DNA from: Streptomyces sp. NBC_01268
GTDB taxonomy: Bacteria; Actinomycetota; Actinomycetes; Streptomycetales; Streptomycetaceae
NCBI RefSeq assembly: GCF_036240795.1
Contig: NZ_CP108454.1
Span: forward strand, 6,942,001-7,006,000
Length of the DNA: 64,000 bases
Direction of reading: 5' to 3'
The notes under the pieces are model-generated. The model was not told the origin of the DNA. It saw only the letters and a list, made by a program, of their open reading frames with translations, and made no database searches. Position 1 is the stretch's first letter. Every line of letters begins with the position of its first letter. A program made the translations under genes and the position numbers. Positions 1-64,000 of this stretch are shown here, piece after piece.

Positions 1-638
1 GGCTCGGCGAAGTCGAAGTAGTCGGCGAACTTCGCGCCCGCCTCCTCGCTCCCCTCCCGCACCTTGGCGACGAGCCGGCCCCGGCCCCACATCCGCTCGC
101 GCAGCTCGCCGATCAGGTCGGCGTCCTCGGAGAACCGCTCGGTGAGGATCGCCCGCGCGCCCTCCAGGGCCGCCGCCGGGTCGGCGACGCCCTTGTCCGC
201 GTCGACGAACGCGGCGGCCGCCGCGAGCGGATCCACCGACGGGTCGCCGAGCAGCCCCTCGGCGAGCGGCACCAGACCGGCCTCGCGGGCGATCTGCGCC
301 TTGGTCCGCCGCTTCGGCTTGAACGGCAGGTAGATGTCCTCCAGCCGCGCCTTGGTGTCGGCGGCCAGGAGCCGCGCTTCCAGCTCCGGGGTGAGCTTGC
401 CCTGCTCCCGTACGGAGTCGAGGACGGCGGAGCGCCGGTCCTCCAGCTCGCGCAGGTACCGCAGCCGCTCCTCCAGGGTGCGCAGCTGCGCGTCGTCGAG
501 CATCTCGGTCGCTTCCTTGCGGTAGCGCGCGATGAACGGCACGGTCGAACCGCCGTCCAGTAGTTCGACGGCCGCCTTCACCTGTCGCTCGCGTACGCCG
601 AGCTCCTCGGCGATCCTTGCCTCGATGGACGTCGTCAC
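1..638 (-). CDS. tex: Tex-family transcription accessory / RNA-binding protein (N-terminal part)
   Basis: Read on the minus strand from a GTG at 638, the frame stays open to the left edge, so only about 212 N-terminal residues are present. They match the Tex N-terminal helical region: an opening helix with ARIAEELGVRERQV, then VPFIARYRKEATEMLDD, RYLRELEDRR and DIYLPFKPKRRTKAQIA, which are family-typical. Tex is a cytoplasmic nucleic-acid-binding protein of roughly 780 residues whose C-terminal YqgF-like, HhH and S1 domains lie outside this window. The start is inferred from homology and frame; a weak GG-rich site precedes it. The gene lies 127 bp downstream of the next minus-strand gene and could be co-transcribed with it. 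Confidence 0.9.
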   Translation of the reverse strand, partial: MTTSIEARIAEELGVRERQVKAAVELLDGGSTVPFIARYRKEATEMLDDAQLRTLEERLRYLRELEDRRSAVLDSVREQGKLTPELEARLLAADTKARLEDIYLPFKPKRRTKAQIAREAGLVPLAEGLLGDPSVDPLAAAAAFVDADKGVADPAAALEGARAILTERFSEDADLIGELRERMWGRGRLVAKVREGSEEAGAKFADYFDFAE

Positions 639-724
639 GATGTCCGACCCGCCTTCTCGTGCCTCTGGGTTGCGCATGCATTCTGCCCCGTCGCTCACCC
701 GTACGCGGCAACCGACCCGCCCCG

Positions 725-760
725 GCCGGTGTCGGCCGGTGTCGGCCGGTGTCGACCGGG
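725..760. repeat. 10-bp tandem repeat GTCGGCCGGT
   Basis: Two exact GTCGGCCGGT units at 731-750 are flanked by partial units, just after the stop of the SCO6745-like gene and before tex. No terminator-like hairpin with a T-tract is evident. Probably a replication-slippage product of no known role. Confidence 0.6.
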
Positions 761-765
761 GCCGG

Positions 766-1629
766 TCAGGCCTTTCCGGTCAGGTCGGCAGGGAACGCGC
801 CGGCGCCCGCCGCCACCACCAGGAAGCCCTTCGCCAGTTCGGTGAGCCGGGCCACCCCGTCCGCGCCCAGGCGCTCGTACGGGGCCGCGTCCAGGCGGTC
901 CGTCTCGTCCTCCAGGGCCTCGCGCAGCGCCACGCCCGCGCCGGTGAGCCCGCCCTCGGCGTCGAGCAGCCCGCGCTCGCGCAGCCGCTCCACGGCCGCG
1001 TCCCAGTCGGCGCGGCGCCAGCCCCGGGTGCCGAGGATCCAGCGGGGGCTCATGCCCTTGCCGGTGGCGGTGTGGCTGACGAGCGCCTCCACCGGGTCGA
1101 GCCCGGCGGACAGCAGGGCCGTCAGGTGCCCGTCGCCGCGGTGCTCGCGCAGCAGCGTCGACGCGTGCCACAGGCGCAGGTGCGGGGCGTCCGGGACGGG
1201 CAGGTCGGCGTTGCCGGAGTACAGCGGGCGGGCGTGCCGGGTGCAGCCCTCGGCGGCACGCAGCGCGAGCTCGGCCGCCTCGGCCATCTCCGGGGAGGCG
1301 AGGGCCTCGGCGCCGAGCAGCCGGTTCAGGGTGGTGTCCATCGCCCGCAGCCGGGCGTCGAGCACGGCGGCGGGGGAGGCGGACTCCCAGACGCCCGGCA
1401 GATGCAGGGCGAGCAGCTCGTGGTGGTAGTTGTAGAAGGTCGCGGCGACGGTCCCGGCCCCCACGGCGCCGAGCGGGGCACTGCGCGCGGCCAGCCGCAT
1501 CGCGGTCGCGTCCTCGATGCCGAGCTCCTTGAACTCCCTGTCCAGGTCGGGCGAGAAGAACAGCGTCGCGTGCAGCAGGTTCATCGGGTGGGCGCAGCGG
1601 CGGCCCGCGCGGGGCGGCAGGTTCGTCAT
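766..1629 (-). CDS. SCO6745-family protein (helical/winged-helix-like, function unknown)
   Basis: A 287-residue protein starting MTNLPPRAGRRC at ATG 1629, with AAGG about 8 nt upstream. It opens with the R-A-G-R-R-C / NLLHATLFFSPD segment and continues with VAATFYNYHHELLALHLPGV and RLGADGVARLTELA. From memory these are typical of the actinobacterial SCO6745 family, which is often annotated as hypothetical or MarR-like. No catalytic motif or membrane helix is visible, and the C-terminal third looks like a small helical bundle. The start codon lies very near a TACCG/CGGTA palindrome (1645-1656), suggesting a repressor site on a short-leader promoter. Family assignment is likely, function unknown. 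Confidence 0.75.
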   Translation of the reverse strand: MTNLPPRAGRRCAHPMNLLHATLFFSPDLDREFKELGIEDATAMRLAARSAPLGAVGAGTVAATFYNYHHELLALHLPGVWESASPAAVLDARLRAMDTTLNRLLGAEALASPEMAEAAELALRAAEGCTRHARPLYSGNADLPVPDAPHLRLWHASTLLREHRGDGHLTALLSAGLDPVEALVSHTATGKGMSPRWILGTRGWRRADWDAAVERLRERGLLDAEGGLTGAGVALREALEDETDRLDAAPYERLGADGVARLTELAKGFLVVAAGAGAFPADLTGKA

Positions 1630-1644
1630 GCCGCGCACCTTACC

Positions 1645-1656
1645 TACCGGTCGGTA
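1645..1656. promoter_or_regulatory. candidate operator TACCGGTCGGTA
   Basis: Two 5-bp inverted arms, TACCG and CGGTA, separated by GT, lie 16 bp upstream of the ATG at 1629 in a divergent intergenic region. The form resembles many TetR-family operators. No TetR gene is adjacent, so the binding protein is unknown. Confidence 0.35.
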
Positions 1657-1860
1657 CGGAGGGAACGCCGGGACCGGCCATGGTGTGCGACCCCGGGGCG
1701 CGGGAGTCGGCGCATCCGCCGCCGGGGCGTCGGGCGTCGGGGCGCGCGAGGCCGAGGCGCGGGCCGCCGCGGCGCAGCCGAGGCCGCGGCCCGCCGCGAC
1801 GGCAGGAAAGGTGGGGTATCCGTCATTGCGGCCGTCCCCGGCCGGGCGAAGGATGGGGCC

Positions 1861-2865
1861 ATGCCGCAGCGACCCGTCCTCGTCGTCCTCTTCGACGACG
1901 TGCAGAGCCTCGACGTCACCGGCCCGGTGGAGGTCTTCGCCGGGGCCGGCCGCGCGGCGGGCGTCCCGGACGCCTATCCCGTCCGCACCGCTTCGCTCGA
2001 CGGCGGCCCGGTCCGCACCCACAGCGGGCTGCGGCTGCTCCCCGACACCAGCCTCGCCGAGGCCGTCGCCGAGGGACCCCCGCACACCCTCCTCGTCCCG
2101 GGCGGCGAGGGCACCCGCCACCCGGACCCCGCCCTCGTCGACTGGCTGCGCGCGCACGGCCCGCGGGCCGAGCGGCTGGTCTCCGTGTGCACCGGCGCGC
2201 TGCTGCTCGCCGAGGCGGGGCTGCTCGACGGACACCGGGTCACCACCCACTGGCTCGCCTGCGCGCAGCTCGCCCGCCGCTTCCCCGCCGTCGAGGTGGA
2301 CCCCGACCCGATCTTCGTACGGGACGGCCGGCTCGCCACCTCCGCCGGGGTCACCGCGGGCATCGACCTCGCGCTCGCCCTCGTCGAGGAGGACCTCGGC
2401 CGCGACGCCGCCCTGACCGTCGCCCGCCACCTGGTCGTCTTCCTGCGCAGGCCCGGCAACCAGGCCCAGTTCAGCGCCCAGCTGTCCGCCCAGACCGCCC
2501 GCCGGGAACCGCTGCGCGAGGTCCAGCACTGGATCACCGAGCACCCCGACGACGACCTGTCGGTCGAGGCGCTCGCCGCCCGTGCCCGGCTGTCGCCCCG
2601 TCACTTCGCGCGCGCCTTCCAGGCCGAGACCGGCACGACCCCCGGGCGCTATGTGGACCGCGTACGCCTCGAACACGCCCGCCGGCTCCTGGAGGACACC
2701 GGCCGGGGCGTCGAGGAGGTCTCCCGCGCGGCCGGGTACGGCACCCCCGAGGCCATGCGCCGCGCCTTCCTCAAGACCCTCGGCACCGCCCCGGCGGAGT
2801 ACCGCCGCCGCTTCCACGCCCCGGTCGACCGACCCCGGTCCCGTGACGGGTCCCCGGTCCCGTGA
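1861..2865 (+). CDS. GlxA-type transcriptional regulator (DJ-1/PfpI-like domain plus AraC HTH)
   Basis: A 334-residue cytoplasmic regulator. Residues ~5-170 form a class I glutamine-amidotransferase-like (DJ-1/PfpI) sensor domain: VLVVLFDDVQSLDVTGPVEVF at the start, the nucleophile-elbow-like SVCTGALLLAEAGLLDG, then THWLACAQLARRFP. Residues ~225-320 form the AraC double helix-turn-helix (LSVEALAARARLSPRHFARAF, then RVRLEHARRLLEDT). ATG 1861 follows a purine-rich GGATGGGGCC stretch. The next gene, a stand-alone DJ-1/PfpI protein in the same direction, is the obvious regulatory target; such pairs are common in actinomycetes. The inducer is unknown. Confidence 0.9.
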   Translation: MPQRPVLVVLFDDVQSLDVTGPVEVFAGAGRAAGVPDAYPVRTASLDGGPVRTHSGLRLLPDTSLAEAVAEGPPHTLLVPGGEGTRHPDPALVDWLRAHGPRAERLVSVCTGALLLAEAGLLDGHRVTTHWLACAQLARRFPAVEVDPDPIFVRDGRLATSAGVTAGIDLALALVEEDLGRDAALTVARHLVVFLRRPGNQAQFSAQLSAQTARREPLREVQHWITEHPDDDLSVEALAARARLSPRHFARAFQAETGTTPGRYVDRVRLEHARRLLEDTGRGVEEVSRAAGYGTPEAMRRAFLKTLGTAPAEYRRRFHAPVDRPRSRDGSPVP

Positions 2866-2901
2866 CGGACCCCGGTCCCGTAGCGAACCGGTCCCGTGAC
2901 G
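2835..2901 (+). repeat. four imperfect direct repeats CCGGTCCCGTGACGG
   Basis: Copies begin near 2835, 2854, 2872 and 2888, spaced 16-19 bp, with a decayed fifth copy near 2906. They span the last codons of the GlxA-type regulator and the intergenic gap up to the DJ-1/PfpI gene. Spacing near two helical turns makes an iterated protein-binding array possible; simple slippage is equally possible. Confidence 0.7.
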
Positions 2902-2944
2902 AACTCCTGTCCAGTGAAGAACCCCGCCACCGAAAGGAACCGCC

Positions 2945-3586
2945 GTGCAGATCGCCGTAGTCCTCTACGACCGCTTCACGAGCCTCGACGCCATCGGTCC
3001 CTACGAGCTGCTCGCCCGTCTGCCCGGAGCCGAGACCGTCTTCGTCGCCAAGGAGGCCGGGCCGGTCAGGAACGACCAGGGCAGCCTCGCTCTCGTCGCG
3101 GACAAGGCGCTCGCCGAGGTGCCGCGCCCCGACATCGTCCTGGTGCCGGGCGGCCCCGGCTCCCGCGAGGCCATGCACGACCCGGAGCTCCTCGCCTGGC
3201 TGCGCGCCGCCGACGCGACCAGCACCTGGACGACCTCGGTGTGCACGGGCTCGCTGGTCCTCGCCGGGGCGGGGCTCCTGGAGGGTCGCCGGGCCACCAG
3301 CCACTGGCTCGCCCTCGACGACCTGAAGCCGCTCGGCGCCGAGCCCACCGGCGAGCGGGTGGTCTTCGACGGCAAGTACGTGACGGCCGCCGGGGTCTCC
3401 TCCGGCATCGACATGGCCCTGCACCTGCTCGGCCGGATCGCGGGCGACGCGACCGCCCAGACGATCCAGCTGCTCACCGAGTACGACCCGCAGCCGCCGT
3501 ACGACGCGGGCTCCCCGGAGAAGGCCCCGGCCCCGATCGTCGCCCACTGGCGCGGCCAGGCCGAGAAGGTGCTGGTCCAGGAGTAG
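2945..3586 (+). CDS. DJ-1/PfpI family protein
   Basis: A 213-residue single-domain protein of the DJ-1/PfpI (isonitrile hydratase/ThiJ-like) family. It begins QIAVVLYDRFTSLDAIGPYE and carries the acidic residue/elbow pair seen in the family: a conserved Glu (GPYELL), the elbow Cys in TSVCTGSLVLAGAGLLEG, and TSHWLALDDLKPLG after it. The start is GTG 2945, preceded by GAAAGGA at good spacing. It lies 79 bp downstream of the GlxA-type regulator, with direct repeats between. Possible activities include isonitrile hydratase, glyoxalase III or chaperone; the sequence does not decide. Confidence 0.85.
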   Translation: MQIAVVLYDRFTSLDAIGPYELLARLPGAETVFVAKEAGPVRNDQGSLALVADKALAEVPRPDIVLVPGGPGSREAMHDPELLAWLRAADATSTWTTSVCTGSLVLAGAGLLEGRRATSHWLALDDLKPLGAEPTGERVVFDGKYVTAAGVSSGIDMALHLLGRIAGDATAQTIQLLTEYDPQPPYDAGSPEKAPAPIVAHWRGQAEKVLVQE

Positions 3587-3598
3587 CGGGACGCGGCG

Positions 3599-4342
3599 TC
3601 AGAGTCCGTACGTGAAGCGGGGCGCGCGGCGCTCCAGGAAGGCGGCGACCCCCTCGGCGGTGTCGCCGGTGCCGCGCGCCTGCTCCGTCCAGTGGGCGTC
3701 CCGGTCGGTCCGCCCGTCGGCGAACTCCTTCGCCGCGGCCTGGGTGAGCAGCGAGCGGGAGACGAGGGTCCGGGTGAACTCGGCGACCCGCTTGTCGAGG
3801 GCGCCCACGGGGTGCGCCTCGTCCACGAGGCCGATCCGCAGGGCCCGCTCGGTGTCGATGAACTCGCCGGAGAACAGCAGGTGCTTGGCGGCCGACGGGC
3901 CGACCAGGGCGGCGAGCCGCCGGGTGGAGGAGGACGGGTAGACGATGCCCAGCTTCGCCGGCGTCACCCCGAAGCGGGTGCCCTCCTCGGCGAAGCGCAG
4001 GTCGCAGGCGGCGGCGAGCTGGCTGCCGCCGCCCACGCAGAAGCCGCGGACGGCCGCGAGGGTCGGCTTGGGGAAGGCGGCGAGCGCCTCCTCGGCCCGT
4101 ACCGCGAGCGCCTGCTGCTCGTCGCCCGGCTCGCGCAGCGCGGAGATGTCGGCCCCGGCGCAGAAGGTCTCGCCCTCGCCGGTCAGGACCAGCGCGCGCA
4201 CGGCGGGGTCGGCGGCGAGCGGGGCGAGCAGCTCCGGCAGCGCCCGCCACATCCCGGCGGTCATGGTGTTGCGCTTGGCCGGGTTCGCGATGACGACGGT
4301 GGCGACCTCGTCGGCGACGGTGACGGTCAGCTGGGGCTCCAT
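3599..4342 (-). CDS. enoyl-CoA hydratase/isomerase (crotonase) family protein, atypical active site
   Basis: A 247-residue crotonase-fold protein. The N-terminal half shows AKRNTMTAGMWRAL, GEGETFCAGADIS (CoA/oxyanion loop) and GFCVGGGSQLAAACDLRFAEE; the C-terminal part has GIVYPSSSTRRLAALVG. In classical hydratases the two catalytic glutamates sit in GGGCEL and in the QPE loop. Here the first position is Gln (GGGSQL) and the second segment reads GVTPAKLG with no Glu. Standard water addition is therefore doubtful; an isomerase, hydrolase or decarboxylase-type crotonase is more plausible. It is convergent with the DJ-1/PfpI gene (12 bp apart) and divergent from the anti-sigma-type ATPase gene. 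Confidence 0.85.
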   Translation of the reverse strand: MEPQLTVTVADEVATVVIANPAKRNTMTAGMWRALPELLAPLAADPAVRALVLTGEGETFCAGADISALREPGDEQQALAVRAEEALAAFPKPTLAAVRGFCVGGGSQLAAACDLRFAEEGTRFGVTPAKLGIVYPSSSTRRLAALVGPSAAKHLLFSGEFIDTERALRIGLVDEAHPVGALDKRVAEFTRTLVSRSLLTQAAAKEFADGRTDRDAHWTEQARGTGDTAEGVAAFLERRAPRFTYGL

Positions 4343-4563
4343 GCGCCGGATGCTATCCGGGCGGCAGTATCGTCACACCGGCGCACCCTCCGAAGGTGTC
4401 AGCGGTCGGGTCAAGACCAGTCGCACAACTGACGTTGGCATACTCACCCGATCAGAACCCGGTCGATAGGTGTCGACTTCTGGTCAGTGGCCCGGTGCGT
4501 GCCGGTGGAGTATCAAGACTCGACCTCGTGGCGACAATCGAGCACGAGGGCGGGAGCCGGATG

Positions 4564-5175
4564 ATGGAGAGCCGCGGGAGCGTCCCCGCCCGGCCACCGT
4601 CCTACGAAGGGGTCTGGCGCTTCACCGCTCCCGCGGTCGACGTGTCCGTGCCGCAGGCCCGGCACGCGGTGCGCGACCTCCTGGCCCGCCAGGCCGTACC
4701 GGTCCACGAGGACACCCTCCAGGGGCTGCTCCTCATCGTTTCCGAGCTGGTCACCAACGCGGTCAAGCACGCCGCGCTGCTCTCCCCGGAGATAGCGGTG
4801 GAGGTGGCGATCGGGGCGGAGTGGATCCGGGTGTCCGTCGAGGACAACCACCCCTACCGCCCCAAGGCGCTGGAGGCCGACTGGGGCCAGACCGGCGGCC
4901 GCGGGCTGCTGCTGGTGCGCGAGATCGCCCTGGAGTCGGGCGGTGCCTGCGACGTCGAGCACACCGCGACCGGCGGGAAGATCATCTGGGCCGCGCTGCC
5001 GCTCAACCCGTTCGTGCCCGGCCAGGCGCCGGCGGGGCCGGTGGTGCACGGGATGACGGCGCCGGGCGTGCTGCCCGGCGCCGTCCAGGGGATCCCGGGA
5101 CCCGTTCAGGGAGTCCCGGGCGTCCTCCCGGGGCCCGGGATCACCAGCCCCCGGCCGGACCTGTCAGCTCCCTGA
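4564..5175 (+). CDS. ATP-binding anti-sigma-factor-type regulator (HATPase_c_2, RsbW-like)
   Basis: A roughly 203-residue protein whose residues ~20-150 form a GHKL ATPase fold of the RsbW/SpoIIAB type: the N-box LLLIVSELVTNAVKHAALL, a VEDNHPYRP strand, and the G-box GGRGLLLVREIA. The tail is Gly/Pro-rich (repeated GVPG/GIPG units) and probably disordered. Such proteins in streptomycetes bind sigma factors or antagonists as Ser/Thr kinases; the partner is not encoded nearby. Two ATGs adjoin at 4561 and 4564. I choose 4564 because GGGAG at 4552-4556 gives 7-nt spacing; an in-frame GTG at 4528 is also possible. The 3' end overlaps the convergent idi gene by 35 bp. Confidence 0.85.
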   Translation: MESRGSVPARPPSYEGVWRFTAPAVDVSVPQARHAVRDLLARQAVPVHEDTLQGLLLIVSELVTNAVKHAALLSPEIAVEVAIGAEWIRVSVEDNHPYRPKALEADWGQTGGRGLLLVREIALESGGACDVEHTATGGKIIWAALPLNPFVPGQAPAGPVVHGMTAPGVLPGAVQGIPGPVQGVPGVLPGPGITSPRPDLSAP

Positions 5176-5749
5176 TCGCGGGGCGCGCCGCGTCGAGCAC
5201 CGTCATGAACCAGGCGGAGAACGGCGCGGACGCGTGGCGCTCGGCCAGCTCGGCCGCGGTCACGAAGGCGGTCTCGCCGACCTCCTCGGGATCCGGCCGC
5301 GGTCCGGCCTGCACCAGGCCGACGAAGAGGTGGTTGAACTCCTGCTCCACCAGGCCCGAGGCCGGGTCCGGGTGGTTGTAGCGGACCGTGCCCGCCTCGG
5401 CCATCAGCGAGGGCGAGACGCCCAGCTCCTCGAAGGTGCGCCGGGCGGCCGCCGCGAACGGCGCCTCGCCCGGGTAGGGGTGCCCGCAGCAGGTGTTCGA
5501 CCAGACGCCGGGGGAGTGGTACTTGCCCAGCGCGCGGCGCTGGAGCAGCAGCCGGCCCGACTCGTCGAAGAGGAAGACGGAGAAGGCGCGGTGCAGCTGC
5601 CCCGGCGCCTGGTGCGCGGCCAGCTTCTCCGCCGTGCCGATCGTGACGCCGTCCTCGTCGACCAGTTCGAGCATGATCGACGCGTCGGCCGCGGTCGGCT
5701 GGACACCGTTCGACGCGCTGTGGTCCACGGTGGCTGGTGTGGTCGGCAT
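5141..5749 (-). CDS. idi: isopentenyl-diphosphate delta-isomerase, type I
   Basis: A 202-residue Nudix-fold enzyme interconverting IPP and DMAPP. The catalytic Cys lies in SNTCCGHP (C88) and the acid cluster in GLVEQEFNH (E135/E137); HRAFSVFLF and REALGKYH-like segments also match type I enzymes. ATG 5749 is chosen because AAGG lies 6 nt upstream; upstream in-frame codons lack a site and the extra residues are Arg/Gly-rich. This enzyme balances C5 units for the hopanoid operon at 16.8-26.6 kb and for the geranyl-diphosphate-using 2-MIB operon at 53.4 kb. A strong terminator (5842-5883) separates it from the upstream same-strand gene, so it has its own promoter. Confidence 0.95.
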   Translation of the reverse strand: MPTTPATVDHSASNGVQPTAADASIMLELVDEDGVTIGTAEKLAAHQAPGQLHRAFSVFLFDESGRLLLQRRALGKYHSPGVWSNTCCGHPYPGEAPFAAAARRTFEELGVSPSLMAEAGTVRYNHPDPASGLVEQEFNHLFVGLVQAGPRPDPEEVGETAFVTAAELAERHASAPFSAWFMTVLDAARPAIRELTGPAGGW

Positions 5750-5841
5750 ACCCATCCTTCGCTTCGGTCCTCGCCCTCGCGGGGGCGCCCTCAGTCTGCC
5801 GTACAAAAGCGGCTTGTCCGTACTTCAGAGGCCTGACATGA

Positions 5842-5883
5842 CCGCTCCCGCCGCACCGGAGCGGTCCGGTGCGGCGGGAGCGG
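5842..5883 (-). terminator. long intrinsic hairpin, 19-bp stem
   Basis: A perfect inverted repeat: arms 5842-5860 and 5865-5883 enclose the loop GCGG. It lies 9 bp downstream of the stop of the methyltransferase-acetyltransferase gene and 92 bp upstream of the idi start, on the same strand. No strong U-tract follows, as is common in Streptomyces. Confidence 0.85.
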
Positions 5884-5891
5884 CCGGTGTG

Positions 5892-7178
5892 TCAGACCCC
5901 GAAAGCCGACGGATAGGAGATCGTGCCCCTGGTCACGGCCCCGGAACCGTCGAGATCCAGCGCCATCATGGCCTCGTCGGGAACCTCGAAGGTCGGCCGG
6001 ATTCCGTACTCGGACGCACGTACGAACCCGAATCGCGGGTAGTACTCCGGATGGCCCAGCACCAGCACGAGCCGCTCCCCGCGCAGCCGCGCCGCGTCGA
6101 GCACGGCCCGCACCACGGCCTGTCCGGCACCCGTGCGCTGGTACGCGGGGGCCACCGCGACCGGCGCCAGGGCCGCCGCCGGTACGCCGTCCACCCGGCA
6201 GCGGGTGATCAGCGCGTACGCGGCGACGGTGCCGTCCGGTGCCTCGGCCACGTAGCTCAGTCCGGGCAGCCAGGCCTCCCGGTCCGCGCGCAGGGCGTCG
6301 ACCAGGCCGGCCTCGTCCGGCGTGGGGAAGGCCGCCGCGTTGATCTCCCGTACGCGGGGGACGTCGGCCGCGGTCTCCGTCCGGGTCCGCCACCTCGGGT
6401 CGACGGACCGCAGCACGAACCCGGCGTAGCCGTAGTCGCCGCCCTGCTCGCGGCGCAGCGCGATCTCGGCGCGGGCCCCGGCCACGGCCTCGGCCATGCC
6501 GGGCACCGAGAGGTCCGCCGCGTCGGCGTGCGCGGCGAGCGGACCGTAGTAGGCGTCCCAGTCGCCCTCCGGCTGGAGGTACGTGCCCAGGACGTGGAAG
6601 CCGGCCCCGACGGCCGCCGCGGCGTTCCCGGCGACGGTGCGGAGCCGGTAGTGCTCCTCCCAGAAGGCGCGGGCCGGGTCGCCCGGCTCCTCGGTGGTCC
6701 AGACGCACTCGGTGAGCACCAGGGTGCCTCCGGGGGCGAGGAGCCGGCGCCACTCGGCGAGCGCCCGGTCGAAGCCGATCACCCAGGCCGAGCTCTCGGC
6801 CCAGACGAGGTCGAAGGAGCCGTCGGGCAGCTCCTCCAGCGCGCCCATGTCGGCGCGCAGGGTGTGGATCCGCGCGTCGAGACCGCGGGCGGCTGCCGTG
6901 CGGCGCAGCTCGGCCAGGAACGGCTCGTGCAGGTCGACGGCGGTCACCTCGGCCCCCGCCTCCGCGGCGAGCAGCAGCGCGGAGCGGCCCGGGCCGCAGC
7001 CCAGGTCGAGCACGCGCGGGCGCTCGGGCAGCGGGCCGGCCAGGGAGAGCAGGTGACGGGTGGTGGTGTCGGAGCCCGGGCCCTGCCGCGGCAGACCGTG
7101 GTGCAGGGCGAAGAAGGCGTCGTGAAGGACGTCACCGGAGTCGGTGGTGCCGGTGGTGTCGCTGATGTTGTCGGACAA
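5892..7178 (-). CDS. fused SAM-dependent methyltransferase and GNAT acetyltransferase
   Basis: A ~428-residue two-domain protein. Residues ~20-260 form a class I methyltransferase: motif I VLDLGCGPGRSALLL near residue 57, a VDLH acidic loop, then DLVWAESSAWVIGFDRAL and GGTLVLTE. Residues ~275-428 form a GNAT acetyltransferase with VAPAYQRTGAGQAVVRAVLD (acetyl-CoA loop), LVLVLGHPEYYPRFGF and RPTFEVPDEAMMAL. The second half alone resembles stand-alone N-acetyltransferases. I choose TTG 7178 (LSDNIS...) with AAGGG 10 nt upstream; an upstream in-frame GTG at 7271 lies inside a short leader ORF in another frame. Substrates are unknown. The two domains may act sequentially on one small molecule. 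Confidence 0.8.
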   Translation of the reverse strand: MSDNISDTTGTTDSGDVLHDAFFALHHGLPRQGPGSDTTTRHLLSLAGPLPERPRVLDLGCGPGRSALLLAAEAGAEVTAVDLHEPFLAELRRTAAARGLDARIHTLRADMGALEELPDGSFDLVWAESSAWVIGFDRALAEWRRLLAPGGTLVLTECVWTTEEPGDPARAFWEEHYRLRTVAGNAAAAVGAGFHVLGTYLQPEGDWDAYYGPLAAHADAADLSVPGMAEAVAGARAEIALRREQGGDYGYAGFVLRSVDPRWRTRTETAADVPRVREINAAAFPTPDEAGLVDALRADREAWLPGLSYVAEAPDGTVAAYALITRCRVDGVPAAALAPVAVAPAYQRTGAGQAVVRAVLDAARLRGERLVLVLGHPEYYPRFGFVRASEYGIRPTFEVPDEAMMALDLDGSGAVTRGTISYPSAFGV

Positions 7179-7227
7179 CGTAGGGGAACCCTTGTGTGAG
7201 AGGGTCCCGGCCGACGAGGGGATCAGG

Positions 7228-7299
7228 TCAGCCGGAGACCCGGAGGCTGAGGGACGACCGGGCGCTGCCACTGCGGGCAGCCTCCATCGCGACGGTCAT
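7228..7299 (-). CDS. possible 23-aa leader peptide before the methyltransferase-acetyltransferase gene
   Basis: A short frame with a strong ribosome site (AGGAG at 7313-7309, then ATG 7299). It encodes a 23-residue peptide beginning MTVAMEAARSG and ending in SLSLRVSG. The sequence is rich in Ser (5), Arg (3) and Ala, with no run of one codon. Its stop codon sits inside an inverted repeat, TCAGCC...GGCTGA (7228-7250), and the main TTG start is 50 nt further on. This layout suits translational attenuation, but the peptide could also be spurious. Confidence 0.4.
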   Translation of the reverse strand: MTVAMEAARSGSARSSLSLRVSG

Positions 7300-7349
7300 C
7301 AACCTCAGCTCCTCTCCACACTCACGTTCGGACCGCTCCAGGCTAACAG

Positions 7350-8291
7350 TCAGAGGCAGAGCTTGGCCTCGTGCTCGGCATGGCCGGCCGGCTCCAGCTG
7401 GAAGGTGCAGTGCTCCACGTCGAAGTGCGAGCCCAGGCAGCCCTGGAGGTCGTGCAGCACCTTCTCGTGGCCGATCGCGTCCAGGGTGTCCTGGCTCACG
7501 ACCACGTGCGCCGACAGCACCGGCATGCCCGAGGTGATCGTCCAGGCATGCAGGTCGTGCACGTCCTCGACGCCCGGCAGGGCCAGGATGTGCGCCCGCA
7601 CCTCCGCCATGTCCACGCCCTTCGGCGCCGCCTCCAGGAGCACGTCCAGGGTCTCCCGCAGCAGCTTGACCGTGCGCGGCACGATCATCAGGCCGATGAC
7701 GATCGAGGCGATCGGGTCCGCGTAGGACCATCCGGTGGCCAGGATGATGCCCGCCGCGACCAGCACGGTCACCGAGCCGAGGGCGTCGGCCAGCACCTCC
7801 AGGTAGGCGCCCCGGACGTTCAGGCTCTCCTTCTGGCCGCGCATGAGCAGCGACAGGGAGATGACGTTGGCGACCAGACCGATCAGCGCGAAGACGATGG
7901 TCAGCCCGCCCTTGGTCGCGGCCGGCTCCATGAACCGCTGGATCGCCTCGTACAGCACGTAGCCGCCGACGCCGAGCAGCAGGAGACAGTTGGCGAGCGC
8001 GGCCAGGATCTCGGCCCGGGCGTAGCCGTAGGTGCGGTTGACCGACGGCGGCCGGTTGGCGAAGTGGATCGCGAGCAGCGCCATCCCGAGGCCGAGGGCG
8101 TCGGTGGCCATGTGGGCCGCGTCGGCGATCAGCGCGAGCGAGTCGGACAGCACGCCACCGATGATCTCCACGACCATCACGGAGAGCGTGATGCCGAGCG
8201 CGATCCGCAGTCGGCTCTTGTAGGCCGCCGCCGCGGTGCCCGTCGGCGGCGGGCCGCCGTGGCTGTGTCCGTGGTCGTGTCCAGCCCCCAT
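7350..8291 (-). CDS. cation diffusion facilitator, CzcD/ZitB-type metal exporter
   Basis: A 313-residue CDF transporter that exchanges Zn, Cd or Co for protons across the membrane. The N-terminus has a His-rich patch (HDHGHSHGG). Six membrane segments follow, with the metal site HMATDALGLGMALLAIH in TM2 and VLADALGSV in TM5. The cytoplasmic C-terminal domain carries EDVHDLHAWTI and SAHVVV. Start ATG 8291 follows GGGAGG at good spacing. No ArsR/SmtB gene adjoins, but the upstream region has a repeat-bearing AT-richer patch (near 8395-8450) that could be a metal-responsive operator. Confidence 0.95.
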   Translation of the reverse strand: MGAGHDHGHSHGGPPPTGTAAAAYKSRLRIALGITLSVMVVEIIGGVLSDSLALIADAAHMATDALGLGMALLAIHFANRPPSVNRTYGYARAEILAALANCLLLLGVGGYVLYEAIQRFMEPAATKGGLTIVFALIGLVANVISLSLLMRGQKESLNVRGAYLEVLADALGSVTVLVAAGIILATGWSYADPIASIVIGLMIVPRTVKLLRETLDVLLEAAPKGVDMAEVRAHILALPGVEDVHDLHAWTITSGMPVLSAHVVVSQDTLDAIGHEKVLHDLQGCLGSHFDVEHCTFQLEPAGHAEHEAKLCL

Positions 8292-8730
8292 GACAAGGCC
8301 TCCCGGTCGTGTCGTCCGTCAGCGTCTGATGAGCCCGGATGCGTGCGGCTCAGGTGCTCCGATTCGCAAGTGAACTACGGGTGGGGGGTATGTGCAACAC
8401 GGTACTGAACACCGTTGTCATATGCTCTGACCTGCGGTTATGTATATCGGCCGCCAGGTGTCCCAAAACGTTCGCCCGGCCCCGTACGGACGCGGTTTGT
8501 GAGCCGGGCGGCCGATCGCCCATGATGATCTCCGCAGGACGCGGCGCACACGCGGGGACGCGAGTGGGCCCGGGGGAGTCCGTACCGCGAAACCTCGGTG
8601 AACTCGCGCTTCCGTTCATCCGATAGCCTCAGCCGACGTGCCGCGCCCGGTGCCGGGCCGCATCGCCGCGCCCGAGGCCGTGCCGTGGGCCCCGCCGGCC
8701 CGTCCGTCAGCTCCAAGGAGTGAGTTCGTC
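8292..8730. other. 439-bp divergent regulatory region
   Basis: No convincing gene is seen between the CDF exporter (minus) and the DUF5941 gene (plus). The stretch 8395-8450 is the most AT-rich here. It contains an imperfect inverted repeat (CAACACGGT / ACACCGTTG) that also reads as two direct repeats of CNGTGTT on the minus strand, followed by TATGTATAT. This is a plausible metal-repressor target for the exporter. Near 8616-8626 a GATAGCCT element could be the -10 of the rightward operon. Short frames on both strands lack family features and ribosome sites. Confidence 0.5.
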
Positions 8731-10584
8731 CTGTCGACCGCCATCCTCACCGGCCCGCCGGTACCCGGATCGTCGCTCGACGCCGATCTGAGGTCCCTCG
8801 GCTTCCACGTCGAGGTCGCCTCCGGTCCGCACGAGACGAGCGGCCTGCTCGCCGCCGTACCCGCCGGACAGCGCGTCGCCGTCGTGGACCCCCGATTCGT
8901 CGGGCACCTGCACGCCCTGCGGCTGGCGCTCACGGACCCCCGCTTCCCGGCCGCCGCCGCGCCCGGCGCCCTCACCGCGCAGCCCGAGGCCCGCCCGGCG
9001 CTTGCCCGCGCGCTGGCGGCCGCCGAGGCCGGGGCGCCCGCGGCCACGGCCCAGGCCGACGTCCTCGCGACGACCGCCCCGGCACCCGCCCCGCACGACG
9101 TCGTGGACAACCTCCCCGACGCCCTCGCCACCGCGCTCGACGCCGACGGCGTCGCCGTGCACCGGCCGGCGCTCGGCACCCTCGTCGCCGCCGTGCCCGA
9201 GGACGCCGAGGCCCGCCACCAGGCGCGGGCCGGCGTCGCGGCCGTCGACGACGAGGCCGTCCGGCTGCGCTCCGCCGTGAAGGCCCACGACGGCTTCTTC
9301 ACCACCTTCTTCATCAGCCCGTACTCGCGCTACGTCGCCCGCTGGTGCGCGCGTCGCGGACTGACCCCCAACCAGGTCACCACCGCCTCGCTGCTCACCG
9401 CGCTGATCGCGGCCGGCTGCGCCGCCACCGGCGAGCGCACCGGGTACGTCGCGGCCGGCGTCCTGCTCCTGGTCTCCTTCGTCCTCGACTGCACCGACGG
9501 GCAGCTCGCCCGCTACGCGCTCAAGTACTCGACGATGGGCGCCTGGCTCGACGCCACCTTCGACCGCGCCAAGGAGTACGCCTTCTACGCGGGCCTGGCC
9601 CTCGGCGCGGCCCGGAACGGCGACGACGTGTGGGCCCTCGCGCTCGGCGCGATGGTCCTGATGACCTGCCGGCACGTCGTGGACTTCTCGTTCAACGAGG
9701 CCAACCACGACGCCACCGCCAACACCAGCCCCACCGCGGCCCTCTCCAGCAGGCTCGACAGCGTCGGCTGGACCGTCTGGGCCCGCCGCATGATCATCCT
9801 GCCGATCGGCGAGCGCTGGGCGATGATCGCCGTCCTCACCGCCGTCACCAGCCCCCGGATCGTCTTCTGGGCGCTGATCGTCGGCTGCGCCTTCGGTGCG
9901 AGCTACACCACGGCGGGCCGCGTGCTGCGCTCGCTGACCCGCAGGGCGACCCGCACCGACCGGGCCGCCCAGGCACTGGCCGACCTCGCGGACTCCGGCC
10001 CGCTCGCCGAGCTCCAGGCACGCCTGCTGCGCGGCCGGACCGGCAAGGTCGGACCCGTGTACGCGGCGGCCCTCGGCGCCGTCCTGATGATCGCGGGCGC
10101 GCTGTACCTGCCCTTCGGCGACGTCCGGCTGGTCGCGGTCGCGGTGCTCTACGTGATGGCGGCGGGCCTGACCGCCTCCCGCCCCCTCAAGGGGGCCCTG
10201 GACTGGCTGGTGCCGCCGCTCTTCCGGGCCGCGGAGTACGTCACGGTGCTGGTGCTGGCCGCCAAGGCCGACTCCGCCCAGGCGCTCCCCGCCGCATTCG
10301 GGCTGGTCGCGGCGGTCGCCTACCATCACTACGACACGGTGTACCGCATCCGCGGCGGCACCGGCGCGCCGCCCGCGTGGCTGGTGCGCACCGTCGGCGG
10401 CCACGAGGGACGCACGCTCGTGGTGGTCGTACTCGCCGCCCTGCTGGCGAACCGCGGCAACGACTTCACCTCGGCGCTCACCGCACTCGCGGTCGCCGTC
10501 GGCCTCGTGGTCCTCGTGGAGTCCATCCGCTTCTGGGTCTCCTCCGGAGCACCCGCCGTACACGACGAAGGAGAGACAGCATGA
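8731..10584 (+). CDS. DUF5941 / CDP-alcohol phosphatidyltransferase membrane protein
   Basis: About 617 residues. Residues 1-~150 form a soluble domain with Rossmann-like features (VAVVDPRFVGHLHALRLALTDPRFP). Residues ~205-300 hold a complete CDP-alcohol phosphatidyltransferase signature: D-CT-DG-QL-AR-(8)-G-AWL-D-ATF-D. This lies in a multi-helix membrane region with further C-terminal helices (DUF5941 in my recollection). It should transfer a phosphoalcohol from, or onto, a CDP-activated partner. I prefer a rare CTG start at 8731, because AAGGAG lies 10 nt upstream and homologues as I recall begin STAILTG; the in-frame GTG at 8638 adds 31 poorly conserved residues. The stop overlaps the next ATG (ATGA). 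Confidence 0.8.
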   Translation: MSTAILTGPPVPGSSLDADLRSLGFHVEVASGPHETSGLLAAVPAGQRVAVVDPRFVGHLHALRLALTDPRFPAAAAPGALTAQPEARPALARALAAAEAGAPAATAQADVLATTAPAPAPHDVVDNLPDALATALDADGVAVHRPALGTLVAAVPEDAEARHQARAGVAAVDDEAVRLRSAVKAHDGFFTTFFISPYSRYVARWCARRGLTPNQVTTASLLTALIAAGCAATGERTGYVAAGVLLLVSFVLDCTDGQLARYALKYSTMGAWLDATFDRAKEYAFYAGLALGAARNGDDVWALALGAMVLMTCRHVVDFSFNEANHDATANTSPTAALSSRLDSVGWTVWARRMIILPIGERWAMIAVLTAVTSPRIVFWALIVGCAFGASYTTAGRVLRSLTRRATRTDRAAQALADLADSGPLAELQARLLRGRTGKVGPVYAAALGAVLMIAGALYLPFGDVRLVAVAVLYVMAAGLTASRPLKGALDWLVPPLFRAAEYVTVLVLAAKADSAQALPAAFGLVAAVAYHHYDTVYRIRGGTGAPPAWLVRTVGGHEGRTLVVVVLAALLANRGNDFTSALTALAVAVGLVVLVESIRFWVSSGAPAVHDEGETA

Positions 10585-11330
10585 TTGGCCTCGTACTGGC
10601 AGCCGGTGCCGGACGGCGTCTGCGCCCCTACACCGACACCCTTCCGAAGGCCCTCGTGCCCGTGGACCGCGAGGGCGACGGTTCGCTGACCGTCCTCGAC
10701 CTCACGCTGAAGAACTTCGCCGAGGTCGGCCTCACCGAGGTCGCGATCGTCGTCGGCTACCGCAAGGAGGCCGTGTACGCGCGCAAGGAGGCCCTGGAGG
10801 CGAAGTACGGCGTCTCGATCACGCTGATCGACAACGACAAGGCCGAGGAGTGGAACAACGCCTACTCCCTGTGGTGCGCCCGTGACGTCCTGAAGAAGGG
10901 CGTCATCCTCGCCAACGGCGACACCGTCCACCCGGTCTCCGTCGAGAAGACCCTGCTCGCCGCCCGCGGCCAGGGCCAGAAGATCATCCTCGCCCTCGAC
11001 ACGGTGAAGAACCTCGCCGACGAGGAGATGAAGGTCGTCACCGCCGAGGGCAAGGGCGTCCAGAAGATCACGAAGCTGATGGACCCGGCCGACGCGACCG
11101 GCGAGTACATCGGTGTCACCCTCATCGAGGCCGAGGCCGCCGAGGAGCTGGCCGACGCCCTCAAGACCACCTTCGAGCGCGACCCCGACCTCTACTACGA
11201 GGACGGCTACCAGGAGCTGGTCAACCGCGGCTTCGCCGTCGACGTGGCGCCGATCGGCGACGTCAAGTGGGTCGAGATCGACAACCACGACGACCTGGCG
11301 AAGGGCCGTGACATCGCGTGCCAGTACTGA
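10581..11330 (+). CDS. sugar/polyol-phosphate nucleotidyltransferase
   Basis: A 249-residue NTP-transferase of the type that activates sugar-1-, choline-, inositol- or polyol-phosphates. The signature LAAGAGRRLRPYTDTLPKAL is at the N-terminus. Metal/nucleotide residues appear in ILANGDTVHPVS, and the end reads VKWVEIDNHDDLAKG, typical of LicC/inositol-1-P cytidylyltransferase relatives. Because its neighbours are CDP-alcohol enzymes, CTP is the likely nucleotide (inference). ATG 10581 overlaps the upstream stop by 4 nt, and its own end overlaps the next gene by 13 nt, so the five genes from 8731 to 14032 should be translationally coupled. Confidence 0.85.
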   Translation: MIGLVLAAGAGRRLRPYTDTLPKALVPVDREGDGSLTVLDLTLKNFAEVGLTEVAIVVGYRKEAVYARKEALEAKYGVSITLIDNDKAEEWNNAYSLWCARDVLKKGVILANGDTVHPVSVEKTLLAARGQGQKIILALDTVKNLADEEMKVVTAEGKGVQKITKLMDPADATGEYIGVTLIEAEAAEELADALKTTFERDPDLYYEDGYQELVNRGFAVDVAPIGDVKWVEIDNHDDLAKGRDIACQY

Positions 11331-12379
11331 CCCGGCTCATTCCGTCGCCGGTCGTCGTCGACATCCGCGGAGGAGCGCTGGACGACCTGTCCGCGCTCCT
11401 CGCGGACCAGCGGATCTCCAGCAACGGCCGGATCGCCGTCGCCATCAGCGGCGGCTCCGGCCTGAAGCTGCGTGACCGCTTCGCCCCCGAGCTCCCGGAC
11501 GCCGACTGGTACCCGGTCGCGGGCGGCACCATCGACGAGGCGGTCAAGCTCGCCGACGCCATGCGCGGCAAGCGGTACGACGCGGTCGTGGCCCTCGGTG
11601 GCGGCAAGATCATCGACGTGACGAAGTACGCGGCGGCCCGGGTGGGCCTGCCGCTCGTCGCGATCGCCACCAACCTGTCGCACGACGGGATCTGCTCGCC
11701 CATCTCCACCCTGGACAACGACAACGGCCGGGGCTCCTACGGTGTGCCGACCCCGATCGCGCTGGTCATCGACCTCGACGTGATCCGCGACGCCCCGGCG
11801 CGCTTCGTGCGCTCCGGCATCGGCGACGCGATCTCCAACCTCTCCGCCATCGCCGACTGGGAGCTCTCCCACCGCGAGACCGGCGAGAAGGTCGACGGCC
11901 TGGCCGCCGCCATGGCCCGCAGCGCCGGCGAGGCCGTGCTCCGCCACCCCGGCGGCGTCGGCGACGACGACTTCCTGGTCACCCTCTCCGAGGGCCTGGT
12001 GATGTCCGGCATCGCGATGTCGATCAGCGGCGACAGCCGCCCCTCCTCGGGCGCCTGCCACGAGATCAGCCACGCCTTCGACCTGCTCTACCCGACCCGC
12101 GCGGCCAGCCACGGCGAGCAGTGCGGCCTCGGCGCCGCCTTCGCCATGCACCTGCGCGGCGCCGCCGAGGAGTCCGCGCAGATGGTCGCCACGCTGCGGC
12201 GGCACGGCCTGCCCGTGCTCCCGGAGGAGATGGGCTTCGGCGTGGACGAGTTCGTCCGGGCGGTGGAGTTCGCCCCGCAGACCCGGCCCGGCCGGTTCAC
12301 CATCCTCGAGCACCTCGACCTGTCCACAGACCAGATCAGGGACGCGTACGCCGACTATGCAAAAGCCATCGGTAGCTGA
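11318..12379 (+). CDS. glycerol-1-phosphate dehydrogenase-like (EgsA/AraM) oxidoreductase
   Basis: A 353-residue protein of the iron-containing alcohol dehydrogenase / sn-glycerol-1-phosphate dehydrogenase superfamily. The nucleotide-binding glycine motif is VVALGGGKIIDVTKYAA. The G1P-dehydrogenase-like NLSHDGICSP loop follows, and the metal ligands appear as GIGDAISN (Asp), ACHEISHAFD (His) and ASHGEQCG (His). Archaeal and Bacillus relatives reduce DHAP to sn-glycerol-1-phosphate; here DHAP reduction is an inference from family. Its position between a nucleotidyltransferase and a CDP-alcohol phosphatidyltransferase fits supply of a polyol phosphate for activation. GTG 11318 overlaps the upstream gene. 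Confidence 0.85.
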   Translation: MPVLTRLIPSPVVVDIRGGALDDLSALLADQRISSNGRIAVAISGGSGLKLRDRFAPELPDADWYPVAGGTIDEAVKLADAMRGKRYDAVVALGGGKIIDVTKYAAARVGLPLVAIATNLSHDGICSPISTLDNDNGRGSYGVPTPIALVIDLDVIRDAPARFVRSGIGDAISNLSAIADWELSHRETGEKVDGLAAAMARSAGEAVLRHPGGVGDDDFLVTLSEGLVMSGIAMSISGDSRPSSGACHEISHAFDLLYPTRAASHGEQCGLGAAFAMHLRGAAEESAQMVATLRRHGLPVLPEEMGFGVDEFVRAVEFAPQTRPGRFTILEHLDLSTDQIRDAYADYAKAIGS

Positions 12380-13136
12380 GCTCCGCCCGGTCGTCCACCC
12401 CCCGGGTGTGAAGGACCGGCGGAGCGGCGAACACTGGGGCGGCCGCCTCTACATGCGGGAGATCTCGCTGCGGATCACCCGGCACCTGGTGAAGACCCGG
12501 GTCACGCCGAACCAGCTCACCTACGTGATGACGCTCGCCGGCGTCCTCGCCGCTCCCGCCCTGCTGATCCCCGGGATCCCCGGGGCGCTGCTCGGCGTGC
12601 TCATGGTCCAGCTCTACCTGCTGCTCGACTGCGTCGACGGCGAGGTGGCCCGCTGGAAGAAGCAGTTCTCGCTGGCCGGCGTGTACCTCGACCGGGTCGG
12701 CGCCTACCTGTGTGACGCGGCCGTCCTCGTCGGCTTCGGCCTGCGCGCCGCCGACCTGTGGGGCAGCGGCCGGATCGACTGGCTGTGGGCCTTCCTCGGC
12801 ACGCTCGCCGCGCTCGGCGCCATCCTGATCAAGGCCGAGACCGACCTCGTCGGCCTCGCCCGGCACCAGGGCGGACTGCCGCCGGTCAAGGAGGCGGCGT
12901 CCGAGCCGCGCTCCTCCGGCATGGCGCTGGCCCGCAGGGCCGCCGGAGCGCTCAAGTTCCACCGGCTGATCCTCGGGATCGAGGCCTCCCTGCTGATCCT
13001 GGTGCTCGCGATCGCGGACCAGGTCCGGGGCGACCTGTTCTTCTCGCGGCTCGGCGTGGCCGTCCTGGCCGGCATCGCGCTGCTCCAGACCGTGCTGCAC
13101 CTGGTGTCGATCCTGGCCTCCAGCAGGCTGAAGTGA
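12357..13136 (+). CDS. CDP-alcohol phosphatidyltransferase-family membrane protein with altered catalytic motif
   Basis: 259 residues with about six membrane helices. The family signature is recognisable, D-CV-DG-EV-AR-(8)-G-VYL-D-RVG-A, but the fourth aspartate, normally the catalytic base, is Ala (LDRVGAYLCD). The next Asp lies four residues further on. It may still bind CDP-alcohol while relying on another base, or be a non-catalytic partner of the complete enzyme encoded at 8731-10584. ATG 12357 lies inside the end of the dehydrogenase gene (23-nt overlap). An amphipathic N-terminal region (MREISLRITRHLVKTRVTPNQLTYV) is usual for the family. Confidence 0.85.
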   Translation: MQKPSVAELRPVVHPPGVKDRRSGEHWGGRLYMREISLRITRHLVKTRVTPNQLTYVMTLAGVLAAPALLIPGIPGALLGVLMVQLYLLLDCVDGEVARWKKQFSLAGVYLDRVGAYLCDAAVLVGFGLRAADLWGSGRIDWLWAFLGTLAALGAILIKAETDLVGLARHQGGLPPVKEAASEPRSSGMALARRAAGALKFHRLILGIEASLLILVLAIADQVRGDLFFSRLGVAVLAGIALLQTVLHLVSILASSRLK

Positions 13137-13147
13137 GGGCCGCGGTC

Positions 13148-14032
13148 ATGGCAGAGCCGATGAAGCTGGGCGCCGTCGTCATCACGATGGGCAACCGGCC
13201 GGACGACCTGCGCGCCCTGCTCGACTCGGTCGCCGGACAGGACGGCGAGCGGGTCGAGGTCGTGGTCGTCGGCCAGGGCGTCGAGATCACCGACGTGCCC
13301 GAGGGCGTCCGTACGGTCTCCCTGCCGGAGAACGTCGGCATCCCGGCCGGCCGCAACGTCGGCATCGAGGCCTTCGGCCCCGGCGGCACCGACGTCGACG
13401 CGCTGCTCTTCCTCGACGACGACGGGCTGCTCGCCAACAGCGACACCGCGGAGCTGGTCCGCCAGGCCTTCACGGCCGATCCGAAGCTGGGCATCATCAG
13501 CTTCCGGATCGCCGACCCGGAGACCGGGCTCACCCAGCGCCGGCACGTGCCGCGGCTGCGGGCCTCGGACCCGATGCGCTCCTCGCGGGTGACCACCTTC
13601 CTCGGCGGCGCCAACGCGGTGCGGACCAAGGTCTTCGCCGAGGTGGGCGGTCTTCCGGACGCCTTCTTCTACGCGCACGAGGAGACCGATCTGGCCTGGC
13701 GGGCGCTCGACGCCGACTGGATGATCGACTACCGTTCCGACATGGTGCTGCTGCACCCCACCACCCCGCCGTCCCGGCACGCGACGTACCACTTCAACGT
13801 GGCCCGCAACCGCGTGTGGCTGGCCCGTCGCAATCTGCCCGCGCCCCTGGTGCCGGTCTATCTCGGCGTCTGGCTGCTGCTCACCCTGGCACGGCGACCC
13901 TCCGTATCCGCCCTCAAGGCGTGGTTCGGCGGTTTCCGGGAGGGCTGGACGGCTCCCTGCGGGCCCCGGCACCCCATGAGGTGGCGTACGGTGTGGCGGC
14001 TGACCCGACTGGGTCGCCCGCCCGTGGTCTGA
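13148..14032 (+). CDS. GT2-family glycosyltransferase
   Basis: A 294-residue GT-A-fold inverting glycosyltransferase. It has KLGAVVITMGNRPDDLRALL at the start, PENVGIPAGRNVGIE, the nucleotide-sugar/metal motif LLFLDDDGLLAN, then FLGGANAVRT and the catalytic-base region FYAHEETDLAWRA. Two hydrophobic segments near residues 235-255 suggest membrane association. ATG 13148 has GAGGG 8 nt upstream; an in-frame GTG at 13133 overlapping the previous stop is an alternative. In context it probably adds a sugar to the phospho-polyol lipid or polymer exported by the next two genes. Confidence 0.9.
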   Translation: MAEPMKLGAVVITMGNRPDDLRALLDSVAGQDGERVEVVVVGQGVEITDVPEGVRTVSLPENVGIPAGRNVGIEAFGPGGTDVDALLFLDDDGLLANSDTAELVRQAFTADPKLGIISFRIADPETGLTQRRHVPRLRASDPMRSSRVTTFLGGANAVRTKVFAEVGGLPDAFFYAHEETDLAWRALDADWMIDYRSDMVLLHPTTPPSRHATYHFNVARNRVWLARRNLPAPLVPVYLGVWLLLTLARRPSVSALKAWFGGFREGWTAPCGPRHPMRWRTVWRLTRLGRPPVV

Positions 14033-14083
14033 CATCGTGGTACCCGACTTGCCGCGCATCTTGAACACGAAAGTTTTCGACTT

Positions 14084-15013
14084 GTGAGTGACACATCCCA
14101 GGACGGTGGGGTCGTGACGAGCACCCGGCCGTCCGCAGACGACGGCCTGAGTGCGGCCGAGCTGGCCGCCAAGCACGGCCTCTCGGTCAGCGGGGCCCGG
14201 CCGGGGCTCGCGGAGTACGTCCGCCAGCTGTGGGGCCGCCGCCACTTCATCCTGGCCTTCTCCCAGGCGAAGCTCACCGCGCAGTACAGCCAGGCGAAGC
14301 TGGGCCAGGTGTGGCAGGTGGTCACCCCCCTGCTCAACGCGATGGTCTACTTCCTGATCTTCGGCCTGATCCTGAACGCGGACCGGGGCATGTCACGCTC
14401 CGTGTACATCCCGTTCCTCGTGACGGGCGTGTTCGTGTTCACCTTCACCCAGAGCTCCGTGATGGCCGGCGTCCGCGCGATCTCCGGCAACCTCGGCCTG
14501 GTGCGGGCGCTGCACTTCCCGCGGGCCTCGCTGCCGATCTCCTTCTGCCTCCAGCAGCTCCAGCAGCTGCTGTTCTCGATGATCGTGCTGGTCCTCATCG
14601 CGGTCGCGTTCGGCAGCTACCCGTCGGCGTCCTGGCTGCTGCTCCTCCCGGCCCTGGCGCTCCAGTTCGTCTTCAACGCCGGTCTCGCCATGATCGTGGC
14701 GCGGATGGGCGCGAAGACCCCGGACCTGGCGCAGCTGATGCCGTTCATCATGCGCACCTGGATGTACGCCTCCGGCGTCATGTTCTCCATCCCGGTGATG
14801 CTGGAGGACAAGCCCGCCTGGCTGGCCGACCTGCTCCAGTACAACCCGGCCGCCCTGCACATGGACCTGGTCCGGTTCGCGCTGATCGACGGCTACGGTG
14901 GGTCCAACCTTCCGCCGCACGTCTGGTTCGTGACCCTCGCCTGGTCCGTCGTGATCGGCGTGGGGGGCTTCGTCTACTTCTGGAAGGCCGAGGAGAGGTA
15001 CGGCCGTGGCTGA
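14084..15013 (+). CDS. ABC-2 type polysaccharide/teichoic-acid exporter, permease
   Basis: A 309-residue permease of the TagG/Wzm family. A ~55-residue cytoplasmic N-terminus leads to SQAKLTAQYSQAKLGQVWQVVTPLLNAMVYFLIFG, a hallmark ABC-2 export motif, then about six membrane helices ending with FVYFWKAEERYGRG. It forms the membrane channel for flipping a lipid-linked glycan or polyol-phosphate polymer. GTG 14084 opens just after an AT-richer segment; the 3' end overlaps the ATPase gene by 8 nt. Confidence 0.9.
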   Translation: MSDTSQDGGVVTSTRPSADDGLSAAELAAKHGLSVSGARPGLAEYVRQLWGRRHFILAFSQAKLTAQYSQAKLGQVWQVVTPLLNAMVYFLIFGLILNADRGMSRSVYIPFLVTGVFVFTFTQSSVMAGVRAISGNLGLVRALHFPRASLPISFCLQQLQQLLFSMIVLVLIAVAFGSYPSASWLLLLPALALQFVFNAGLAMIVARMGAKTPDLAQLMPFIMRTWMYASGVMFSIPVMLEDKPAWLADLLQYNPAALHMDLVRFALIDGYGGSNLPPHVWFVTLAWSVVIGVGGFVYFWKAEERYGRG

Positions 15014-15791
15014 CCACACCGAGGGCCGGGTGCCCACCGTCATCGCGGACAACGTCCACATCGTCTACCGCGTCAACGGCGCGGGCGGCGGCAAGGGCAG
15101 TGCCACCGCAGCGCTGAGCCGCATCATCAAGCGCAAGAAGGGCGACGCCGAGCGCGGTGTCCGGAAGGTGCACGCGGTGCGCGGCGTCTCCTTCACCGCG
15201 TACCGGGGCGAGGCCATCGGCCTCATCGGCACCAACGGCTCGGGCAAGTCGACCCTGCTGCGCGCCATCGCGGGCCTGCTCCCCACCGAGAGCGGCAAGG
15301 TCTACACCGACGGCCAGCCCTCGCTGCTCGGCGTCAACGCGGCGCTGATGAGCGACCTGACCGGCGAGCGCAACGTGATCCTCGGCGGCCTCGCCATGGG
15401 CATGAGCCGCGAAGAGGTCAAGAGCCGATATCAGGACATCGTCGACTTCTCCGGGATCAACGAGAAGGGCGACTTCATCTCGCTGCCGATGCGGACCTAC
15501 TCGTCCGGCATGGGCGCCCGGCTCCGCTTCGCCATCGCGGCCGCCAAGCAGCACGACGTCCTCATGATCGACGAGGCGCTGGCGACCGGCGACCGCAAGT
15601 TCCAGATCCGCTCCGAGCAGCGCATCCGCGAGCTGCGCAAGGAGGCGGGCACGGTCTTCCTGGTCAGCCACAGCAACAAGTCGATCAGGGACACCTGCGA
15701 CCGCGTGCTCTGGCTGGAGAAGGGCGAGCTGCTCATGGACGGCCCGACCGACGAGGTCATCGCCGCCTACGAGCGGGAGACCGGCAAGTAA
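15006..15791 (+). CDS. ABC-2 type polysaccharide/teichoic-acid exporter, ATPase
   Basis: A 261-residue ATPase of the TagH/Wzt type. Walker A is GTNGSGKSTLLRAIAG, the signature YSSGMGARLRFAIA (the SSGM variant usual for exporters of this class), and Walker B DVLMIDEALATGD, with the switch His in FLVSHSNKS. There is no C-terminal glycan-recognition domain, so substrate choice probably rests with the permease. It is last in the 8.7-15.8 kb unit and followed by a clear terminator. Confidence 0.93.
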   Translation: MADHTEGRVPTVIADNVHIVYRVNGAGGGKGSATAALSRIIKRKKGDAERGVRKVHAVRGVSFTAYRGEAIGLIGTNGSGKSTLLRAIAGLLPTESGKVYTDGQPSLLGVNAALMSDLTGERNVILGGLAMGMSREEVKSRYQDIVDFSGINEKGDFISLPMRTYSSGMGARLRFAIAAAKQHDVLMIDEALATGDRKFQIRSEQRIRELRKEAGTVFLVSHSNKSIRDTCDRVLWLEKGELLMDGPTDEVIAAYERETGK

Positions 15792-15820
15792 CCTCCCCCG
15801 ACCAGGGGCGCGCCTCGGCC

Positions 15821-15865
15821 GCTCCCCACCGGTATGACCGGTGGGGGGCGGCTGACGCTTTTTGC
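15821..15865 (+). terminator. intrinsic terminator after the ABC exporter operon
   Basis: The stem 15821-15832 / 15838-15849 (core CCCCACCGG and CCGGTGGGG, loop TATGA) is followed by CTTTTT at about 15859. It ends the phospho-polyol/export unit and precedes a TetR gene. Confidence 0.85.
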
Positions 15866-15920
15866 GCGTGGCGGGACCGCCCGGAATGTTCATGCGGTCA
15901 ACATCGGGCAGGATGAGCGC

Positions 15921-16565
15921 ATGCCAGCGATCTCGGGAGGCAAGACCTACCACCACGGCGACCTGCGCAACGCTCTCATCTGCGCCGCCGTCGACCTCGC
16001 CACCGAAGGAGGCCCCGAGGCGGTCGTGCTGCGCGAGGCGGCCCGACGGGTCGGCGTCTCGCCCACCGCCGCCTACCGGCACTTCGAGGGCCGCGGGGAG
16101 CTTCTCGCGGCCGTCCGGGACCACGCCCGCCGGGCCCTCGCCGACTCCATGGAACGCACCGCCGTCCGCGCCCCCGGTGCCGACAGCCCGGCGCTCGCCG
16201 CCGAGGCCCGCCTCGCCTCCCTGTGCCGCGGCTACGTGGCCTTCGCCGTCGACCAGCCCGGCCTCTACCGGTCGGCCTTCAGCACCCCCCGTACCGCATC
16301 CGGCGACGCCGGCCCCGAGGCCGACACCGGCTGCGTCGAGGTGCGCGCCTTCACCCTGCTCGCCGACGCCCTCGACGCCCTCGGCGCGACCGCCCGCCCG
16401 CCCCGGCCGCCCCGCCCAGCCGCCGAGGCCGCCGCGTGGTCGGCCGTGCACGGACTGTCACTCCTGCTGCTCGACGGTCCGCTGCGACGGCTGCCGGCCC
16501 AGCGCCGCGCCGACGTCGTCGAGTCCACCCTCGCCATGGTGGTCTCCGGGACGCGCGCCCCGTGA
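15921..16565 (+). CDS. TetR-family transcriptional regulator
   Basis: 214 residues. The N-terminal HTH has YHHGDLRNALICAAVDLATE, LREAARRVGVSPTAAYRHFEGRGELLAAV, typical of TetR. The C-terminal ligand domain (FAVDQPGLYRSAFS) is Pro/Ala-rich. ATG 15921 has AGGA 7 nt upstream. It sits between the exporter operon terminator and the hopanoid operon, in the same direction as both; either could be its target, but no clear palindrome supports a choice. Confidence 0.9.
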   Translation: MPAISGGKTYHHGDLRNALICAAVDLATEGGPEAVVLREAARRVGVSPTAAYRHFEGRGELLAAVRDHARRALADSMERTAVRAPGADSPALAAEARLASLCRGYVAFAVDQPGLYRSAFSTPRTASGDAGPEADTGCVEVRAFTLLADALDALGATARPPRPPRPAAEAAAWSAVHGLSLLLLDGPLRRLPAQRRADVVESTLAMVVSGTRAP

Positions 16566-16818
16566 GGGTCAAGTTTGCGTCAACTACCGCTGTGTACGGG
16601 AAGGTTGACGTGACGCCGCGCGTTGTCGCGGAGCGCGCCGCCCCCGGGCGCGGCCTGGAGTCCCTTACGACGTAAGCTGTACCGGTCTGTTTCGCGGCAA
16701 GTGGGGTGATACCCCTCGGCGCCCCGACCGCCGGGCGGTGAGCCACGGGCAGAGGTCGGCGGCGTGTCCGAAATAGGATGGATTGGATCCGCAGTGTAGA
16801 ACGGGAGATGTGACGGCC
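16566..16818 (+). other. intergenic region upstream of the hopanoid operon
   Basis: No gene is seen. The sequence contains short palindromic pieces (TTACGACGTAA near 16665-16675) and TAGGAT near 16773, which could be a -10 element for the hpn operon, though no good -35 is paired with it. Confidence 0.4.
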
Positions 16819-16881
16819 ATGACGCAGAATCTCCAGCTCCACGAGGGTGTCGCCGTCCTCGCGTCGGGCAGCGGCCGGTGA
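16819..16881 (+). CDS. 20-aa ORF overlapping the hpnC start
   Basis: An ATG at 16819 opens a 20-codon frame beginning MTQNLQLHEG. It has GGGAG about 11 nt upstream, and its TGA overlaps the hpnC GTG (GTGA). hpnC itself has no convincing ribosome site, so translation of this small frame may deliver ribosomes to hpnC. It may be a coupling leader or the remnant of a longer gene; the peptide resembles nothing I know. Confidence 0.45.
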   Translation: MTQNLQLHEGVAVLASGSGR

Positions 16882-17798
16882 CGGGAACCCGGCAGGTGCA
16901 CCCCGACGCCTCCTCGCGCACCACTCTCGGCAAGGCCGCGGACGAGAACTTCCCCGTGGCCCCCTTCTTCCTGCCGCGCGCCTGGCGCGACGACCTGATG
17001 CGCGTCTACGGCTTCGCCCGTCTCGTCGACGACATCGGCGACGGCGACCTCGCGCCCGGCGGCGCCGACGCCCGCCACCTCGGCGTCGACCCCGGCCGGG
17101 CCGACGACCGGCTCGCGATGCTCGACGCCTTCGAGACCGACCTGCTGCGCGTCTTCGACCCCGCCGACGGCGAGCCCCGCCACCCGCTGCTGCGCGCGCT
17201 GCGCCCCGCCGTCGAGCGCCACGGGCTCACCCCCGAGCCGTTCCTCGGCCTGGTCGCCGCCAACCGGCAGGACCAGCTGGTCCGTCGCTACGAGACCTAC
17301 GACGACCTCCTCGCCTACTGCGAGCTCTCCGCCAACCCCGTCGGCCGGCTCGTCCTGGCGATCACCGGCACCGCCACCCCCGAACGCCTGCGCCGCTCCG
17401 ACGAGATCTGCACCGCGCTGCAGATCGTCGAGCACCTCCAGGACGTCACCGAGGACCTGGCGCGCGACCGGATCTATCTGCCCGCCGAGGACATGAAGCG
17501 TTTCCACGTCACCGAGGACGACCTGGCCCGGCCCACCGCCGGAGCCTCCGTGCGCGCCCTGATCGCCTTCGAGGCCGACCGGACCCGCGCCCTGCTCGAC
17601 GCCGGCGCCCCGCTGGTCGGCAGCGTCCAGGGGCGGTTGCGGCTGCTGCTCGCCGGCTTCACCGCCGGGGGGTACGCGGCGCTCGACGCGATCGCGGACG
17701 CCGGGTTCGACGTCCTGCCCGGGCCGCCCAAGGCCGACAAACCGAGTCTGATGCGCCGGGCCGGCTCCGTCCTGCTCGCGGCGCGGAGAGAGGGGTGA
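16878..17798 (+). CDS. hpnC: hydroxysqualene synthase HpnC
   Basis: A 306-residue trans-isoprenyl diphosphate synthase-fold protein (squalene/phytoene synthase family). In the three-enzyme HpnCDE route it converts presqualene diphosphate to hydroxysqualene. Acidic motif 1 is LVDDIGDGD, motif 2 HLQDVTEDLARDRIYLPAEDM, with ENFPVAPFFLPR at the N-terminus, where HpnC proteins differ from HpnD. GTG 16878 overlaps the preceding 20-codon frame. It is the first enzyme gene of the hopanoid operon, and its end overlaps hpnD by 4 nt. Confidence 0.93.
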   Translation: MTGTRQVHPDASSRTTLGKAADENFPVAPFFLPRAWRDDLMRVYGFARLVDDIGDGDLAPGGADARHLGVDPGRADDRLAMLDAFETDLLRVFDPADGEPRHPLLRALRPAVERHGLTPEPFLGLVAANRQDQLVRRYETYDDLLAYCELSANPVGRLVLAITGTATPERLRRSDEICTALQIVEHLQDVTEDLARDRIYLPAEDMKRFHVTEDDLARPTAGASVRALIAFEADRTRALLDAGAPLVGSVQGRLRLLLAGFTAGGYAALDAIADAGFDVLPGPPKADKPSLMRRAGSVLLAARREG

Positions 17799-18745
17799 GC
17801 CGGACCGTGGAGGAACAGCCGCAGCCGTCCGCACCGGTACAGGCCGCGTACAGCTACTGCGAGGCCGTGACCGGGCAGCAGGCCCGCAACTTCGCCTACG
17901 GGATCCGACTCCTGCCGGTCGAGAAGCGGCAGGCCATGTCGGCGCTCTACGCGTTCTCGCGCCGCGTCGACGACATCGGTGACGGGCCGCTCGCGCCCGA
18001 CGACAAGGACCGGCGCCTGGAGGCGACCCGGGCCCTGCTCGCGCGGGTGCGCGCCGGCGAGATCGAGGAGGACGACACCGATCCGGTCGCCGTCGCCCTC
18101 GCGGACGCCGCCCGCCGCTTCCCGATCCCGCTCGGCGGGCTCGACGAACTCATCGACGGCGTCCTCATGGACGTGCGCGGCGAGACGTACGAGACCTGGG
18201 ACGACCTCAAGGTCTACTGCCGCTGCGTCGCCGGGGCCATCGGCCGGCTCTCGCTCGGCGTCTTCGGCACCCAGCCCGGCGCCCCCGGCGTCGAACGCGC
18301 CGCCGAGTACGCCGACACCCTCGGGCTCGCCCTCCAGCTGACCAACATCCTCCGCGACGTGCGGGAGGACGCCGGCAACGGGCGCACCTATCTGCCCGCC
18401 GACGACCTGGCCAAGTTCGGCTGCTCCGACGGCTTCGGCAGCGAGACCCCGCCCGCCGGGGCCGACTTCGACGGCCTCGTCCACTTCGAAGTGCGGCGCG
18501 CCCGCGCGCTGTTCGCCGAGGGGTACCGGCTCCTGCCCATGCTGGACCGGCGCAGCGGCGCCTGCGTCGCCGCCATGGCCGGGATCTACCGCCGGCTGCT
18601 CGACCGGATCGAGCGCGATCCCGCGGCCGTGCTGCGCGGCCGGGTCTCGCTGCCCGGGCGCGAGAAGGCCTACGTCGCCGTGCGGGGGCTCTCCGGCCTC
18701 GACGCCCGGCACATCTCCCGGCGCACGCTCCGGAGGCCGGCGTGA
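17795..18745 (+). CDS. hpnD: presqualene diphosphate synthase HpnD
   Basis: A 316-residue squalene/phytoene-synthase-family enzyme joining two farnesyl diphosphates into presqualene diphosphate. The substrate-binding motifs are SRRVDDIGDG and TNILRDVREDAGNGRTYLPADDL, and NFAYGIRLLPVEKRQAMSALYAFSR is highly typical. GTG 17795 overlaps the hpnC stop (GTGA) and has GAGAGAGGGG directly upstream. It works with HpnC and HpnE to make squalene without NADPH-dependent squalene synthase. Confidence 0.95.
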   Translation: MSRTVEEQPQPSAPVQAAYSYCEAVTGQQARNFAYGIRLLPVEKRQAMSALYAFSRRVDDIGDGPLAPDDKDRRLEATRALLARVRAGEIEEDDTDPVAVALADAARRFPIPLGGLDELIDGVLMDVRGETYETWDDLKVYCRCVAGAIGRLSLGVFGTQPGAPGVERAAEYADTLGLALQLTNILRDVREDAGNGRTYLPADDLAKFGCSDGFGSETPPAGADFDGLVHFEVRRARALFAEGYRLLPMLDRRSGACVAAMAGIYRRLLDRIERDPAAVLRGRVSLPGREKAYVAVRGLSGLDARHISRRTLRRPA

Positions 18746-18827
18746 AGCCCGCCAGGGGCCGCGCGGAGACAACCCGGGCCGCCCGTTCCGCGTCTGTGAT
18801 CACGACGTTCCCAGGGGAGGCCGCCGC

Positions 18828-20252
18828 ATGACCGCCGACGAGTGCTGTGCCACGCCCGGGGACGCCGCGCTCCACGGCGGCTCGCGGCCGCACGCCGTCG
18901 TCGTCGGCGGCGGCCTCGCCGGGGTCACCAGCGCGCTCCAGCTGGCCGACGCCGGAGTCCGGGTCACCCTGCTGGAAGGCCGCCCCCGGCTCGGCGGCCT
19001 CGCCTTCTCCTTCCGGCGCGGCGAGCTCAGCGTCGACAACGGGCAGCACGTCTACCTGCGCTGCTGCACCGCGTACCGCTGGTTCCTCGACCGCGTCGAG
19101 GGGGCGCACCTCGCGCCCGTGCAGGACCGCCTCGACGTGCCCGTGCTCGACGTCGGCCACCCGGCCGGGCCCCGGCTCGGGCGACTGCGGCGTTCGGCCC
19201 TGCCGGTGCCCCTGCACCTCGCCCGGAGCCTCGCCACCTACCCGCACCTCTCGCTCGCCGAGCGGGCGAGCGTCGGGCGGGCCGCGCTCGCCCTGAAGAA
19301 GCTGGACCCGGCCGACCCCGCCCTCGACGGCATCGACTTCGCCACCTGGCTCGGACGGCACGGCCAGTCCCCGCGCACCGTCGAGGCCCTGTGGGACCTG
19401 GTCGGCGTCGCCACCCTCAACGCCACCGCGCCGCACGCCTCCATGGGACTCGCCGCGATGGTCTTCAAGACCGGCCTGCTCTCCGAGCCCGGCGCCGCCG
19501 ACATCGGCTGGGCGCACGTCCCGCTCGGCGACCTGCACGACACCCTCGCCCGCAAGGCCCTGGACTCGGCCGGCGTGCGCACCGAGGTGCGCACCAAGGC
19601 CGAGCGGATCCTGAGCCGGGAGGGCGGCGGCTGGAGCGTCCACACCGCCGGGGAGGTCCTGGAGGCCGACACCGTCGTCCTCGCCGTACCCCAGCGCGAG
19701 ACGCGCGAGCTGCTGCCCGACGGGGCGCTCGACGACCCCGACAGGCTCCTCGACATCGGCACCGCGCCCATCCTCAACCTGCACGTCGTCTACGACCGCA
19801 AGGTCCTGCGGCAGCCCTTCTTCACCGCGCTCGGCTCCCCGGTCCAGTGGGTCTTCGACCGCACCGAGTCCTCCGGCCTCACCGGGGGCGGCCAGTACCT
19901 CGCGATCTCCCAGTCCGCCGCCCAGGACGACATCGACGAGCCCGTCGCCGTCCTGCGCGAGCGCTACCTGCCCGAGCTGGAGCGGCTGCTGCCCGCCGCC
20001 CGCGGCGCCGGGATCCGCGACTTCTTCGTCACCCGGGAGCGCACCGCCACCTTCGCCCCGACCCCCGGCGTAGGGCGACTGCGCCCCGGCGCCCGCACCC
20101 ACGCCCCGGGCCTGTACCTGGCCGGCGCGTGGACCGCCACCGGCTGGCCCGCGACCATGGAGAGCGCCGTCCGCAGCGGCTTCAGCGCCGCGGGCGCCGC
20201 GCTCTCCGCCCTCGGCCGCCGCTACGACCATCCGCTGCAGGAGGCGGCATGA
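18828..20252 (+). CDS. hpnE: hydroxysqualene dehydroxylase HpnE (FAD amine-oxidase fold)
   Basis: A 474-residue flavoprotein that reductively removes the hydroxyl of hydroxysqualene to give squalene. The FAD-binding dinucleotide fold is HAVVVGGGLAGVTSALQLADAGVRVTLLE. RLGGLAFSFRRGELSVDNGQHVYLRCC follows as in phytoene-desaturase relatives, and the C-terminal FAD motif APGLYLAGAWTATGWPATMESAVRSG closes it. ATG 18828 follows GGGGAGG. The last codons overlap an ATG of the downstream polyprenyl synthase gene. Confidence 0.94.
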   Translation: MTADECCATPGDAALHGGSRPHAVVVGGGLAGVTSALQLADAGVRVTLLEGRPRLGGLAFSFRRGELSVDNGQHVYLRCCTAYRWFLDRVEGAHLAPVQDRLDVPVLDVGHPAGPRLGRLRRSALPVPLHLARSLATYPHLSLAERASVGRAALALKKLDPADPALDGIDFATWLGRHGQSPRTVEALWDLVGVATLNATAPHASMGLAAMVFKTGLLSEPGAADIGWAHVPLGDLHDTLARKALDSAGVRTEVRTKAERILSREGGGWSVHTAGEVLEADTVVLAVPQRETRELLPDGALDDPDRLLDIGTAPILNLHVVYDRKVLRQPFFTALGSPVQWVFDRTESSGLTGGGQYLAISQSAAQDDIDEPVAVLRERYLPELERLLPAARGAGIRDFFVTRERTATFAPTPGVGRLRPGARTHAPGLYLAGAWTATGWPATMESAVRSGFSAAGAALSALGRRYDHPLQEAA

Positions 20253-20281
20253 GTGTGAGTACCGGAACTAGAGGAGAAACC

Positions 20282-21349
20282 GTGCCGACTGTGCCCCCGG
20301 GGAATCCGGCGGTCGACACCGCGGACGTCGCCGCGCTGCTGGAACGCGGCCGCGCCCTGTCCACGCCCGTCATGCGGGCGGCCGTCGACCGCCTCGCGCC
20401 GCCCATGGACACCGTGGCCGCGTACCACTTCGGCTGGATCGACGCCCACGGCAAGCCCACCGAGGGCGACAGCGGCAAGGCCGTCCGCCCCGCGCTGGCC
20501 CTGATCTCCGCCGAGGCCGCGGGCGCCGGCCCGGAGGTCGGCATCCCCGGCGCCGTCGCCGTGGAGCTGGTGCACAACTTCTCGCTGCTCCACGACGACC
20601 TGATGGACGGGGACGAGCAGCGCAGGCACCGCGACACGGTGTGGAAGGTGCACGGCCCCGCCCAGGCCATCCTGGTCGGCGACGCCCTCTTCGCCCTCGC
20701 CAACGAGCTGCTCCTCGAACTCGGCACCGTCGAGGCCGGCCGGGCCACCCGCCGGCTGACCACGGCCACCCGCAAGCTGATCGACGGGCAGGCCCAGGAC
20801 ATCTCGTACGAGCACCGCGAGCGGGTCACCGTCGAGGAGTGCCTGGAGATGGAGGGCAACAAGACCGGCGCCCTGCTCGCCTGCGCCGTCTCCATCGGCG
20901 CCGTCCTCGGCGGCGCGGACGACCGCACCGCCGACAAGCTGGAGGAGTACGGCTACCACCTCGGCCTCGCCTTCCAGGCCGTCGACGACCTGCTCGGCAT
21001 CTGGGGCGACCCGGAGGCCACCGGCAAGCAGACCTGGTCCGACCTGCGCCAGCGCAAGAAGTCCCTGCCGGTCGTCGCCGCCCTCGCCGCCGGCGGCCCC
21101 GCCTCCGAGCGGCTCGGCGAACTGCTCGCCGCCGACGCCAAGAGCAGCGACTTCGACAGCTTCTCCGAGGAGGAGTTCGCCACCCGCGCCGCCCTCATCG
21201 AGGAGGCCGGCGGGCGCGAGTGGACCTCCCAGGAGGCCCGCCGCCAGCACGCCGTCGCCATCGAGGCCCTGCACGACGTGGAGCTGCCGGCCCATGTCCG
21301 CGCCCAGCTCACCGCGCTGGCCGATTTCGTCGTCGTACGGAAGAGATGA
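20282..21349 (+). CDS. polyprenyl diphosphate synthase (FPP/GGPP synthase family)
   Basis: A 355-residue trans-prenyltransferase. The first aspartate motif is HNFSLLHDDLMDGDEQRR, with Phe five residues before DD and no insertion inside the motif. The second is AFQAVDDLLGIWGDP, where the last Asp of DDxxD is Gly. KTGALLACAVSIGA and GDALFALANELLLEL also fit. In the hopanoid operon it should supply FPP for HpnD, but a GGPP product cannot be excluded. I choose GTG 20282 because AGAGGAG lies 6 nt upstream; the in-frame ATG at 20249 overlapping the hpnE stop adds 11 residues. Confidence 0.9.
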   Translation: MPTVPPGNPAVDTADVAALLERGRALSTPVMRAAVDRLAPPMDTVAAYHFGWIDAHGKPTEGDSGKAVRPALALISAEAAGAGPEVGIPGAVAVELVHNFSLLHDDLMDGDEQRRHRDTVWKVHGPAQAILVGDALFALANELLLELGTVEAGRATRRLTTATRKLIDGQAQDISYEHRERVTVEECLEMEGNKTGALLACAVSIGAVLGGADDRTADKLEEYGYHLGLAFQAVDDLLGIWGDPEATGKQTWSDLRQRKKSLPVVAALAAGGPASERLGELLAADAKSSDFDSFSEEEFATRAALIEEAGGREWTSQEARRQHAVAIEALHDVELPAHVRAQLTALADFVVVRKR

Positions 21350-21381
21350 TCACCATCACTCTGATATGAGTGCGCAGTCGC

Positions 21382-21407
21382 CGGCCGGTGCCTCCCGGCA
21401 CCGGCCG
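21382..21407 (+). promoter_or_regulatory. strong hairpin between polyprenyl synthase and shc
   Basis: GGCCGGTGCC (21383-21392) and GGCACCGGCC (21397-21406) pair perfectly around TCCC, extended by one flanking pair. No T-tract follows. It lies in the only sizeable gap (128 bp) inside the hopanoid operon, directly before the cyclase gene. It may act as a partial terminator/attenuator or an mRNA stabiliser. Confidence 0.7.
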
Positions 21408-21477
21408 ACGGCAGACCCGAAGAAGCAGATCAACGCGGAAGTACTCCGAAGTACACCGACTGCACGAAGGGGAAGCC

Positions 21478-23472
21478 ATGACAGCGACGACCGACGGAAG
21501 CGCCGGGGCCGTGGGACCCCGAGCAGCCGCGGCCAGCGACACCACAGACCGCACCGACAGCGAGGAGGCGGCGCTCGAAGCATCCGCCGCCCGGGCCGCG
21601 GAGCTCTCCGTACGCCACCTCCTCGGCCGCCAGGACGCCGAAGGCTGGTGGAAGGGCGACCTGGAGACCAACGTCACCATGGACGCCGAGGACCTCCTGC
21701 TGCGCCAGTTCCTCGGCATCCTGGACCCGGAGACCACCCGCGCCGCCGCCCTGTTCATCCGGGGCGAGCAGCGCGAGGACGGCACCTGGGCCACGTTCTA
21801 CGGAGGGCCCGGCGAGCTCTCCGTCACCATCGAGGCCTATGTCGCCCTGCGGCTGGCCGGAGACCTCCCCGACGCCCCGCACATGGCGCGCGCCGCCGCC
21901 TGGATCCGTGAGCGGGGCGGCATCGCCGCGGCCCGGGTCTTCACCCGGATCTGGCTCGCCCTGTTCGGCTGGTGGCGCTGGGAGGACCTGCCCGAACTGC
22001 CGCCCGAGCTGATCTACCTGCCCTCGTGGTTCCCGCTCAACATCTACGACTTCGGCTGCTGGGCCCGGCAGACGATCGTGCCGCTCACCGTCGTCTCGGC
22101 CAAGCGCCCGGTGCGGCCCGCGCCCTTCGCGCTGGACGAGCTGCACACCGACCCGGACCGGCCGAACCCGGCGAAACGTCTTCCCTCCGCGGCCAGTTGG
22201 GACGGCTTCTTCCAGCGGGTCGACAAGGGGCTGCACCTCTACCGCAAGCTGGCCCCGCGCCGGCTGCGGAAGAGCGCCATGGACGTCGCCGCCCGCTGGA
22301 TCATCGAGCGGCAGGAGAACGACGGCTGCTGGGGCGGTATCCAGCCGCCCGCCGTCTACTCGGTGATCGCCCTCCACCTCCTCGGCTACGACCTGGACCA
22401 CCCGGTCATGCGGGCCGGCCTGGAGTCCCTCGACCGGTTCGCTGTGTGGCGCGAGGACGGCGCCCGGATGATCGAGGCCTGCCAGTCGCCGGTCTGGGAC
22501 ACCTGTCTCGCCACCATCGCCCTCGCCGACGCCGGGGTGCGCCCCGACGACCCGGCGCTGGTCAAGGCGGCCGACTGGATGCTGGGCGAGGAGATCGTGC
22601 GCACCGGCGACTGGGCGGTGCGGCGGCCCGGACTCCCGCCCGGCGGCTGGGCGTTCGAGTTCCACAACGACAACTACCCGGACATCGACGACACCGCCGA
22701 GGTGATCCTCGCGCTGCGCCGGGTGAACCACCCCGACCAGGCGCGGGTCGACGCGGCCATCGCCCGGGCCGCCCGCTGGACCGTCGGCATGCAGTCGAAG
22801 AACGGCGCGTGGGCCGCCTTCGACGCCGACAACACCAGTGCCTTCCCCAACCGGCTGCCGTTCTGCGACTTCGGCGAGGTCATCGACCCGCCCTCCGCCG
22901 ACGTCACCGCCCACGTGGTGGAGATGCTGGCGTACGAGGGCAAGGCCGGCCACCCGCGCGCCCGCCGGGGCATCGAGTGGCTGCTCGCCGAGCAGGAGCC
23001 GGGCGGGGCCTGGTTCGGCCGCTGGGGCGTCAACTACGTCTACGGCACGGGCTCGGTCGTGCCCGCCCTGACCGCCGCCGGACTGGCCGTCGGGCACCCC
23101 GCGATCCGGCGGGCCGTCGCCTGGCTGGAGTCGGTGCAGAACGAGGACGGCGGCTGGGGCGAGGACCTGCGCTCCTACTCGGAGCGCCAGTGGGTCGGCC
23201 ACGGCACCTCCACCGCCTCGCAGACCGCCTGGGCGCTGATCGCGCTGCTCGCGGCGGGCGAGCGGGGGTCGGAGGCGGTCCGGCGGGGCGTCGCCTGGGT
23301 GGTCGCGACCCAGCGGGAGGACGGCTCCTGGGACGAGCCGTACTTCACCGGCACGGGCTTCCCCTGGGACTTCTCGATCAACTACCACCTGTACCGGCAG
23401 GTCTTCCCGCTCACGGCGCTCGGCCGCTACGTGAACGGGGAGCCGGTGCTCCGCGGACCCGGGAGGGCCTGA
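21478..23472 (+). CDS. shc: squalene-hopene cyclase
   Basis: A 664-residue class II triterpene cyclase (HpnF) folding squalene to hopene/diplopterol at the membrane. The protonating DxDD motif is D402-I-D-D405 in NYPDIDDTAEV. Several QW-type repeats are visible (DGCWGGIQ, NGAWAAFD, GGAWFGRWG, DGGWGEDL, DGSWDEPYFTGTGFP), and the end reads YHLYRQVFPLTALGRY. ATG 21478 has GAAGGGGAA upstream. The stop shares one base with the next ATG (TGATG), so translation is coupled. Confidence 0.97.
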   Translation: MTATTDGSAGAVGPRAAAASDTTDRTDSEEAALEASAARAAELSVRHLLGRQDAEGWWKGDLETNVTMDAEDLLLRQFLGILDPETTRAAALFIRGEQREDGTWATFYGGPGELSVTIEAYVALRLAGDLPDAPHMARAAAWIRERGGIAAARVFTRIWLALFGWWRWEDLPELPPELIYLPSWFPLNIYDFGCWARQTIVPLTVVSAKRPVRPAPFALDELHTDPDRPNPAKRLPSAASWDGFFQRVDKGLHLYRKLAPRRLRKSAMDVAARWIIERQENDGCWGGIQPPAVYSVIALHLLGYDLDHPVMRAGLESLDRFAVWREDGARMIEACQSPVWDTCLATIALADAGVRPDDPALVKAADWMLGEEIVRTGDWAVRRPGLPPGGWAFEFHNDNYPDIDDTAEVILALRRVNHPDQARVDAAIARAARWTVGMQSKNGAWAAFDADNTSAFPNRLPFCDFGEVIDPPSADVTAHVVEMLAYEGKAGHPRARRGIEWLLAEQEPGGAWFGRWGVNYVYGTGSVVPALTAAGLAVGHPAIRRAVAWLESVQNEDGGWGEDLRSYSERQWVGHGTSTASQTAWALIALLAAGERGSEAVRRGVAWVVATQREDGSWDEPYFTGTGFPWDFSINYHLYRQVFPLTALGRYVNGEPVLRGPGRA

Positions 23473-24173
23473 TGGCCCGGGACCCCGGCGCCGCCGCCGC
23501 ACCCGACGGGCCCGCCCTCCCGGCCGCCCCCGCCGTCGTGCCGCCGCTGCTGATCGCCTGCGCCCTCGGCATCGAGCAGCTGGCGCTGCGCAGCGGCGCG
23601 CGCGGCGCCGAGCGGGCGGCGGCGCCCGCGCCGATGACCGTGATGCGGACCGGCATGGGCCCGGCGCACGCGCGCCGGGCCGTCTCCCGGGCCCTGGAGG
23701 CCGAGGCCTGGCGGGACGCGGCCGTCATCGCCTCCGGCTTCTGCGCCGGGCTCGCCCCCGGGATGCACCCCGGCGACCTGATCGTCGCCGACGAGACCCG
23801 CGGCCCCGACGGGGTGACCCCCTGCACGGGCACGGAGCTGCTGGTCAAGGCGCTCGCCAGGGCCGTGCCCGGGCGGACCGTCCACACCGGCCCGCTGACC
23901 GGCTCCGACCACGTGGTGCGCGGCCCGGAGCGGGCCGCGCTGAGGGCCGGCGGGGCCGTCGCCGTCGACATGGAGTCCGCCGCCACCCTGCGTACGGCGG
24001 TGGCGGCCGGACCCCGCCCGGTTGCGGCCGTACGGGTGGTCGTGGACGCTCCAGAACATGAACTGGTCCGGATCGGCACGGTGCGCGGTGGAATATCGGC
24101 TTTCCGCGTTCTTCGTGCCGTCCTTCCCGCTTTCTTCGAATGGCACCGTTCTTTGCTGCTCCCCAGGAGGTGA
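23472..24173 (+). CDS. hpnG: hopanoid-associated nucleosidase/phosphorylase, HpnG-like
   Basis: A 233-residue protein of the purine nucleoside phosphorylase/MTA-SAH nucleosidase superfamily, with PMTVMRTGMGPAHARRAV, ASGFCAGLAPGMHPGDLIVAD and the nucleoside-binding AVAVDMESAATLRTA. In hopanoid pathways HpnG removes adenine from adenosylhopane made by HpnH, giving ribosylhopane; gene order supports that role. ATG 23472 overlaps the shc stop. Confidence 0.88.
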   Translation: MARDPGAAAAPDGPALPAAPAVVPPLLIACALGIEQLALRSGARGAERAAAPAPMTVMRTGMGPAHARRAVSRALEAEAWRDAAVIASGFCAGLAPGMHPGDLIVADETRGPDGVTPCTGTELLVKALARAVPGRTVHTGPLTGSDHVVRGPERAALRAGGAVAVDMESAATLRTAVAAGPRPVAAVRVVVDAPEHELVRIGTVRGGISAFRVLRAVLPAFFEWHRSLLLPRR

Positions 24174-24180
24174 GCGAGTT

Positions 24181-25203
24181 ATGGCCATGCCGCTCCGTCA
24201 GTCCATCCGGGTCGGGACCTACCTCTTCGAACAGAAGCTCCGCAAGCGGGAGAAGTTCCCGCTGATCGTCGAGCTGGAGCCGCTGTTCGCCTGCAACCTC
24301 AAGTGCGAGGGCTGCGGCAAGATCCAGCATCCGGCGGGCGTGCTCAAGCAGCGCATGCCGGTCGCCCAGGCGGTCGGAGCCGTCCTGGAGTCCGGGGCGC
24401 CGATGGTCTCCATCGCCGGCGGCGAGCCGCTGATGCACCCTCAGATCGACGAGATCGTCCGCCAGTTGGTGGCCAAGCGCAAGTACGTCTTCCTCTGCAC
24501 CAACGCGATGCTGCTGCGCAAGAAGCTGGAGGACTTCACCCCCTCCCCGTACTTCGCCTTCGCCGTCCACATCGACGGACTGCGCGAGCGGCACGACGAG
24601 TCCGTCGCCAAGGAGGGAGTGTTCGACGAGGCGGTGGCGGCGATCAAGGAGGCCAAGCGGCGCGGCTTCCGGGTCACCACCAATTCGACGTTCTTCAACA
24701 CCGACACCCCCCAGACGATCATCGAGGTGCTGAACTTCCTCAACGACGACCTCCAGGTCGACGAAATGATGATCTCGCCCGCCTATGCCTACGAGAAGGC
24801 TCCCGACCAGGAGCACTTCCTGGGCGTCGAGCAGACCAGAGAACTCTTCAAGAAGGCCTTCGCAGGCGGAAACCGGCGCCGTTGGCGGCTCAACCACTCG
24901 CCGCTCTTCCTCGATTTCCTGGAAGGCAAGGCCGATTTCCCCTGCACCGCGTGGGCGATCCCGAACTACTCCCTCTTCGGGTGGCAGCGCCCCTGCTATC
25001 TGATGAGCGACGGCTACGTCCCCACGTACCGCGAGCTCATCGAAGAGACCGACTGGGATGCGTACGGCCGCGGCAAGGACCCCCGCTGCGCCAACTGCAT
25101 GGCGCACTGCGGCTACGAGCCCACCGCCGTCCTCGCCACCATGGGCTCGCTCAAGGAGTCGCTGCGCGCGGTACGGGAGACCGTCCACGGGAACAACGGG
25201 TGA
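24181..25203 (+). CDS. hpnH: adenosyl-hopene transferase HpnH (radical SAM)
   Basis: A 340-residue radical SAM enzyme that attaches a 5'-deoxyadenosyl group to hopene. The cluster ligands are C38-NLK-C42-EG-C45, followed by MVSIAGGEPLMHPQIDE (SAM-binding GGE). The C-terminus carries CANCMAHCGYEP, a second cysteine group typical of HpnH. ATG 24181 follows CAGGAGG. It starts 7 bp after the hpnG-like gene and ends 7 bp before the aminotransferase. Confidence 0.95.
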   Translation: MAMPLRQSIRVGTYLFEQKLRKREKFPLIVELEPLFACNLKCEGCGKIQHPAGVLKQRMPVAQAVGAVLESGAPMVSIAGGEPLMHPQIDEIVRQLVAKRKYVFLCTNAMLLRKKLEDFTPSPYFAFAVHIDGLRERHDESVAKEGVFDEAVAAIKEAKRRGFRVTTNSTFFNTDTPQTIIEVLNFLNDDLQVDEMMISPAYAYEKAPDQEHFLGVEQTRELFKKAFAGGNRRRWRLNHSPLFLDFLEGKADFPCTAWAIPNYSLFGWQRPCYLMSDGYVPTYRELIEETDWDAYGRGKDPRCANCMAHCGYEPTAVLATMGSLKESLRAVRETVHGNNG

Positions 25204-25210
25204 GCCGGTC

Positions 25211-26596
25211 ATGACGGGCGAGTTCGACCTGCGGGCCCTGCTCGCCGAGCGCGGGGGCGAGCGGTACGAGCTGCACGCCCGGCACCTCAACCACCAGCTC
25301 CCGCGCATGCTCCACACCATCGGCTTCGACAAGGTGTACGAGCGGGCCGAGGGCGCCCACTTCTGGGACGCGGACGGGGCGGACTACCTGGACATGCTCG
25401 CCGGCTTCGGCGTCATGGGCCTGGGCCGGCACCACCCCGTCGTCCGCAAGGCGCTGCACGACGTCCTCGACGCCCAGCTCGCCGACCTCACCCGCTTCGA
25501 CTGCCAGCCGCTGCCCGGACTGCTCGCCGAGCGGCTGCTCGCCCACAGCCCCCACCTCGACCGGGTCTTCTTCGGCAACAGCGGCACCGAGGCCGTGGAG
25601 ACCGCCCTCAAGTTCGCCCGCTGCGCCACGGGGCGGCCGAGGGTCCTCTACTGCTCCCACGCCTTCCACGGGCTGACCACCGGCTCGCTCTCCGTCAACG
25701 GCGAGGACGGCTTCCGGGACGGCTTCGGCCCGCTGCTGCCGGACACGGCGATCGGCCTCGGCGACCTCGACGCCCTGGAGCGGGAGCTGCGCAAGGGGGA
25801 CGTGGCCGCGTTCGTCGTGGAGCCGATCCAGGGCAAGGGCGTCCTGGAGTCCCCGCCGGGCTTCCTGCGCGCCGCCCAGGAGCTGCTGCACCGGCACGGG
25901 GCGCTGCTGATCGCCGACGAGGTGCAGACCGGCCTCGGCCGGACCGGCGACTTCTACGCGTACCAGCACGAGGAGGGAGTCGAGCCGGACCTGGTCTGCG
26001 TCGCCAAGGCGCTCTCCGGCGGCTACGTGCCGGTCGGCGCCACGCTCGGCAAGGACTGGATCTTCAAGAAGGTCTACTCGTCGATGGACCGGGTCCTGGT
26101 CCACTCGGCCAGCTTCGGGGCGAACGCGCAGGCCATGGCCGCCGGGCTCGCGGTGCTCTCGGTCATGGAGGCCGAGGGCACCGTCGCCCACGTCCGGCGG
26201 ATCGGCGGCCTGCTCTCCGCCCGGCTGCGGGAGCTCGTGCCGCGCTACGAGCTGCTGAAGGAGGTCCGGGGCCGCGGGCTGATGATCGGCATCGAGTTCG
26301 GGCGCCCGTCCTCCCTGGGGCTGCGCAGCCGCTGGACGATGCTGCAGGCGGCCCGCAAGGGTCTCTTCGCGCAGATGGTCGTGGTGCCGCTGCTCCAGCG
26401 GCACCGGATCCTCACCCAGGTGTCGGGCGACCATCTGGAAGTGATCAAGTTGATCCCGCCGCTGGTCATCGACGAGGCGGACGTGGACCGCTTCGTGACC
26501 GCCTTCACGGCGGTGATGGACGACGCCCACGGCGGCGGCGGACTGATGTGGGACTTCGGGAAGACGCTGGTCAAGCAGGCGGTCGCGCAACGCTGA
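25211..26596 (+). CDS. hpnO: PLP-dependent class III aminotransferase, HpnO-like
   Basis: A 461-residue fold-type I aminotransferase that would install the amino group of aminobacteriohopanetriol. Features: GFGVMGLGRHHP, NSGTEAVETALKFAR (PLP phosphate), LLIADEVQTGLGRTG (Asp to the pyridine N) and the Schiff-base lysine K266 in CVAKALSGGYVPVGA. An N-terminal amphipathic stretch and the tail LMWDFGKTLVKQA are unusual for soluble class III enzymes and may aid membrane contact. As I recall, ispG and dxs copies lie between hpnH and this gene in S. coelicolor; here the gap is only 7 bp. Confidence 0.88.
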   Translation: MTGEFDLRALLAERGGERYELHARHLNHQLPRMLHTIGFDKVYERAEGAHFWDADGADYLDMLAGFGVMGLGRHHPVVRKALHDVLDAQLADLTRFDCQPLPGLLAERLLAHSPHLDRVFFGNSGTEAVETALKFARCATGRPRVLYCSHAFHGLTTGSLSVNGEDGFRDGFGPLLPDTAIGLGDLDALERELRKGDVAAFVVEPIQGKGVLESPPGFLRAAQELLHRHGALLIADEVQTGLGRTGDFYAYQHEEGVEPDLVCVAKALSGGYVPVGATLGKDWIFKKVYSSMDRVLVHSASFGANAQAMAAGLAVLSVMEAEGTVAHVRRIGGLLSARLRELVPRYELLKEVRGRGLMIGIEFGRPSSLGLRSRWTMLQAARKGLFAQMVVVPLLQRHRILTQVSGDHLEVIKLIPPLVIDEADVDRFVTAFTAVMDDAHGGGGLMWDFGKTLVKQAVAQR

Positions 26597-26628
26597 CCGT
26601 GCCGGGTACGGCCGGGACTCCGGTCTTT

Positions 26629-26661
26629 TGCCTCTGGGGCAAGAAACTTGCCTCAGAGGCA
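26629..26661. promoter_or_regulatory. two tandem palindromes TGCCTC-N-GAGGCA
   Basis: TGCCTCTGGGGCA (26629-26641) and the perfect TGCCTCAGAGGCA (26649-26661) lie 20 bp centre to centre, two helical turns, just upstream of the XRE-cupin gene (start 26683). Both are flanked by TT/AA steps. They look like an autoregulatory operator for that regulator, and its cofactor-bound form could also act on the hopanoid operon upstream. Confidence 0.75.
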
Positions 26662-26682
26662 TGAACCTGGCGGAATGGACGC

Positions 26683-27321
26683 ATGGACCACGTCCCCGGG
26701 GAATCCTCCCCGGACCCTGCCGCCCCCGCCGCGCCCGACGTCCTGCCGGACGTCGCTCCGCAGCTGCGGGCCCTGCGCCGCCGCCGGGGGCTCACCCTGG
26801 AGGCGGCCGCCCAGCGGGCCGGACTCTCGCCGGCCCACCTGTCCCGCCTGGAGACGGGTAACCGACAGCCCTCGCTGCCGATGCTGCTGGCCCTGTCCCG
26901 CATCTACGGTACGACGGTCTCCGAGCTCCTGGGCGAGACGCCGCCCGAGCACGACCCGGTCGTCCGGGCCGGGCGCTCCGAACCGGTCGAGGCCGACGGC
27001 TGGATCTACCGCCAGGCCGGCGGCGCCGGGCGCGCCCTGCAGTGCCTGCGCGTGCACGTGCCCTACGCCACCCGCGCCGACATCGTGCGGGTCCACCCCG
27101 GCGAGGAGTGGATCCACGTCCTGGAGGGCCGCGTGCGGCTCGCCCTCGGCGACACGGTGCACGTCCTCGATCCCGGGGACAGCGCGCACTTCGACTCGCT
27201 CACCCCGCACCGGATCGGCGCCGCCACCCGCGCCGGGGCCGAGCTGCTCTTCGTCCACACCCTGATGCAGAGTCCCGTCGCCGAGCTGTGCCTCGGCGAC
27301 GGGACCCCGCACCGGCGCTGA
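26683..27321 (+). CDS. XRE-family regulator with C-terminal cupin domain
   Basis: 212 residues. Residues ~27-84 form a lambda-repressor-type HTH (LRALRRRRGLTLEAAAQRAGL, SPAHLSRLETGNRQPSLPML). Residues ~120-200 form a cupin barrel (VHPGEEWIHVLEGRVRLALGD, LDPGDSAHFDSLTPHRIGA) able to bind a small ligand or metal. It directly follows the hopanoid operon and is preceded by two palindromes that are good candidates for its own binding sites. A 50-residue membrane protein gene follows 34 bp later, probably co-transcribed. Confidence 0.92.
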   Translation: MDHVPGESSPDPAAPAAPDVLPDVAPQLRALRRRRGLTLEAAAQRAGLSPAHLSRLETGNRQPSLPMLLALSRIYGTTVSELLGETPPEHDPVVRAGRSEPVEADGWIYRQAGGAGRALQCLRVHVPYATRADIVRVHPGEEWIHVLEGRVRLALGDTVHVLDPGDSAHFDSLTPHRIGAATRAGAELLFVHTLMQSPVAELCLGDGTPHRR

Positions 27322-27355
27322 CCCTCCGAGTCCCCCGACCGTGGAAAGGACCGAC

Positions 27356-27508
27356 ATGTCCCAGAACTCCGTACCGGACACCGGCGAAGAGCGTGGCAAC
27401 GGCAAGTTCCCGAAGGGGCTGGTGCTCCGCCTCTTCGCCTACCTGATCGCCGGGCACCTCTTCGCCGGCTTCCTCTACCTGCTGTTCGCGATGGGCGGCG
27501 GCCAGTAG
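27356..27508 (+). CDS. 50-aa single-span membrane protein (DUF6126-like)
   Basis: A small frame with AAGGA 5 nt before ATG 27356. The product has a polar N-terminus ending EERGNGKFPKGL, then one strongly hydrophobic helix (VLRLFAYLIAGHLFAGFLYLLFAM) and a GGGQ tail. From memory this pattern is the DUF6126 family, small proteins often found beside XRE-cupin regulators in actinomycetes. Function is unknown; it might be a membrane tether or effector for the neighbouring regulator. Easily missed because of its size. Confidence 0.8.
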   Translation: MSQNSVPDTGEERGNGKFPKGLVLRLFAYLIAGHLFAGFLYLLFAMGGGQ

Positions 27509-27520
27509 GGAGCGCGGAGG

Positions 27521-28318
27521 CTACGCCTCGACGAGCAGCCGCTCGCGCAGCCGCTCCCGGGTCTGAGGGGCGAGCCGCAGCCCCTCCGCCAGGTAGGCGT
27601 CGACCGAACCCCAGGTCTCCTCGATGGTCGCGAAGGCGGCCCGCAGATACTCCACCCGCGCGTCGAAGAGCGGGCTCAGCAGCTCCATCACCTCGGGCGA
27701 CATGGCGCCCTCGGCGGTGGAGCTGCGCTGCACCTTGTACCGGCGGTGCGGCTCGTTCGACTTCACGTAGTCCGCCTCGATCGCCTCGCGCTCGACGCCG
27801 ACGGCGAGCAGCGTGATCGCGATGGACAGACCGGCGCGGTCCTTGCCGGCGGCGCAGTGCATCAGGGCCGGCACGCTCTCCTCGGCCATGGCGTGCAGGA
27901 CGCGGCTGTGCTCGGCCGTCCGCTCCACAATCATCTTCTGGTACGAATCGGACATCCGGGCCGCGGCCTTGCCGTCGCCCAGGATCTCGCGCAGCTGCGC
28001 CAGGTCGCCCGAACGCACCAGCTTCCAGAACTCCTTGCCGTCGGCCGGGTCGTTGAGCGGTATGTTCACGTTCCGCACGCCGGGCAGCTCCACGTCCGCC
28101 CCCTCCATGCGCCGGTCGGCCTCGTTGCGGAAGTCGAAGACGGTGTGCAGGGCAAGGGTGGCGAGAAACGTCGCGTCCTCCGCCGTGGCGTGCGCCAGGT
28201 GACCGCTGCGGAAGAGGCGTCCGGCGCGCACGCTCCGTCCGTCCACCGTCGGCAGCCCGCCGAGGTCGCGGAAGTTGCGTACGCCGGTCAGCTCGGGCTC
28301 GGTCGTCGTCTGCGTCAC
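27521..28318 (-). CDS. tyrosine-protein phosphatase (PTP-like, IphP/SiwJ type)
   Basis: A 265-residue cytoplasmic phosphatase. The catalytic loop is H154-C155-A-A-G-K-D-R161, the HCxxGKDR form usual in bacterial dual-specificity/phosphoinositide-like phosphatases, with GVRNFRDLGGLPT near the N-terminus and a general-acid region around residues 85-95. GTG 28318 is chosen because AGGAG lies 6 nt upstream. It is convergent with the small membrane protein gene (12 bp apart) and divergent from the M23 peptidase. Confidence 0.92.
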   Translation of the reverse strand: MTQTTTEPELTGVRNFRDLGGLPTVDGRSVRAGRLFRSGHLAHATAEDATFLATLALHTVFDFRNEADRRMEGADVELPGVRNVNIPLNDPADGKEFWKLVRSGDLAQLREILGDGKAAARMSDSYQKMIVERTAEHSRVLHAMAEESVPALMHCAAGKDRAGLSIAITLLAVGVEREAIEADYVKSNEPHRRYKVQRSSTAEGAMSPEVMELLSPLFDARVEYLRAAFATIEETWGSVDAYLAEGLRLAPQTRERLRERLLVEA

Positions 28319-28517
28319 GGATGCTCCTGGTCTCGAGATCGGTTCCTGGGGCAATCATCCAGGTGAGGGGCCCCGGCCGCACCCCCTCGGGCTGTAATGG
28401 GTGTTCTGTCCGAATTGAACCCTTAGGGGTAACGCGCCCTGATACCGGGGGAGATGGCATTCGGCGCGTGAGCAGCGTCATAGACGTGACGGACCGTGCC
28501 TGATCGTCTTTTCCAAA

Positions 28518-28536
28518 TTCCCTTCCGGAAAGGGAA
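28518..28536. repeat. 7-bp inverted repeat TTCCCTT / AAGGGAA
   Basis: Arms 28518-28524 and 28530-28536 surround CCGGA in the divergent region between the phosphatase and peptidase genes. It may be an operator or, read leftward or rightward, a weak hairpin; position alone does not decide. Confidence 0.45.
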
Positions 28537-28617
28537 ATCGAGGGACCGTCATCCACGGAGGGTGACCGTAATTCCGGCCGGAAATCGCGCCTGAGTCACT
28601 GTCGGGAAATCAGTGGC

Positions 28618-28647
28618 TTGTTCACGCCCACCCGCCTCGTCTAGCGT
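28618..28647 (+). promoter_or_regulatory. candidate promoter for the riboswitch-peptidase transcript
   Basis: TTGTTC (28618-28623) and TAGCGT (28642-28647) with an 18-bp spacer lie just before the start of the c-di-AMP riboswitch. This matches a vegetative-type promoter in position and rough consensus. Confidence 0.45.
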
Positions 28648-28664
28648 CGCGCTCAATCCGGACG

Positions 28665-28843
28665 GACCGCCTAATCCTGCCGCCGCCCGGAATCCGCACA
28701 CCACCCGTACAAGGCAGGAGCGGGGGACCCAGGTAGTTCGCCGATCCCTCGAAGAAGGACGGCTCGGGGTGAAGCCGCGCGCAAGCGCTGCCGGACATCT
28801 CCAGTCCGAACCCGACAGCTCACCTCGCAGGCGACGGAGAGGA
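28665..28843 (+). ncRNA. cyclic di-AMP riboswitch (ydaO/yuaA leader)
   Basis: The leader of the M23 peptidase gene contains the conserved landmarks of this riboswitch in order: ACCGCCTAATCCTGCCG (28665-28681), GGCAGGAGCGGGGGACCCA (28713-28731), CGGGGTGAAGCCG (28765-28777), GCCGGACATCTCC near 28790, TCCGAACCCGACAGCTCACC (28805-28824), and the closing CGCAGGCGACGGAGAGGA (28826-28843). AGAGGA also serves as the ribosome site for ATG 28851, so ligand binding could reach translation as well as termination. In streptomycetes this class typically controls wall hydrolases and resuscitation factors, lowering expression when c-di-AMP is high. Confidence 0.93.
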
Positions 28844-28850
28844 ATTCGCC

Positions 28851-29849
<999 letters not shown>

Positions 29850-29886
29850 GGCTGCTGACCCCGCGAACTCCACGGGTTCACCCCGC

Positions 29887-29912
29887 AGGCCCGGCACCCA
29901 CGTGCCGGGCCT
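29887..29912 (+). terminator. hairpin terminator after the M23 peptidase
   Basis: An 11-bp perfect stem, AGGCCCGGCAC (29887-29897) with GTGCCGGGCCT (29902-29912), loop CCAC, 38 bp after the stop codon. Confidence 0.85.
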
Positions 29913-30020
29913 CCGGCGTATTCCGGCTTGGTGGAATCTTTATCGGTGGCATATGTCACCCGCCGTCAACCCCTCCTTACGGTCGCGTAGGTCACATCCG
30001 TAAGGGAAAGATGTGTTCCC

Positions 30021-30815
30021 GTGGCAGACGATTCGAGAACAAGAGACAAGAACGCATTCGGGTCGTACGCGGCGATCGGTGACAGCTTCACGGAGGGCGT
30101 CGGCGACCCCGGCCCCGACGGGACGTACGTCGGATGGGCGGACCGGTTCGCGGTCCTGCTCGCCGACCAGCTGCCGGAGAACGACGCCTTCCGCTACGCC
30201 AACCTGGCGGTGCGGGGGCGCCTTCTGGACCAGATCGTCGCGGAGCAGGTCCCCCGGGCGAAGGAACTCGCCCCCGACCTGGTGACCTTCTGCGCCGGCG
30301 GCAACGACATCATCCGCCCCGGGACCGACCCCGACGACGTGGCCGAGCGCTTCGAGCGCGCGGTCGCCGACCTGACCTCCGCCGTGGGCACCGTCATGGT
30401 GACGACCGGCTTCGACACGCGCGACGTGCCCGTCCTGAAGCACCTGCGCGGGAAGATCGCCACCTACACCGCCCACGTCCGGAGCATCGCCGACCGCTAC
30501 GACTGCCCGGTGCTCGACCTGTGGTCGCTGAAGTCGGTCCAGGACCGGCGGGCCTGGGACGACGACCGGCTCCACCTGTCGGCCGAGGGACACACCCGGG
30601 TCGCGCTGCGCGCCGCCCAGGTCCTCGGTCTGCCGGTGCCGGCCGACCCGGACCAGCCGTGGCCGCCGCAGGCTCCGCGCGGCACCCTCGAGGTCCGCAA
30701 GGACGACATCCACTGGGCGAAGGAGTACCTGGTCCCGTGGATCGGACGCCGTCTGCGCGGCGAGAGCTCCGGGGACCACGTCGAGGCCAAGCGCCCCGAC
30801 CTCATGCCCCTCTAG
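30021..30815 (+). CDS. SGNH/GDSL-family hydrolase
   Basis: A 264-residue esterase/lipase-like enzyme without a signal peptide. Block I is AIGDSFTEG with nucleophile S22, block III CAGGNDIIRPG (oxyanion Asn), and block V DDRLHLSAEGH with the Asp/His pair. Arg/Lys-rich residues sit near the C-terminus. GTG 30021 has a weak GGGAAAG site. Its 3' end overlaps the convergent radical SAM gene by 14 bp. Substrate is not evident. Confidence 0.9.
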   Translation: MADDSRTRDKNAFGSYAAIGDSFTEGVGDPGPDGTYVGWADRFAVLLADQLPENDAFRYANLAVRGRLLDQIVAEQVPRAKELAPDLVTFCAGGNDIIRPGTDPDDVAERFERAVADLTSAVGTVMVTTGFDTRDVPVLKHLRGKIATYTAHVRSIADRYDCPVLDLWSLKSVQDRRAWDDDRLHLSAEGHTRVALRAAQVLGLPVPADPDQPWPPQAPRGTLEVRKDDIHWAKEYLVPWIGRRLRGESSGDHVEAKRPDLMPL

Positions 30816-31668
30816 GGGACGCGGGGAGTCCGGCCGGTATCCGTTCCAGGACGCCGCCGGCGAACACGTCGTACAGCGGCAGCGTCTCCAGGTGGACGTA
30901 GCCGATGTGGCAGTCGCAGACGGCGAGCGGACAGGGCCGCGGGCGCAGTGCGGTCCGGTACGACCCGTCGTAGAGGTTGCCCAGCTCGGCCCTGACGAAG
31001 TGGCAGCGCCGCACCGTCCCGTCGCCGTCCACCGAGACGACCGACTCGCCGGTGCGGCACGGCAGCCCGGCCGAGCGGTGCGGATGCCGGCTGTACGGGA
31101 AGAGGGGGTCGAGGAGCGTCCACTCCTCGGCCTCCACGTCGGTGTACGTGCGGCCCTCGGCCGCGTTCACCCACAGGTAGACGCCGGCCGGCAGCTCGGC
31201 GCGCAGCCGCCGGGCGGCGGCCAGGTGCTCCGGCAGGCCGACGATCCCCACGCTGAAGCGGATGCCTCGCCCCGCGAGCGCGTGGCACTTGCCGAGGAAC
31301 CGCTCGTACGGGGTCTGGCCCGGGTGGTACGTGCACCACAGGGCCACGCTGTCCGGGTCGGCCTCGTCCAGCCACTCCGTGCGGCAGCTCAGGTTGGTCT
31401 GGATCGCCACCCGCTCCACGTGGGGCAGCCGGGAGAGCTCCACCAGCGCGCGCCGGTACCAGGAGCGCACCAGGCCCTCGCCCCACGGGGTGAACAGGAC
31501 GCGCAGCCGGTCGTCCCGCCGCTCCGCCGCCCAGCCGGCGAAGCGCTCCAGGGCGGCCCGGTCGGCCGTCAGCGCCGCGCGGCTGTCGCGGCGCTTGGCG
31601 AACGGGCAGTACGGGCAGTCGTAGTCGCAGGAGGCCAAGGGGCCCCGGTACAACAGGGTCAGATCCAT
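30802..31668 (-). CDS. STM4011-family radical SAM protein
   Basis: A 288-residue radical SAM enzyme. Cluster ligands are C14-DYD-C18-PY-C21 in the first strand-loop. A second cysteine set lies towards the C-terminus (GLPCRTGE, RRCHFVR, RPCPLAVCDCHIGYVHL), likely binding an auxiliary Fe-S cluster as in SPASM-like enzymes. Short for the superfamily, so a partial TIM barrel is expected. It is the last gene of the five-gene STM4015-4011 operon, starting 11 bp after the STM4012 stop. Family name by recollection of its motifs and neighbours; substrate unknown. Confidence 0.85.
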   Translation of the reverse strand: MDLTLLYRGPLASCDYDCPYCPFAKRRDSRAALTADRAALERFAGWAAERRDDRLRVLFTPWGEGLVRSWYRRALVELSRLPHVERVAIQTNLSCRTEWLDEADPDSVALWCTYHPGQTPYERFLGKCHALAGRGIRFSVGIVGLPEHLAAARRLRAELPAGVYLWVNAAEGRTYTDVEAEEWTLLDPLFPYSRHPHRSAGLPCRTGESVVSVDGDGTVRRCHFVRAELGNLYDGSYRTALRPRPCPLAVCDCHIGYVHLETLPLYDVFAGGVLERIPAGLPASPRGA

Positions 31669-31679
31669 GCCGGGCCCCG

Positions 31680-33023
31680 CTACTTCGCCTCGTACGCGGC
31701 CATCGCCGCCCGCACCGCCGGGGAGAACAGCTCGGGGCCGAGCCCGTCCGAGAACGCGAGGCCCTCGGGGGAGAGCCGGAGCAGCCCGCCGGGAGCATCC
31801 CCGTCCAGCCAGCCCAGCTCCTCGAAGCGGGCGAGCTCGGCCGGGAAGTCCGCGAAGGGCGAGGCGCCGAAGCGGGCCGTGTAGTCCGCGGTCTCCATGC
31901 CCTCGGCCTGGAGCAGCGACTGCAGCAGATGGCGGCGGCGGGCCTCGTCCGGACCGGTCGGCCGGCCCACCTCCGCCCGGGAGAAGTCCGCCGTCGCCGT
32001 GTACGTGTCGATGATCGAGCGGATCTCGCGCATCCCGACCGCGTAGTCGAAGGAGTAGTGCAGCCGCGAGGTGTAGGAGCGGGCGCCGCAGCCCAGGCCG
32101 ATCATGCCGTCGGTCTGGCAGGCGTGGTCGTCGGGGCCGAGCGCGGGCGCGTCGGCGCGCCGGAACATGCGCATCGACACCTGTCGGTACCCGTGGGCGA
32201 GGAGGTGGTCCCGTCCGTGCCGGTAGAGCCGCAGCCGCTGCGCGTCCCACTCCCGGTCGGCGTCCTGCCCGCCGGTCTGCCGGCCGAGGCCGGTGAGCGG
32301 GCGGACGTACAGCGGGTAGAGGTAGAGCTCCTCGGGCCGCCACTGGAGCGCGGCGTCGAGCGAGCGGCGCCAGGACGCCTCGGTCTGGCCGTCGATGCCG
32401 TAGATGAGGTCGATGTTGAGGACCGGGACGCCGGTGTCCCGGATGCGTCCCAGGGCGGCCTCGACGTCGGCGCGGCGCTGCGGGCGCACGGCGGCCCGGG
32501 CCTCCTCCTCGACGAAGCTCTGCACGCCGATGCTCAGCCGGGTCGCGCCCCGCCCGGCGAGGACCGCGAGCCGGTCGGCGGTCGCCGTGGCCGGGGAGGT
32601 CTCCACGGACAGCGGCACCGTCCGCAGGTCGGCCCCCATCCGTCGCTCGGCGATGTCGCAGAGCCGCTCCAGCTCGGCGGCGGACAGATAGGTGGGCGTC
32701 CCGCCGCCGAACGCGGCCGTGGCGAACCGCACCGGCCCCGCGTCCCCCAGCGCCTCGCGCACCGCCGCGGCCTGCCGGTCCAGCGCGTCGAGGTAGCGGG
32801 TCGTCAGCTCGTCGGGGGCGCCGATCCGGGTGAAGAGGTTGCAGAAGCCGCAGCGGACCTCGCAGAAGGGTATGTGGGCGTAGAGGGAGAGCGCGTCCTT
32901 CGGCTCGTCCGCCCAGAGCGCGTCGAGCGGGGGCCGCTCGGGGAGCGGGCGGTACGCGGTCTTGTGCGGGTAGGCGTAGACGTAGCTGCGGTACGGGCGC
33001 GGCGTCCCGGTCGAGCGGGTCAT
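31680..33023 (-). CDS. STM4012-family radical SAM protein (HemN/HemW-like)
   Basis: 447 residues resembling coproporphyrinogen dehydrogenase/HemW. Cluster ligands are C54-EVR-C58-GF-C61 (HIPFCEVRCGFCNLF), the SAM-binding part FGGGTPTYLSAAELERL, then VETSPATATADRLAVLAGRGATRLSIGVQSF and a C-terminal HemN-like winged domain (LLQSLLQAEGMETADYTARFG). True HemN requires an N-terminal substrate-gating segment not obvious here, so another SAM chemistry or haem handling is likely. ATG 33023 overlaps the STM4013 stop by 4 nt. Confidence 0.88.
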   Translation of the reverse strand: MTRSTGTPRPYRSYVYAYPHKTAYRPLPERPPLDALWADEPKDALSLYAHIPFCEVRCGFCNLFTRIGAPDELTTRYLDALDRQAAAVREALGDAGPVRFATAAFGGGTPTYLSAAELERLCDIAERRMGADLRTVPLSVETSPATATADRLAVLAGRGATRLSIGVQSFVEEEARAAVRPQRRADVEAALGRIRDTGVPVLNIDLIYGIDGQTEASWRRSLDAALQWRPEELYLYPLYVRPLTGLGRQTGGQDADREWDAQRLRLYRHGRDHLLAHGYRQVSMRMFRRADAPALGPDDHACQTDGMIGLGCGARSYTSRLHYSFDYAVGMREIRSIIDTYTATADFSRAEVGRPTGPDEARRRHLLQSLLQAEGMETADYTARFGASPFADFPAELARFEELGWLDGDAPGGLLRLSPEGLAFSDGLGPELFSPAVRAAMAAYEAK

Positions 33024-33868
33024 GCGGCGTTCTCCATGCTGTCCGGGCCGGGCAGGACGAACTGTGCGTACGGCACGTTCCATACGCTCTCGTGGCCGAG
33101 CCGGTGCCCGGTGAAGCCGTCGTCCCCGTACGCGGTGCCGTGGTCCGAGCAGACGACGGCGAAGCAGTCGCGGCGGCTGCTCATGGCCGCGAACAGGCGC
33201 CCGATGTGCCGGTCGACGTACTCCAGGGCGGCGGCGTGGGTGGCCCGCGAGTCACCGGCCTCGCGGCTCGCGCCCGGCTGGTGGAACCAGTTGGGCTGGT
33301 GCAGGGCGGACACGTTCACGAAGAGGAAGAGGCGCCGGTCGCGCGGGAGGGCGGCGACGACCTCCTCGGCGCGCTCCACCTGCGACTCGAACGAGGTGGG
33401 TGAGGCGACCCCGAACGAGGGCTCCCAGTGGCTCTCCTGGAACAGGCCGGGCAGGACCGCGCCGAGCGGCGGCCGCCCGTTGAAGAAGCCGACCCCGCCG
33501 ACGCACACGGTCCGGTAGCCCTCGTGCGCGAGCGCCGACACCAGGTCGGGCGTCTCGTGGAAGACGTAGGTGCCGTCGGCCGTGGTCTCGCTTCCCGCGA
33601 AGGAGGCGGCGAAGAGTCTCGGGTGCGGTCCCGGCGAGGCGGGGGTGGGCAGGAAGCCGGCGAAGATCGCCTGGTGGGAGGCGTAGGTGAAGCTGCCGGG
33701 CGCGTGCCGGAGCTCCCAGGCACCGCCGGGCAGGTGGCGGGCCAGGTTCGGGATGCGGCCCTCGGCGGCCAGCTCGGCGGCCACGTCGTACCGCAGGGTG
33801 TCCAGGGTGACGAGGAGCAGGTCGTGGCTGCCGACGATCCGGTTCATGTCCAGTGCGGGCGGGGTCAC
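33020..33868 (-). CDS. STM4013/SEN3800-family hydrolase (alkaline phosphatase/sulfatase fold)
   Basis: A 282-residue protein of the alkaline-phosphatase superfamily. The metal/nucleophile strand is LLLVTLDTLRYDVAAE (Asp and Thr). FTYASHQAIFAGFLP occupies the position of the sulfatase/phosphodiesterase active-site helix, and CFAVVCSDHGTAYGDDG with GHRLGHESVW supplies the distal His/Asp metal ligands. No signal peptide, so a cytoplasmic phospho- or sulfo-ester substrate is expected. I choose GTG 33868, which overlaps the STM4014 stop (GTGA); ATG 33847 is an alternative. Confidence 0.87.
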   Translation of the reverse strand: MTPPALDMNRIVGSHDLLLVTLDTLRYDVAAELAAEGRIPNLARHLPGGAWELRHAPGSFTYASHQAIFAGFLPTPASPGPHPRLFAASFAGSETTADGTYVFHETPDLVSALAHEGYRTVCVGGVGFFNGRPPLGAVLPGLFQESHWEPSFGVASPTSFESQVERAEEVVAALPRDRRLFLFVNVSALHQPNWFHQPGASREAGDSRATHAAALEYVDRHIGRLFAAMSSRRDCFAVVCSDHGTAYGDDGFTGHRLGHESVWNVPYAQFVLPGPDSMENAA

Positions 33869-34992
33869 GGCGTGCTCGTTCCTGTCGGTCGGGGGGTGCG
33901 GAGGTAGCCGGCGAGCTGCGCCGCGTAGGTGTCCAGGCCCTCGGCACCGCTGCCCGGCAGACCGGTGAGGCCGGGCAGCAGATCGCCGAAGGCGTTGACC
34001 TCGCCCACCGCGAAGCGGCGCCAGCCGGTGGCGGGCAGCAGGTCGACGCCCACGCAGCGGGTACCGGGGAAGGCCGCGGCCGCCCGCTCGCAGACGTCCA
34101 GGGCGTCGGCGAACCGCCCGCCCGCGGCGCCGATCGCGGCCCGCGCCGCGTCCAGGTCGCCCCGGGCGCCGCCCAGATGCAGATTGGTCATGGGGGAGCG
34201 GCTGGTGCGCACGACGGCGTGGGTGGCCCGGCCGTCGACCACCACCACCCGCAGGTCGGCCGCGCGCCCGCCGAGCGAGGCCTTGGGCACCCAGCGCTCG
34301 ACGTGCAGGCCGTCCGGGGCGAGCGCGTCCACGAGGGCCGCGACCTCGCGCTCGGTCGTGTAGCGGCGCACCCGCAGCGAGTTGTGCAGCCGCCCGTCCG
34401 CGTCCAGCTCGACCGAGGTGGTGGCCTGCGTCCGGCCGGAGGCGGCCCTCTCCAGGGCGAGCACCCCGGAGGCGGAGGAGCCGTGCGCCGGTTTCACGAA
34501 GACCCGGCGCATCCCCTGACCGGCCGTCAGTGCGCGCACGTCGTCCCAGCCCCGTACGGGCGGGGCGGCCGGGCCCGAGGTCGGCGCGTGCGGCACGGGC
34601 ACCCCGGCCGCGAGGAGCCGGCCGTGCCCGAGCCGCTTGTCGAAGAGGACGGCGAGCTCGTCCGGGTCGCCGAGCAGGACCGCGCCGGCCGTCCGCACTC
34701 CGGCGGCGAGCCCGTGCACCGCCGCCGTGAAGCGCGCGTACCAGCGTCCCGTGCCCTCGACCCGGGTCGGCTCCGGCACGCCCCGCAGCAGCCGGTCGAC
34801 CTCCGGCTCCTCGCCGGGGGAGTCGAGCCGCACGAGCTCCCCGGGGTGGAAGCGGGCCCCGCCCCGCAGCACGTCGAGCCACGGCACGACCCGCGGCCGG
34901 GGCAGCCCGGCGGCGCGCGCCGCGTCCTGGAAGAGCCGCACCCGGCGGCCCTCCGGGTTGCCGACGACGGCGAGGGGCGGGGCGCCGCTCAC
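33865..34992 (-). CDS. STM4014-family protein (ATP-grasp/RimK-like)
   Basis: 375 residues. The N-terminal part (PLAVVGNPEGRRVRLFQDAARAAG) resembles a pre-ATP-grasp domain. Residues ~115-355 show ATP-grasp landmarks: RRVFVKPAHGSSASGVLAL (ATP-binding Lys and Gly/Ser loop), VERWVPK, DLRVVVVDGRATHAVVR and the metal-binding end VGVDLLPATGWRRFAVGEVNAFGDL. Such enzymes join a carboxylate to an amine, thiol or similar group using ATP. GTG 34992 overlaps the STM4015 stop by 4 nt. Substrate unknown. Confidence 0.83.
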   Translation of the reverse strand: MSGAPPLAVVGNPEGRRVRLFQDAARAAGLPRPRVVPWLDVLRGGARFHPGELVRLDSPGEEPEVDRLLRGVPEPTRVEGTGRWYARFTAAVHGLAAGVRTAGAVLLGDPDELAVLFDKRLGHGRLLAAGVPVPHAPTSGPAAPPVRGWDDVRALTAGQGMRRVFVKPAHGSSASGVLALERAASGRTQATTSVELDADGRLHNSLRVRRYTTEREVAALVDALAPDGLHVERWVPKASLGGRAADLRVVVVDGRATHAVVRTSRSPMTNLHLGGARGDLDAARAAIGAAGGRFADALDVCERAAAAFPGTRCVGVDLLPATGWRRFAVGEVNAFGDLLPGLTGLPGSGAEGLDTYAAQLAGYLRTPRPTGTSTP

Positions 34993-35948
34993 TCGGCGAC
35001 CGCCACGTACCGGTACGGCTCGCCGTCGCCGTCGTCCTCCGGCGTCTGCGCGTCGTCGAGGTCGACCGTCACCCCGTGAGGAGCGAGGGTCGCGGTCACC
35101 CGCTCGGCGGTCCGGGCCGACAGGTAGTGGTGGGCGAGCCCGAGCCGGTGCAGGTGGGTCAGCGGCTGCCCGGCGAGCAGCGCCTCCGCGCCCGCGTCGG
35201 TGAGCACGCCCATGGACAGGTCGAGCTCCTCCAGCCGGGCGACGACCGGCGCGGTGGCCACGGCGGCGGCGATCTGGTCCTGGATGTGGCTGTTGCGCAG
35301 CCCGAGCCGCCGCAGAGCGGGCAGCCGGTCCCCGGTCAGCAGCGGCTCCAGGTCGGCGGGTGTCGCGTCCGCCCCGTACTCCTCGGTGCCCAGCCACAGC
35401 TCCAGTCGCTCCAGCGCGGGCAGCTCGCTCGCCGCGACGCCCCGCACGACCTCGGCGCCCAGGCCGCCGGTCTCCAGGACCAGGGTGCGCAGCGCGGTGT
35501 GCCGCACGGGCGGGAAGGCGAGCCCGCTGCCGCCGCGCACCCCCAGCTCGCGCAGCCGCGGGTAGGCCGCGAGCAGCGGGCCGACGTCGGACTGGACGAT
35601 CCACGAGACCTCGCACTCCTCGGAGGTCATGTCGCCGAGGAACAGCGCCTCCAGCCCCGTGAGCCGGTTGTTCGCGCCCATGAGCGCCGTCACGATCCCG
35701 GCGGAGGAGGTGTCGTACGCCTCCTCCCAGCCGCCGACCACGACGGCCCGCACCCGGCCGGTCTCCACCGTCGCCAGGAAGCGCTCGAACAGCGGCCCCC
35801 ACTCCTCGTCCTCCGGGTCCGCGTACGTCGGCGCGGAGAGCCGCCACGCCACCGAGGCCGGATCGGGCAGCCGGACCGCGGCGCCCGGCGCCGGGAACTC
35901 GAACACGGGCAGGCCGTGGAACTCCTGCAGGTGAACCCCGATGGTCAT
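34989..35948 (-). CDS. STM4015-family leucine-rich-repeat protein
   Basis: A 319-residue cytoplasmic protein, first gene of the operon. The first ~90 residues form a distinct domain (VHLQEFHGLPVFEFP, WRLSAPTYADPEDEEWGPLFERFL). Then come at least five leucine-rich repeats of the ribonuclease-inhibitor style (ALRTLVLETGGLG, ALERLELWLGTEEYG, ALRRLGLRNSHIQ, RLEELDLSMGVLTDAG, HLHRLGLAHHYLS). No catalytic residues are evident; a binding or scaffold role, or being the substrate of the downstream enzymes, is plausible. ATG 35948. In length and gene order it fits the STM4015 family as I recall it. Confidence 0.85.
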   Translation of the reverse strand: MTIGVHLQEFHGLPVFEFPAPGAAVRLPDPASVAWRLSAPTYADPEDEEWGPLFERFLATVETGRVRAVVVGGWEEAYDTSSAGIVTALMGANNRLTGLEALFLGDMTSEECEVSWIVQSDVGPLLAAYPRLRELGVRGGSGLAFPPVRHTALRTLVLETGGLGAEVVRGVAASELPALERLELWLGTEEYGADATPADLEPLLTGDRLPALRRLGLRNSHIQDQIAAAVATAPVVARLEELDLSMGVLTDAGAEALLAGQPLTHLHRLGLAHHYLSARTAERVTATLAPHGVTVDLDDAQTPEDDGDGEPYRYVAVAE

Positions 35949-36256
35949 GAGCGCTCCCGTACTCCGGACGCCGAACGGCGTTGATCGGCTGATGGCAGAA
36001 GTTCTACCAAGGGGCAGTGACAGGCGAGGGGTCGGGATGGCATCCCCCCGACGGCGAGGGACGCGCGCCCCGCCGCCCGACTCGTCCCGCCGTCCTACGC
36101 CTCCACACCCGGGCGTCGCCCGCACGCGCCCGCCGAGGTCCGGGACAGGCGTCCGGAGAGGTGAAGGAAACGGGCGTCCAAGGAGTGGCGCTGCGCCGGT
36201 GGGGGCGGGGCCTGGTGGGATGGGCGCGCCGACAAACATCCCCGAAGGGACCGCCC
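35949..36256. other. 308-bp divergent region upstream of the STM4015 operon and SIMPL gene
   Basis: It should hold the leftward promoter of the five-gene operon and the rightward promoter of the SIMPL gene. ACGCCG-AA-CGGCGT (35968-35981), a 6-bp hairpin or operator, lies 20 bp from the STM4015 start. No gene is supported. Confidence 0.45.
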
Positions 36257-37045
36257 ATGACGCCCCGTCACCCCGACAGCAAGACCGCCCGCACTCCCGC
36301 CCGCACCGTGCGCGCGCTCGCCGTCGGTGCCGCCCTCGGCGGAATGCTGCTCGGCGCCGCGGCCCCCGCCGTCGCCGCCGCGCCCGGGGGGACGGCCCGC
36401 CACACCGCCGTACGGGCCGCGCCCGCCACCGTCTCGGTCAGCGGCAGCGGCCGGGCGTCCGCCGCGCCCGACGTCGCCGTGGTCTCGGTCGGCGTCGAGG
36501 CGACCCGCAAGACCGGCAAGGAGGCGATGGCCGCCCAGAGCACGGCGGCCAAGGCGCTCCTCGACGCCCTGGCGCAGCAGGGCATCGCCGACCGGGACAT
36601 CCGCACCGAGAGCCTGTCCCTCTCGCCGGTCTACACCCAGACCGCCCAGGGCGAGAGCAAGGTGACGGGCTACCAGGCCGGGCAGAGCTTCTCCGTGAAG
36701 GTCCGTGACGTCGACAAGGCCGGGCAGGTCGTCGGCGCGGTCAGCGACGCCACCGGGGACGCGGGGCGCGTCAACGGTGTCTCCTTCGACGTCTCCGACC
36801 CGACCGCGCTGCGCGCCAAGGCCCGCGACGCCGCCTTCCGCGACGCGCACGACAAGGCCGCCCGGTACGCCGAGCTGAGCGGCCACCGCCTCGGTCGGCT
36901 GGTGTCCCTCACCGAGGGCGAGAGCGTCCGCCCGAGCCCCGGCGCCCTCCCGAGCGCCCCCGCGGACGGCGGCGAGAGCGTCCCGCTCGCCCCCGGCGAG
37001 ATCGAGGAGCACGTGACGGTCGCGGCGGTCTACGAGCTGATCTGA
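36257..37045 (+). CDS. secreted SIMPL-domain (DUF541) protein
   Basis: 262 residues with a clear signal peptide: basic N-terminus, hydrophobic ALAVGAALGGMLLGAAAP, cleavage near AVAAA about residue 41. The SIMPL domain has VSVSGSGRASAAPDVAVVSVGVEA, DRDIRTESLSLSPVYTQTAQG and VGAVSDATGDAGRVNGVSFDVSD. Members are envelope proteins of unclear function, linked to oxidative stress protection or IRAK-binding in other taxa. ATG 36257 follows GAAGGGA. Its end overlaps the convergent TetR gene by 16 bp. Confidence 0.9.
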   Translation: MTPRHPDSKTARTPARTVRALAVGAALGGMLLGAAAPAVAAAPGGTARHTAVRAAPATVSVSGSGRASAAPDVAVVSVGVEATRKTGKEAMAAQSTAAKALLDALAQQGIADRDIRTESLSLSPVYTQTAQGESKVTGYQAGQSFSVKVRDVDKAGQVVGAVSDATGDAGRVNGVSFDVSDPTALRAKARDAAFRDAHDKAARYAELSGHRLGRLVSLTEGESVRPSPGALPSAPADGGESVPLAPGEIEEHVTVAAVYELI

Positions 37046-37734
37046 GGCGCTGCCGACGGTGCCGGGCCCGCTTCCGGGCCCGCTTCCGGGCCCTCCGTCG
37101 GCCCCACCGCCGGTTCCCCGGCCGCCCCCGCCGTCGCGAACGACGTCACCCCCAGCTCCCGGGCGAGCGCCCCGTCCGCCCACTCCAGCAGGGTGGCGCG
37201 GGGGAGCGCGCCCGCGTACGAGGTCATCTGGACCGCCAGGCCGTCCAGGAAGGCGGTGAGCCGCCAGGCCGACGCGGCCGGGTCGGGGCAGGTGAACTCC
37301 CCGGCCGCCGCGCCCTCGGCGATCACCCGGGTCAGGGCGGCCTTCCACTCCCGGTCCAGCGCACCGGCGACCTCGCGCAGCGCCGGTTCGCGCAGCGCGG
37401 CCGCCCAGCCCTCGATCCACAGGCGCCAGCCCTTGGCCTGCCCGGTCGGCGCGTACCAGCGGACCGCCGCCCGCAGCCGGCGCACCGCCGTGGTGCGGCG
37501 GCCCAGCACCCGGCGCAGCCTGGCCAGGTCCTCCTCGGCCGCGTGCGCGAAGGCCGCCGCGACCAGCTGTTCCTTGGTCGCGAAGTGGTAGAGCACCAGC
37601 GCGTTGCTGACGCTGAGCTCCGCCGCCACGTCCGCGACCCGGAGCGCCGCGACGCCCTTGGCCTCGATCAGGCCGACGGCCGCCCGGAGCAGCGCCTCGC
37701 GCCGCTCCGCCGCACCCAGCCTCACTCTCGCCAT
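37030..37734 (-). CDS. TetR-family regulator of the adjacent dehydrogenase
   Basis: 234 residues; the HTH shows AERREALLRAAVGLIEAKGVAALRVADVAAELSVSNALVLYHFATKEQLVAAAF. The ligand-binding domain has RLWIEGWAAALREPALREVA, and a Pro/Gly/Ala-rich tail ends the protein. It starts 3 bp after the dehydrogenase stop, so the two are one operon. The perfect TACTGAA/TTCAGTA palindrome at the operon promoter (38944-38963) is a natural autoregulatory site; TGAAC-type half sites are common for TetR repressors of this kind. Confidence 0.9.
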   Translation of the reverse strand: MARVRLGAAERREALLRAAVGLIEAKGVAALRVADVAAELSVSNALVLYHFATKEQLVAAAFAHAAEEDLARLRRVLGRRTTAVRRLRAAVRWYAPTGQAKGWRLWIEGWAAALREPALREVAGALDREWKAALTRVIAEGAAAGEFTCPDPAASAWRLTAFLDGLAVQMTSYAGALPRATLLEWADGALARELGVTSFATAGAAGEPAVGPTEGPEAGPEAGPAPSAAPQISS

Positions 37735-37737
37735 GCG

Positions 37738-38916
37738 TCAGTACCAGCCGTACCGCTGCGCGATCTCCGGCAGCCGTTCCTCCACCAGCGCGTGCGCCGC
37801 CGCGCGCGGCGTGGTGCCGTCCGCCTCCGCCCGGTCGAGCATCCGGCCCACGAGCCCCCGCATCGCCCGCCGGACCTGCGCGAAGGCCGCTTCCGCGTCC
37901 GCCTCCACGTCGCCGAAGAGCGTCCACCACCACCAGGCGTTCGTGCCCGAATTGACGACGACGTCCGGCAGGACGACGATCCCGCGCGCCGCGAGCAGCC
38001 GCTCCGCCTCCGGGACCACCGGCATGTTGGCCGCCTCGACGACCAGCCGGGCCCGCACCCGCTCCTGGTTCCCCGTGTCCACGGCGTACGAGACGGCGGC
38101 CGGCACCAGCACCTCCGCGTCCGCCGCCAGCCACGCGTCCCCGGCCTCCTCGCGGTCCCCGGGCCGCAGCACGGCCCGGTCCACCGCCCCGTGCGCGTCA
38201 CGCGCCGCGAGCAGCGCCTCCACGTCCAGGCCGGCCGGGTTCGCGATCGTGCCCTTCACGTCGGCCACGGCGACCACCCGCAGCCCCGCCCGGGCGAGGA
38301 AGCGCGCGGTGGCGCCGCCCATCGTCCCGAAGCCCTGCACCGAGACCCGCGCACCGGCGTACGGCCTTCCCGCCCGGTCGAGGGCCGCCAGGGCCGCCTC
38401 GGCCACGCCGCAGCCGCCGACCAGCTCGTCCAGGCCGATCCCGTCCACCTCCAGCGCGAACGCGTCGGCGAGCCGCGCGCGGGCCGCCGCCTCGTCGTCG
38501 AGCAGCGGGTACACCGCCTGGATCGAGGAGACGAGCCCCGCCTCCGCCGCCGCCCGGTCCACCAGGTCCTGGGTGAGGCCCAGGTCCTCGCCGGTGGTCC
38601 AGAAGCGCTCGATGTACGGACGCATCGCCCGCAGGTAGCGCACCAGCACCCCGTACGCCTCGGGGGAGCGCGGATCGCAGTCGATGCCGCCCTTGGCGCC
38701 GCCCAGCGGGACGTAGCGGGCCGACGGGTCGTAGTGCAGGGCCTCCTTCATGGTCATCCCGCGGGCCAGGCCCGCGACCTCCTCGACCGTGCACCCCTCG
38801 CGCATCCGCAGGCCTCCGCTGGCCACTCCGCGCACCAGCCGGTCCACGACCAGGTGGCCGCGGCGGCCCGTCACGTGGTCGGTCCATCCGACGCTCAACA
38901 GCGGGGCGGTGCTCAT
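37738..38916 (-). CDS. Glu/Leu/Phe/Val dehydrogenase family protein
   Basis: A 392-residue NAD(P)-dependent amino-acid dehydrogenase. Substrate/catalytic segments are SGGLRMREG, MTMKEALHYD and the lysine motif RYVPLGGAKGGIDCDP; the Rossmann fold is VQGFGTMGGATARFLARAGLRVVAVADVKG. The tail has VVEAANMPVVPEAERLLAARGI and LPDVVVNSGTNAWWWW. The specific amino acid cannot be read off; the GGAKGGI loop is closer to glutamate dehydrogenases than to the GGGKAV of leucine/valine enzymes. ATG 38916. Confidence 0.9.
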   Translation of the reverse strand: MSTAPLLSVGWTDHVTGRRGHLVVDRLVRGVASGGLRMREGCTVEEVAGLARGMTMKEALHYDPSARYVPLGGAKGGIDCDPRSPEAYGVLVRYLRAMRPYIERFWTTGEDLGLTQDLVDRAAAEAGLVSSIQAVYPLLDDEAAARARLADAFALEVDGIGLDELVGGCGVAEAALAALDRAGRPYAGARVSVQGFGTMGGATARFLARAGLRVVAVADVKGTIANPAGLDVEALLAARDAHGAVDRAVLRPGDREEAGDAWLAADAEVLVPAAVSYAVDTGNQERVRARLVVEAANMPVVPEAERLLAARGIVVLPDVVVNSGTNAWWWWTLFGDVEADAEAAFAQVRRAMRGLVGRMLDRAEADGTTPRAAAHALVEERLPEIAQRYGWY

Positions 38917-38943
38917 CGGCGTACTCCTCGGTACTCCCGGTCC

Positions 38944-38963
38944 TACTGAATGAGCGTTCAGTA
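38944..38963. promoter_or_regulatory. perfect palindrome TACTGAATGAGCGTTCAGTA (TetR operator)
   Basis: Seven-base arms TACTGAA and TTCAGTA enclose TGAGCG, 28 bp upstream of the dehydrogenase-TetR operon start and 72 bp before the divergent metallo-hydrolase gene. TGAACG-type half sites also appear inside the spacer, giving nested symmetry (CTGAACGCTCATTCAG on the minus strand). Confidence 0.85.
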
Positions 38964-39035
38964 TCGCTGATCGTCCGGGCGCCGGACCCGGCGGGCCGCC
39001 CATAATGAAAAGATCCTCGACTTTCAGGAGGTCCT

Positions 39036-40322
39036 GTGACCGGCACTGGCCCCGACCACTCACTGCGGGCACGGTTGCGCGCGCTGCGCCCCGAGGCCTT
39101 CGGCGCCGACCCGACGGGCGAGCGCCTGGCGCGCATCCGCCGTTCCCCGAACTTCGCGGACGGCGTGTTCCGGAACCCGGAGGAGGCCCGGCACCGTCCG
39201 ACCGGCTCGACGGTCGAGTTCGCGAAGATCTACTTCGAGAAGGAGGCGCGGGCGCGCCGAGCCCCCACCGGCACGATCCCCGTCCACCCGACCACCCTCG
39301 CCGACCTGGCCCGCCCGCCCGCCTCCGGGCTCCGGATCACCTGGATGGGGCACTCCAGCGTCCTCGCCGAGATCGACGGCCGCCGGGTCCTCTTCGACCC
39401 GGTCTGGGGCGACCGCTGCTCGCCCTTCGCCTTCGCCGGGCCCAAGCGCCTGCACCCCGTGCCCGTACCGCTGGCGGCGCTCGGTCCGGTCGACGTCGTG
39501 GTGATCTCCCACGACCACTACGACCACCTGGACCTGCCGACGATCAAGGCGCTGGCGGGCACCGACACCCTCTTCGCGGTGCCGCTGGGCGTCGGCGCCC
39601 ACCTGGAGCGCTGGGGCGTGTCCGCCTCCCGGCTGCGCGAGCTGGACTGGAACGAGTCCACCGAGATCCGCGACCTGCGGCTGACCGCGACCCCCGCCCG
39701 CCACTTCTGCGGCCGCGGCCTGCGCAACCAGCAGCACACCCTGTGGGCATCCTGGGCCGTCGAGGGGCCCGGGCACCGGATCTACCACAGCGGCGACACC
39801 GGCTACTTCTCCGGCTTCAAGGACATCGGCGCCGCCCACGGCCCCTTCGACGTCACCATGATCCAGATCGGGGCGTACTCCGAGTACTGGCCCGACATCC
39901 ACATGACCCCCGCCGAAGGCGTGCGCGCCCACCTCGACCTCCAGGGCGGCAGCCCGCACGGCGTCATGCTGCCCATCCACTGGGGCACCTTCAACCTCGC
40001 CCCGCACCCGTGGGCCGAGCCCGGAGAGGGCACCGTCACCGCCGGTGCCGAGGCCGGGCAGCCGCTCGCGCTGCCCCGGCCCGGCGAGCCCTTCGAGCCG
40101 GGCGCGGCGACGCTTCCCGACGCCCCCTGGTGGCGGACGGTCGCGCACGCCCCCGCGGGCGGCTGGGACGCCCCCGACGGAGTCGACCGGCACGGGGCGC
40201 GCCCCGGCGGGCCCGACGCGAACGCGAACGCGAACACGGGCGCGGTGAACGAGGGCGACGCGACCGAGGAGCGGCGCGCGGACAGCGGGCGGAGCGCGCA
40301 GGAGGCCGCTCCCACCCCCTAG
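39036..40322 (+). CDS. MBL-fold metallo-hydrolase (NAPE-PLD-like)
   Basis: A 428-residue metallo-beta-lactamase-fold protein with LRITWMGHSSVLAEIDGRRVLFDPVW, the zinc motif VVISHDHYDHLDLPT (HxHxDH), YHSGDTGYFSG and LPIHWGTFNL, in the order seen in N-acylphosphatidylethanolamine phospholipase D-like enzymes and UlaG relatives. The N-terminal ~90 residues (RRSPNFADGVFRNPE) are typical of that group. The C-terminal 60 residues are Pro/Ala/Asn-rich and probably disordered, with an N-A-N-A-N-A-N repeat. GTG 39036 has a perfect AGGAGG 5 nt upstream. A lipid phosphodiester substrate is plausible. Confidence 0.9.
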   Translation: MTGTGPDHSLRARLRALRPEAFGADPTGERLARIRRSPNFADGVFRNPEEARHRPTGSTVEFAKIYFEKEARARRAPTGTIPVHPTTLADLARPPASGLRITWMGHSSVLAEIDGRRVLFDPVWGDRCSPFAFAGPKRLHPVPVPLAALGPVDVVVISHDHYDHLDLPTIKALAGTDTLFAVPLGVGAHLERWGVSASRLRELDWNESTEIRDLRLTATPARHFCGRGLRNQQHTLWASWAVEGPGHRIYHSGDTGYFSGFKDIGAAHGPFDVTMIQIGAYSEYWPDIHMTPAEGVRAHLDLQGGSPHGVMLPIHWGTFNLAPHPWAEPGEGTVTAGAEAGQPLALPRPGEPFEPGAATLPDAPWWRTVAHAPAGGWDAPDGVDRHGARPGGPDANANANTGAVNEGDATEERRADSGRSAQEAAPTP

Positions 40323-40367
40323 TTTGCGCCCCCGCATCGGATTCCGGTCGCGGGCGAATTCCGTGCA

Positions 40368-40395
40368 GGGCGGAGGTGTATGTACACCTCCGCCC
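40368..40395. terminator. hairpin with 13-bp arms after the MBL gene
   Basis: GGGCGGAGGTGTA (40368-40380) and TACACCTCCGCCC (40383-40395) are perfect complements separated by TG. Pairing leaves a small loop around TGTATGTACA. TCTTCCGTT follows. It ends the MBL transcript. Confidence 0.85.
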
Positions 40396-40646
40396 TCTTC
40401 CGTTCCCGCCTCCGGAACCCCTTCGTCGAGTTTCGGCCGACAGGTATCGGCCTGTCGTGCGACGGGTGCTAGCAGACCGGGGCTCCCGACGGGGTAAGTT
40501 TGCCAACTGCGCACCGCACATGAACGGTTGACCACTACAGTGGCTGCTTGGTGATCATCGGTAGGCTCATCACACCCACGTAGTCCACCTCCTCGTAGTG
40601 CACCCCCCGTAGTACGCCGATTCCTGGGCACGTACCAAGGACACTC
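40396..40646 (+). other. upstream region of the conservon operon
   Basis: No gene is seen. TTGACC at 40528-40533 and CCACTACAGTGG (40531-40542, a perfect 12-bp palindrome overlapping it) mark the likely promoter/operator. Four copies of GTAG (40562-40615) precede the start. AAGGACACTC supplies the ribosome site for ATG 40647. Confidence 0.5.
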
Positions 40647-42557
40647 ATGTCTCAACTTCGCGCACCCGCCGCGCGGTCCGAACGCCGCGAGGGCGGGCGT
40701 CACGGCCGGTCGGGCGCCCGCAACGCCGGTCCGGCCGGCGCCGGCACCGCACAGTCCCCCGCGCAGCTTCCCACCGAGGCGCGCATACGCCCCCAACTCC
40801 TGCGTACCTCCGTGCTCCCGGCCGTCGCGGTCGCGCTCGGCGGCGCCGCCGCCGTGCTCTTCACCATCCGCTCCAGCGGAGCCGAGGTCACGCCGGGCCT
40901 CTGGGCCGCGCTCACCGGGGCCGCCGCGCTCACGGTCGCCTCGGTGACCGCCGCCGCGCTCGGCGCCGACCGGGCGGCCAAGGCGGTCATCGACCGGGCC
41001 AACGCGCTGCGCCGCACCAGTGCCCGCGGCCAGAGCGAACTGCGTACGGTCGTCGAACAGTTGCGCAGGGGCGAGACGCCGGAACCCCGGACCACGGCCC
41101 CGGCCGGCACCGGGTCGAGCGACGAGTTCGACCTGCTCGCGCACGAACTGACGCGCTCTCACGAAGCCGCCGTCAGCGCCGTCGTGCAGGCCTCCCGGCT
41201 CTCCAGCAGCGTCGGGAACGAACAGAAGGTCGAGGTCTTCGTCAACCTCGCCCGCCGGCTCCAGTCCCTCGTCCACCGCGAGATCCAGCTCCTCGACGAG
41301 CTGGAGAACGAGGTCGAGGACCCCGAGCTGCTCAAGGGCCTGTTCCACGTCGACCACCTCGCGACCCGCATCCGCCGGCACGCGGAGAACCTCGCCGTCC
41401 TCGGCGGCGCCATCTCCCGCCGCCAGTGGTCCAACCCGGTCACCATGACCGAGGTGCTGCGCTCCTCCATCGCCGAGGTCGAGCAGTACCCGCGGGTGAA
41501 GCTGGTCCCGCCGATCGACGGTACGCTGCGGGGCCATGCCGTGGCCGACGTCATCCACCTGCTCGCCGAACTCGTCGAGAACGCCACCCTGTTCTCCGCA
41601 CCGCACACCACGGTGCTGCTGCGCGCGCAGTACGTCACGGCCGGCCTCGCCATCGAGGTCGAGGACCGCGGCCTGGGCATGCCCGTCACCGAGCAGAACA
41701 AGATGAACGCCCTGCTCGCCGACCCCGACCAGGTCAACGTCGCGCACCTGCTCCAGGACGGGCGCATCGGACTCTTCGTGGTCTCCGCCCTCGCCCGGCG
41801 CCACGGCATCGCCGTCCGGCTCCAGTCGAACATCTACGGCGGCGTCCAGGCCGTCCTCGTCCTGCCGCAGGGCCTCCTCGGCGCCGACCCCGAGGGCCTC
41901 GCCCGCACCGAGAACCGGAGCACGGCCGCGGCCCCGGCCGCCGCCCCGCACGTCCAGGCCGCACCCCCGGCGGCCCAGGCCGTCCCCGCGCCCGCACCGA
42001 TCCCGGCGGTCGCCCCGGTCGCGGCCCCCGCCCCGGTCGCGGCCCCCGCCCCGGTCCGGGCCCCGGCCCCGGTGGCGCCGGCCGCCCCCGCGCCCGCGCC
42101 CACCCACGTAGCCGCCCCGGCGCCCGTACCGGTGCAGGCGCAGGCACAGGCGCAGGTGCGGAGGCAGGCACCGCAGGGCCCGGCGTACGGGCAGGCGCCG
42201 ATCCCGCCCCTCCCGGTCTACGCCGAAGCGGCCCCCGCCGCCTCGGGCCTGCCCGGAGTCCCGCCCCAGCCCAGCCACGCCGAGCCCGCACGGCCCGGCG
42301 GAGCCTTCCCCGCCCCGACGCCCGAGGTCCCCCCGGCCCCGCGCGCCGGAGCATCGGGCAGGCCGGTCCTCCCCAAGCGGCGCGCCCAGGAGCACCTCGT
42401 CCCGCAGCTGCGCGACGAGCCCGCGGCCCGCAAGCCCGAGGAGCACGCCCTGCACGACCCGGGCCTGATGGCCGCCTTCCAGCGCGGCATCGGCCTCGCA
42501 GAATCCCAGCCCGCCCCCCGTGAACCGCTGCGTCCAGGCGACGAGCACAAGGAGTAG
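40647..42557 (+). CDS. conservon sensor-like ATPase (CvnA-type)
   Basis: A 636-residue protein. Two membrane helices at ~52-72 and ~84-105 are joined by a short external loop. A helical region follows (NLARRLQSLVHREIQLLDELENE), then the HATPase domain with N-box LAELVENATLFSAPHT and a G-box IGLFVVSALARRHGI. A ~200-residue Pro/Ala-rich tail (APAPV repeats) and a terminal basic/acidic segment close it. Conservon sensors lack a partner response regulator and act with roadblock, DUF742 and small-GTPase proteins, all encoded immediately downstream, as a eukaryote-like G-protein signalling complex at the membrane. Confidence 0.93.
   Translation: MSQLRAPAARSERREGGRHGRSGARNAGPAGAGTAQSPAQLPTEARIRPQLLRTSVLPAVAVALGGAAAVLFTIRSSGAEVTPGLWAALTGAAALTVASVTAAALGADRAAKAVIDRANALRRTSARGQSELRTVVEQLRRGETPEPRTTAPAGTGSSDEFDLLAHELTRSHEAAVSAVVQASRLSSSVGNEQKVEVFVNLARRLQSLVHREIQLLDELENEVEDPELLKGLFHVDHLATRIRRHAENLAVLGGAISRRQWSNPVTMTEVLRSSIAEVEQYPRVKLVPPIDGTLRGHAVADVIHLLAELVENATLFSAPHTTVLLRAQYVTAGLAIEVEDRGLGMPVTEQNKMNALLADPDQVNVAHLLQDGRIGLFVVSALARRHGIAVRLQSNIYGGVQAVLVLPQGLLGADPEGLARTENRSTAAAPAAAPHVQAAPPAAQAVPAPAPIPAVAPVAAPAPVAAPAPVRAPAPVAPAAPAPAPTHVAAPAPVPVQAQAQAQVRRQAPQGPAYGQAPIPPLPVYAEAAPAASGLPGVPPQPSHAEPARPGGAFPAPTPEVPPAPRAGASGRPVLPKRRAQEHLVPQLRDEPAARKPEEHALHDPGLMAAFQRGIGLAESQPAPREPLRPGDEHKE
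42017..42070 (+). repeat. 18-bp tandem repeats encoding APAPVA
   Basis: Two exact 18-bp units GGTCGCGGCCCCCGCCCC (42017-42034, 42035-42052) and a degenerate third make the Pro/Ala linker of the CvnA-type protein. In-frame length variation between strains is expected. Confidence 0.8.
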
Positions 42558-42564
42558 ATGCACC

Positions 42565-42999
42565 ATGGCGAGCAATGTGCCGAACGGCCATTCCTCGGAT
42601 CTCGACTGGCTGCTGAGCGGTCTGGTCCAGCGGGTCCCGTACACCCGTAACGCCGTTCTGCTCTCCTCCGACGGCCTCGTGAAGTCCGTGCACGGCCTCG
42701 ACCCCGACGCGGCCGACCACATGGCCGCGCTGGCCTCAGGGCTCTACTCGCTCGGACGCAGCGCCGGCGCGCGCTTCGGTGACGGCGGCGAGGTGCGCCA
42801 GGTCGTGGTCGAGCTGGACTCCACCCTGCTCTTCGTCTCCACCGCCGGGTCCGGAACCTGTCTCGCCGTCCTGGCGGGCCGCGAGGCCGACGCCGCCGTC
42901 CTCGGCTACGAGATGGCGATGCTCGTCAAGAGCGTCCGGCCGTATCTGGTCACCCCGGCCAGACAGGCCGCCGGCGCGGCGGGCAGTGCGGGACAGTGA
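42565..42999 (+). CDS. roadblock/LC7-domain protein (CvnB-type)
   Basis: 144 residues: a roadblock/LC7 alpha-beta domain (DLDWLLSGLVQRVPYTRNAVLLSSDGLVKSV through LFVSTAGSGTCLAVLAGREAD). It would dimerise and regulate the small GTPase two genes on, as roadblock proteins do. ATG 42565 has AAGGAG upstream inside the end of the sensor gene, and the gap is 7 bp. Confidence 0.95.
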   Translation: MASNVPNGHSSDLDWLLSGLVQRVPYTRNAVLLSSDGLVKSVHGLDPDAADHMAALASGLYSLGRSAGARFGDGGEVRQVVVELDSTLLFVSTAGSGTCLAVLAGREADAAVLGYEMAMLVKSVRPYLVTPARQAAGAAGSAGQ

Positions 43000-43373
43000 G
43001 CATGGGGTCCCACCAGGAAGGACCCTGGCTCGACGACGCGGCCGGCCGGCTGATTCGTCCGTACACCGTCAGCGGTGGCCGGACCCAGCCGACCGCCGCG
43101 CTCGACCTGCTGTCGATGGTGATGGCGACCGGCAGCAGCCCGCAGCCGCACATGGGGCCCGAGCACAGCCTGGCTCTCGGGCTGTGCGGCGGGCCCACCT
43201 CGGTGGCGGAGATCGCGGCGCACTTACGGCTCCCGGCCGTCGTCACCAAGGTCCTGCTCTCCGACCTCGTGGACTGCGGGGCGATCACCGCCCGCGCGCC
43301 CCGCTTCCACGCCAATCCAACCGACCGTTCCTTGCTGGAGGCAGTGCTCGATGGCCTACGACAACGGCTCTGA
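42996..43373 (+). CDS. DUF742 winged-helix protein (CvnC-type)
   Basis: 125 residues with WLDDAAGRLIRPYTVSGGRTQPT at the N-terminus and a winged-helix-like second half (LALGLCGGPTSVAEIAAHLRLPAVVTKVLLSDLVDCGAI). Conserved third member of conservons; DNA-binding or adaptor function is not established. GTG 42996 overlaps the upstream stop by 4 nt. Confidence 0.94.
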   Translation: MSMGSHQEGPWLDDAAGRLIRPYTVSGGRTQPTAALDLLSMVMATGSSPQPHMGPEHSLALGLCGGPTSVAEIAAHLRLPAVVTKVLLSDLVDCGAITARAPRFHANPTDRSLLEAVLDGLRQRL

Positions 43374-43974
43374 GCGCCACGAGAGTTTCGCGGCCGACCC
43401 CTTTCCGACCGCGCTGAAGATCCTCGTGGCCGGCGGGTTCGGGGTGGGCAAGACCACCTTCGTGGGCGCGGTGAGCGAGATCGAACCGCTCAGCACCGAA
43501 GAGCTGCTGACCTCGGTCAGCGCGGCCACCGACAGCCTGGAGGGCGTGGAGTCCAAGACCACGACCACCGTCGCCATGGACTTCGGGCGGATCACCCTCG
43601 ACGACCGCAACGTGCTCTACCTGTTCGGCACCCCCGGCCAGGAGCGCTTCTGGTTCATGTGGGACGAGCTGTCCGAGGGCGCGCTCGGGGCGGTGGTCCT
43701 CGCCGACACCCGCCGCCTGCAGGCCTGCTTCTCCGCCGTCGACTTCTTCGAGCGGCGCGGCATCGGATTCGTGGTGGCCGTCAACGAGTTCGACGGCGCC
43801 CACCGTTACGACCCCGACGAGGTGCGGTCGGCCCTCGACCTCAAGCCGACCGTGCCGGTCCTGCTCTGCGACGCCCGGATATCCAGCTCCGGCATCCGTA
43901 CCCTGCTGACCCTCGTCCAGCACCTCCTCACCACCATCCCGGCCGCCGTGCCGAGCTACGGAGCCACGACATGA
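43351..43974 (+). CDS. small Ras-like GTP-binding protein (CvnD-type)
   Basis: 207 residues. P-loop GGFGVGKTTFVGAV, switch region with TTTTVAMDFGRITL, the G3-like LFGTPGQERFWFMW, and a degenerate G4 VAVNEFDGA. This is the G protein of the conservon, with GTPase state presumably read out by the roadblock/DUF742 partners. ATG 43351 lies 23 nt inside the DUF742 gene. Confidence 0.95.
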   Translation: MAYDNGSERHESFAADPFPTALKILVAGGFGVGKTTFVGAVSEIEPLSTEELLTSVSAATDSLEGVESKTTTTVAMDFGRITLDDRNVLYLFGTPGQERFWFMWDELSEGALGAVVLADTRRLQACFSAVDFFERRGIGFVVAVNEFDGAHRYDPDEVRSALDLKPTVPVLLCDARISSSGIRTLLTLVQHLLTTIPAAVPSYGATT

Positions 43975-44543
43975 CCTACGACCCGACCGGTCATATGCTG
44001 CTCACCCCCGTCGACAACGAGGCGCCCGCCCGGGTCCGCCGACTGCGCGAACTCGGCCTCGGCGAGCAGCCCGACCCGGCCTTCGACGAATTCGCGCGCC
44101 GGCTCGCGGACGTGACCGGCGCGCCCTTCTCGATGGTCAACTTCATCGACGAGAACCGGCAGTTCTTCGCCGGGCTGCACACCCCGGCCGGCACCCACTC
44201 GGGCTCCGACCTCGGCGCGGCAGCGGCGAGCAGCGGCGGTGTCGGCCGCTTCATGGCCCGCGACCACGGCTACTGCCCGCACGTGGTGGTGCGCCGCAAG
44301 GCCCTGGTCCTGGAGGACGTCTGCGACTACCCGCGGTTCGCGGGCAACCCGGTGGTGGACGAGATCGGCATCCGTTCGTACATGGGCGCCCCGCTGATCG
44401 ACCGCACCGGGGTCGCGCTGGGCACCATCTGCGTGGTCGACACGGACGTACGTCCCTGGGGCCGGGCCGGCCTGGAGACGATCAAGGCGATGGCGGCCGA
44501 GCTGGTGGAGCAGATCCACCGCCGCGAGGAGGGCATGATCTGA
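43971..44543 (+). CDS. GAF-domain protein linked to the conservon
   Basis: 190 residues forming a single GAF domain (FDEFARRLADVTGAPFSMVNFIDENRQFFAGLHT, DHGYCPHVVVRRKALVLEDVCDYPRFAGNP, YMGAPLIDRTGVALGTICVVD). The Cys-His pair in YCPHV could ligate haem or an effector. ATG 43971 overlaps the GTPase stop by 4 nt, so it is the fifth member of this conservon, where others carry cytochrome P450s. A ligand- or redox-sensing input is a fair inference. Confidence 0.9.
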   Translation: MTYDPTGHMLLTPVDNEAPARVRRLRELGLGEQPDPAFDEFARRLADVTGAPFSMVNFIDENRQFFAGLHTPAGTHSGSDLGAAAASSGGVGRFMARDHGYCPHVVVRRKALVLEDVCDYPRFAGNPVVDEIGIRSYMGAPLIDRTGVALGTICVVDTDVRPWGRAGLETIKAMAAELVEQIHRREEGMI

Positions 44544-44568
44544 CGGCCCGTGCCGTCGCCTCGTACGG

Positions 44569-44608
44569 GTGCCCCGGTGTTCGGCTCCTTCGCCGGACCC
44601 CGGGGCAC
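44569..44608. terminator. bidirectional hairpin between conservon and acyl-CoA dehydrogenase
   Basis: GTGCCCCGG (44569-44577) pairs with CCGGGGCAC (44600-44608); the loop has an inner CGGC/GCCG pairing. Located between convergent genes. Confidence 0.7.
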
Positions 44609-44627
44609 GGTTCTTCGGTGGACTCCT

Positions 44628-45827
44628 TCAGCAGCCCGCGGGTTCCATGCGGACCACGTCGGACAGGCGCTCCGACCAACTGCCCTTGTCCTGTCCGAGG
44701 GCGACCTCGGCGAGGCGGAGGAGCTGGATGTCGGAGGTGCCGGCGGGGGCGAAGATGTGGTGCGCGTCGCGGAGGTACCGCTCGATGGAGCGGTCGGTGA
44801 AGAGACCCGCCGCGGCGTGGATCTCCATGGCGTTGCGGCCGGAGTCGATGGCGGACTCGACGTTGACCAGTTTCGCGTTCATCAGCTCGGTGTCGCAGGA
44901 CATGCCCTGGTCGAGCAGGTGTACGGCGTGGTAGGCGGCGAGCCGGGCCGTCATCAGGCGCGACTGCATCTGGCCCAACTTCAGCTTGACGGTGGGGAGT
45001 TCGGCGAGTGGGTTGCCGTAGCGGATCCGCTCGGTGGCGAATTTGGTCGTCTCCTCCAGAATGGCCTGATGGATACCGAGCGACACGGCCGTCAGGTTGG
45101 CCCTGCCGTAGAGGACGCTGGACGAGTACGCGACGGCGAGGCCGTCACCCTCGTCGCCGAGCCGGTTGGAGGCCGGAACGCGGCAGTTCTCGAAGACGAG
45201 CTCGCCGAAACTGAACCCGTGCAGGCCCATGGCCGGCTGCTGGGGACCGGTCCTGAACCCCGGGCGATCGGACTCGACCAGGAAGGCGGTGAGCCCCTTC
45301 GATCCCGGACCCGTCCTGACCACGACACCGTGGAGGTCGCCGACATGGCTGTTGCCGACGTACACCTTGCGGCCGTTGAGGATGTAGTCGTCGCCGTCGC
45401 GTTCCGCGGTCGCGGACATGCCGAGGACATGGCCCCCGGACTCCGGTTCGGTGACCGCGATGGTCGGCAGGCACTCGCCGGCCGCGATGGCCGGAAGCCA
45501 GGTCTTGCGCTGCTCGTCGCTCCCGAAGTGCACGATCTTGGCCGTGCCCAGCTGTGAGGCCTGGACCATGGCGCCCATCGCGCCGCTGACCCGGGACAGC
45601 TCCTCGATGATGATGGTTTTGGCCAGATGGCCTGCGCCCATCCCGCCGTACTCATGGCTGATAGTCGCGCCCAGCCAGCCCTGCTCGGCGATCAGCCGGG
45701 ACAGCTCGTGGTGGACCGAGCGTGACGCCTCCATCTCGGGTATCCGTGGCCGAACCTCACTCTCCGCGAAGTGCCGCACCGTCTCTCGGAGTTGATGATG
45801 CAGTCGGCTGCTGAAGTAGCCGTCCAT
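44628..45827 (-). CDS. acyl-CoA dehydrogenase family protein, catalytic Glu position altered
   Basis: A 399-residue flavoprotein. ITVTEPESGGHVLGMSATAERDGDDYILNGRKVYVGN is the FAD/substrate region, RIRYGNPL precedes the four-helix bundle, and the end is EIHAAAGLFTDRSIERYLRDAHHIFAPAGTSDIQLLRLAEV. In medium-chain enzymes the base is the Glu of YEGTSxIQ; here that residue is Ala. It may use a Glu elsewhere, as in isovaleryl-type enzymes, or catalyse another flavin reaction, as in secondary-metabolite pathways. G+C in several 60-bp lines is 63-65%, below its neighbours. GGAGGG precedes ATG 45827. No partner CoA genes adjoin. Confidence 0.88.
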   Translation of the reverse strand: MDGYFSSRLHHQLRETVRHFAESEVRPRIPEMEASRSVHHELSRLIAEQGWLGATISHEYGGMGAGHLAKTIIIEELSRVSGAMGAMVQASQLGTAKIVHFGSDEQRKTWLPAIAAGECLPTIAVTEPESGGHVLGMSATAERDGDDYILNGRKVYVGNSHVGDLHGVVVRTGPGSKGLTAFLVESDRPGFRTGPQQPAMGLHGFSFGELVFENCRVPASNRLGDEGDGLAVAYSSSVLYGRANLTAVSLGIHQAILEETTKFATERIRYGNPLAELPTVKLKLGQMQSRLMTARLAAYHAVHLLDQGMSCDTELMNAKLVNVESAIDSGRNAMEIHAAAGLFTDRSIERYLRDAHHIFAPAGTSDIQLLRLAEVALGQDKGSWSERLSDVVRMEPAGC

Positions 45828-46375
45828 ACGAGTCCCTCCCCTGCGAAACGCCTGCTCGCCTCGTGGTCCGAGCAGGTGGTGCATCGGCAGTGGTCCCGTC
45901 CCGAGCAGGCCGACCACTTCATGGTGTTGATCTTTCTCGGGCGGATCAATATCGCCACCAAGTTTGTCCGAAACCGGAATGGTTGACGATTGTTTCCGAC
46001 TGTGTTGTGCGCGATGTTGGCCTGCTCAGTCCGGCCCGAAGGTCATTCCCCGAGGGCATCTTTCTGCCACATGCCAACGGCAAAGGTTTCGTGGGCATAT
46101 GGCGGCGAGGCCCCTCGGATCGCATCATGCGCCACTTCTTCACCAAAGAGGCGGCATTCCGGAAGTACCCCGGAGGGGCGTGAAGCCAGGAACCGCAAGG
46201 CCTGTGAGCGCTTCGCGCCTCCCGGAAGGGCCCTGCGCGGCGCGGAAGGGGCGCACAGAGGCATTGGCGAGCGCAGCAGCGCGTCACTGAGCGTAGGGGG
46301 TGCGAGTGACGGAGCGTGCGCGGGCGCGTACGCCGTTCCGCGCCCCTCGGCCGCCGGGGGTCGTACGGTCGGAAC
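45828..46375. other. 548-bp low-G+C intergenic region without a recognisable gene
   Basis: The stretch 45961-46140 counts about 58% G+C, with one 60-bp block at 50%, far below the surrounding DNA. Short frames on the plus strand (for example 45863-46183) have no ribosome site and no recognisable domain. Their C-terminal part, with FVGIWRRG and FFTKEAAFRK, looks protein-like and may be a gene remnant. Together with the acyl-CoA dehydrogenase this is the best candidate for recently acquired DNA in the window. Confidence 0.5.
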
Positions 46376-46738
46376 ATGGCCACTTCCGATGACGTGCGCA
46401 GGATCGCCCTCTCCCTGCCGGAGGCGGTGGAGAAGCCGGCGTGGGGCATGCCCACCTTCCGGGCGGGCCAGGGGGGCCGGATGTTCGCCTCGCTGGACGA
46501 CACCGATCAGGTGAGGGGAGTGAAATGCCCGAAGGAGGACCGGGAGGAGCTGATCGCCGCCGAACCCGAGAAGTTCTTCCTGCGCGAGGGGCACGACGAC
46601 GGGTACGCGTGGATCAGGGTCGGGCTCGGCGCCCTCGACGACGAGGAGGAGCTGCGGGCGATCCTCTCCGACTCCTGGCGCCAGGCCGCGACCCGCGCGC
46701 TGCTCGACCGGCACCCCGGGGTCGGCGGGATCACCTGA
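46376..46738 (+). CDS. MmcQ/YjbR-family protein
   Basis: 120 residues: LPEAVEKPAWGMPTFRAG, MFASLDDTDQVRGVKCPKEDREELIAAEPEKFF, GYAWIRVGLGALDDEEELRAIL. This is the small YjbR/CyaY-like fold, annotated as DNA-binding in some members on weak grounds. ATG 46376; the 3' end overlaps the convergent transketolase gene by 8 bp. Confidence 0.88.
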   Translation: MATSDDVRRIALSLPEAVEKPAWGMPTFRAGQGGRMFASLDDTDQVRGVKCPKEDREELIAAEPEKFFLREGHDDGYAWIRVGLGALDDEEELRAILSDSWRQAATRALLDRHPGVGGIT

Positions 46739-47624
46739 GGAACGCGCCGATCCGCGCCCGCAGGCCCGCCGGGTCGAGGCCCTGACCGGTCAGGTGCTCC
46801 TCGACCGTCCCGTACCGGCGCAGCTCGCGGCGCCCGATGCCGAGCCCCAGCACCCGGTGGGGCACCTCGGCCAGGGCGTCGTTCGCGGCCGCCGTCGAGG
46901 TCCCTTCGAGATACGGCTCCACCAGGACCACGTCCGGCCGGGCGGCGCCCGCCGCCCGCCGCAGCGCCTCCCCGTCGAAGGGACGCACGGTCGTCGCGTA
47001 CAGCACGCTCACGTCGAGCCCCTCCGTCGCCGCCAGCACGTTGTCGAGCATCGGCCCGACCGCGACGACGACCCCCCGCGAGCCCTCGCGCAGCAGGCTG
47101 AAGCCGCTCCGGGCACGCGGCCGCGCGACGGCGTTCGCGTGCACCGACAGGCGCACGTACACCGACCCCTCGCCCGCCACGGCCTCCCGCACCAGGGCCT
47201 CGGCCTCGTCGGGGTGCCCCGGCACGTGCACGGTCCAGCCGTCCAGGGTGTCCATCAGCGCCACGTCGCCGGGCGCCATGTGCGTGAACCCGCCGGCCGG
47301 CCAGTCGTACGCACCGCCGGCGCTGACCAGCACGCCGTGCACGCCCTGATGCCCGAAGTCCAGCTTCAGCTGCTCGAAGGGCCGCTCGACGAGGAAGCTG
47401 GCGAAGGTGTGCATGAGGGGCCGCATCCCGGTGAGGGCGATCCCCCCGCCCGCCCCTATGAGCAGCTGCTCGCGGATCCCGACGTTCAGCACCCGGTCGG
47501 GGTGCCGCTCCAGCGCCTGCTGGAAGCCGTCCTTGCTGATCTCGGCGAGCACGACCGCGAGCCGGGGGTCCTCGTCGAGGAGGCGGGTGGTGGTGGCGAT
47601 GAAACGATCACGCATGGTGTCCAT
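46731..47624 (-). CDS. transketolase-like C-terminal subunit (Pyr and C-terminal domains)
   Basis: 297 residues corresponding to the pyrimidine-binding and C-terminal domains of transketolase/DXS: AEISKDGFQQALERHPDRVLNVGIREQ (catalytic Glu), GMRPLMHTFASFLVERPFEQLKLDFGHQG, VHVPGHPDEAEALVREA and a terminal VEPYLEGTSTAAA. It pairs with the separately encoded N-terminal subunit 136 bp upstream to form a thiamine diphosphate enzyme. The split form is typical of specialised C2-transfer steps outside the pentose pathway. Confidence 0.9.
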   Translation of the reverse strand: MDTMRDRFIATTTRLLDEDPRLAVVLAEISKDGFQQALERHPDRVLNVGIREQLLIGAGGGIALTGMRPLMHTFASFLVERPFEQLKLDFGHQGVHGVLVSAGGAYDWPAGGFTHMAPGDVALMDTLDGWTVHVPGHPDEAEALVREAVAGEGSVYVRLSVHANAVARPRARSGFSLLREGSRGVVVAVGPMLDNVLAATEGLDVSVLYATTVRPFDGEALRRAAGAARPDVVLVEPYLEGTSTAAANDALAEVPHRVLGLGIGRRELRRYGTVEEHLTGQGLDPAGLRARIGAFLR

Positions 47625-47647
47625 GGGGACGGGTCTCCTCGGGATGC

Positions 47648-47740
47648 TCAGGGGATGGGGGGAACGGTCGGCCGCGGGTGCCGGGCTGGATGTCGGGCCG
47701 GGTGCCGGGTGCCGGGTGCGGGGAGAGAGGGGGAAGGCGG
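47648..47740. repeat. degenerate GGGTGCC tandem repeats between transketolase subunit genes
   Basis: The 136-bp gap between the two subunits contains a run of GGGTGCCGGG-like units (about 47678-47722), followed by GGGAGAGAGGGGGAAGG. No gene or clear terminator is visible. Confidence 0.6.
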
Positions 47741-47760
47741 AAGGTGCAGGCCGCCGGCCG

Positions 47761-48492
47761 TCACGCGCCCTTCGCCTCGACGCGGGCGACGACGGCGCGC
47801 GGGCGTCCGGGGTGCGGGGCGGTGAAGGCCGCGTACAGGGCCTCGTGGTCCCGTCCGTCCACCGTCTCGGCGGACCACCCGGCGGCCTCGAACCGCGAGG
47901 CGATGCCCCCGGGCCAGCCGTAGGTGGCGGAACCGTTGTCGATCACCAGTGTGTGCAGCTGCTCGAGACCGGCCGGCCCCGCGTAGCCGATGGCCTCGTG
48001 GTTGCTGCCCTCGTCGAGCTCGGCGTCGCCGATCAGCACCCACACCCGCGGGTCGGTGAGTCCCTGCGCCCGCAGCCCCAGCACGCTCCCCACCGCGAGC
48101 GGCAGCCCGTGCCCGAGCGACCCGCTGCCGATCTCGGCGCCCGGCACGAGCGTCCGGTCCGGGTGGTGCCCGAGCGGAGACGCGTACTGCCCGAACCCGC
48201 CGAGCAGCTCCTCGCCGAAGAAGCCCTTGGCGGCCAGCACGGCGTAGTACGCCATGGGCCCGTGCCCCTTCGACAGCAGGAACCGGTCCCGCCCCTGATC
48301 GTCCACGGTCCCGGGCGAGACCCGCAGGACGCGGTCGTAGAGGACCCAGAGTGCGTCGAGGGTGGAGGTGGCGGCCGTGGAGTGCTTCTCGTCCCCGGTC
48401 ATGAGGGCCATCAGGCGGTGCAGCTCGCCCACGGCTTCCTCCGGCGCGGACGGCGCGGACCGTGCGGACGGCGTGTACGTCGTGTTCGTCAT
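47761..48492 (-). CDS. transketolase-like N-terminal subunit (PP domain)
   Basis: 243 residues. The diphosphate-binding domain has LLSKGHGPMAYYAVLAAKGFF, SPLGHHPDR, IGSGSLGHGLPLAVGSVLG and the TPP/Mg motif IGDAELDEGSNHEA...LVIDNGS. ATG 48492 follows a leader that starts within a SoxR-like palindrome; the ribosome site is poor. Co-operates with the downstream C-terminal subunit. The donor/acceptor sugars are not known. Confidence 0.9.
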   Translation of the reverse strand: MTNTTYTPSARSAPSAPEEAVGELHRLMALMTGDEKHSTAATSTLDALWVLYDRVLRVSPGTVDDQGRDRFLLSKGHGPMAYYAVLAAKGFFGEELLGGFGQYASPLGHHPDRTLVPGAEIGSGSLGHGLPLAVGSVLGLRAQGLTDPRVWVLIGDAELDEGSNHEAIGYAGPAGLEQLHTLVIDNGSATYGWPGGIASRFEAAGWSAETVDGRDHEALYAAFTAPHPGRPRAVVARVEAKGA

Positions 48493-48502
48493 GGTGTACA
48501 CC

Positions 48503-48530
48503 GTGCTACCTCAAGCGCACTTGAGGTCAA
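48503..48530 (-). promoter_or_regulatory. SoxR/MerR-type promoter box CCTCAAGCGCACTTGAGG
   Basis: The perfect 7-bp arms CCTCAAG (48509-48515) and CTTGAGG (48520-48526) match the known SoxR box pattern. On the minus strand TTGACC (48530-48525) overlaps one side and TAGCAC (48508-48503) follows, so the box sits in the spacer of a promoter reading into the split transketolase genes, as MerR-family activators require. No soxR gene lies in the window. Confidence 0.75.
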
Positions 48531-48617
48531 GCGTCGAACTGGTTCGTGACCACCCGGGGAAGTGCGGTATGGTTCTCATGCGCGTTCGGCCGGGGAAACC
48601 CCAGGTCAGACGGGCAC

Positions 48618-48691
<74 letters not shown>

Positions 48692-48712
48692 CTGTGCGGA
48701 AACGCAGTCGGA

Positions 48713-48742
48713 GGTCGTTCTCTCGTTCACGAGAGGACGGCC
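48713..48742 (+). terminator. terminator of tRNA-Pro
   Basis: A 13-bp stem (48713-48725 with 48730-48742, two G-T pairs, loop TTCA) followed by TTTCGTGTT. Confidence 0.88.
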
Positions 48743-48844
48743 TTTCGTGTTCTCCGGGGGGCGTGCCGATCGCGGCCGCCTGTCCCCGTGGTGTGGGCAG
48801 CCCGTCCCCGCCCGCGAACAGAAGTCCCCAGGGAGAAGTGAGGT

Positions 48845-49507
48845 ATGTCAGTGATCTGCGTCGGCGGCATGATCGGCATCGGCAAGACGTGTGTGGCCGA
48901 GCTGCTGGCCAAGGAGCTGGGCAGCGAGGTCTTCTACGAGAGCGTGGACGACAACCCGATCCTGCCGCTCTTCTACACGGCGAGCGCCGAGGAGATCCAG
49001 GCGAAGCGCTACCCCTTCCTGCTCCAGCTCTACTTCCTGCAGACGCGGTTCGCCTCGATCAAGGAGGCGTACAAGCAGGGCGACAACGTCCTCGACCGCT
49101 CCATCTACGAGGACTGGTACTTCGCCAAGGTCAATCACGACCTGGGCCGCATCAGCTCGCTGGAGATGCAGGTGTACGAGGGGCTGCTGAACGAGATGAT
49201 GCGCGAGATCGACGGCCTGCCGTACCGCAAGGCGCCCGACCTCATGGTCTACCTCAAGGCGGACTTCGAGACGGTGCTGCGGCGCATCGGGCTGCGCGGA
49301 CGCGACTTCGAGCAGGACGAGGCCCTCGTCGAGTACTACCGGGTGCTGTGGTCCGGCTACGACGACTGGGTGCACAAGCACTACTCGGCCAGTGAGGTCC
49401 TCGTCATCGACATGAACCACACCGACGTGGTGAACAGCCCGGACGACGCGGCCCGCGTGGCGCGCGAGGTCAGGGAGGCCCTGGCCGCCGCCAAGAGCCG
49501 CGCCTGA
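48845..49507 (+). CDS. deoxynucleoside kinase
   Basis: A 220-residue kinase of the dNK/dGK-dCK family phosphorylating deoxynucleosides for salvage. P-loop VGGMIGIGKTCVAELL, the catalytic/substrate region NVLDRSIYEDWYFAK (DRS motif), and the lid-like RRIGLRGRDFEQDE. ATG 48845 follows GGGAGAAGTGAGGT. It begins 153 bp after tRNA-Pro. Its 3' end overlaps the convergent TolB-like gene by 38 bp. Confidence 0.92.
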   Translation: MSVICVGGMIGIGKTCVAELLAKELGSEVFYESVDDNPILPLFYTASAEEIQAKRYPFLLQLYFLQTRFASIKEAYKQGDNVLDRSIYEDWYFAKVNHDLGRISSLEMQVYEGLLNEMMREIDGLPYRKAPDLMVYLKADFETVLRRIGLRGRDFEQDEALVEYYRVLWSGYDDWVHKHYSASEVLVIDMNHTDVVNSPDDAARVAREVREALAAAKSRA

Positions 49508-50594
49508 GGCACCCCCCCGTGAGGCCGTTCTCCCGTCCCTGGGAGAGCGGCCCTTCGCGTTCCCCCGCACCGCCCAGCACGACCGGTGCGAGGCCGGCCG
49601 TCAGGAGGCGCTTCGGGGCGCCCGAGCCGTCGGCGGGGACCGCGTAGAGGTCGGCGCCGAAGTCGCCCGGGAGGGAGTACGCGACGGTGCGCGCGTCCAG
49701 CCAGACCGCCTGGTCGTCGACGCTGCGACGGTCGGCGAGCGGGGTCTCGCGGAACGTGGACAGGTCCAGGGCGTAGAGCCGCCAGGGCGCGTCGGCGGGT
49801 GCGCCGGCGACGCGCTTCTTGTAGACGACCCGGGTCTCGTCGGGGGAGAGCGACGGGCACTCGACGTTCTGGTGGAGGGTGGTGACGGTGCGCGCCCCGA
49901 GGTCGCCGCGCACGAGGTAGGTCTTCCCGCCCGTCGCCATCGTCGCGTAGAAGTGCCGGTCGTCGCGGGAGAAGGTGACGCCCCAGAAGTTGGTGTCGGC
50001 GGCGCGGTGCTCCGTGCCGTCCTTGATCACCGTGAACTCCTCCAGGGACGCCGTGAGCCGGTTCGTCCCGGTGTCCAGGACGGCGGTACGGGTGGAGAAG
50101 TCGGTGCCCGCGTACGAGTCGCCCCCGACGAACACCGTCCACGCCACGAACCGGCCGGACGGGGAGACCCGGGCCCGGGTGGGGATGCCGGGCAGCGCGT
50201 AGTGCGCCCGCTCCTTGAGGCCCGCGTCCAGGACCACCGCCCGGTAGGCGTCCTCCACCGTGCCGCGCTCGGCCTGGAGGCAGATCCCCGTTCCCGCGGC
50301 GGCGTGGAAGCGCAGGCACTTCACCCCGGACGCCGTGCGCGGACCGCCCGGCGCGTCGGCGGGCACGGTGGCCAGCTCGTCGCGGTGCGGACCCCAGGCC
50401 ATGTTCCGGAAGACGATCCGTCGGGTCGCGTCGGGCGTCAGGGTGATCCGGCCGGACGCGACCGGCGGGCCGCCCGCCTGCGCACGGTCCTTCTCGGCGG
50501 CCCGGTCCGAGGCGTGCAGCAGCGAGGCCGCCGCGACGCCGCCGAGCACGGCCAGCGCCGTCAGCAGGACGAGCAGTTTGATGCGCAGGGTCAT
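49470..50594 (-). CDS. TolB-like beta-propeller protein with N-terminal membrane anchor
   Basis: 374 residues: a single N-terminal helix (LLVLLTALAVLGGVAAASLL), then repeated beta-propeller blades with TolB-like PS/D motifs (RVSPSGRFVAWTVF, VTFSRDDRHFYATMATGG, SLSPDETRVVYKKR, ADLYAVPADGSG). The last ~30 residues are read through the antisense of the kinase terminator hairpin (49523-49552) and into the kinase 3' end; they are Gly/Arg-rich and look unselected. ATG 50594 overlaps the MFS stop by 4 nt. Third gene of the phosphoesterase-MFS-TolB operon. Confidence 0.8.
   Translation of the reverse strand: MTLRIKLLVLLTALAVLGGVAAASLLHASDRAAEKDRAQAGGPPVASGRITLTPDATRRIVFRNMAWGPHRDELATVPADAPGGPRTASGVKCLRFHAAAGTGICLQAERGTVEDAYRAVVLDAGLKERAHYALPGIPTRARVSPSGRFVAWTVFVGGDSYAGTDFSTRTAVLDTGTNRLTASLEEFTVIKDGTEHRAADTNFWGVTFSRDDRHFYATMATGGKTYLVRGDLGARTVTTLHQNVECPSLSPDETRVVYKKRVAGAPADAPWRLYALDLSTFRETPLADRRSVDDQAVWLDARTVAYSLPGDFGADLYAVPADGSGAPKRLLTAGLAPVVLGGAGEREGPLSQGRENGLTGGCLRRGSWRRPGPP
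49523..49552. terminator. hairpin downstream of the deoxynucleoside kinase
   Basis: GGCCGTTCTCCC (49523-49534) pairs with GGGAGAGCGGCC (49541-49552), loop GTCCCT, 15 bp after the kinase stop. It lies inside the 3' end of the convergent TolB-like reading frame. Confidence 0.8.
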
Positions 50595-51907
50595 GCGGGC
50601 CTTTCCTTCGAGTCCGTCGCGCGGCTCGGCGCGGTGTCGCGGGAGGGCGCGGGGAGGAGGGCGAACGCCGCCGCCGCGCACACCGCGAGCGCGCCCGTCG
50701 CCGTGCCGAGGGCGGTGCGGTCGCCCCACGCGCTCCAGGCGGCGCCGAAGGCGATCGAGCAGCCGAAGCGGGCGAGCGCCTGGCCCGTCTGGACCAACGC
50801 GAGCCCTGAGGAGCGCAGTTCGGCGGGGACCACGCCGGCGGTCGCGGCCATCAGGACGCCGTCGGTCGACGCGTAGAAGCCGCCGTGCAGCGCGAGGACC
50901 AGGTAGGGGAGTGCCGTGCCCTGCCAGCCGCTGAGCAGCGCGACGTACGCCAGGAGCAGGGCGAGGTGGCCGCCGAGGAAGACGCGTCGGCTGCCGACGC
51001 GGTCGGCGAGCCGGCCCAGCGGTACGGCGAGCAGCAGGAAGGCGGCGGCGGTGCCCAGCGGCAGGAGGGCGAACCACTGGTCGGAGACGCCGAGGCGCCG
51101 TTGGAGCAGCAGGTAGACGAAGGAGTCGCTGACCGTGGCGAGGCCCAACAGAAGGGCGCAGAGGGCGAGTCGGCGGACCTCGTGGACCCGGAGCAGGGCG
51201 AGCGCCGCCTTCAGGGAGGCGCGCGGGGCGCCGGCCGGAGCGGTGGCGGGGGCGTCGGCGGGCGGGCGTCGGCGCGACGGCACGAAGAGGACCAGGACCA
51301 GGACGCCGACGGCGGCCACGCAGAAGCTGACGGTGAACACGGCGTCGTAGCCGTCCACGGCCTGGCGGAGGATCAGGAAGGCGACGAGCGGCCCGATCAG
51401 GGCGCCCGCGGTGTCCATCGCCCGGTGCACGCCGAACGCGCGGCCGCGGGACTCGGCGGGGGAGGCCAGCGAGATCAGGGCGTCGCGCGGGGCGGTCCGC
51501 AGGCCCTTTCCGGTGCGGTCGGCGGCCAGCACGGCCCCGATCAGCGGGAGTGAACCCGCCACCAGCAGAAGGGGTTTGCACAGCGCCGACAGGCCGTAGC
51601 CGAGGACGGCCACCGTCTTGTGGCGCCCGCCGCGGTCGGCGAGGTGTCCGCCGACCAGCCGGACGAGGGCGCTGAAGCCGTTGTAGACGCCGTCGAGCAG
51701 GCCGAAGCCGAGCGGTGAGAGGCCGAGCCCGGCGACGAGGTAGAGCGGGAGCACGGCCGTGACCATCTCCGAGGACACGTCCGTGACGAGGCTGACCGTG
51801 CCGAGGGCGAGGACCGTGGGGGCGACGGCGGCCCGCCGCCCGGAGCGGGTGCTCCGGGCGGCGGGCGCGGGTGTCGCGGGGGTGCTGCGACTGTCCGCTA
51901 CGTACAC
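50591..51907 (-). CDS. MFS transporter
   Basis: 438 residues with about 12 membrane helices. The first part has LALGTVSLVTDVSSEMVTAVLPLYL and the MFS motif A-like GGHLADRGGRHKTVAVLGY; LAADRTGKGLRTAPRDALISL is typical of a drug/permease subgroup found in actinomycetes and Methylobacteria. A central Pro/Ala/Arg loop separates the halves. GTG 51907 starts 1 bp after the phosphoesterase stop. Substrate unknown. Confidence 0.92.
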   Translation of the reverse strand: MYVADSRSTPATPAPAARSTRSGRRAAVAPTVLALGTVSLVTDVSSEMVTAVLPLYLVAGLGLSPLGFGLLDGVYNGFSALVRLVGGHLADRGGRHKTVAVLGYGLSALCKPLLLVAGSLPLIGAVLAADRTGKGLRTAPRDALISLASPAESRGRAFGVHRAMDTAGALIGPLVAFLILRQAVDGYDAVFTVSFCVAAVGVLVLVLFVPSRRRPPADAPATAPAGAPRASLKAALALLRVHEVRRLALCALLLGLATVSDSFVYLLLQRRLGVSDQWFALLPLGTAAAFLLLAVPLGRLADRVGSRRVFLGGHLALLLAYVALLSGWQGTALPYLVLALHGGFYASTDGVLMAATAGVVPAELRSSGLALVQTGQALARFGCSIAFGAAWSAWGDRTALGTATGALAVCAAAAFALLPAPSRDTAPSRATDSKERPA

Positions 51908-51908
51908 G

Positions 51909-52790
51909 TCACGGAGTCCAGATGCCCGTGATCGGGGTCGCGTTGGCGGCCTGTCCGGCGTGCGAGGTGCCGTACATGTCCTCGATCGTGCGGAGCAGGT
52001 TGTAGTGGTTGTACGTCGTCGCCGAGGTCGATCCCGGGGTGACCTGCTGACCGTAGAACACGGTCGGGATCTTGTTGCCGGCGAGCCGGTTGTCCTCGTC
52101 GAAGGTGACCACGAGCAGGCTGTTGTGGGTCTTCGCCCAGGTCGCGTAGGCGCCGAGGTTGTTCTTCAGCCAGGTGTCACCGGTGCCGACCGAGCAGTCG
52201 TGCATGTCGCTGCACAGGTTCGGGACGACGAAGGAGACCTGCGGCAGCTTGGTGTAGTCGGTCGGGAACTGCGTGAACGTGTACGCCGACGAGGTCGGCA
52301 CGTTGGAGAAGCCGAACCAGGGGTTGTGCTTGCGGGCGTACTTTCCGCTGCTGCACGTGGTCGAACCCTGGCTGGGCAGCGTCTCGTTGTAGCTGGCCCA
52401 GGTCTTGCCCGCGGCGATCAGCTCGGAGGCCAGGTTCGGCGCGGACGAGAAGCCGGGCGTGTAGCAGCTGTCGTCCGTGATGCCCTGGGTGGAACCCGAG
52501 AACATCGCGAAGTAGTTGGGCTGGCTCGGGTGCGTCTCCCCGTACGACTGGGTGAGGTTGGCGCCGCCGGTCTTCAGCGAGTTGATGTACGGGGCGCTGG
52601 AGCTGCCGATGACCTGGCTGTAGGCGTGGTTCTCGAAGACCACGACCACCACGTGGTCCGGGGTGGGCACGGTCGCCGCGGCCTGGGCCGAGGACGTCCC
52701 GCCGAAACCGGCCCACAGGCCGAGCGAGGCGGCCGCGAGGCCGAGGGCGGAAAGAAGGGCGGTGCGGCGTTGTCTGGGCGCGCCGGACAC
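51909..52790 (-). CDS. secreted phosphoesterase (alkaline-phosphatase-fold, acid phosphatase/PLC-like)
   Basis: 293 residues. The signal peptide contains an RQRR pair followed by LLSALGLAAASLGLWAG and AQAA, so Tat export is possible. The mature part begins DHVVVVVFENHAYSQVIG, the family start with the metal-binding Glu-Asn. SQPNYFAMFSGSTQGITDD follows, then HDCSVGTGDTWL, and LLVVTFDEDN supplies distal ligands. It is related to bacterial acid phosphatases and phospholipase C. GTG 52790 has GGAGG 6 nt upstream. First gene of a three-gene operon with an MFS transporter and a TolB-like protein. Confidence 0.9.
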   Translation of the reverse strand: MSGAPRQRRTALLSALGLAAASLGLWAGFGGTSSAQAAATVPTPDHVVVVVFENHAYSQVIGSSSAPYINSLKTGGANLTQSYGETHPSQPNYFAMFSGSTQGITDDSCYTPGFSSAPNLASELIAAGKTWASYNETLPSQGSTTCSSGKYARKHNPWFGFSNVPTSSAYTFTQFPTDYTKLPQVSFVVPNLCSDMHDCSVGTGDTWLKNNLGAYATWAKTHNSLLVVTFDEDNRLAGNKIPTVFYGQQVTPGSTSATTYNHYNLLRTIEDMYGTSHAGQAANATPITGIWTP

Positions 52791-53400
52791 GGCTACCTCC
52801 GGTTGAGGGGGATGACTTGGGGGCGGTGCAACCGAAGGGTAGGAGTGTCCATGCCAACCCGGAAGGTGTCCCATGTGAAGACCCGGGAAACGTCTCGTGC
52901 CGCGCGCGTATGCGCGCGCGGAGACGCCGCGGAGACGCCGCGGATGTCCGCACGAGAGGGGAACGGTGGGCGTCGCGGCGGCCCGGGCGAGGGTGCCGCA
53001 CGGACGGCGCGGTGCGCCTCTCGTACGCCTTCTTCCGCAACTCCGGTCCACAGCACGGCCATTCGAGTGGGGTGAAGCATGCGTGTGCGCTCCCTGGCCG
53101 GATCCGGCGCCTTTGCCTCCGTGCGCCTTGCGGTGTTCTCCGGACTATGCCGCGGGTTTGTGCGCGGCCCCTCTCGCGCGATGGCCGGAATGTCGTCGTT
53201 CACGCGAATAAACCCCGCACGCAACAAGATCACCGCTTCGAGGTAATGCCCCCGGTCCGACGAGGTGAGCCGGTCTCCCAGGCCGTTACTGTTCCCCGGG
53301 ATCTGGGGCGATTCCCAGAGATTTCCACCACTGTTCCCCTCTTCCGGTGATCTGTACAGGAATGCGCAGATCGCCGCCTTCGTGAAGGAGAGCTCGCCCG
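52791..53400. other. 610-bp divergent region between phosphoesterase and encapsulin genes
   Basis: No gene is supported. It contains a strictly alternating pyrimidine-purine 20-mer (52901-52920), followed directly by a two-copy 11-bp repeat GAGACGCCGCG (52921-52942). The 53080-53400 half is AT-richer and should hold the encapsulin promoter. AAGGAGAG precedes ATG 53401. Confidence 0.55.
52921..52942. repeat. 11-bp tandem repeat GAGACGCCGCG x2
   Basis: Two exact copies directly follow the alternating CG/TA 20-mer at 52901-52920, about 110-150 bp upstream of the phosphoesterase start. Confidence 0.7.
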
Positions 53401-54816
53401 ATGACCGTTGACACCGGCGCGGAAGCCCAGCTGGAGCCATCCCGGCCGCAGTCCAGCCTGAGCACCGCGGCTGCCCGCAACCTCGCCACCACGACCAAGT
53501 CCGCCCCGCAGATGCAGGAGATCACCTCCCGCTGGCTGCTGCGGATGCTTCCCTGGGTCGAGACCAAGGGCGGCGCCTACCGGGTGAACCGCCGGCTGAG
53601 CTACACCGTCGGCGACGGGCGCATCGAGTTCGTCCAGGACGGCGCCACCGTCCGGGTGATCCCCCGGGAGCTCGGCGAACTCGCCCTGCTGCGGGACTTC
53701 GACGACGTGGACGTCCTGACCGCCCTGGCCGACCGCTGCGAGCAGCGTGAGTTCCGCACCGGCGAGGTGCTGGTCGAGCGGGGCGCGCCCGCCGACAAGA
53801 TCCACCTGATCGCCCACGGCCGGATCAGCCAGACCTCCGCCGGCAAGTACGGCGACGAGATCTCCGTCGCGGTCCTCGCGGACGGCGAGCCCTTCGGCGA
53901 GAACGCCCTCCTGGACGCGGACGCCAAGTGGGACTACACCGCGACCGCGGAGACCTCCGGCACCCTGCTCACGCTCTCCCGGGCCGACTTCGCCTCCGTG
54001 CTCTCCTCGGCGCCGAGCCTCCAGGCCCACATCCAGGAGTTCAGCTCCCTCCCGCTCCAGCGGCAGAACAAGCACGGCGAAGCCGAGATCGCGATGTCGG
54101 CGGGCCACGTCGGCGAGTACGACCTGCCCGGCGCCTTCGTCGACTACGAGCTGAAGCCGCGCGAGTACGAGCTCTCCGTCGCCCAGACCGTGCTGAAGGT
54201 CCACACGAGGGTCGCCGACCTCTACAACGGGCCGATGAACCAGACCGAGGAACAGCTCAGGCTCACCATCGAGGCGCTGCGCGAGCGCCAGGAGTACGAG
54301 CTGATCAACAACCGCGAGTTCGGCCTGCTCCACAACGCCGACTTCAAGCAGCGCATCCAGACCCACTCCGGACCGCCCACCCCGGACGACATGGACGAGC
54401 TGCTCTGCCGCCGCCGCGGGACCCGGCTCTTCCTCGCCCACCCGCGCACGATCGCGGCGATCGGCCGCGAGTTCAACGCCCGCGGTCTCTACCCGGACCA
54501 CGTCGACCTCGGCGGACAGGCGGTCCCGGCCTGGCGCGGGGTGCCGATCCTGCCCTGCAGCAAGATCCCGATCAGCAAGGACAACACCAGCTCGATCATC
54601 GCCATGCGTACCGGCGAGGACAACCAGGGCGTCATCGGCCTGCGCCAGACCGGCCTGCCGGAGGAGTACGAGCCGGGCCTGTCCGTGCGGTTCATGGGCA
54701 TCAGCGATCAGGCGATCATCTCGTACCTGGTGACCACCTACTACTCGGCCGCCGTCCTGGTGCCCGACGCGCTGGGTGTGCTGGAGAACGTCCAGATCGC
54801 CCGCCGCCGCGACTGA
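53401..54816 (+). CDS. family 2B encapsulin shell protein (EshA-like, with cyclic-nucleotide-binding domain)
   Basis: 471 residues. The N-terminal arm and E-loop region ([38 protein letters not shown]) and the C-terminal half ([49 protein letters not shown] through [37 protein letters not shown]) match the HK97-type shell fold. Residues ~90-215 are an inserted cNMP-binding-type domain ([44 protein letters not shown]). Family 2B shells form nanocompartments that load terpene cyclases; the next gene encodes such a cyclase. Older literature calls this protein EshA. Confidence 0.95.
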
Positions 54817-54956
54817 GCGGCGCGAAGGAAGCGCGCGACCGCAGGGCGCGACCACAGGTTCCGTCCGACGTCCGCGACCCGGCCCGGACCTTCCCGGGCC
54901 GGGCGAGCATGTCCGGGAGCCGGGGACAGCCCACTCACCTCAGCAAGGAGCCACGG

Positions 54957-56195
54957 ATGCCCGACCCCGGGCTTTCCCCCCTTCCCCCCGTCTCCCTCCC
55001 CGCCCCTCCTCCCACCTCTCCTCCCGCCCCTCCTCCCGCCTCTCCTCCCGCCCCTCCACCCGCTGGGCTCTCGCCCATCGACCGGATCCTGCGCGGGCCC
55101 AGCGGTCTCGGCACGAGCACACTGTCCCTGGCGCGTCGCCCGGAGCCGGCCGCGGTGCCGGAGCCGCCGGAGGCTCCCGCACCACCCGCACCGTCCGAGC
55201 CGTCGGCGCCGGTGGACGCGCTGCACATCCCCGGCCTCTACTACCACCCGGTGCCGGAGCCCGATCCGGTGCGGGTGGCGGAGGTCAGCCGCCGCATCAA
55301 GGACTGGGCCGTCGACGAGGTCGAACTGTTCCCCGACGACTGGGAGGGCGAGTTCGACGGCTTCTCCGTCGGGCGCTACATGGTCGCCTGCCACCCGGAC
55401 GCGCCCACCGTCGAGCACCTGATGCTCGCCACGCGCCTGATGGTCGCCGAGAACGCCGTCGACGACATGTACTGCGAGAACCACGGCGGCTCGCCCGTCG
55501 GCCTCGGCGGGCGCCTGCTGCTCGCGCACACCGCCCTGGACCCGCTGCACATGCCGGCCGAGTACCAGACGGCGTGGGCCGAGTCGCTCGGCTCGGACGC
55601 CCCGCGGCGCGCGTACCGCTCCGCCATGGAGTACTTCGTCGGCCGGTCCACCCCCTCCCAGGCCGACCGGTTCCGGCACGACATGGCCCGGCTGCACCTG
55701 GGATACCTCGCGGAGGGGGCCTGGGCCGAGACGGACCACATGCCCGAGGTGTGGGAGTACCTGGCGATGCGCCAGTTCAACAACTTCCGTCCCTGCCCCA
55801 CCATCACCGACACCGTCGGCGGCTACGAGCTGCCGGCCGACCTGCATGCCCAGCCCGCCATGCAGCGGGTGCTCGCGCTCGCCGGGAACGCCAGCACCAT
55901 CGTCAACGACCTCTACTCCTACACCAAGGAGCTGGCGAGCCCCGGCAGGCATCTGAACCTGCCCGTGGTGATCGCCGAGCGCGAGGGCCTCTCCGAGAAG
56001 GACGCCTACCTGAAGGCCATCGAGGTCCACAACGACCTGATGCGCGCCTTCGAGGCCGAGAGCGCCCAGCTGGCCGCCGCCTGCCCCCTGCCGTCCGTGC
56101 TGCGCTTCCTGCGCGGGGTGGCCGTGTGGGTCGACGGCAACCACTACTGGCACCAGACCAACACCTATCGATACAGCCTTCCCGACTTCTGGTAA
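54957..56195 (+). CDS. 2-methylisoborneol synthase (encapsulin cargo)
   Basis: 412 residues. Residues 1-~85 are disordered and Pro/Ala/Ser-rich with PPAPPPAS repeats, the type of tail that directs cargo into family 2 encapsulins. The class I terpene cyclase domain follows: the metal motif is D169-D170-M-Y-C-E174 (AENAVDDMYCENHGG) and the NSE triad N317, S321, E325 in NDLYSYTKE; the end is HYWHQTNTYRYSLPDFW. It cyclises 2-methyl-GPP to 2-methylisoborneol. ATG 54957 follows AAGGAG. It lies between the shell gene and the methyltransferase that makes its substrate. Confidence 0.95.
   Translation: MPDPGLSPLPPVSLPAPPPTSPPAPPPASPPAPPPAGLSPIDRILRGPSGLGTSTLSLARRPEPAAVPEPPEAPAPPAPSEPSAPVDALHIPGLYYHPVPEPDPVRVAEVSRRIKDWAVDEVELFPDDWEGEFDGFSVGRYMVACHPDAPTVEHLMLATRLMVAENAVDDMYCENHGGSPVGLGGRLLLAHTALDPLHMPAEYQTAWAESLGSDAPRRAYRSAMEYFVGRSTPSQADRFRHDMARLHLGYLAEGAWAETDHMPEVWEYLAMRQFNNFRPCPTITDTVGGYELPADLHAQPAMQRVLALAGNASTIVNDLYSYTKELASPGRHLNLPVVIAEREGLSEKDAYLKAIEVHNDLMRAFEAESAQLAAACPLPSVLRFLRGVAVWVDGNHYWHQTNTYRYSLPDFW
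54974..55070 (+). repeat. polypyrimidine tract with ~27-bp internal repeats (Pro-rich cargo tail)
   Basis: About 95 bp almost exclusively C/T on the plus strand encode the PPAPPP repeats of the synthase N-terminus, with near-identical CCTCCCGCC-type units. Such tracts can slip and can form intramolecular triplex DNA. Confidence 0.8.
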
Positions 56196-56203
56196 TCGAG
56201 AGA

Positions 56204-58548
<2,345 letters not shown>

Positions 58549-58580
58549 CACACGCCGGGCCGACCGAGGCCGGAGACGCG

Positions 58581-58614
58581 GGAAGCCCCGCCGAAGTGAT
58601 TCGGCGGGGCTTCC
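58581..58614. terminator. 15-bp perfect bidirectional terminator
   Basis: GGAAGCCCCGCCGAA (58581-58595) and its complement at 58600-58614 enclose GTGA; A/T-rich ends on both sides serve both the serine hydrolase and the convergent immunity-like gene. Confidence 0.92.
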
Positions 58615-58624
58615 AGGACGGGTC

Positions 58625-59305
58625 TCAGACCCATCGGGCCGGGAGTTCGGGGAACTCCTGCCCGACGGTCGAGATCATCGGACGCGGCAGGGATCCGACG
58701 AGGTCGGATCCGACGAGCGGCGCCGGGTCCGCCACCACGAGATGAACCCGCGGCGGGCGGTCCGGGTCGCCGGTCAGGAACGGCTCCTCCAGGACGACCG
58801 CGTCGTCGAAGCGCGTCCATCGGGTGAGGCTCCCGCCCGTCACCGGGCGGGTCCTTCCCCTGGAGACGAACTCCACGGCGTCGTCGTACCGGAGGCCGAA
58901 GCCCGTCAGGACCGTCCAGCCCCGTAGCGTCGACCACAGGGCCACCGTCTCCACGAACTCCGTGAAGCCGGCGAACATGTCCGTGTACTCACCGTTCCAG
59001 GAGACCCCGACCCTGCCGTCGCGCCGCAGCACGATCGCGCAGGGAAGGCCGTGGTTGCCGGCGATGCGCACGAACTCGTCCCCCGAAGGGGAGGAGGTCC
59101 AGCCGCCCGCGGAGACCGAGAGCCGGTTCCATCCGTGGTAGTTCCCCCCGTAGCAGGGAAGGACGCAGCCCTCCCACTCCTGTGTGAGCACGTCGATCAG
59201 GGCTCCCGTCTCGGACGGGAAGTCGATCGAGTCGAGCTCGCGAAGACCACGAGGGGCACGTACCTCCTCGTTGAGGAACCGGACGGACTCGGCTGTCGGT
59301 TTCAC
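58625..59305 (-). CDS. SUKH-like putative immunity protein for the RHS toxin
   Basis: 226 residues, no signal or membrane segment. Features such as ALIDVLTQEWEGCVLPCYGGN, DEFVRIAGNHGLPCAIVLRRDGRVGVSWN and DMFAGFTEFVETVALWSTLRG recall the SMI1/KNR4-SUKH fold, widespread among immunity proteins, though the C-terminal half is unusual. Its gene lies 27 bp downstream of, and on the same strand as, the RHS-deaminase toxin, which is the normal position for a cognate immunity gene. GTG 59305 with AAAGGAAAG upstream. Family assignment tentative; the immunity role is inferred from context. Confidence 0.6.
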   Translation of the reverse strand: MKPTAESVRFLNEEVRAPRGLRELDSIDFPSETGALIDVLTQEWEGCVLPCYGGNYHGWNRLSVSAGGWTSSPSGDEFVRIAGNHGLPCAIVLRRDGRVGVSWNGEYTDMFAGFTEFVETVALWSTLRGWTVLTGFGLRYDDAVEFVSRGRTRPVTGGSLTRWTRFDDAVVLEEPFLTGDPDRPPRVHLVVADPAPLVGSDLVGSLPRPMISTVGQEFPELPARWV

Positions 59306-59332
59306 GCGGGCTTTCCTTTCCGGGGTGGCGGG

Positions 59333-62300
59333 CTAGTGATTGACGGTCAGCAGGTAGGTGAAGAGCTTCCTACAGGAGGGGCACATCTCCCGGTGAGCGC
59401 CATGGCGCTCCCATTCGTAATCGTCGGATCCGCCATGGACGTCGACGGCCTGTGACCTTGCGCCTCCGATCGGCAGTCCGCGCCGCTCGAGTTCGCACAG
59501 GGCGCCGATCTCTCCGCAACCGCCGTGGTGCTCCTGCAGCTGCACCGCGGTCCGCACGTTCGGGGTGAGGCCCGAGATCGAGCGGTTCATGCTCATGCCG
59601 AGGGCGAAGTGCTCACCATCGGCCGTGAAGACCTGGGCCACCACGTTGGTCTGGCCCTCGTGCTCGTCGGCGTAGTCGAGCAGCTCGTCCGACGGGTCGC
59701 CGGTGATCTCGCAGACGTGCGGCTCCTGGCCGCCGTCGTTGTGGACCAGGACCGGCGTCGCACCCGCGAGCGCGTAGTAGGTGTGGACGTCGGAGACCGT
59801 CAGGTTGTAGACGGTCGCGGCCTGCGCGGTCCAGCGCCGGACGGACGCGATCTGGACGTAGGTGCCCTTGCTCGTCTGGAGCCACTGACCGGTCCGGAGA
59901 TCGGTCGCCTTGATCCACTCGCCGAGCTCGGGGACCCAGAAGGGGTGGCCGTCGGTCGCGGTGACCATGGCCGTCTTCGTGCCCTTGGCGCCGTCGACGT
60001 CGATCGTGACCTTGACCAGCTTCTTGAGGCCCTGGCCCTTGATCTCCGCCGTGACCGTCTCGACCCGGGTCTCCCCGGTCTTCTCGTCGGTCGCGAGGAC
60101 CTTGTCGCCGGCCTTGACCTGGTCGATCGGCTTGGTGGAGCCGTCGGCCATCAGCACCTTGGTGCCCGGCACGAAGCTGTTGCAGCCTCCGCCGCCACCG
60201 CTTCCGCTGCGCTGGGAGTCGGCCTTGCCCGAGCCGCCGCCGCCGCTGGTGCCGCCCTTGCCACGGGAGGAGCCACCGGAGGAGCCACCGGGCTTGCTGG
60301 TGTTGACCTTGCTGCCGCCGCCGGCCTTGCCACCGCCCTTGTTGGACTGCGAGGACGCCTTGGGAGCCGACTTGGCCTGGGCCTGCTTGTGGACCGGGTT
60401 ACCGGTCTTCTTCGTCTGCTGGACCGCCTTGTCGGCCGTTCTCTTGGCTTGCTCGGCGGCCTTCTTCTGCGCTCTCTGAGCGGCCTCCTTCTTCGCCTTC
60501 TCGATGGCCAGTGTCTTGGCCTTCAAGGCTGCTTCCTCGGCGGCCTTGGCCGCCTTCAGGACGATCTCGGCCGCCTTCTTCGCGGCCTTGAACGCCTGGA
60601 TGGCGTCGATGGTGCGGTTGACCGCCTTCAGGACCGACGGGATCTTGCCCAGCTTCGACCACGGGATGGCCCCGATGATGAGGCTGCCGCACGACCACAT
60701 GTCACCGCCGAAGCAGGCCATGGCGTCGTTGATGCCGATGAAGTCCTTCAGCGTCTCCCACGCGACCGCGAGGATCACGGACGTCAGGGACTTGCCCTGC
60801 ATCGCCTCGGCCTCCGCGACCTGCGCCGCCGACAGACCCGCGCCCGCGAGGGCCGCGGCCCGCTCGGTAGCGGTCAGGCTGATCGACAGACCGGTGGGGT
60901 CGGCGAACGTCACCGGGTTGTTGTGCGCGTAGCCGTACCCGTTGGACTGCAACGGGTCGTTCAGGTCGAGCACCGGGTCGACGGAGAGGAAGCGTCCGAC
61001 CGCCGGGTCGTACAGACGGGCGCCCAGCGGCTGGAAGCCGGAGGCGTCGTCACGCGCCTTGCCGAGGAACCCACGGTGGTTCTGGATGTTCTGGCCCGCG
61101 GTGTCGGCGCCGCGCTGGTTGCCGTACGGGTCCTGCTTGCGGATCCGGACCGGCATGCCGCTGTAGAGGCCGACCTCGGTGTACGCGCTGCCCTGGTGGT
61201 CGGCGGTCTGGGCGAGCAGGGTCTCCCCGCCGGTGCCGTTGGCGTAGCGCATGACCGCACCGCCGGGGACGGAGTACGTGCGCTGCGTCTGGACCAGGAT
61301 GCCGCCCTGCTGGACGGTGACCTCGGAGTCGCCCAGGGTCAGCGTGGCCTGCTTGCCCTTGATGGTGAGCAGACGGTTGCCGTCGGGGCCGTAGATGTGA
61401 CGGGTGTCGTTCTGCGCCAGCCACTGCTGGGCGGCCTGGGCCGCGTCACAGGTGGCGAGCACGATGGCGGTGCCGTTCACGTTCGCCGCGCCCTGCACCG
61501 CGAGGCACAGGCCGGAGGCGACGTGGGTCAGCTGCCCGGACGCGTTGCGCTTGAGCTGCTGCGCGGTCGCGGCCGCGGTGGTCGTGCCGCACTTCTGCAG
61601 CTGGACCGCCGAACCCGCCGTGTTGCCGGTCGGCTGGAGGCACCAGGTGTCGTAGACCTCCATGGTGCCGAGGTTGGCGTCGGCCTGGCCGGGGACCGGG
61701 TCGAAGTGCCAGGCCTGCGCCACCGTGGCGTTGCACTGGTAGAGCTGGACGGCGTTGCCGGCGCTCGCGAGGCCGGACTTGAGGTCGAGGCACTTCTGGC
61801 CGAGGCCCACGTACGGGGTCTTGCCGCCCGAGCCCTGACCGGTGATCCGGTCGATCTTGCCGTCGTAGGTCCAGCTCAGGTCCTGCTTGTCACCGTTCTG
61901 GATCGAGGTGATCGACTTGGTGTCGCCGGTCAGCTCGTACAGACGCGTGGCCTCGGCCGTGACCTGCGCCCCCGCGGGGGTCTTGTAGGTCTTCGACACC
62001 TTGGTCAGCGTGTGCGGCTGGTCCTTGGCGACGTTCTTGCCGTAGGCGTAGGTGGTGACGGCGTTCTTGGTGGTGTCGCCGGTCAGGTCGTTCTCGGTCA
62101 GCTTGGTGCGGTTGCCGAGAAGGTCGTACTCGTACTCCTGCCAGTAGCCGGAGTTGTCCTTGCCGGCGGCCACGTTGAGCGTGCCGTCGGTGTTCTTCGG
62201 GGTGGAGCAGGCCGTCTGGTCCTTGGAGGTCCAGGCCGACTTCAGCTGACCCAGCGGGTCGTAGGAGAAGCACTGGCGCTCCTCGATCCCGACGGACTTC

Positions 62301-64000
62301 TCCTGGATCGAGGTGACGTTGCCGGCCGGGTCGTAGGTGTAGCCGCGGTTCGACACCAGGTTGCCGCTGACCAGGCCGGGGTCGTTCTTCTCCCGGTACA
62401 CGGCCTGCTCCTGGAGCGCGCCGCTGCCCTCGTCGTACGAGTTCTGCGTCCACACGCGGTACGGCTGCGAGCCGAGGGTGGAACGGAGCACCTGGCCGTA
62501 CGGCGAGTACGTGGTCTCGGCGCCGTACCAGTCCTTGCCGGACAGTGAGAGGGCGTTGCCGTCCTTGTTGTAGCGGACGACCAGCTTCTCGGCGTCCAGC
62601 TTGCCGATGGCGGGGACCTGCGCCTCTTCCAGCGCGCCCGTGTCCGAGTAGGAGTACCCGTAGGTGTAGTCCTTCTTCAGACCCCACGTGTCGACGATCG
62701 ACTGCGGGAGGGACAGCGTGGTGGAGGTCGGGTCGTAGTCCTCGGTGTAGCCGTTGACCTTCTGCGTGTACGCCAGGCCGTCCGTCCAGCGGGTGGCGGT
62801 GGCGGGCATGCCCTTGCCGCCCGGGACGGTGTCGTACGTGTAGTCGGCGAGAACGGTGCCGTTGGCGTCGTTCAGGCGCTGCTGCTTCGGCCGCGACAGC
62901 TCGTCGTAGCTGTTCCAGACCTTGGTGCCGACGGCGTTGGTGCTCGTCAGCGGCCGGCCGAGACTGTCGTACGTGTTACGCGTCGTGCCGGAGTCCGGGT
63001 CGGTCGCCGTCTCCAGACGGCTGCGCCGGTCGTAGGTCCAGGACCACGGGTGGGCCTTGTCGGCCGAGCTGGTGGCCTTCACCATCAGGCCGCGCGTGTC
63101 GTAGTCGTACGACATCGACGTGCGGCCGTTGGGTGCGGCCGGGTTGAACGTGTCCGTCCGGACGGTGCGGCCCAGGGCGTCGGTGAAGACCTGGTAGGAC
63201 GAGGCGCCCTGCGGCTGGATGACCTTCGACCAGTCCTGGCCGTACTCGTACTTCGTGGCCCGCTCCTCGAAGGGTTCGGACGAGGCCTCACCGGCCGCGT
63301 TGACCTTCTTGAGGTACGGGGTCTCCTGCACCACGCGGCCGAGGCCGTCGTAGGAGTATCGGGTGATGTTCGGGATGGCGGTGTCGGCGAGCGGGGTGAA
63401 GAGCTCGCCGGGCTTGGCGTCCTTGGTGAGGTAGGAGTTGTTGGTCTGCCAGACCTCGCCGGAGCTGTTGTAGAGGGTGTCGGTGACGAGCCAGCCGGCG
63501 TCGTTGTCGGCCTCCTCCAGCGCCTGCCGCTCGCGGCCGAGGCCGTCGTACAGCGTCACCGAGGTCTCGACCCGGTCCTCGTAGCCACGCGCGTACGTCG
63601 TGACGAACGGAGGCTTGCGGATCTTCTTGTTCGGGTCCTCCGGGTCGTTCTCCTCCGCGGGGATCGTGTAGACCGCGCGGAAGTCCGGCACGGCGCCCGT
63701 CGTCGGCGTGCGGCCCGGGGACCAGGCCTCGGCGAGACGGCCCAGCGGGTCGAACTTCGCCTCGCTCACGTTGCCGTTGGGGTCGGTCGTCTTCAGCGTG
63801 ACGGCGCGACCGGGCTCCAGCTCGCGGGTCTGCTCGTGCAGGAGCGCGTTCTTCTCGGTCACCTTGAAGACCTGACCCGTGGGCGGGTCGTAGGTGATCG
63901 TGGCGGACTTCTGCGCGGGGTCGGTCTGCCGGACCACCCGGCCGACGGCGTCGAAGCCGGTGGTGCCGTTGGTCTGGAAGCCGGTGCCGTCGCCGTTGAG
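59333..64000 (-). CDS. RHS/YD-repeat polymorphic toxin with ricin-type lectin, HINT and deaminase domains (C-terminal part)
   Basis: The frame is open from the right edge to TAG 59333, so over 1,550 C-terminal residues are present and the N-terminus is missing. Many YD repeats (YDGLGRVVQE, YDPAGNVTSI, YDLLGNRTKL) form the RHS shell. At 61415-61800 a ricin-B lectin module (KCLDLKSG, CLQPTGN, LCLAVQG, QQW) interrupts it. The core ends GARLYDPAVGRFLSVDP near 61000. An Ala/Lys coiled coil and Gly/Ser linker follow. A HINT domain (C at 60185 in CNSFVPGTK, TDGHPFWV, Asn at 59741 in LVHND) should cleave and free the last ~135 residues, a deaminase-like toxin with HGGCGEIGAL and MCPSCRKLF (zinc C-x-E plus CxxC, YwqJ-like). 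Confidence 0.9.
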   Translation of the reverse strand, partial: LNGDGTGFQTNGTTGFDAVGRVVRQTDPAQKSATITYDPPTGQVFKVTEKNALLHEQTRELEPGRAVTLKTTDPNGNVSEAKFDPLGRLAEAWSPGRTPTTGAVPDFRAVYTIPAEENDPEDPNKKIRKPPFVTTYARGYEDRVETSVTLYDGLGRERQALEEADNDAGWLVTDTLYNSSGEVWQTNNSYLTKDAKPGELFTPLADTAIPNITRYSYDGLGRVVQETPYLKKVNAAGEASSEPFEERATKYEYGQDWSKVIQPQGASSYQVFTDALGRTVRTDTFNPAAPNGRTSMSYDYDTRGLMVKATSSADKAHPWSWTYDRRSRLETATDPDSGTTRNTYDSLGRPLTSTNAVGTKVWNSYDELSRPKQQRLNDANGTVLADYTYDTVPGGKGMPATATRWTDGLAYTQKVNGYTEDYDPTSTTLSLPQSIVDTWGLKKDYTYGYSYSDTGALEEAQVPAIGKLDAEKLVVRYNKDGNALSLSGKDWYGAETTYSPYGQVLRSTLGSQPYRVWTQNSYDEGSGALQEQAVYREKNDPGLVSGNLVSNRGYTYDPAGNVTSIQEKSVGIEERQCFSYDPLGQLKSAWTSKDQTACSTPKNTDGTLNVAAGKDNSGYWQEYEYDLLGNRTKLTENDLTGDTTKNAVTTYAYGKNVAKDQPHTLTKVSKTYKTPAGAQVTAEATRLYELTGDTKSITSIQNGDKQDLSWTYDGKIDRITGQGSGGKTPYVGLGQKCLDLKSGLASAGNAVQLYQCNATVAQAWHFDPVPGQADANLGTMEVYDTWCLQPTGNTAGSAVQLQKCGTTTAAATAQQLKRNASGQLTHVASGLCLAVQGAANVNGTAIVLATCDAAQAAQQWLAQNDTRHIYGPDGNRLLTIKGKQATLTLGDSEVTVQQGGILVQTQRTYSVPGGAVMRYANGTGGETLLAQTADHQGSAYTEVGLYSGMPVRIRKQDPYGNQRGADTAGQNIQNHRGFLGKARDDASGFQPLGARLYDPAVGRFLSVDPVLDLNDPLQSNGYGYAHNNPVTFADPTGLSISLTATERAAALAGAGLSAAQVAEAEAMQGKSLTSVILAVAWETLKDFIGINDAMACFGGDMWSCGSLIIGAIPWSKLGKIPSVLKAVNRTIDAIQAFKAAKKAAEIVLKAAKAAEEAALKAKTLAIEKAKKEAAQRAQKKAAEQAKRTADKAVQQTKKTGNPVHKQAQAKSAPKASSQSNKGGGKAGGGSKVNTSKPGGSSGGSSRGKGGTSGGGGSGKADSQRSGSGGGGGCNSFVPGTKVLMADGSTKPIDQVKAGDKVLATDEKTGETRVETVTAEIKGQGLKKLVKVTIDVDGAKGTKTAMVTATDGHPFWVPELGEWIKATDLRTGQWLQTSKGTYVQIASVRRWTAQAATVYNLTVSDVHTYYALAGATPVLVHNDGGQEPHVCEITGDPSDELLDYADEHEGQTNVVAQVFTADGEHFALGMSMNRSISGLTPNVRTAVQLQEHHGGCGEIGALCELERRGLPIGGARSQAVDVHGGSDDYEWERHGAHREMCPSCRKLFTYLLTVNH

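What the first reader, a model, noticed from the sequence alone, without database searches (positions are those of the whole stretch)
30802..35948. Complete STM4015-4011 operon: LRR protein, ATP-grasp, phosphatase-fold hydrolase and two radical SAM enzymes with no known product
Seen: five minus-strand genes with three successive 4-nt overlaps and one 11-bp gap, so they are expressed as a unit. Known: the families are named only after Salmonella loci, and I know of no assigned pathway. Inference: a HemW-like radical SAM, a second short radical SAM with extra C-terminal cysteines, a carboxylate-amine/thiol ligase fold and a metal-dependent phospho/sulfo-hydrolase together look like a biosynthetic or protein-modifying pathway. 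The LRR protein, encoded first and lacking catalytic residues, may be scaffold, sensor or substrate. Presence in both enterobacteria and a streptomycete suggests a mobile, self-contained function. This is my first choice for an undescribed system.
Basis: partly seen in the sequence, partly recalled or inferred. Interest (0 to 1): 0.85.

Follow-up and report, generated by a model that had tools for sequence, protein, structure and literature searches.

The report
Protein whose C-terminal glutamate gets modified
A five-gene bacterial operon looks like a self-contained machine that attaches and remodels something on the last amino acid, nearly always a glutamate, of a leucine-rich-repeat protein; this is a testable proposal for gene families that occur across many bacterial phyla and have no assigned function.

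Summary
The operon is real and exactly as described. In 66 of 80 homologous loci from several phyla all five families lie in the fetched piece, 60 in the same order. The new finding is the end of the LRR protein STM4015: its last residue is glutamate in 170 of 170 operon-type and 116 of 116 database copies (22 clusters at 50% identity), while the four partner proteins end in Glu in 13 of 328 cases. In Streptomyces genomes lacking the ligase STM4014, STM4015 is rare (5 of 201) and none of the five ends in Glu; a tree shows three losses, all in copies outside the operon. Independently, the predicted fold of STM4014 is closest to LysX/ArgX and RimK, which load or extend protein C-termini. Best reading: STM4014 joins an amine to the C-terminal Glu of STM4015, and two radical SAM enzymes, an NPP-like phosphodiesterase and often a HAD phosphatase build or trim the group. 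What is attached, and whether it is released, is unknown. I found no paper on its function in the held library.

The parts
34989..35948 (-). STM4015: leucine-rich-repeat protein, 319 aa, proposed carrier/substrate
   Evidence: NF038076 E=1.4e-117; AlphaFold2 pLDDT 94.7, closest solved fold 2ra8, which is the Bacteroides fragilis member, matched to its ...PMITE end, before 8 further residues of the crystallised chain
34992..35051 (-). C-terminal tail of STM4015 (residues 300-319), ending ...YRYVAVAE; Glu319 is encoded by 34992-34994
   Evidence: Glu terminal in 170 of 170 operon-type and 116 of 116 database copies; lost in all five copies of STM4014-less Streptomyces genomes
33865..34992 (-). 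STM4014: ATP-grasp ligase, 375 aa, GTG start overlapping the stop of STM4015
   Evidence: NF038074 E=2.1e-135; model pLDDT 91.3; closest folds ArgX.LysW, LysX, RimK
33020..33868 (-). STM4013: alkaline-phosphatase-superfamily hydrolase, NPP-like, Thr61 in the nucleophile position
   Evidence: NF038075 E=3.1e-124; PF00884 and PF01663 above cut-off; family profile finds NPP 7n1s/2gsn at whole-sequence E 2.8e-8 and 4.4e-8, each from two weak stretches
31680..33023 (-). STM4012: HemW/HemN-like radical SAM enzyme, 447 aa, CxxxCxxC plus HemN C-terminal domain
   Evidence: NF006067 E=1.5e-191; PF04055, PF06969; PDB HemN 1olt, NocN 9p2u
30802..31668 (-). STM4011: short radical SAM enzyme with SPASM-like C-terminal Cys (C204, C222, C246, C251, C253)
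   Evidence: NF038073 E=8.8e-125; Cys invariant in 5 of 5 aligned; profile hit to the C-terminal part of SkfB E=7e-4; SPASM just over cut-off in homologue L039

Best explanation
STM4015 is a protein substrate or carrier. Its C-terminal glutamate, at the end of an acidic tail, is activated with ATP by STM4014, which joins it to the amine of an amino acid or similar building block, as LysX does on LysW or RimK on ribosomal protein S6. The radical SAM enzymes STM4011 (SPASM type) and STM4012 (HemW/class C type) then remodel the attached group, and STM4013 (with a HAD phosphatase in many species) removes nucleotide or phosphate parts of the building block or its precursor. Because I found no conserved peptidase or exporter beside the genes and many genomes hold several LRR copies with the same tail, I lean (about 55:45) to a lasting modification of the LRR protein rather than release of a small molecule. 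Shown: gene unit, co-occurrence, terminal Glu, its loss in STM4014-less genomes, folds. Inferred: the ligation itself, the order of steps, and the roles of the other enzymes. Unknown: the attached group.
For: (1) Terminal Glu in 95 of 95 strong HMM hits of the first locus set, against 13 of 328 for the four partner proteins; after removing near-duplicates in 170 of 170 operon-type (154 with STM4014 in the same fetched piece) and 116 of 116 database copies; 22 of 22 clusters at 50% and 9 of 9 at 40% identity. It is the only invariant position of the last 25; -6 is aromatic in 86% and -3 is V/L/I in 21 of 22 clusters. A later set adds 68 new copies ending in Glu and 5 not (the 5 are told under evidence against). 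(2) Cyanobacterial paralogues 38-54% identical in the body and actinobacterial arrays of up to five copies all keep it. (3) STM4014-less Streptomyces genomes: 5 of 201 have STM4015, none with terminal Glu. Copies away from the operon in STM4014-positive genomes keep it in 8 of 11 plus 7 of 7 intact ones from the class sample; Fisher one-sided p 0.013 for the first set, 0.0017 with the second (relatedness ignored). Three losses on a tree made without the tail, ancestral state Glu under midpoint rooting. (4) STM4014 model: top solved folds LysX, ArgX.LysW, RimK; profile best hit RimK, E 4e-6; K119, K167, E232, W234, K237, D246, R248, R262, T269-N270-L271-H272-L273, E331, N333 invariant in 27 of 27 (E331 is Asp in Paenibacillus). 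(5) Co-occurrence: all 54 STM4014-positive genomes of 121 have STM4015 (found in 57) and STM4011 (56); STM4012 is over cut-off in 53 of the 54.
Confidence: 0.58

Rival explanations
1. Recognition tag only: the tail is the docking element for the enzymes, which modify another residue of STM4015 or another molecule held by the LRR domain; the terminal carboxylate is needed for binding, not chemistry.
For: The tail motif beyond the Glu (aromatic at -6, V/L/I at -3, acidic linker) looks like a binding motif; the model predicts the tail as ordered.
Against: Docking motifs rarely demand one exact terminal residue (general knowledge); the nearest folds of STM4014 act on protein C-termini.
Confidence: 0.17
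2. Radical SAM editing of the tail itself: STM4011 decarboxylates or cross-links the terminal residues, as in mycofactocin or PQQ precursors (recalled), and STM4014 acts on something else.
For: STM4011 has a weak profile match to enzymes that modify peptides or proteins (SkfB E 7e-4, anSME E 0.1); the tail holds conserved aromatic residues.
Against: The aromatic sits at -6 or -8 depending on lineage; no peptidase was found conserved next to the genes.
Confidence: 0.1
3. Pup-like tagging: the terminal Glu of STM4015 is ligated to lysines of other proteins, so that the LRR protein is the tag.
For: Pup is joined to lysines through its C-terminal Glu (recalled; a pupylation review is in the listing) and LRR domains bind proteins.
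Against: A folded domain of about 300 aa is an unlikely tag; STM4014 is ATP-grasp of the RimK/LysX kind, not PafA-like; two radical SAM enzymes stay unexplained.
Confidence: 0.03
4. Ordinary free-metabolite pathway: the four enzymes make a small molecule on their own, and STM4015 is a scaffold or sensor that is not covalently modified.
For: Phosphoesterase, HAD phosphatase and ligase are typical of small-molecule pathways.
Against: Does not predict a terminal Glu in every operon-type copy or its loss when the ligase is absent.
Confidence: 0.12

Closest known systems
LysW/LysX (ArgX) amino-group carrier protein systems
   Same: ATP-grasp ligase of the closest fold (3vpb, 3vpd) and a carrier whose C-terminal Glu gamma-carboxylate takes the building block (PMC9303977, passages)
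   Different: Carrier is a folded LRR protein of about 320 aa, sometimes with WGR, not small LysW; two radical SAM enzymes and phosphoesterases instead of kinase/reductase/aminotransferase (the latter recalled); no peptidase found conserved nearby
RimK / ribosomal protein S6 (RpsF) glutamylation
   Same: Best sequence-profile match of STM4014 (5zct, E 4e-6); the ligase extends a protein C-terminus (PMC4741518, passages)
   Different: Target is not ribosomal; the operon adds radical SAM enzymes and a hydrolase
Pearlin pathways (PEARL)
   Same: Amino-acid product built at the C-terminus of a genetically encoded carrier, with a radical SAM enzyme in one case (PMC9303977, passages)
   Different: PEARL enzymes use aminoacyl-tRNA; here the loader is an ATP-grasp enzyme and the carrier is a folded LRR protein
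Graspetides (PsnB type)
   Same: ATP-grasp maturase acting on carboxylates of a genetically encoded substrate; PsnB is among the top folds
   Different: Substrate is not a short precursor peptide; terminal rather than internal carboxylate (internal: recalled)
NCBIfam STM4011-STM4015 families (function not assigned)
   Same: All five proteins are members
   Different: Nothing differs; the families carry no functional assignment

Membership tests
STM4015-STM4011 gene set (NCBIfam NF038076, NF038074, NF038075, NF006067, NF038073) | each protein over its curated cut-off | tested here: met
STM4015-STM4011 gene set | order 4015-4014-4013-4012-4011 | tested here: met
   same order in 60 of 80 foreign loci
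Amino-group carrier protein (LysW/LysX) system | carrier ends in Glu | tested here: met
   window ...VAVAE
Amino-group carrier protein (LysW/LysX) system | ligase belongs to the LysX/ArgX/RimK family by sequence | tested here: not met
   rimK_fam 21.5 bits against a cut-off of 143.4; fold similar only
Amino-group carrier protein (LysW/LysX) system | small LysW-type carrier | tested here: not met
   STM4015 is an LRR protein of 319 aa
Amino-group carrier protein (LysW/LysX) system | amide or isopeptide bond between terminal Glu and building block | not testable with these tools
   needs mass spectrometry
Graspetide / RiPP | short precursor peptide with a cleaved leader | tested here: not met
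   the conserved partner is a folded LRR protein; other small open frames were not searched
Pearlin | PEARL-type aminoacyl-tRNA ligase encoded in the cluster | tested here: not met
   none among the five proteins
Sulfatase | Cys/Ser converted to formylglycine as nucleophile (recalled) | tested here: not met
   invariant Thr61 in 5 of 5, aligned to the SLT stretch of NPP
Known anti-phage defence system | hit to a PADLOC model covering a core protein | tested here: inconclusive
   only a partial match of STM4012 residues 158-240 to PDC-M51A, 26 bits

The most novel reading that the evidence does not exclude
A cross-phylum class of protein modification: LRR proteins (some with WGR or other N-terminal domains, in arrays of up to five) carry a radical-SAM-built, cofactor-like group that is put together on their C-terminal glutamate by a dedicated five-gene module, the LRR part choosing the target and the tail group doing the work.
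Probability: 0.28. Interest if true: 0.92.

Novelty: new variant of a known kind. Interest (0 to 1): 0.74.

Why it matters
Titles of the 80 loci kept, and the plasmid loci, run from soil Streptomyces relatives to gut Lachnospiraceae, Bacteroides and Salmonella, yet no function was found in print. The terminal-Glu rule turns a list of 'family protein' labels into one sharp experiment: weigh STM4015 with and without STM4014. If right, it adds folded LRR proteins and radical SAM chemistry to the known carrier-borne pathways (LysW, RimK/S6, pearlins).

Tried and rejected
Overlap artefact: the STM4015 stop overlaps the STM4014 start here, which could bias the last codon; rejected because Salmonella, Paenibacillus and Deinococcus have gaps of 12, 58 and 24 bp and copies away from STM4014 can keep the Glu. 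Defence system: PADLOC gave only a weak partial hit. Transporter, peptidase or regulator partner: clustering of flanking ORFs within 8 kb found no family shared by most loci; the widest cluster (20 loci, median distance 4.1 kb, looking like ABC transporters) and a 9-locus cluster of transporter-like proteins read as ordinary neighbours, and DUF6745 is near the operon in 4 loci only. A gut Bacteroidetes iron paper (PMC10434189, passages) names LRR genes that I could not link to this operon and was dropped. The graspetide survey PMC8939145 has no match for LRR, leucine-rich, HemN, STM40, sulfatase or alkaline phosphatase (term search of its text). A viral-contig scan with STM4013 confirmed no relative. 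Co-folding of STM4014 with STM4015 was not possible with the tools. The third protein search and the third Foldseek job were not used. NF038075 (STM4013) was not surveyed over whole genomes. Co-occurrence exceptions among 121 genomes: STM4011 without STM4014 in G310 and G391, STM4012 over cut-off without STM4014 in G303, G317 and G391.

Rows dropped: L112 left out of the modelled alignment because my coordinates were out of frame; 28 of 329 STM4015 copies dropped as identical in their last 230 residues; L163 (broken operon of G360) kept apart as a pseudogene; L252 and L253 not counted for or against. One of 202 STM4014-negative Streptomyces genomes was not searched for STM4015 (hence 201). One search scored at most five candidates in a genome.
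Full report
The observation. Reading the minus strand gives five genes at the stated place with three 4-nt overlaps and one 11-bp gap. Each protein passes the NCBIfam cut-off of its STM401x family. Pfam adds Sulfatase and Phosphodiest for STM4013 and Radical_SAM plus HemN_C for STM4012. The window lies in a one-contig genome of 8.5 Mb; the closest named database proteins are from Streptomyces, so I call its genus Streptomyces.

The unit. All five families lie in the fetched piece in 66 of 80; 60 have the order of the window; several of the other 14 are cut by contig ends. Four loci that lack STM4011 in the piece were followed into their genomes (L089, L093, L094, L108) and all four have it elsewhere; the genomes of L062, L094 and L117, whose pieces lack STM4015, have it elsewhere, ending in Glu. 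This set was chosen by STM4013, so it cannot measure independence. For that, 121 genomes of the window's genus were searched: STM4015 in 57, STM4014 in 54, STM4011 in 56, STM4012 over cut-off in 56; all 54 STM4014-positive genomes have STM4015 and STM4011, and 53 of them STM4012 over cut-off. STM4013 was not surveyed this way. In 392 genomes of the genus, 190 have STM4014. Across the class 40 of 296 genomes have STM4015; 28 of these were checked for STM4014 and 27 have it, the other 12 being positive; the one negative (G874) has its copy at a contig end. Across the phylum sample, 6 of 296 have STM4014 over cut-off.

The tail. Aligning STM4015 from four distant genera with the window protein and seven database homologues showed an invariant last residue, Glu, after an acidic, poorly conserved stretch. 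In the locus set, 95 of 95 strong hits and 8 of 9 weak hits end in Glu; the exception (L117, 53 bits) is a different LRR protein. The partners STM4014, STM4013, STM4012 and STM4011 end in Glu in 3 of 83, 4 of 87, 2 of 83 and 4 of 75. After removing near-duplicates, 170 of 170 operon-type and 116 of 116 database copies end in Glu, in 22 clusters at 50% identity; of the 170, 154 have STM4014 in the same fetched piece. Seen from the end, -1 is always E, -3 is V/L/I in 21 of 22 clusters, -6 is aromatic in 86%, and -9 to -17 are rich in D/E. Later loci add 73 new copies by the same score limit: 68 end in Glu; the five that do not are three weaker LRR relatives (L207, L209, L211), a copy with a stop inside (L252) and one at a contig end (L253). 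Some genomes hold several copies: cyanobacteria up to four per locus with bodies 38-54% identical, actinomycetes up to five in a row, 61-79% identical in the four- and five-copy arrays; all shown end in Glu.

A natural experiment. Of 201 Streptomyces genomes without STM4014 that were searched, five have STM4015, and these end ...PLTY...SIAV...EGLP...PVSY and ...GRDF. One of the three searches (0 of 80) carried the tool's warning that nothing rang in its control genomes; the same family rang. In Streptomyces genomes with STM4014, 8 of 11 copies away from the operon keep Glu; the three that do not (L152, L153, L162) belong to two of the same losing lineages. Seven of seven intact copies away from STM4014 in six more STM4014-positive genomes of the class sample keep it. 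A tree of 89 sequences built without the tail needs three changes, with Glu as the ancestral state under midpoint rooting; in one case (L150) a copy in an STM4014-less genome has lost the Glu inside a group whose other five members, all in STM4014-positive genomes, keep it. Three events are few, but all point the same way. The Myxococcales exception resolves: that genome has a true STM4015 elsewhere ending ...SVTE. L118 stays open: it keeps Glu and no STM4014 lies in its 20.8-kb piece, and the rest of the genome was not searched; the same holds for the short contigs L059 and L071.

The other enzymes. STM4013 has an invariant Thr (T61) where NPP phosphodiesterases have their nucleophile (the alignment sets SFTYAAH-like against SLTFPNH-like stretches) and conserved Asp/His residues; that this NPP Thr is the nucleophile is recalled. 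STM4011 has the radical SAM Cys triad and five more invariant Cys, with a weak profile match to SkfB and a weaker one to anSME. In 28 of 77 loci the STM4011 reading frame shows a HAD motif downstream, and a profile built from those 28 finds the domain, fused or separate, in 55 of 88 loci (Pfam Hydrolase_3 in L039); in Salmonella a Cof-type HAD gene overlaps STM4011. STM4012 is HemN/HemW-like with a match to the methyltransferase NocN. Bacteroides STM4015 carries an N-terminal WGR domain, and the solved structure 2ra8 is the B. fragilis member itself.

How it would work. STM4014 activates Glu319 and joins it to an amine; STM4011 and STM4012 change the attached group; STM4013 and HAD process phosphorylated or nucleotide-bound precursors. 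The first step is the best supported; the rest is inference from enzyme families. The lack of a peptidase or exporter shared by most loci and the multiple LRR copies speak mildly for a lasting modification.

What is in print. Searches for the locus names, family names, Q64V53 and 2RA8, and for combinations of LRR, WGR, radical SAM, ATP-grasp, RiPP and carrier-protein terms found no paper on the function (listings). STM4015 appears in a positive-selection table (PMC2784778, passage), and STM4013.S in a table of sigma-54 binding sites (PMC3844500, passage). The library lacks most subscription journals, so prior work elsewhere cannot be excluded.

Verdict. Real, coherent, widespread, and with a new, specific and cheap test. 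Interest 0.74; new variant of a known kind, with a 28% case for something categorically new.

Noticed in passing
L032:11950-14267 and L033:11926-14261: Rhizobium (8 records) and Cupriavidus taiwanensis (1) plasmids, the R. tropici one also carrying a NodA-family gene, hold a divergent STM4012 relative (29-32% identity); in the two loci read it is followed by a class I methyltransferase and no other STM401x gene: perhaps a separate two-gene system.
   Followed up: partly
L035, L036, L109, L112: A DUF6745 gene lies next to the operon in Deinococcus and Methylobacterium (annotated) and Nonomuraea (Pfam); Actinomadura L112 falls in the same sequence cluster.
   Followed up: no
L038:7944-9326: Streptomyces sp. 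SAT1 plasmid carries a lone STM4012 (61% identical); G303 and G317 of 121 Streptomyces genomes also have STM4012 over cut-off without STM4014.
   Followed up: partly
L242, L243, L244: Tandem arrays of four or five STM4015 genes beside one STM4014 in actinomycetes.
   Followed up: yes
L117:7927-8862: Myxococcales operon with a different LRR protein ending in WWG in the STM4015 position; the true STM4015 lies elsewhere in that genome (L206).
   Followed up: yes
L163: One Streptomyces genome (G360) has a decaying operon: several of its genes are broken into pieces.
   Followed up: no
window:28851-29849: M23 peptidase with a LysM-like stretch and a long serine-rich linker, on the plus strand near the operon's 3' end.
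   Followed up: no
window:30802-30815: The end of STM4011 overlaps, tail to tail, the end of a GDSL-lipase gene (30021-30815, plus strand).
   Followed up: no
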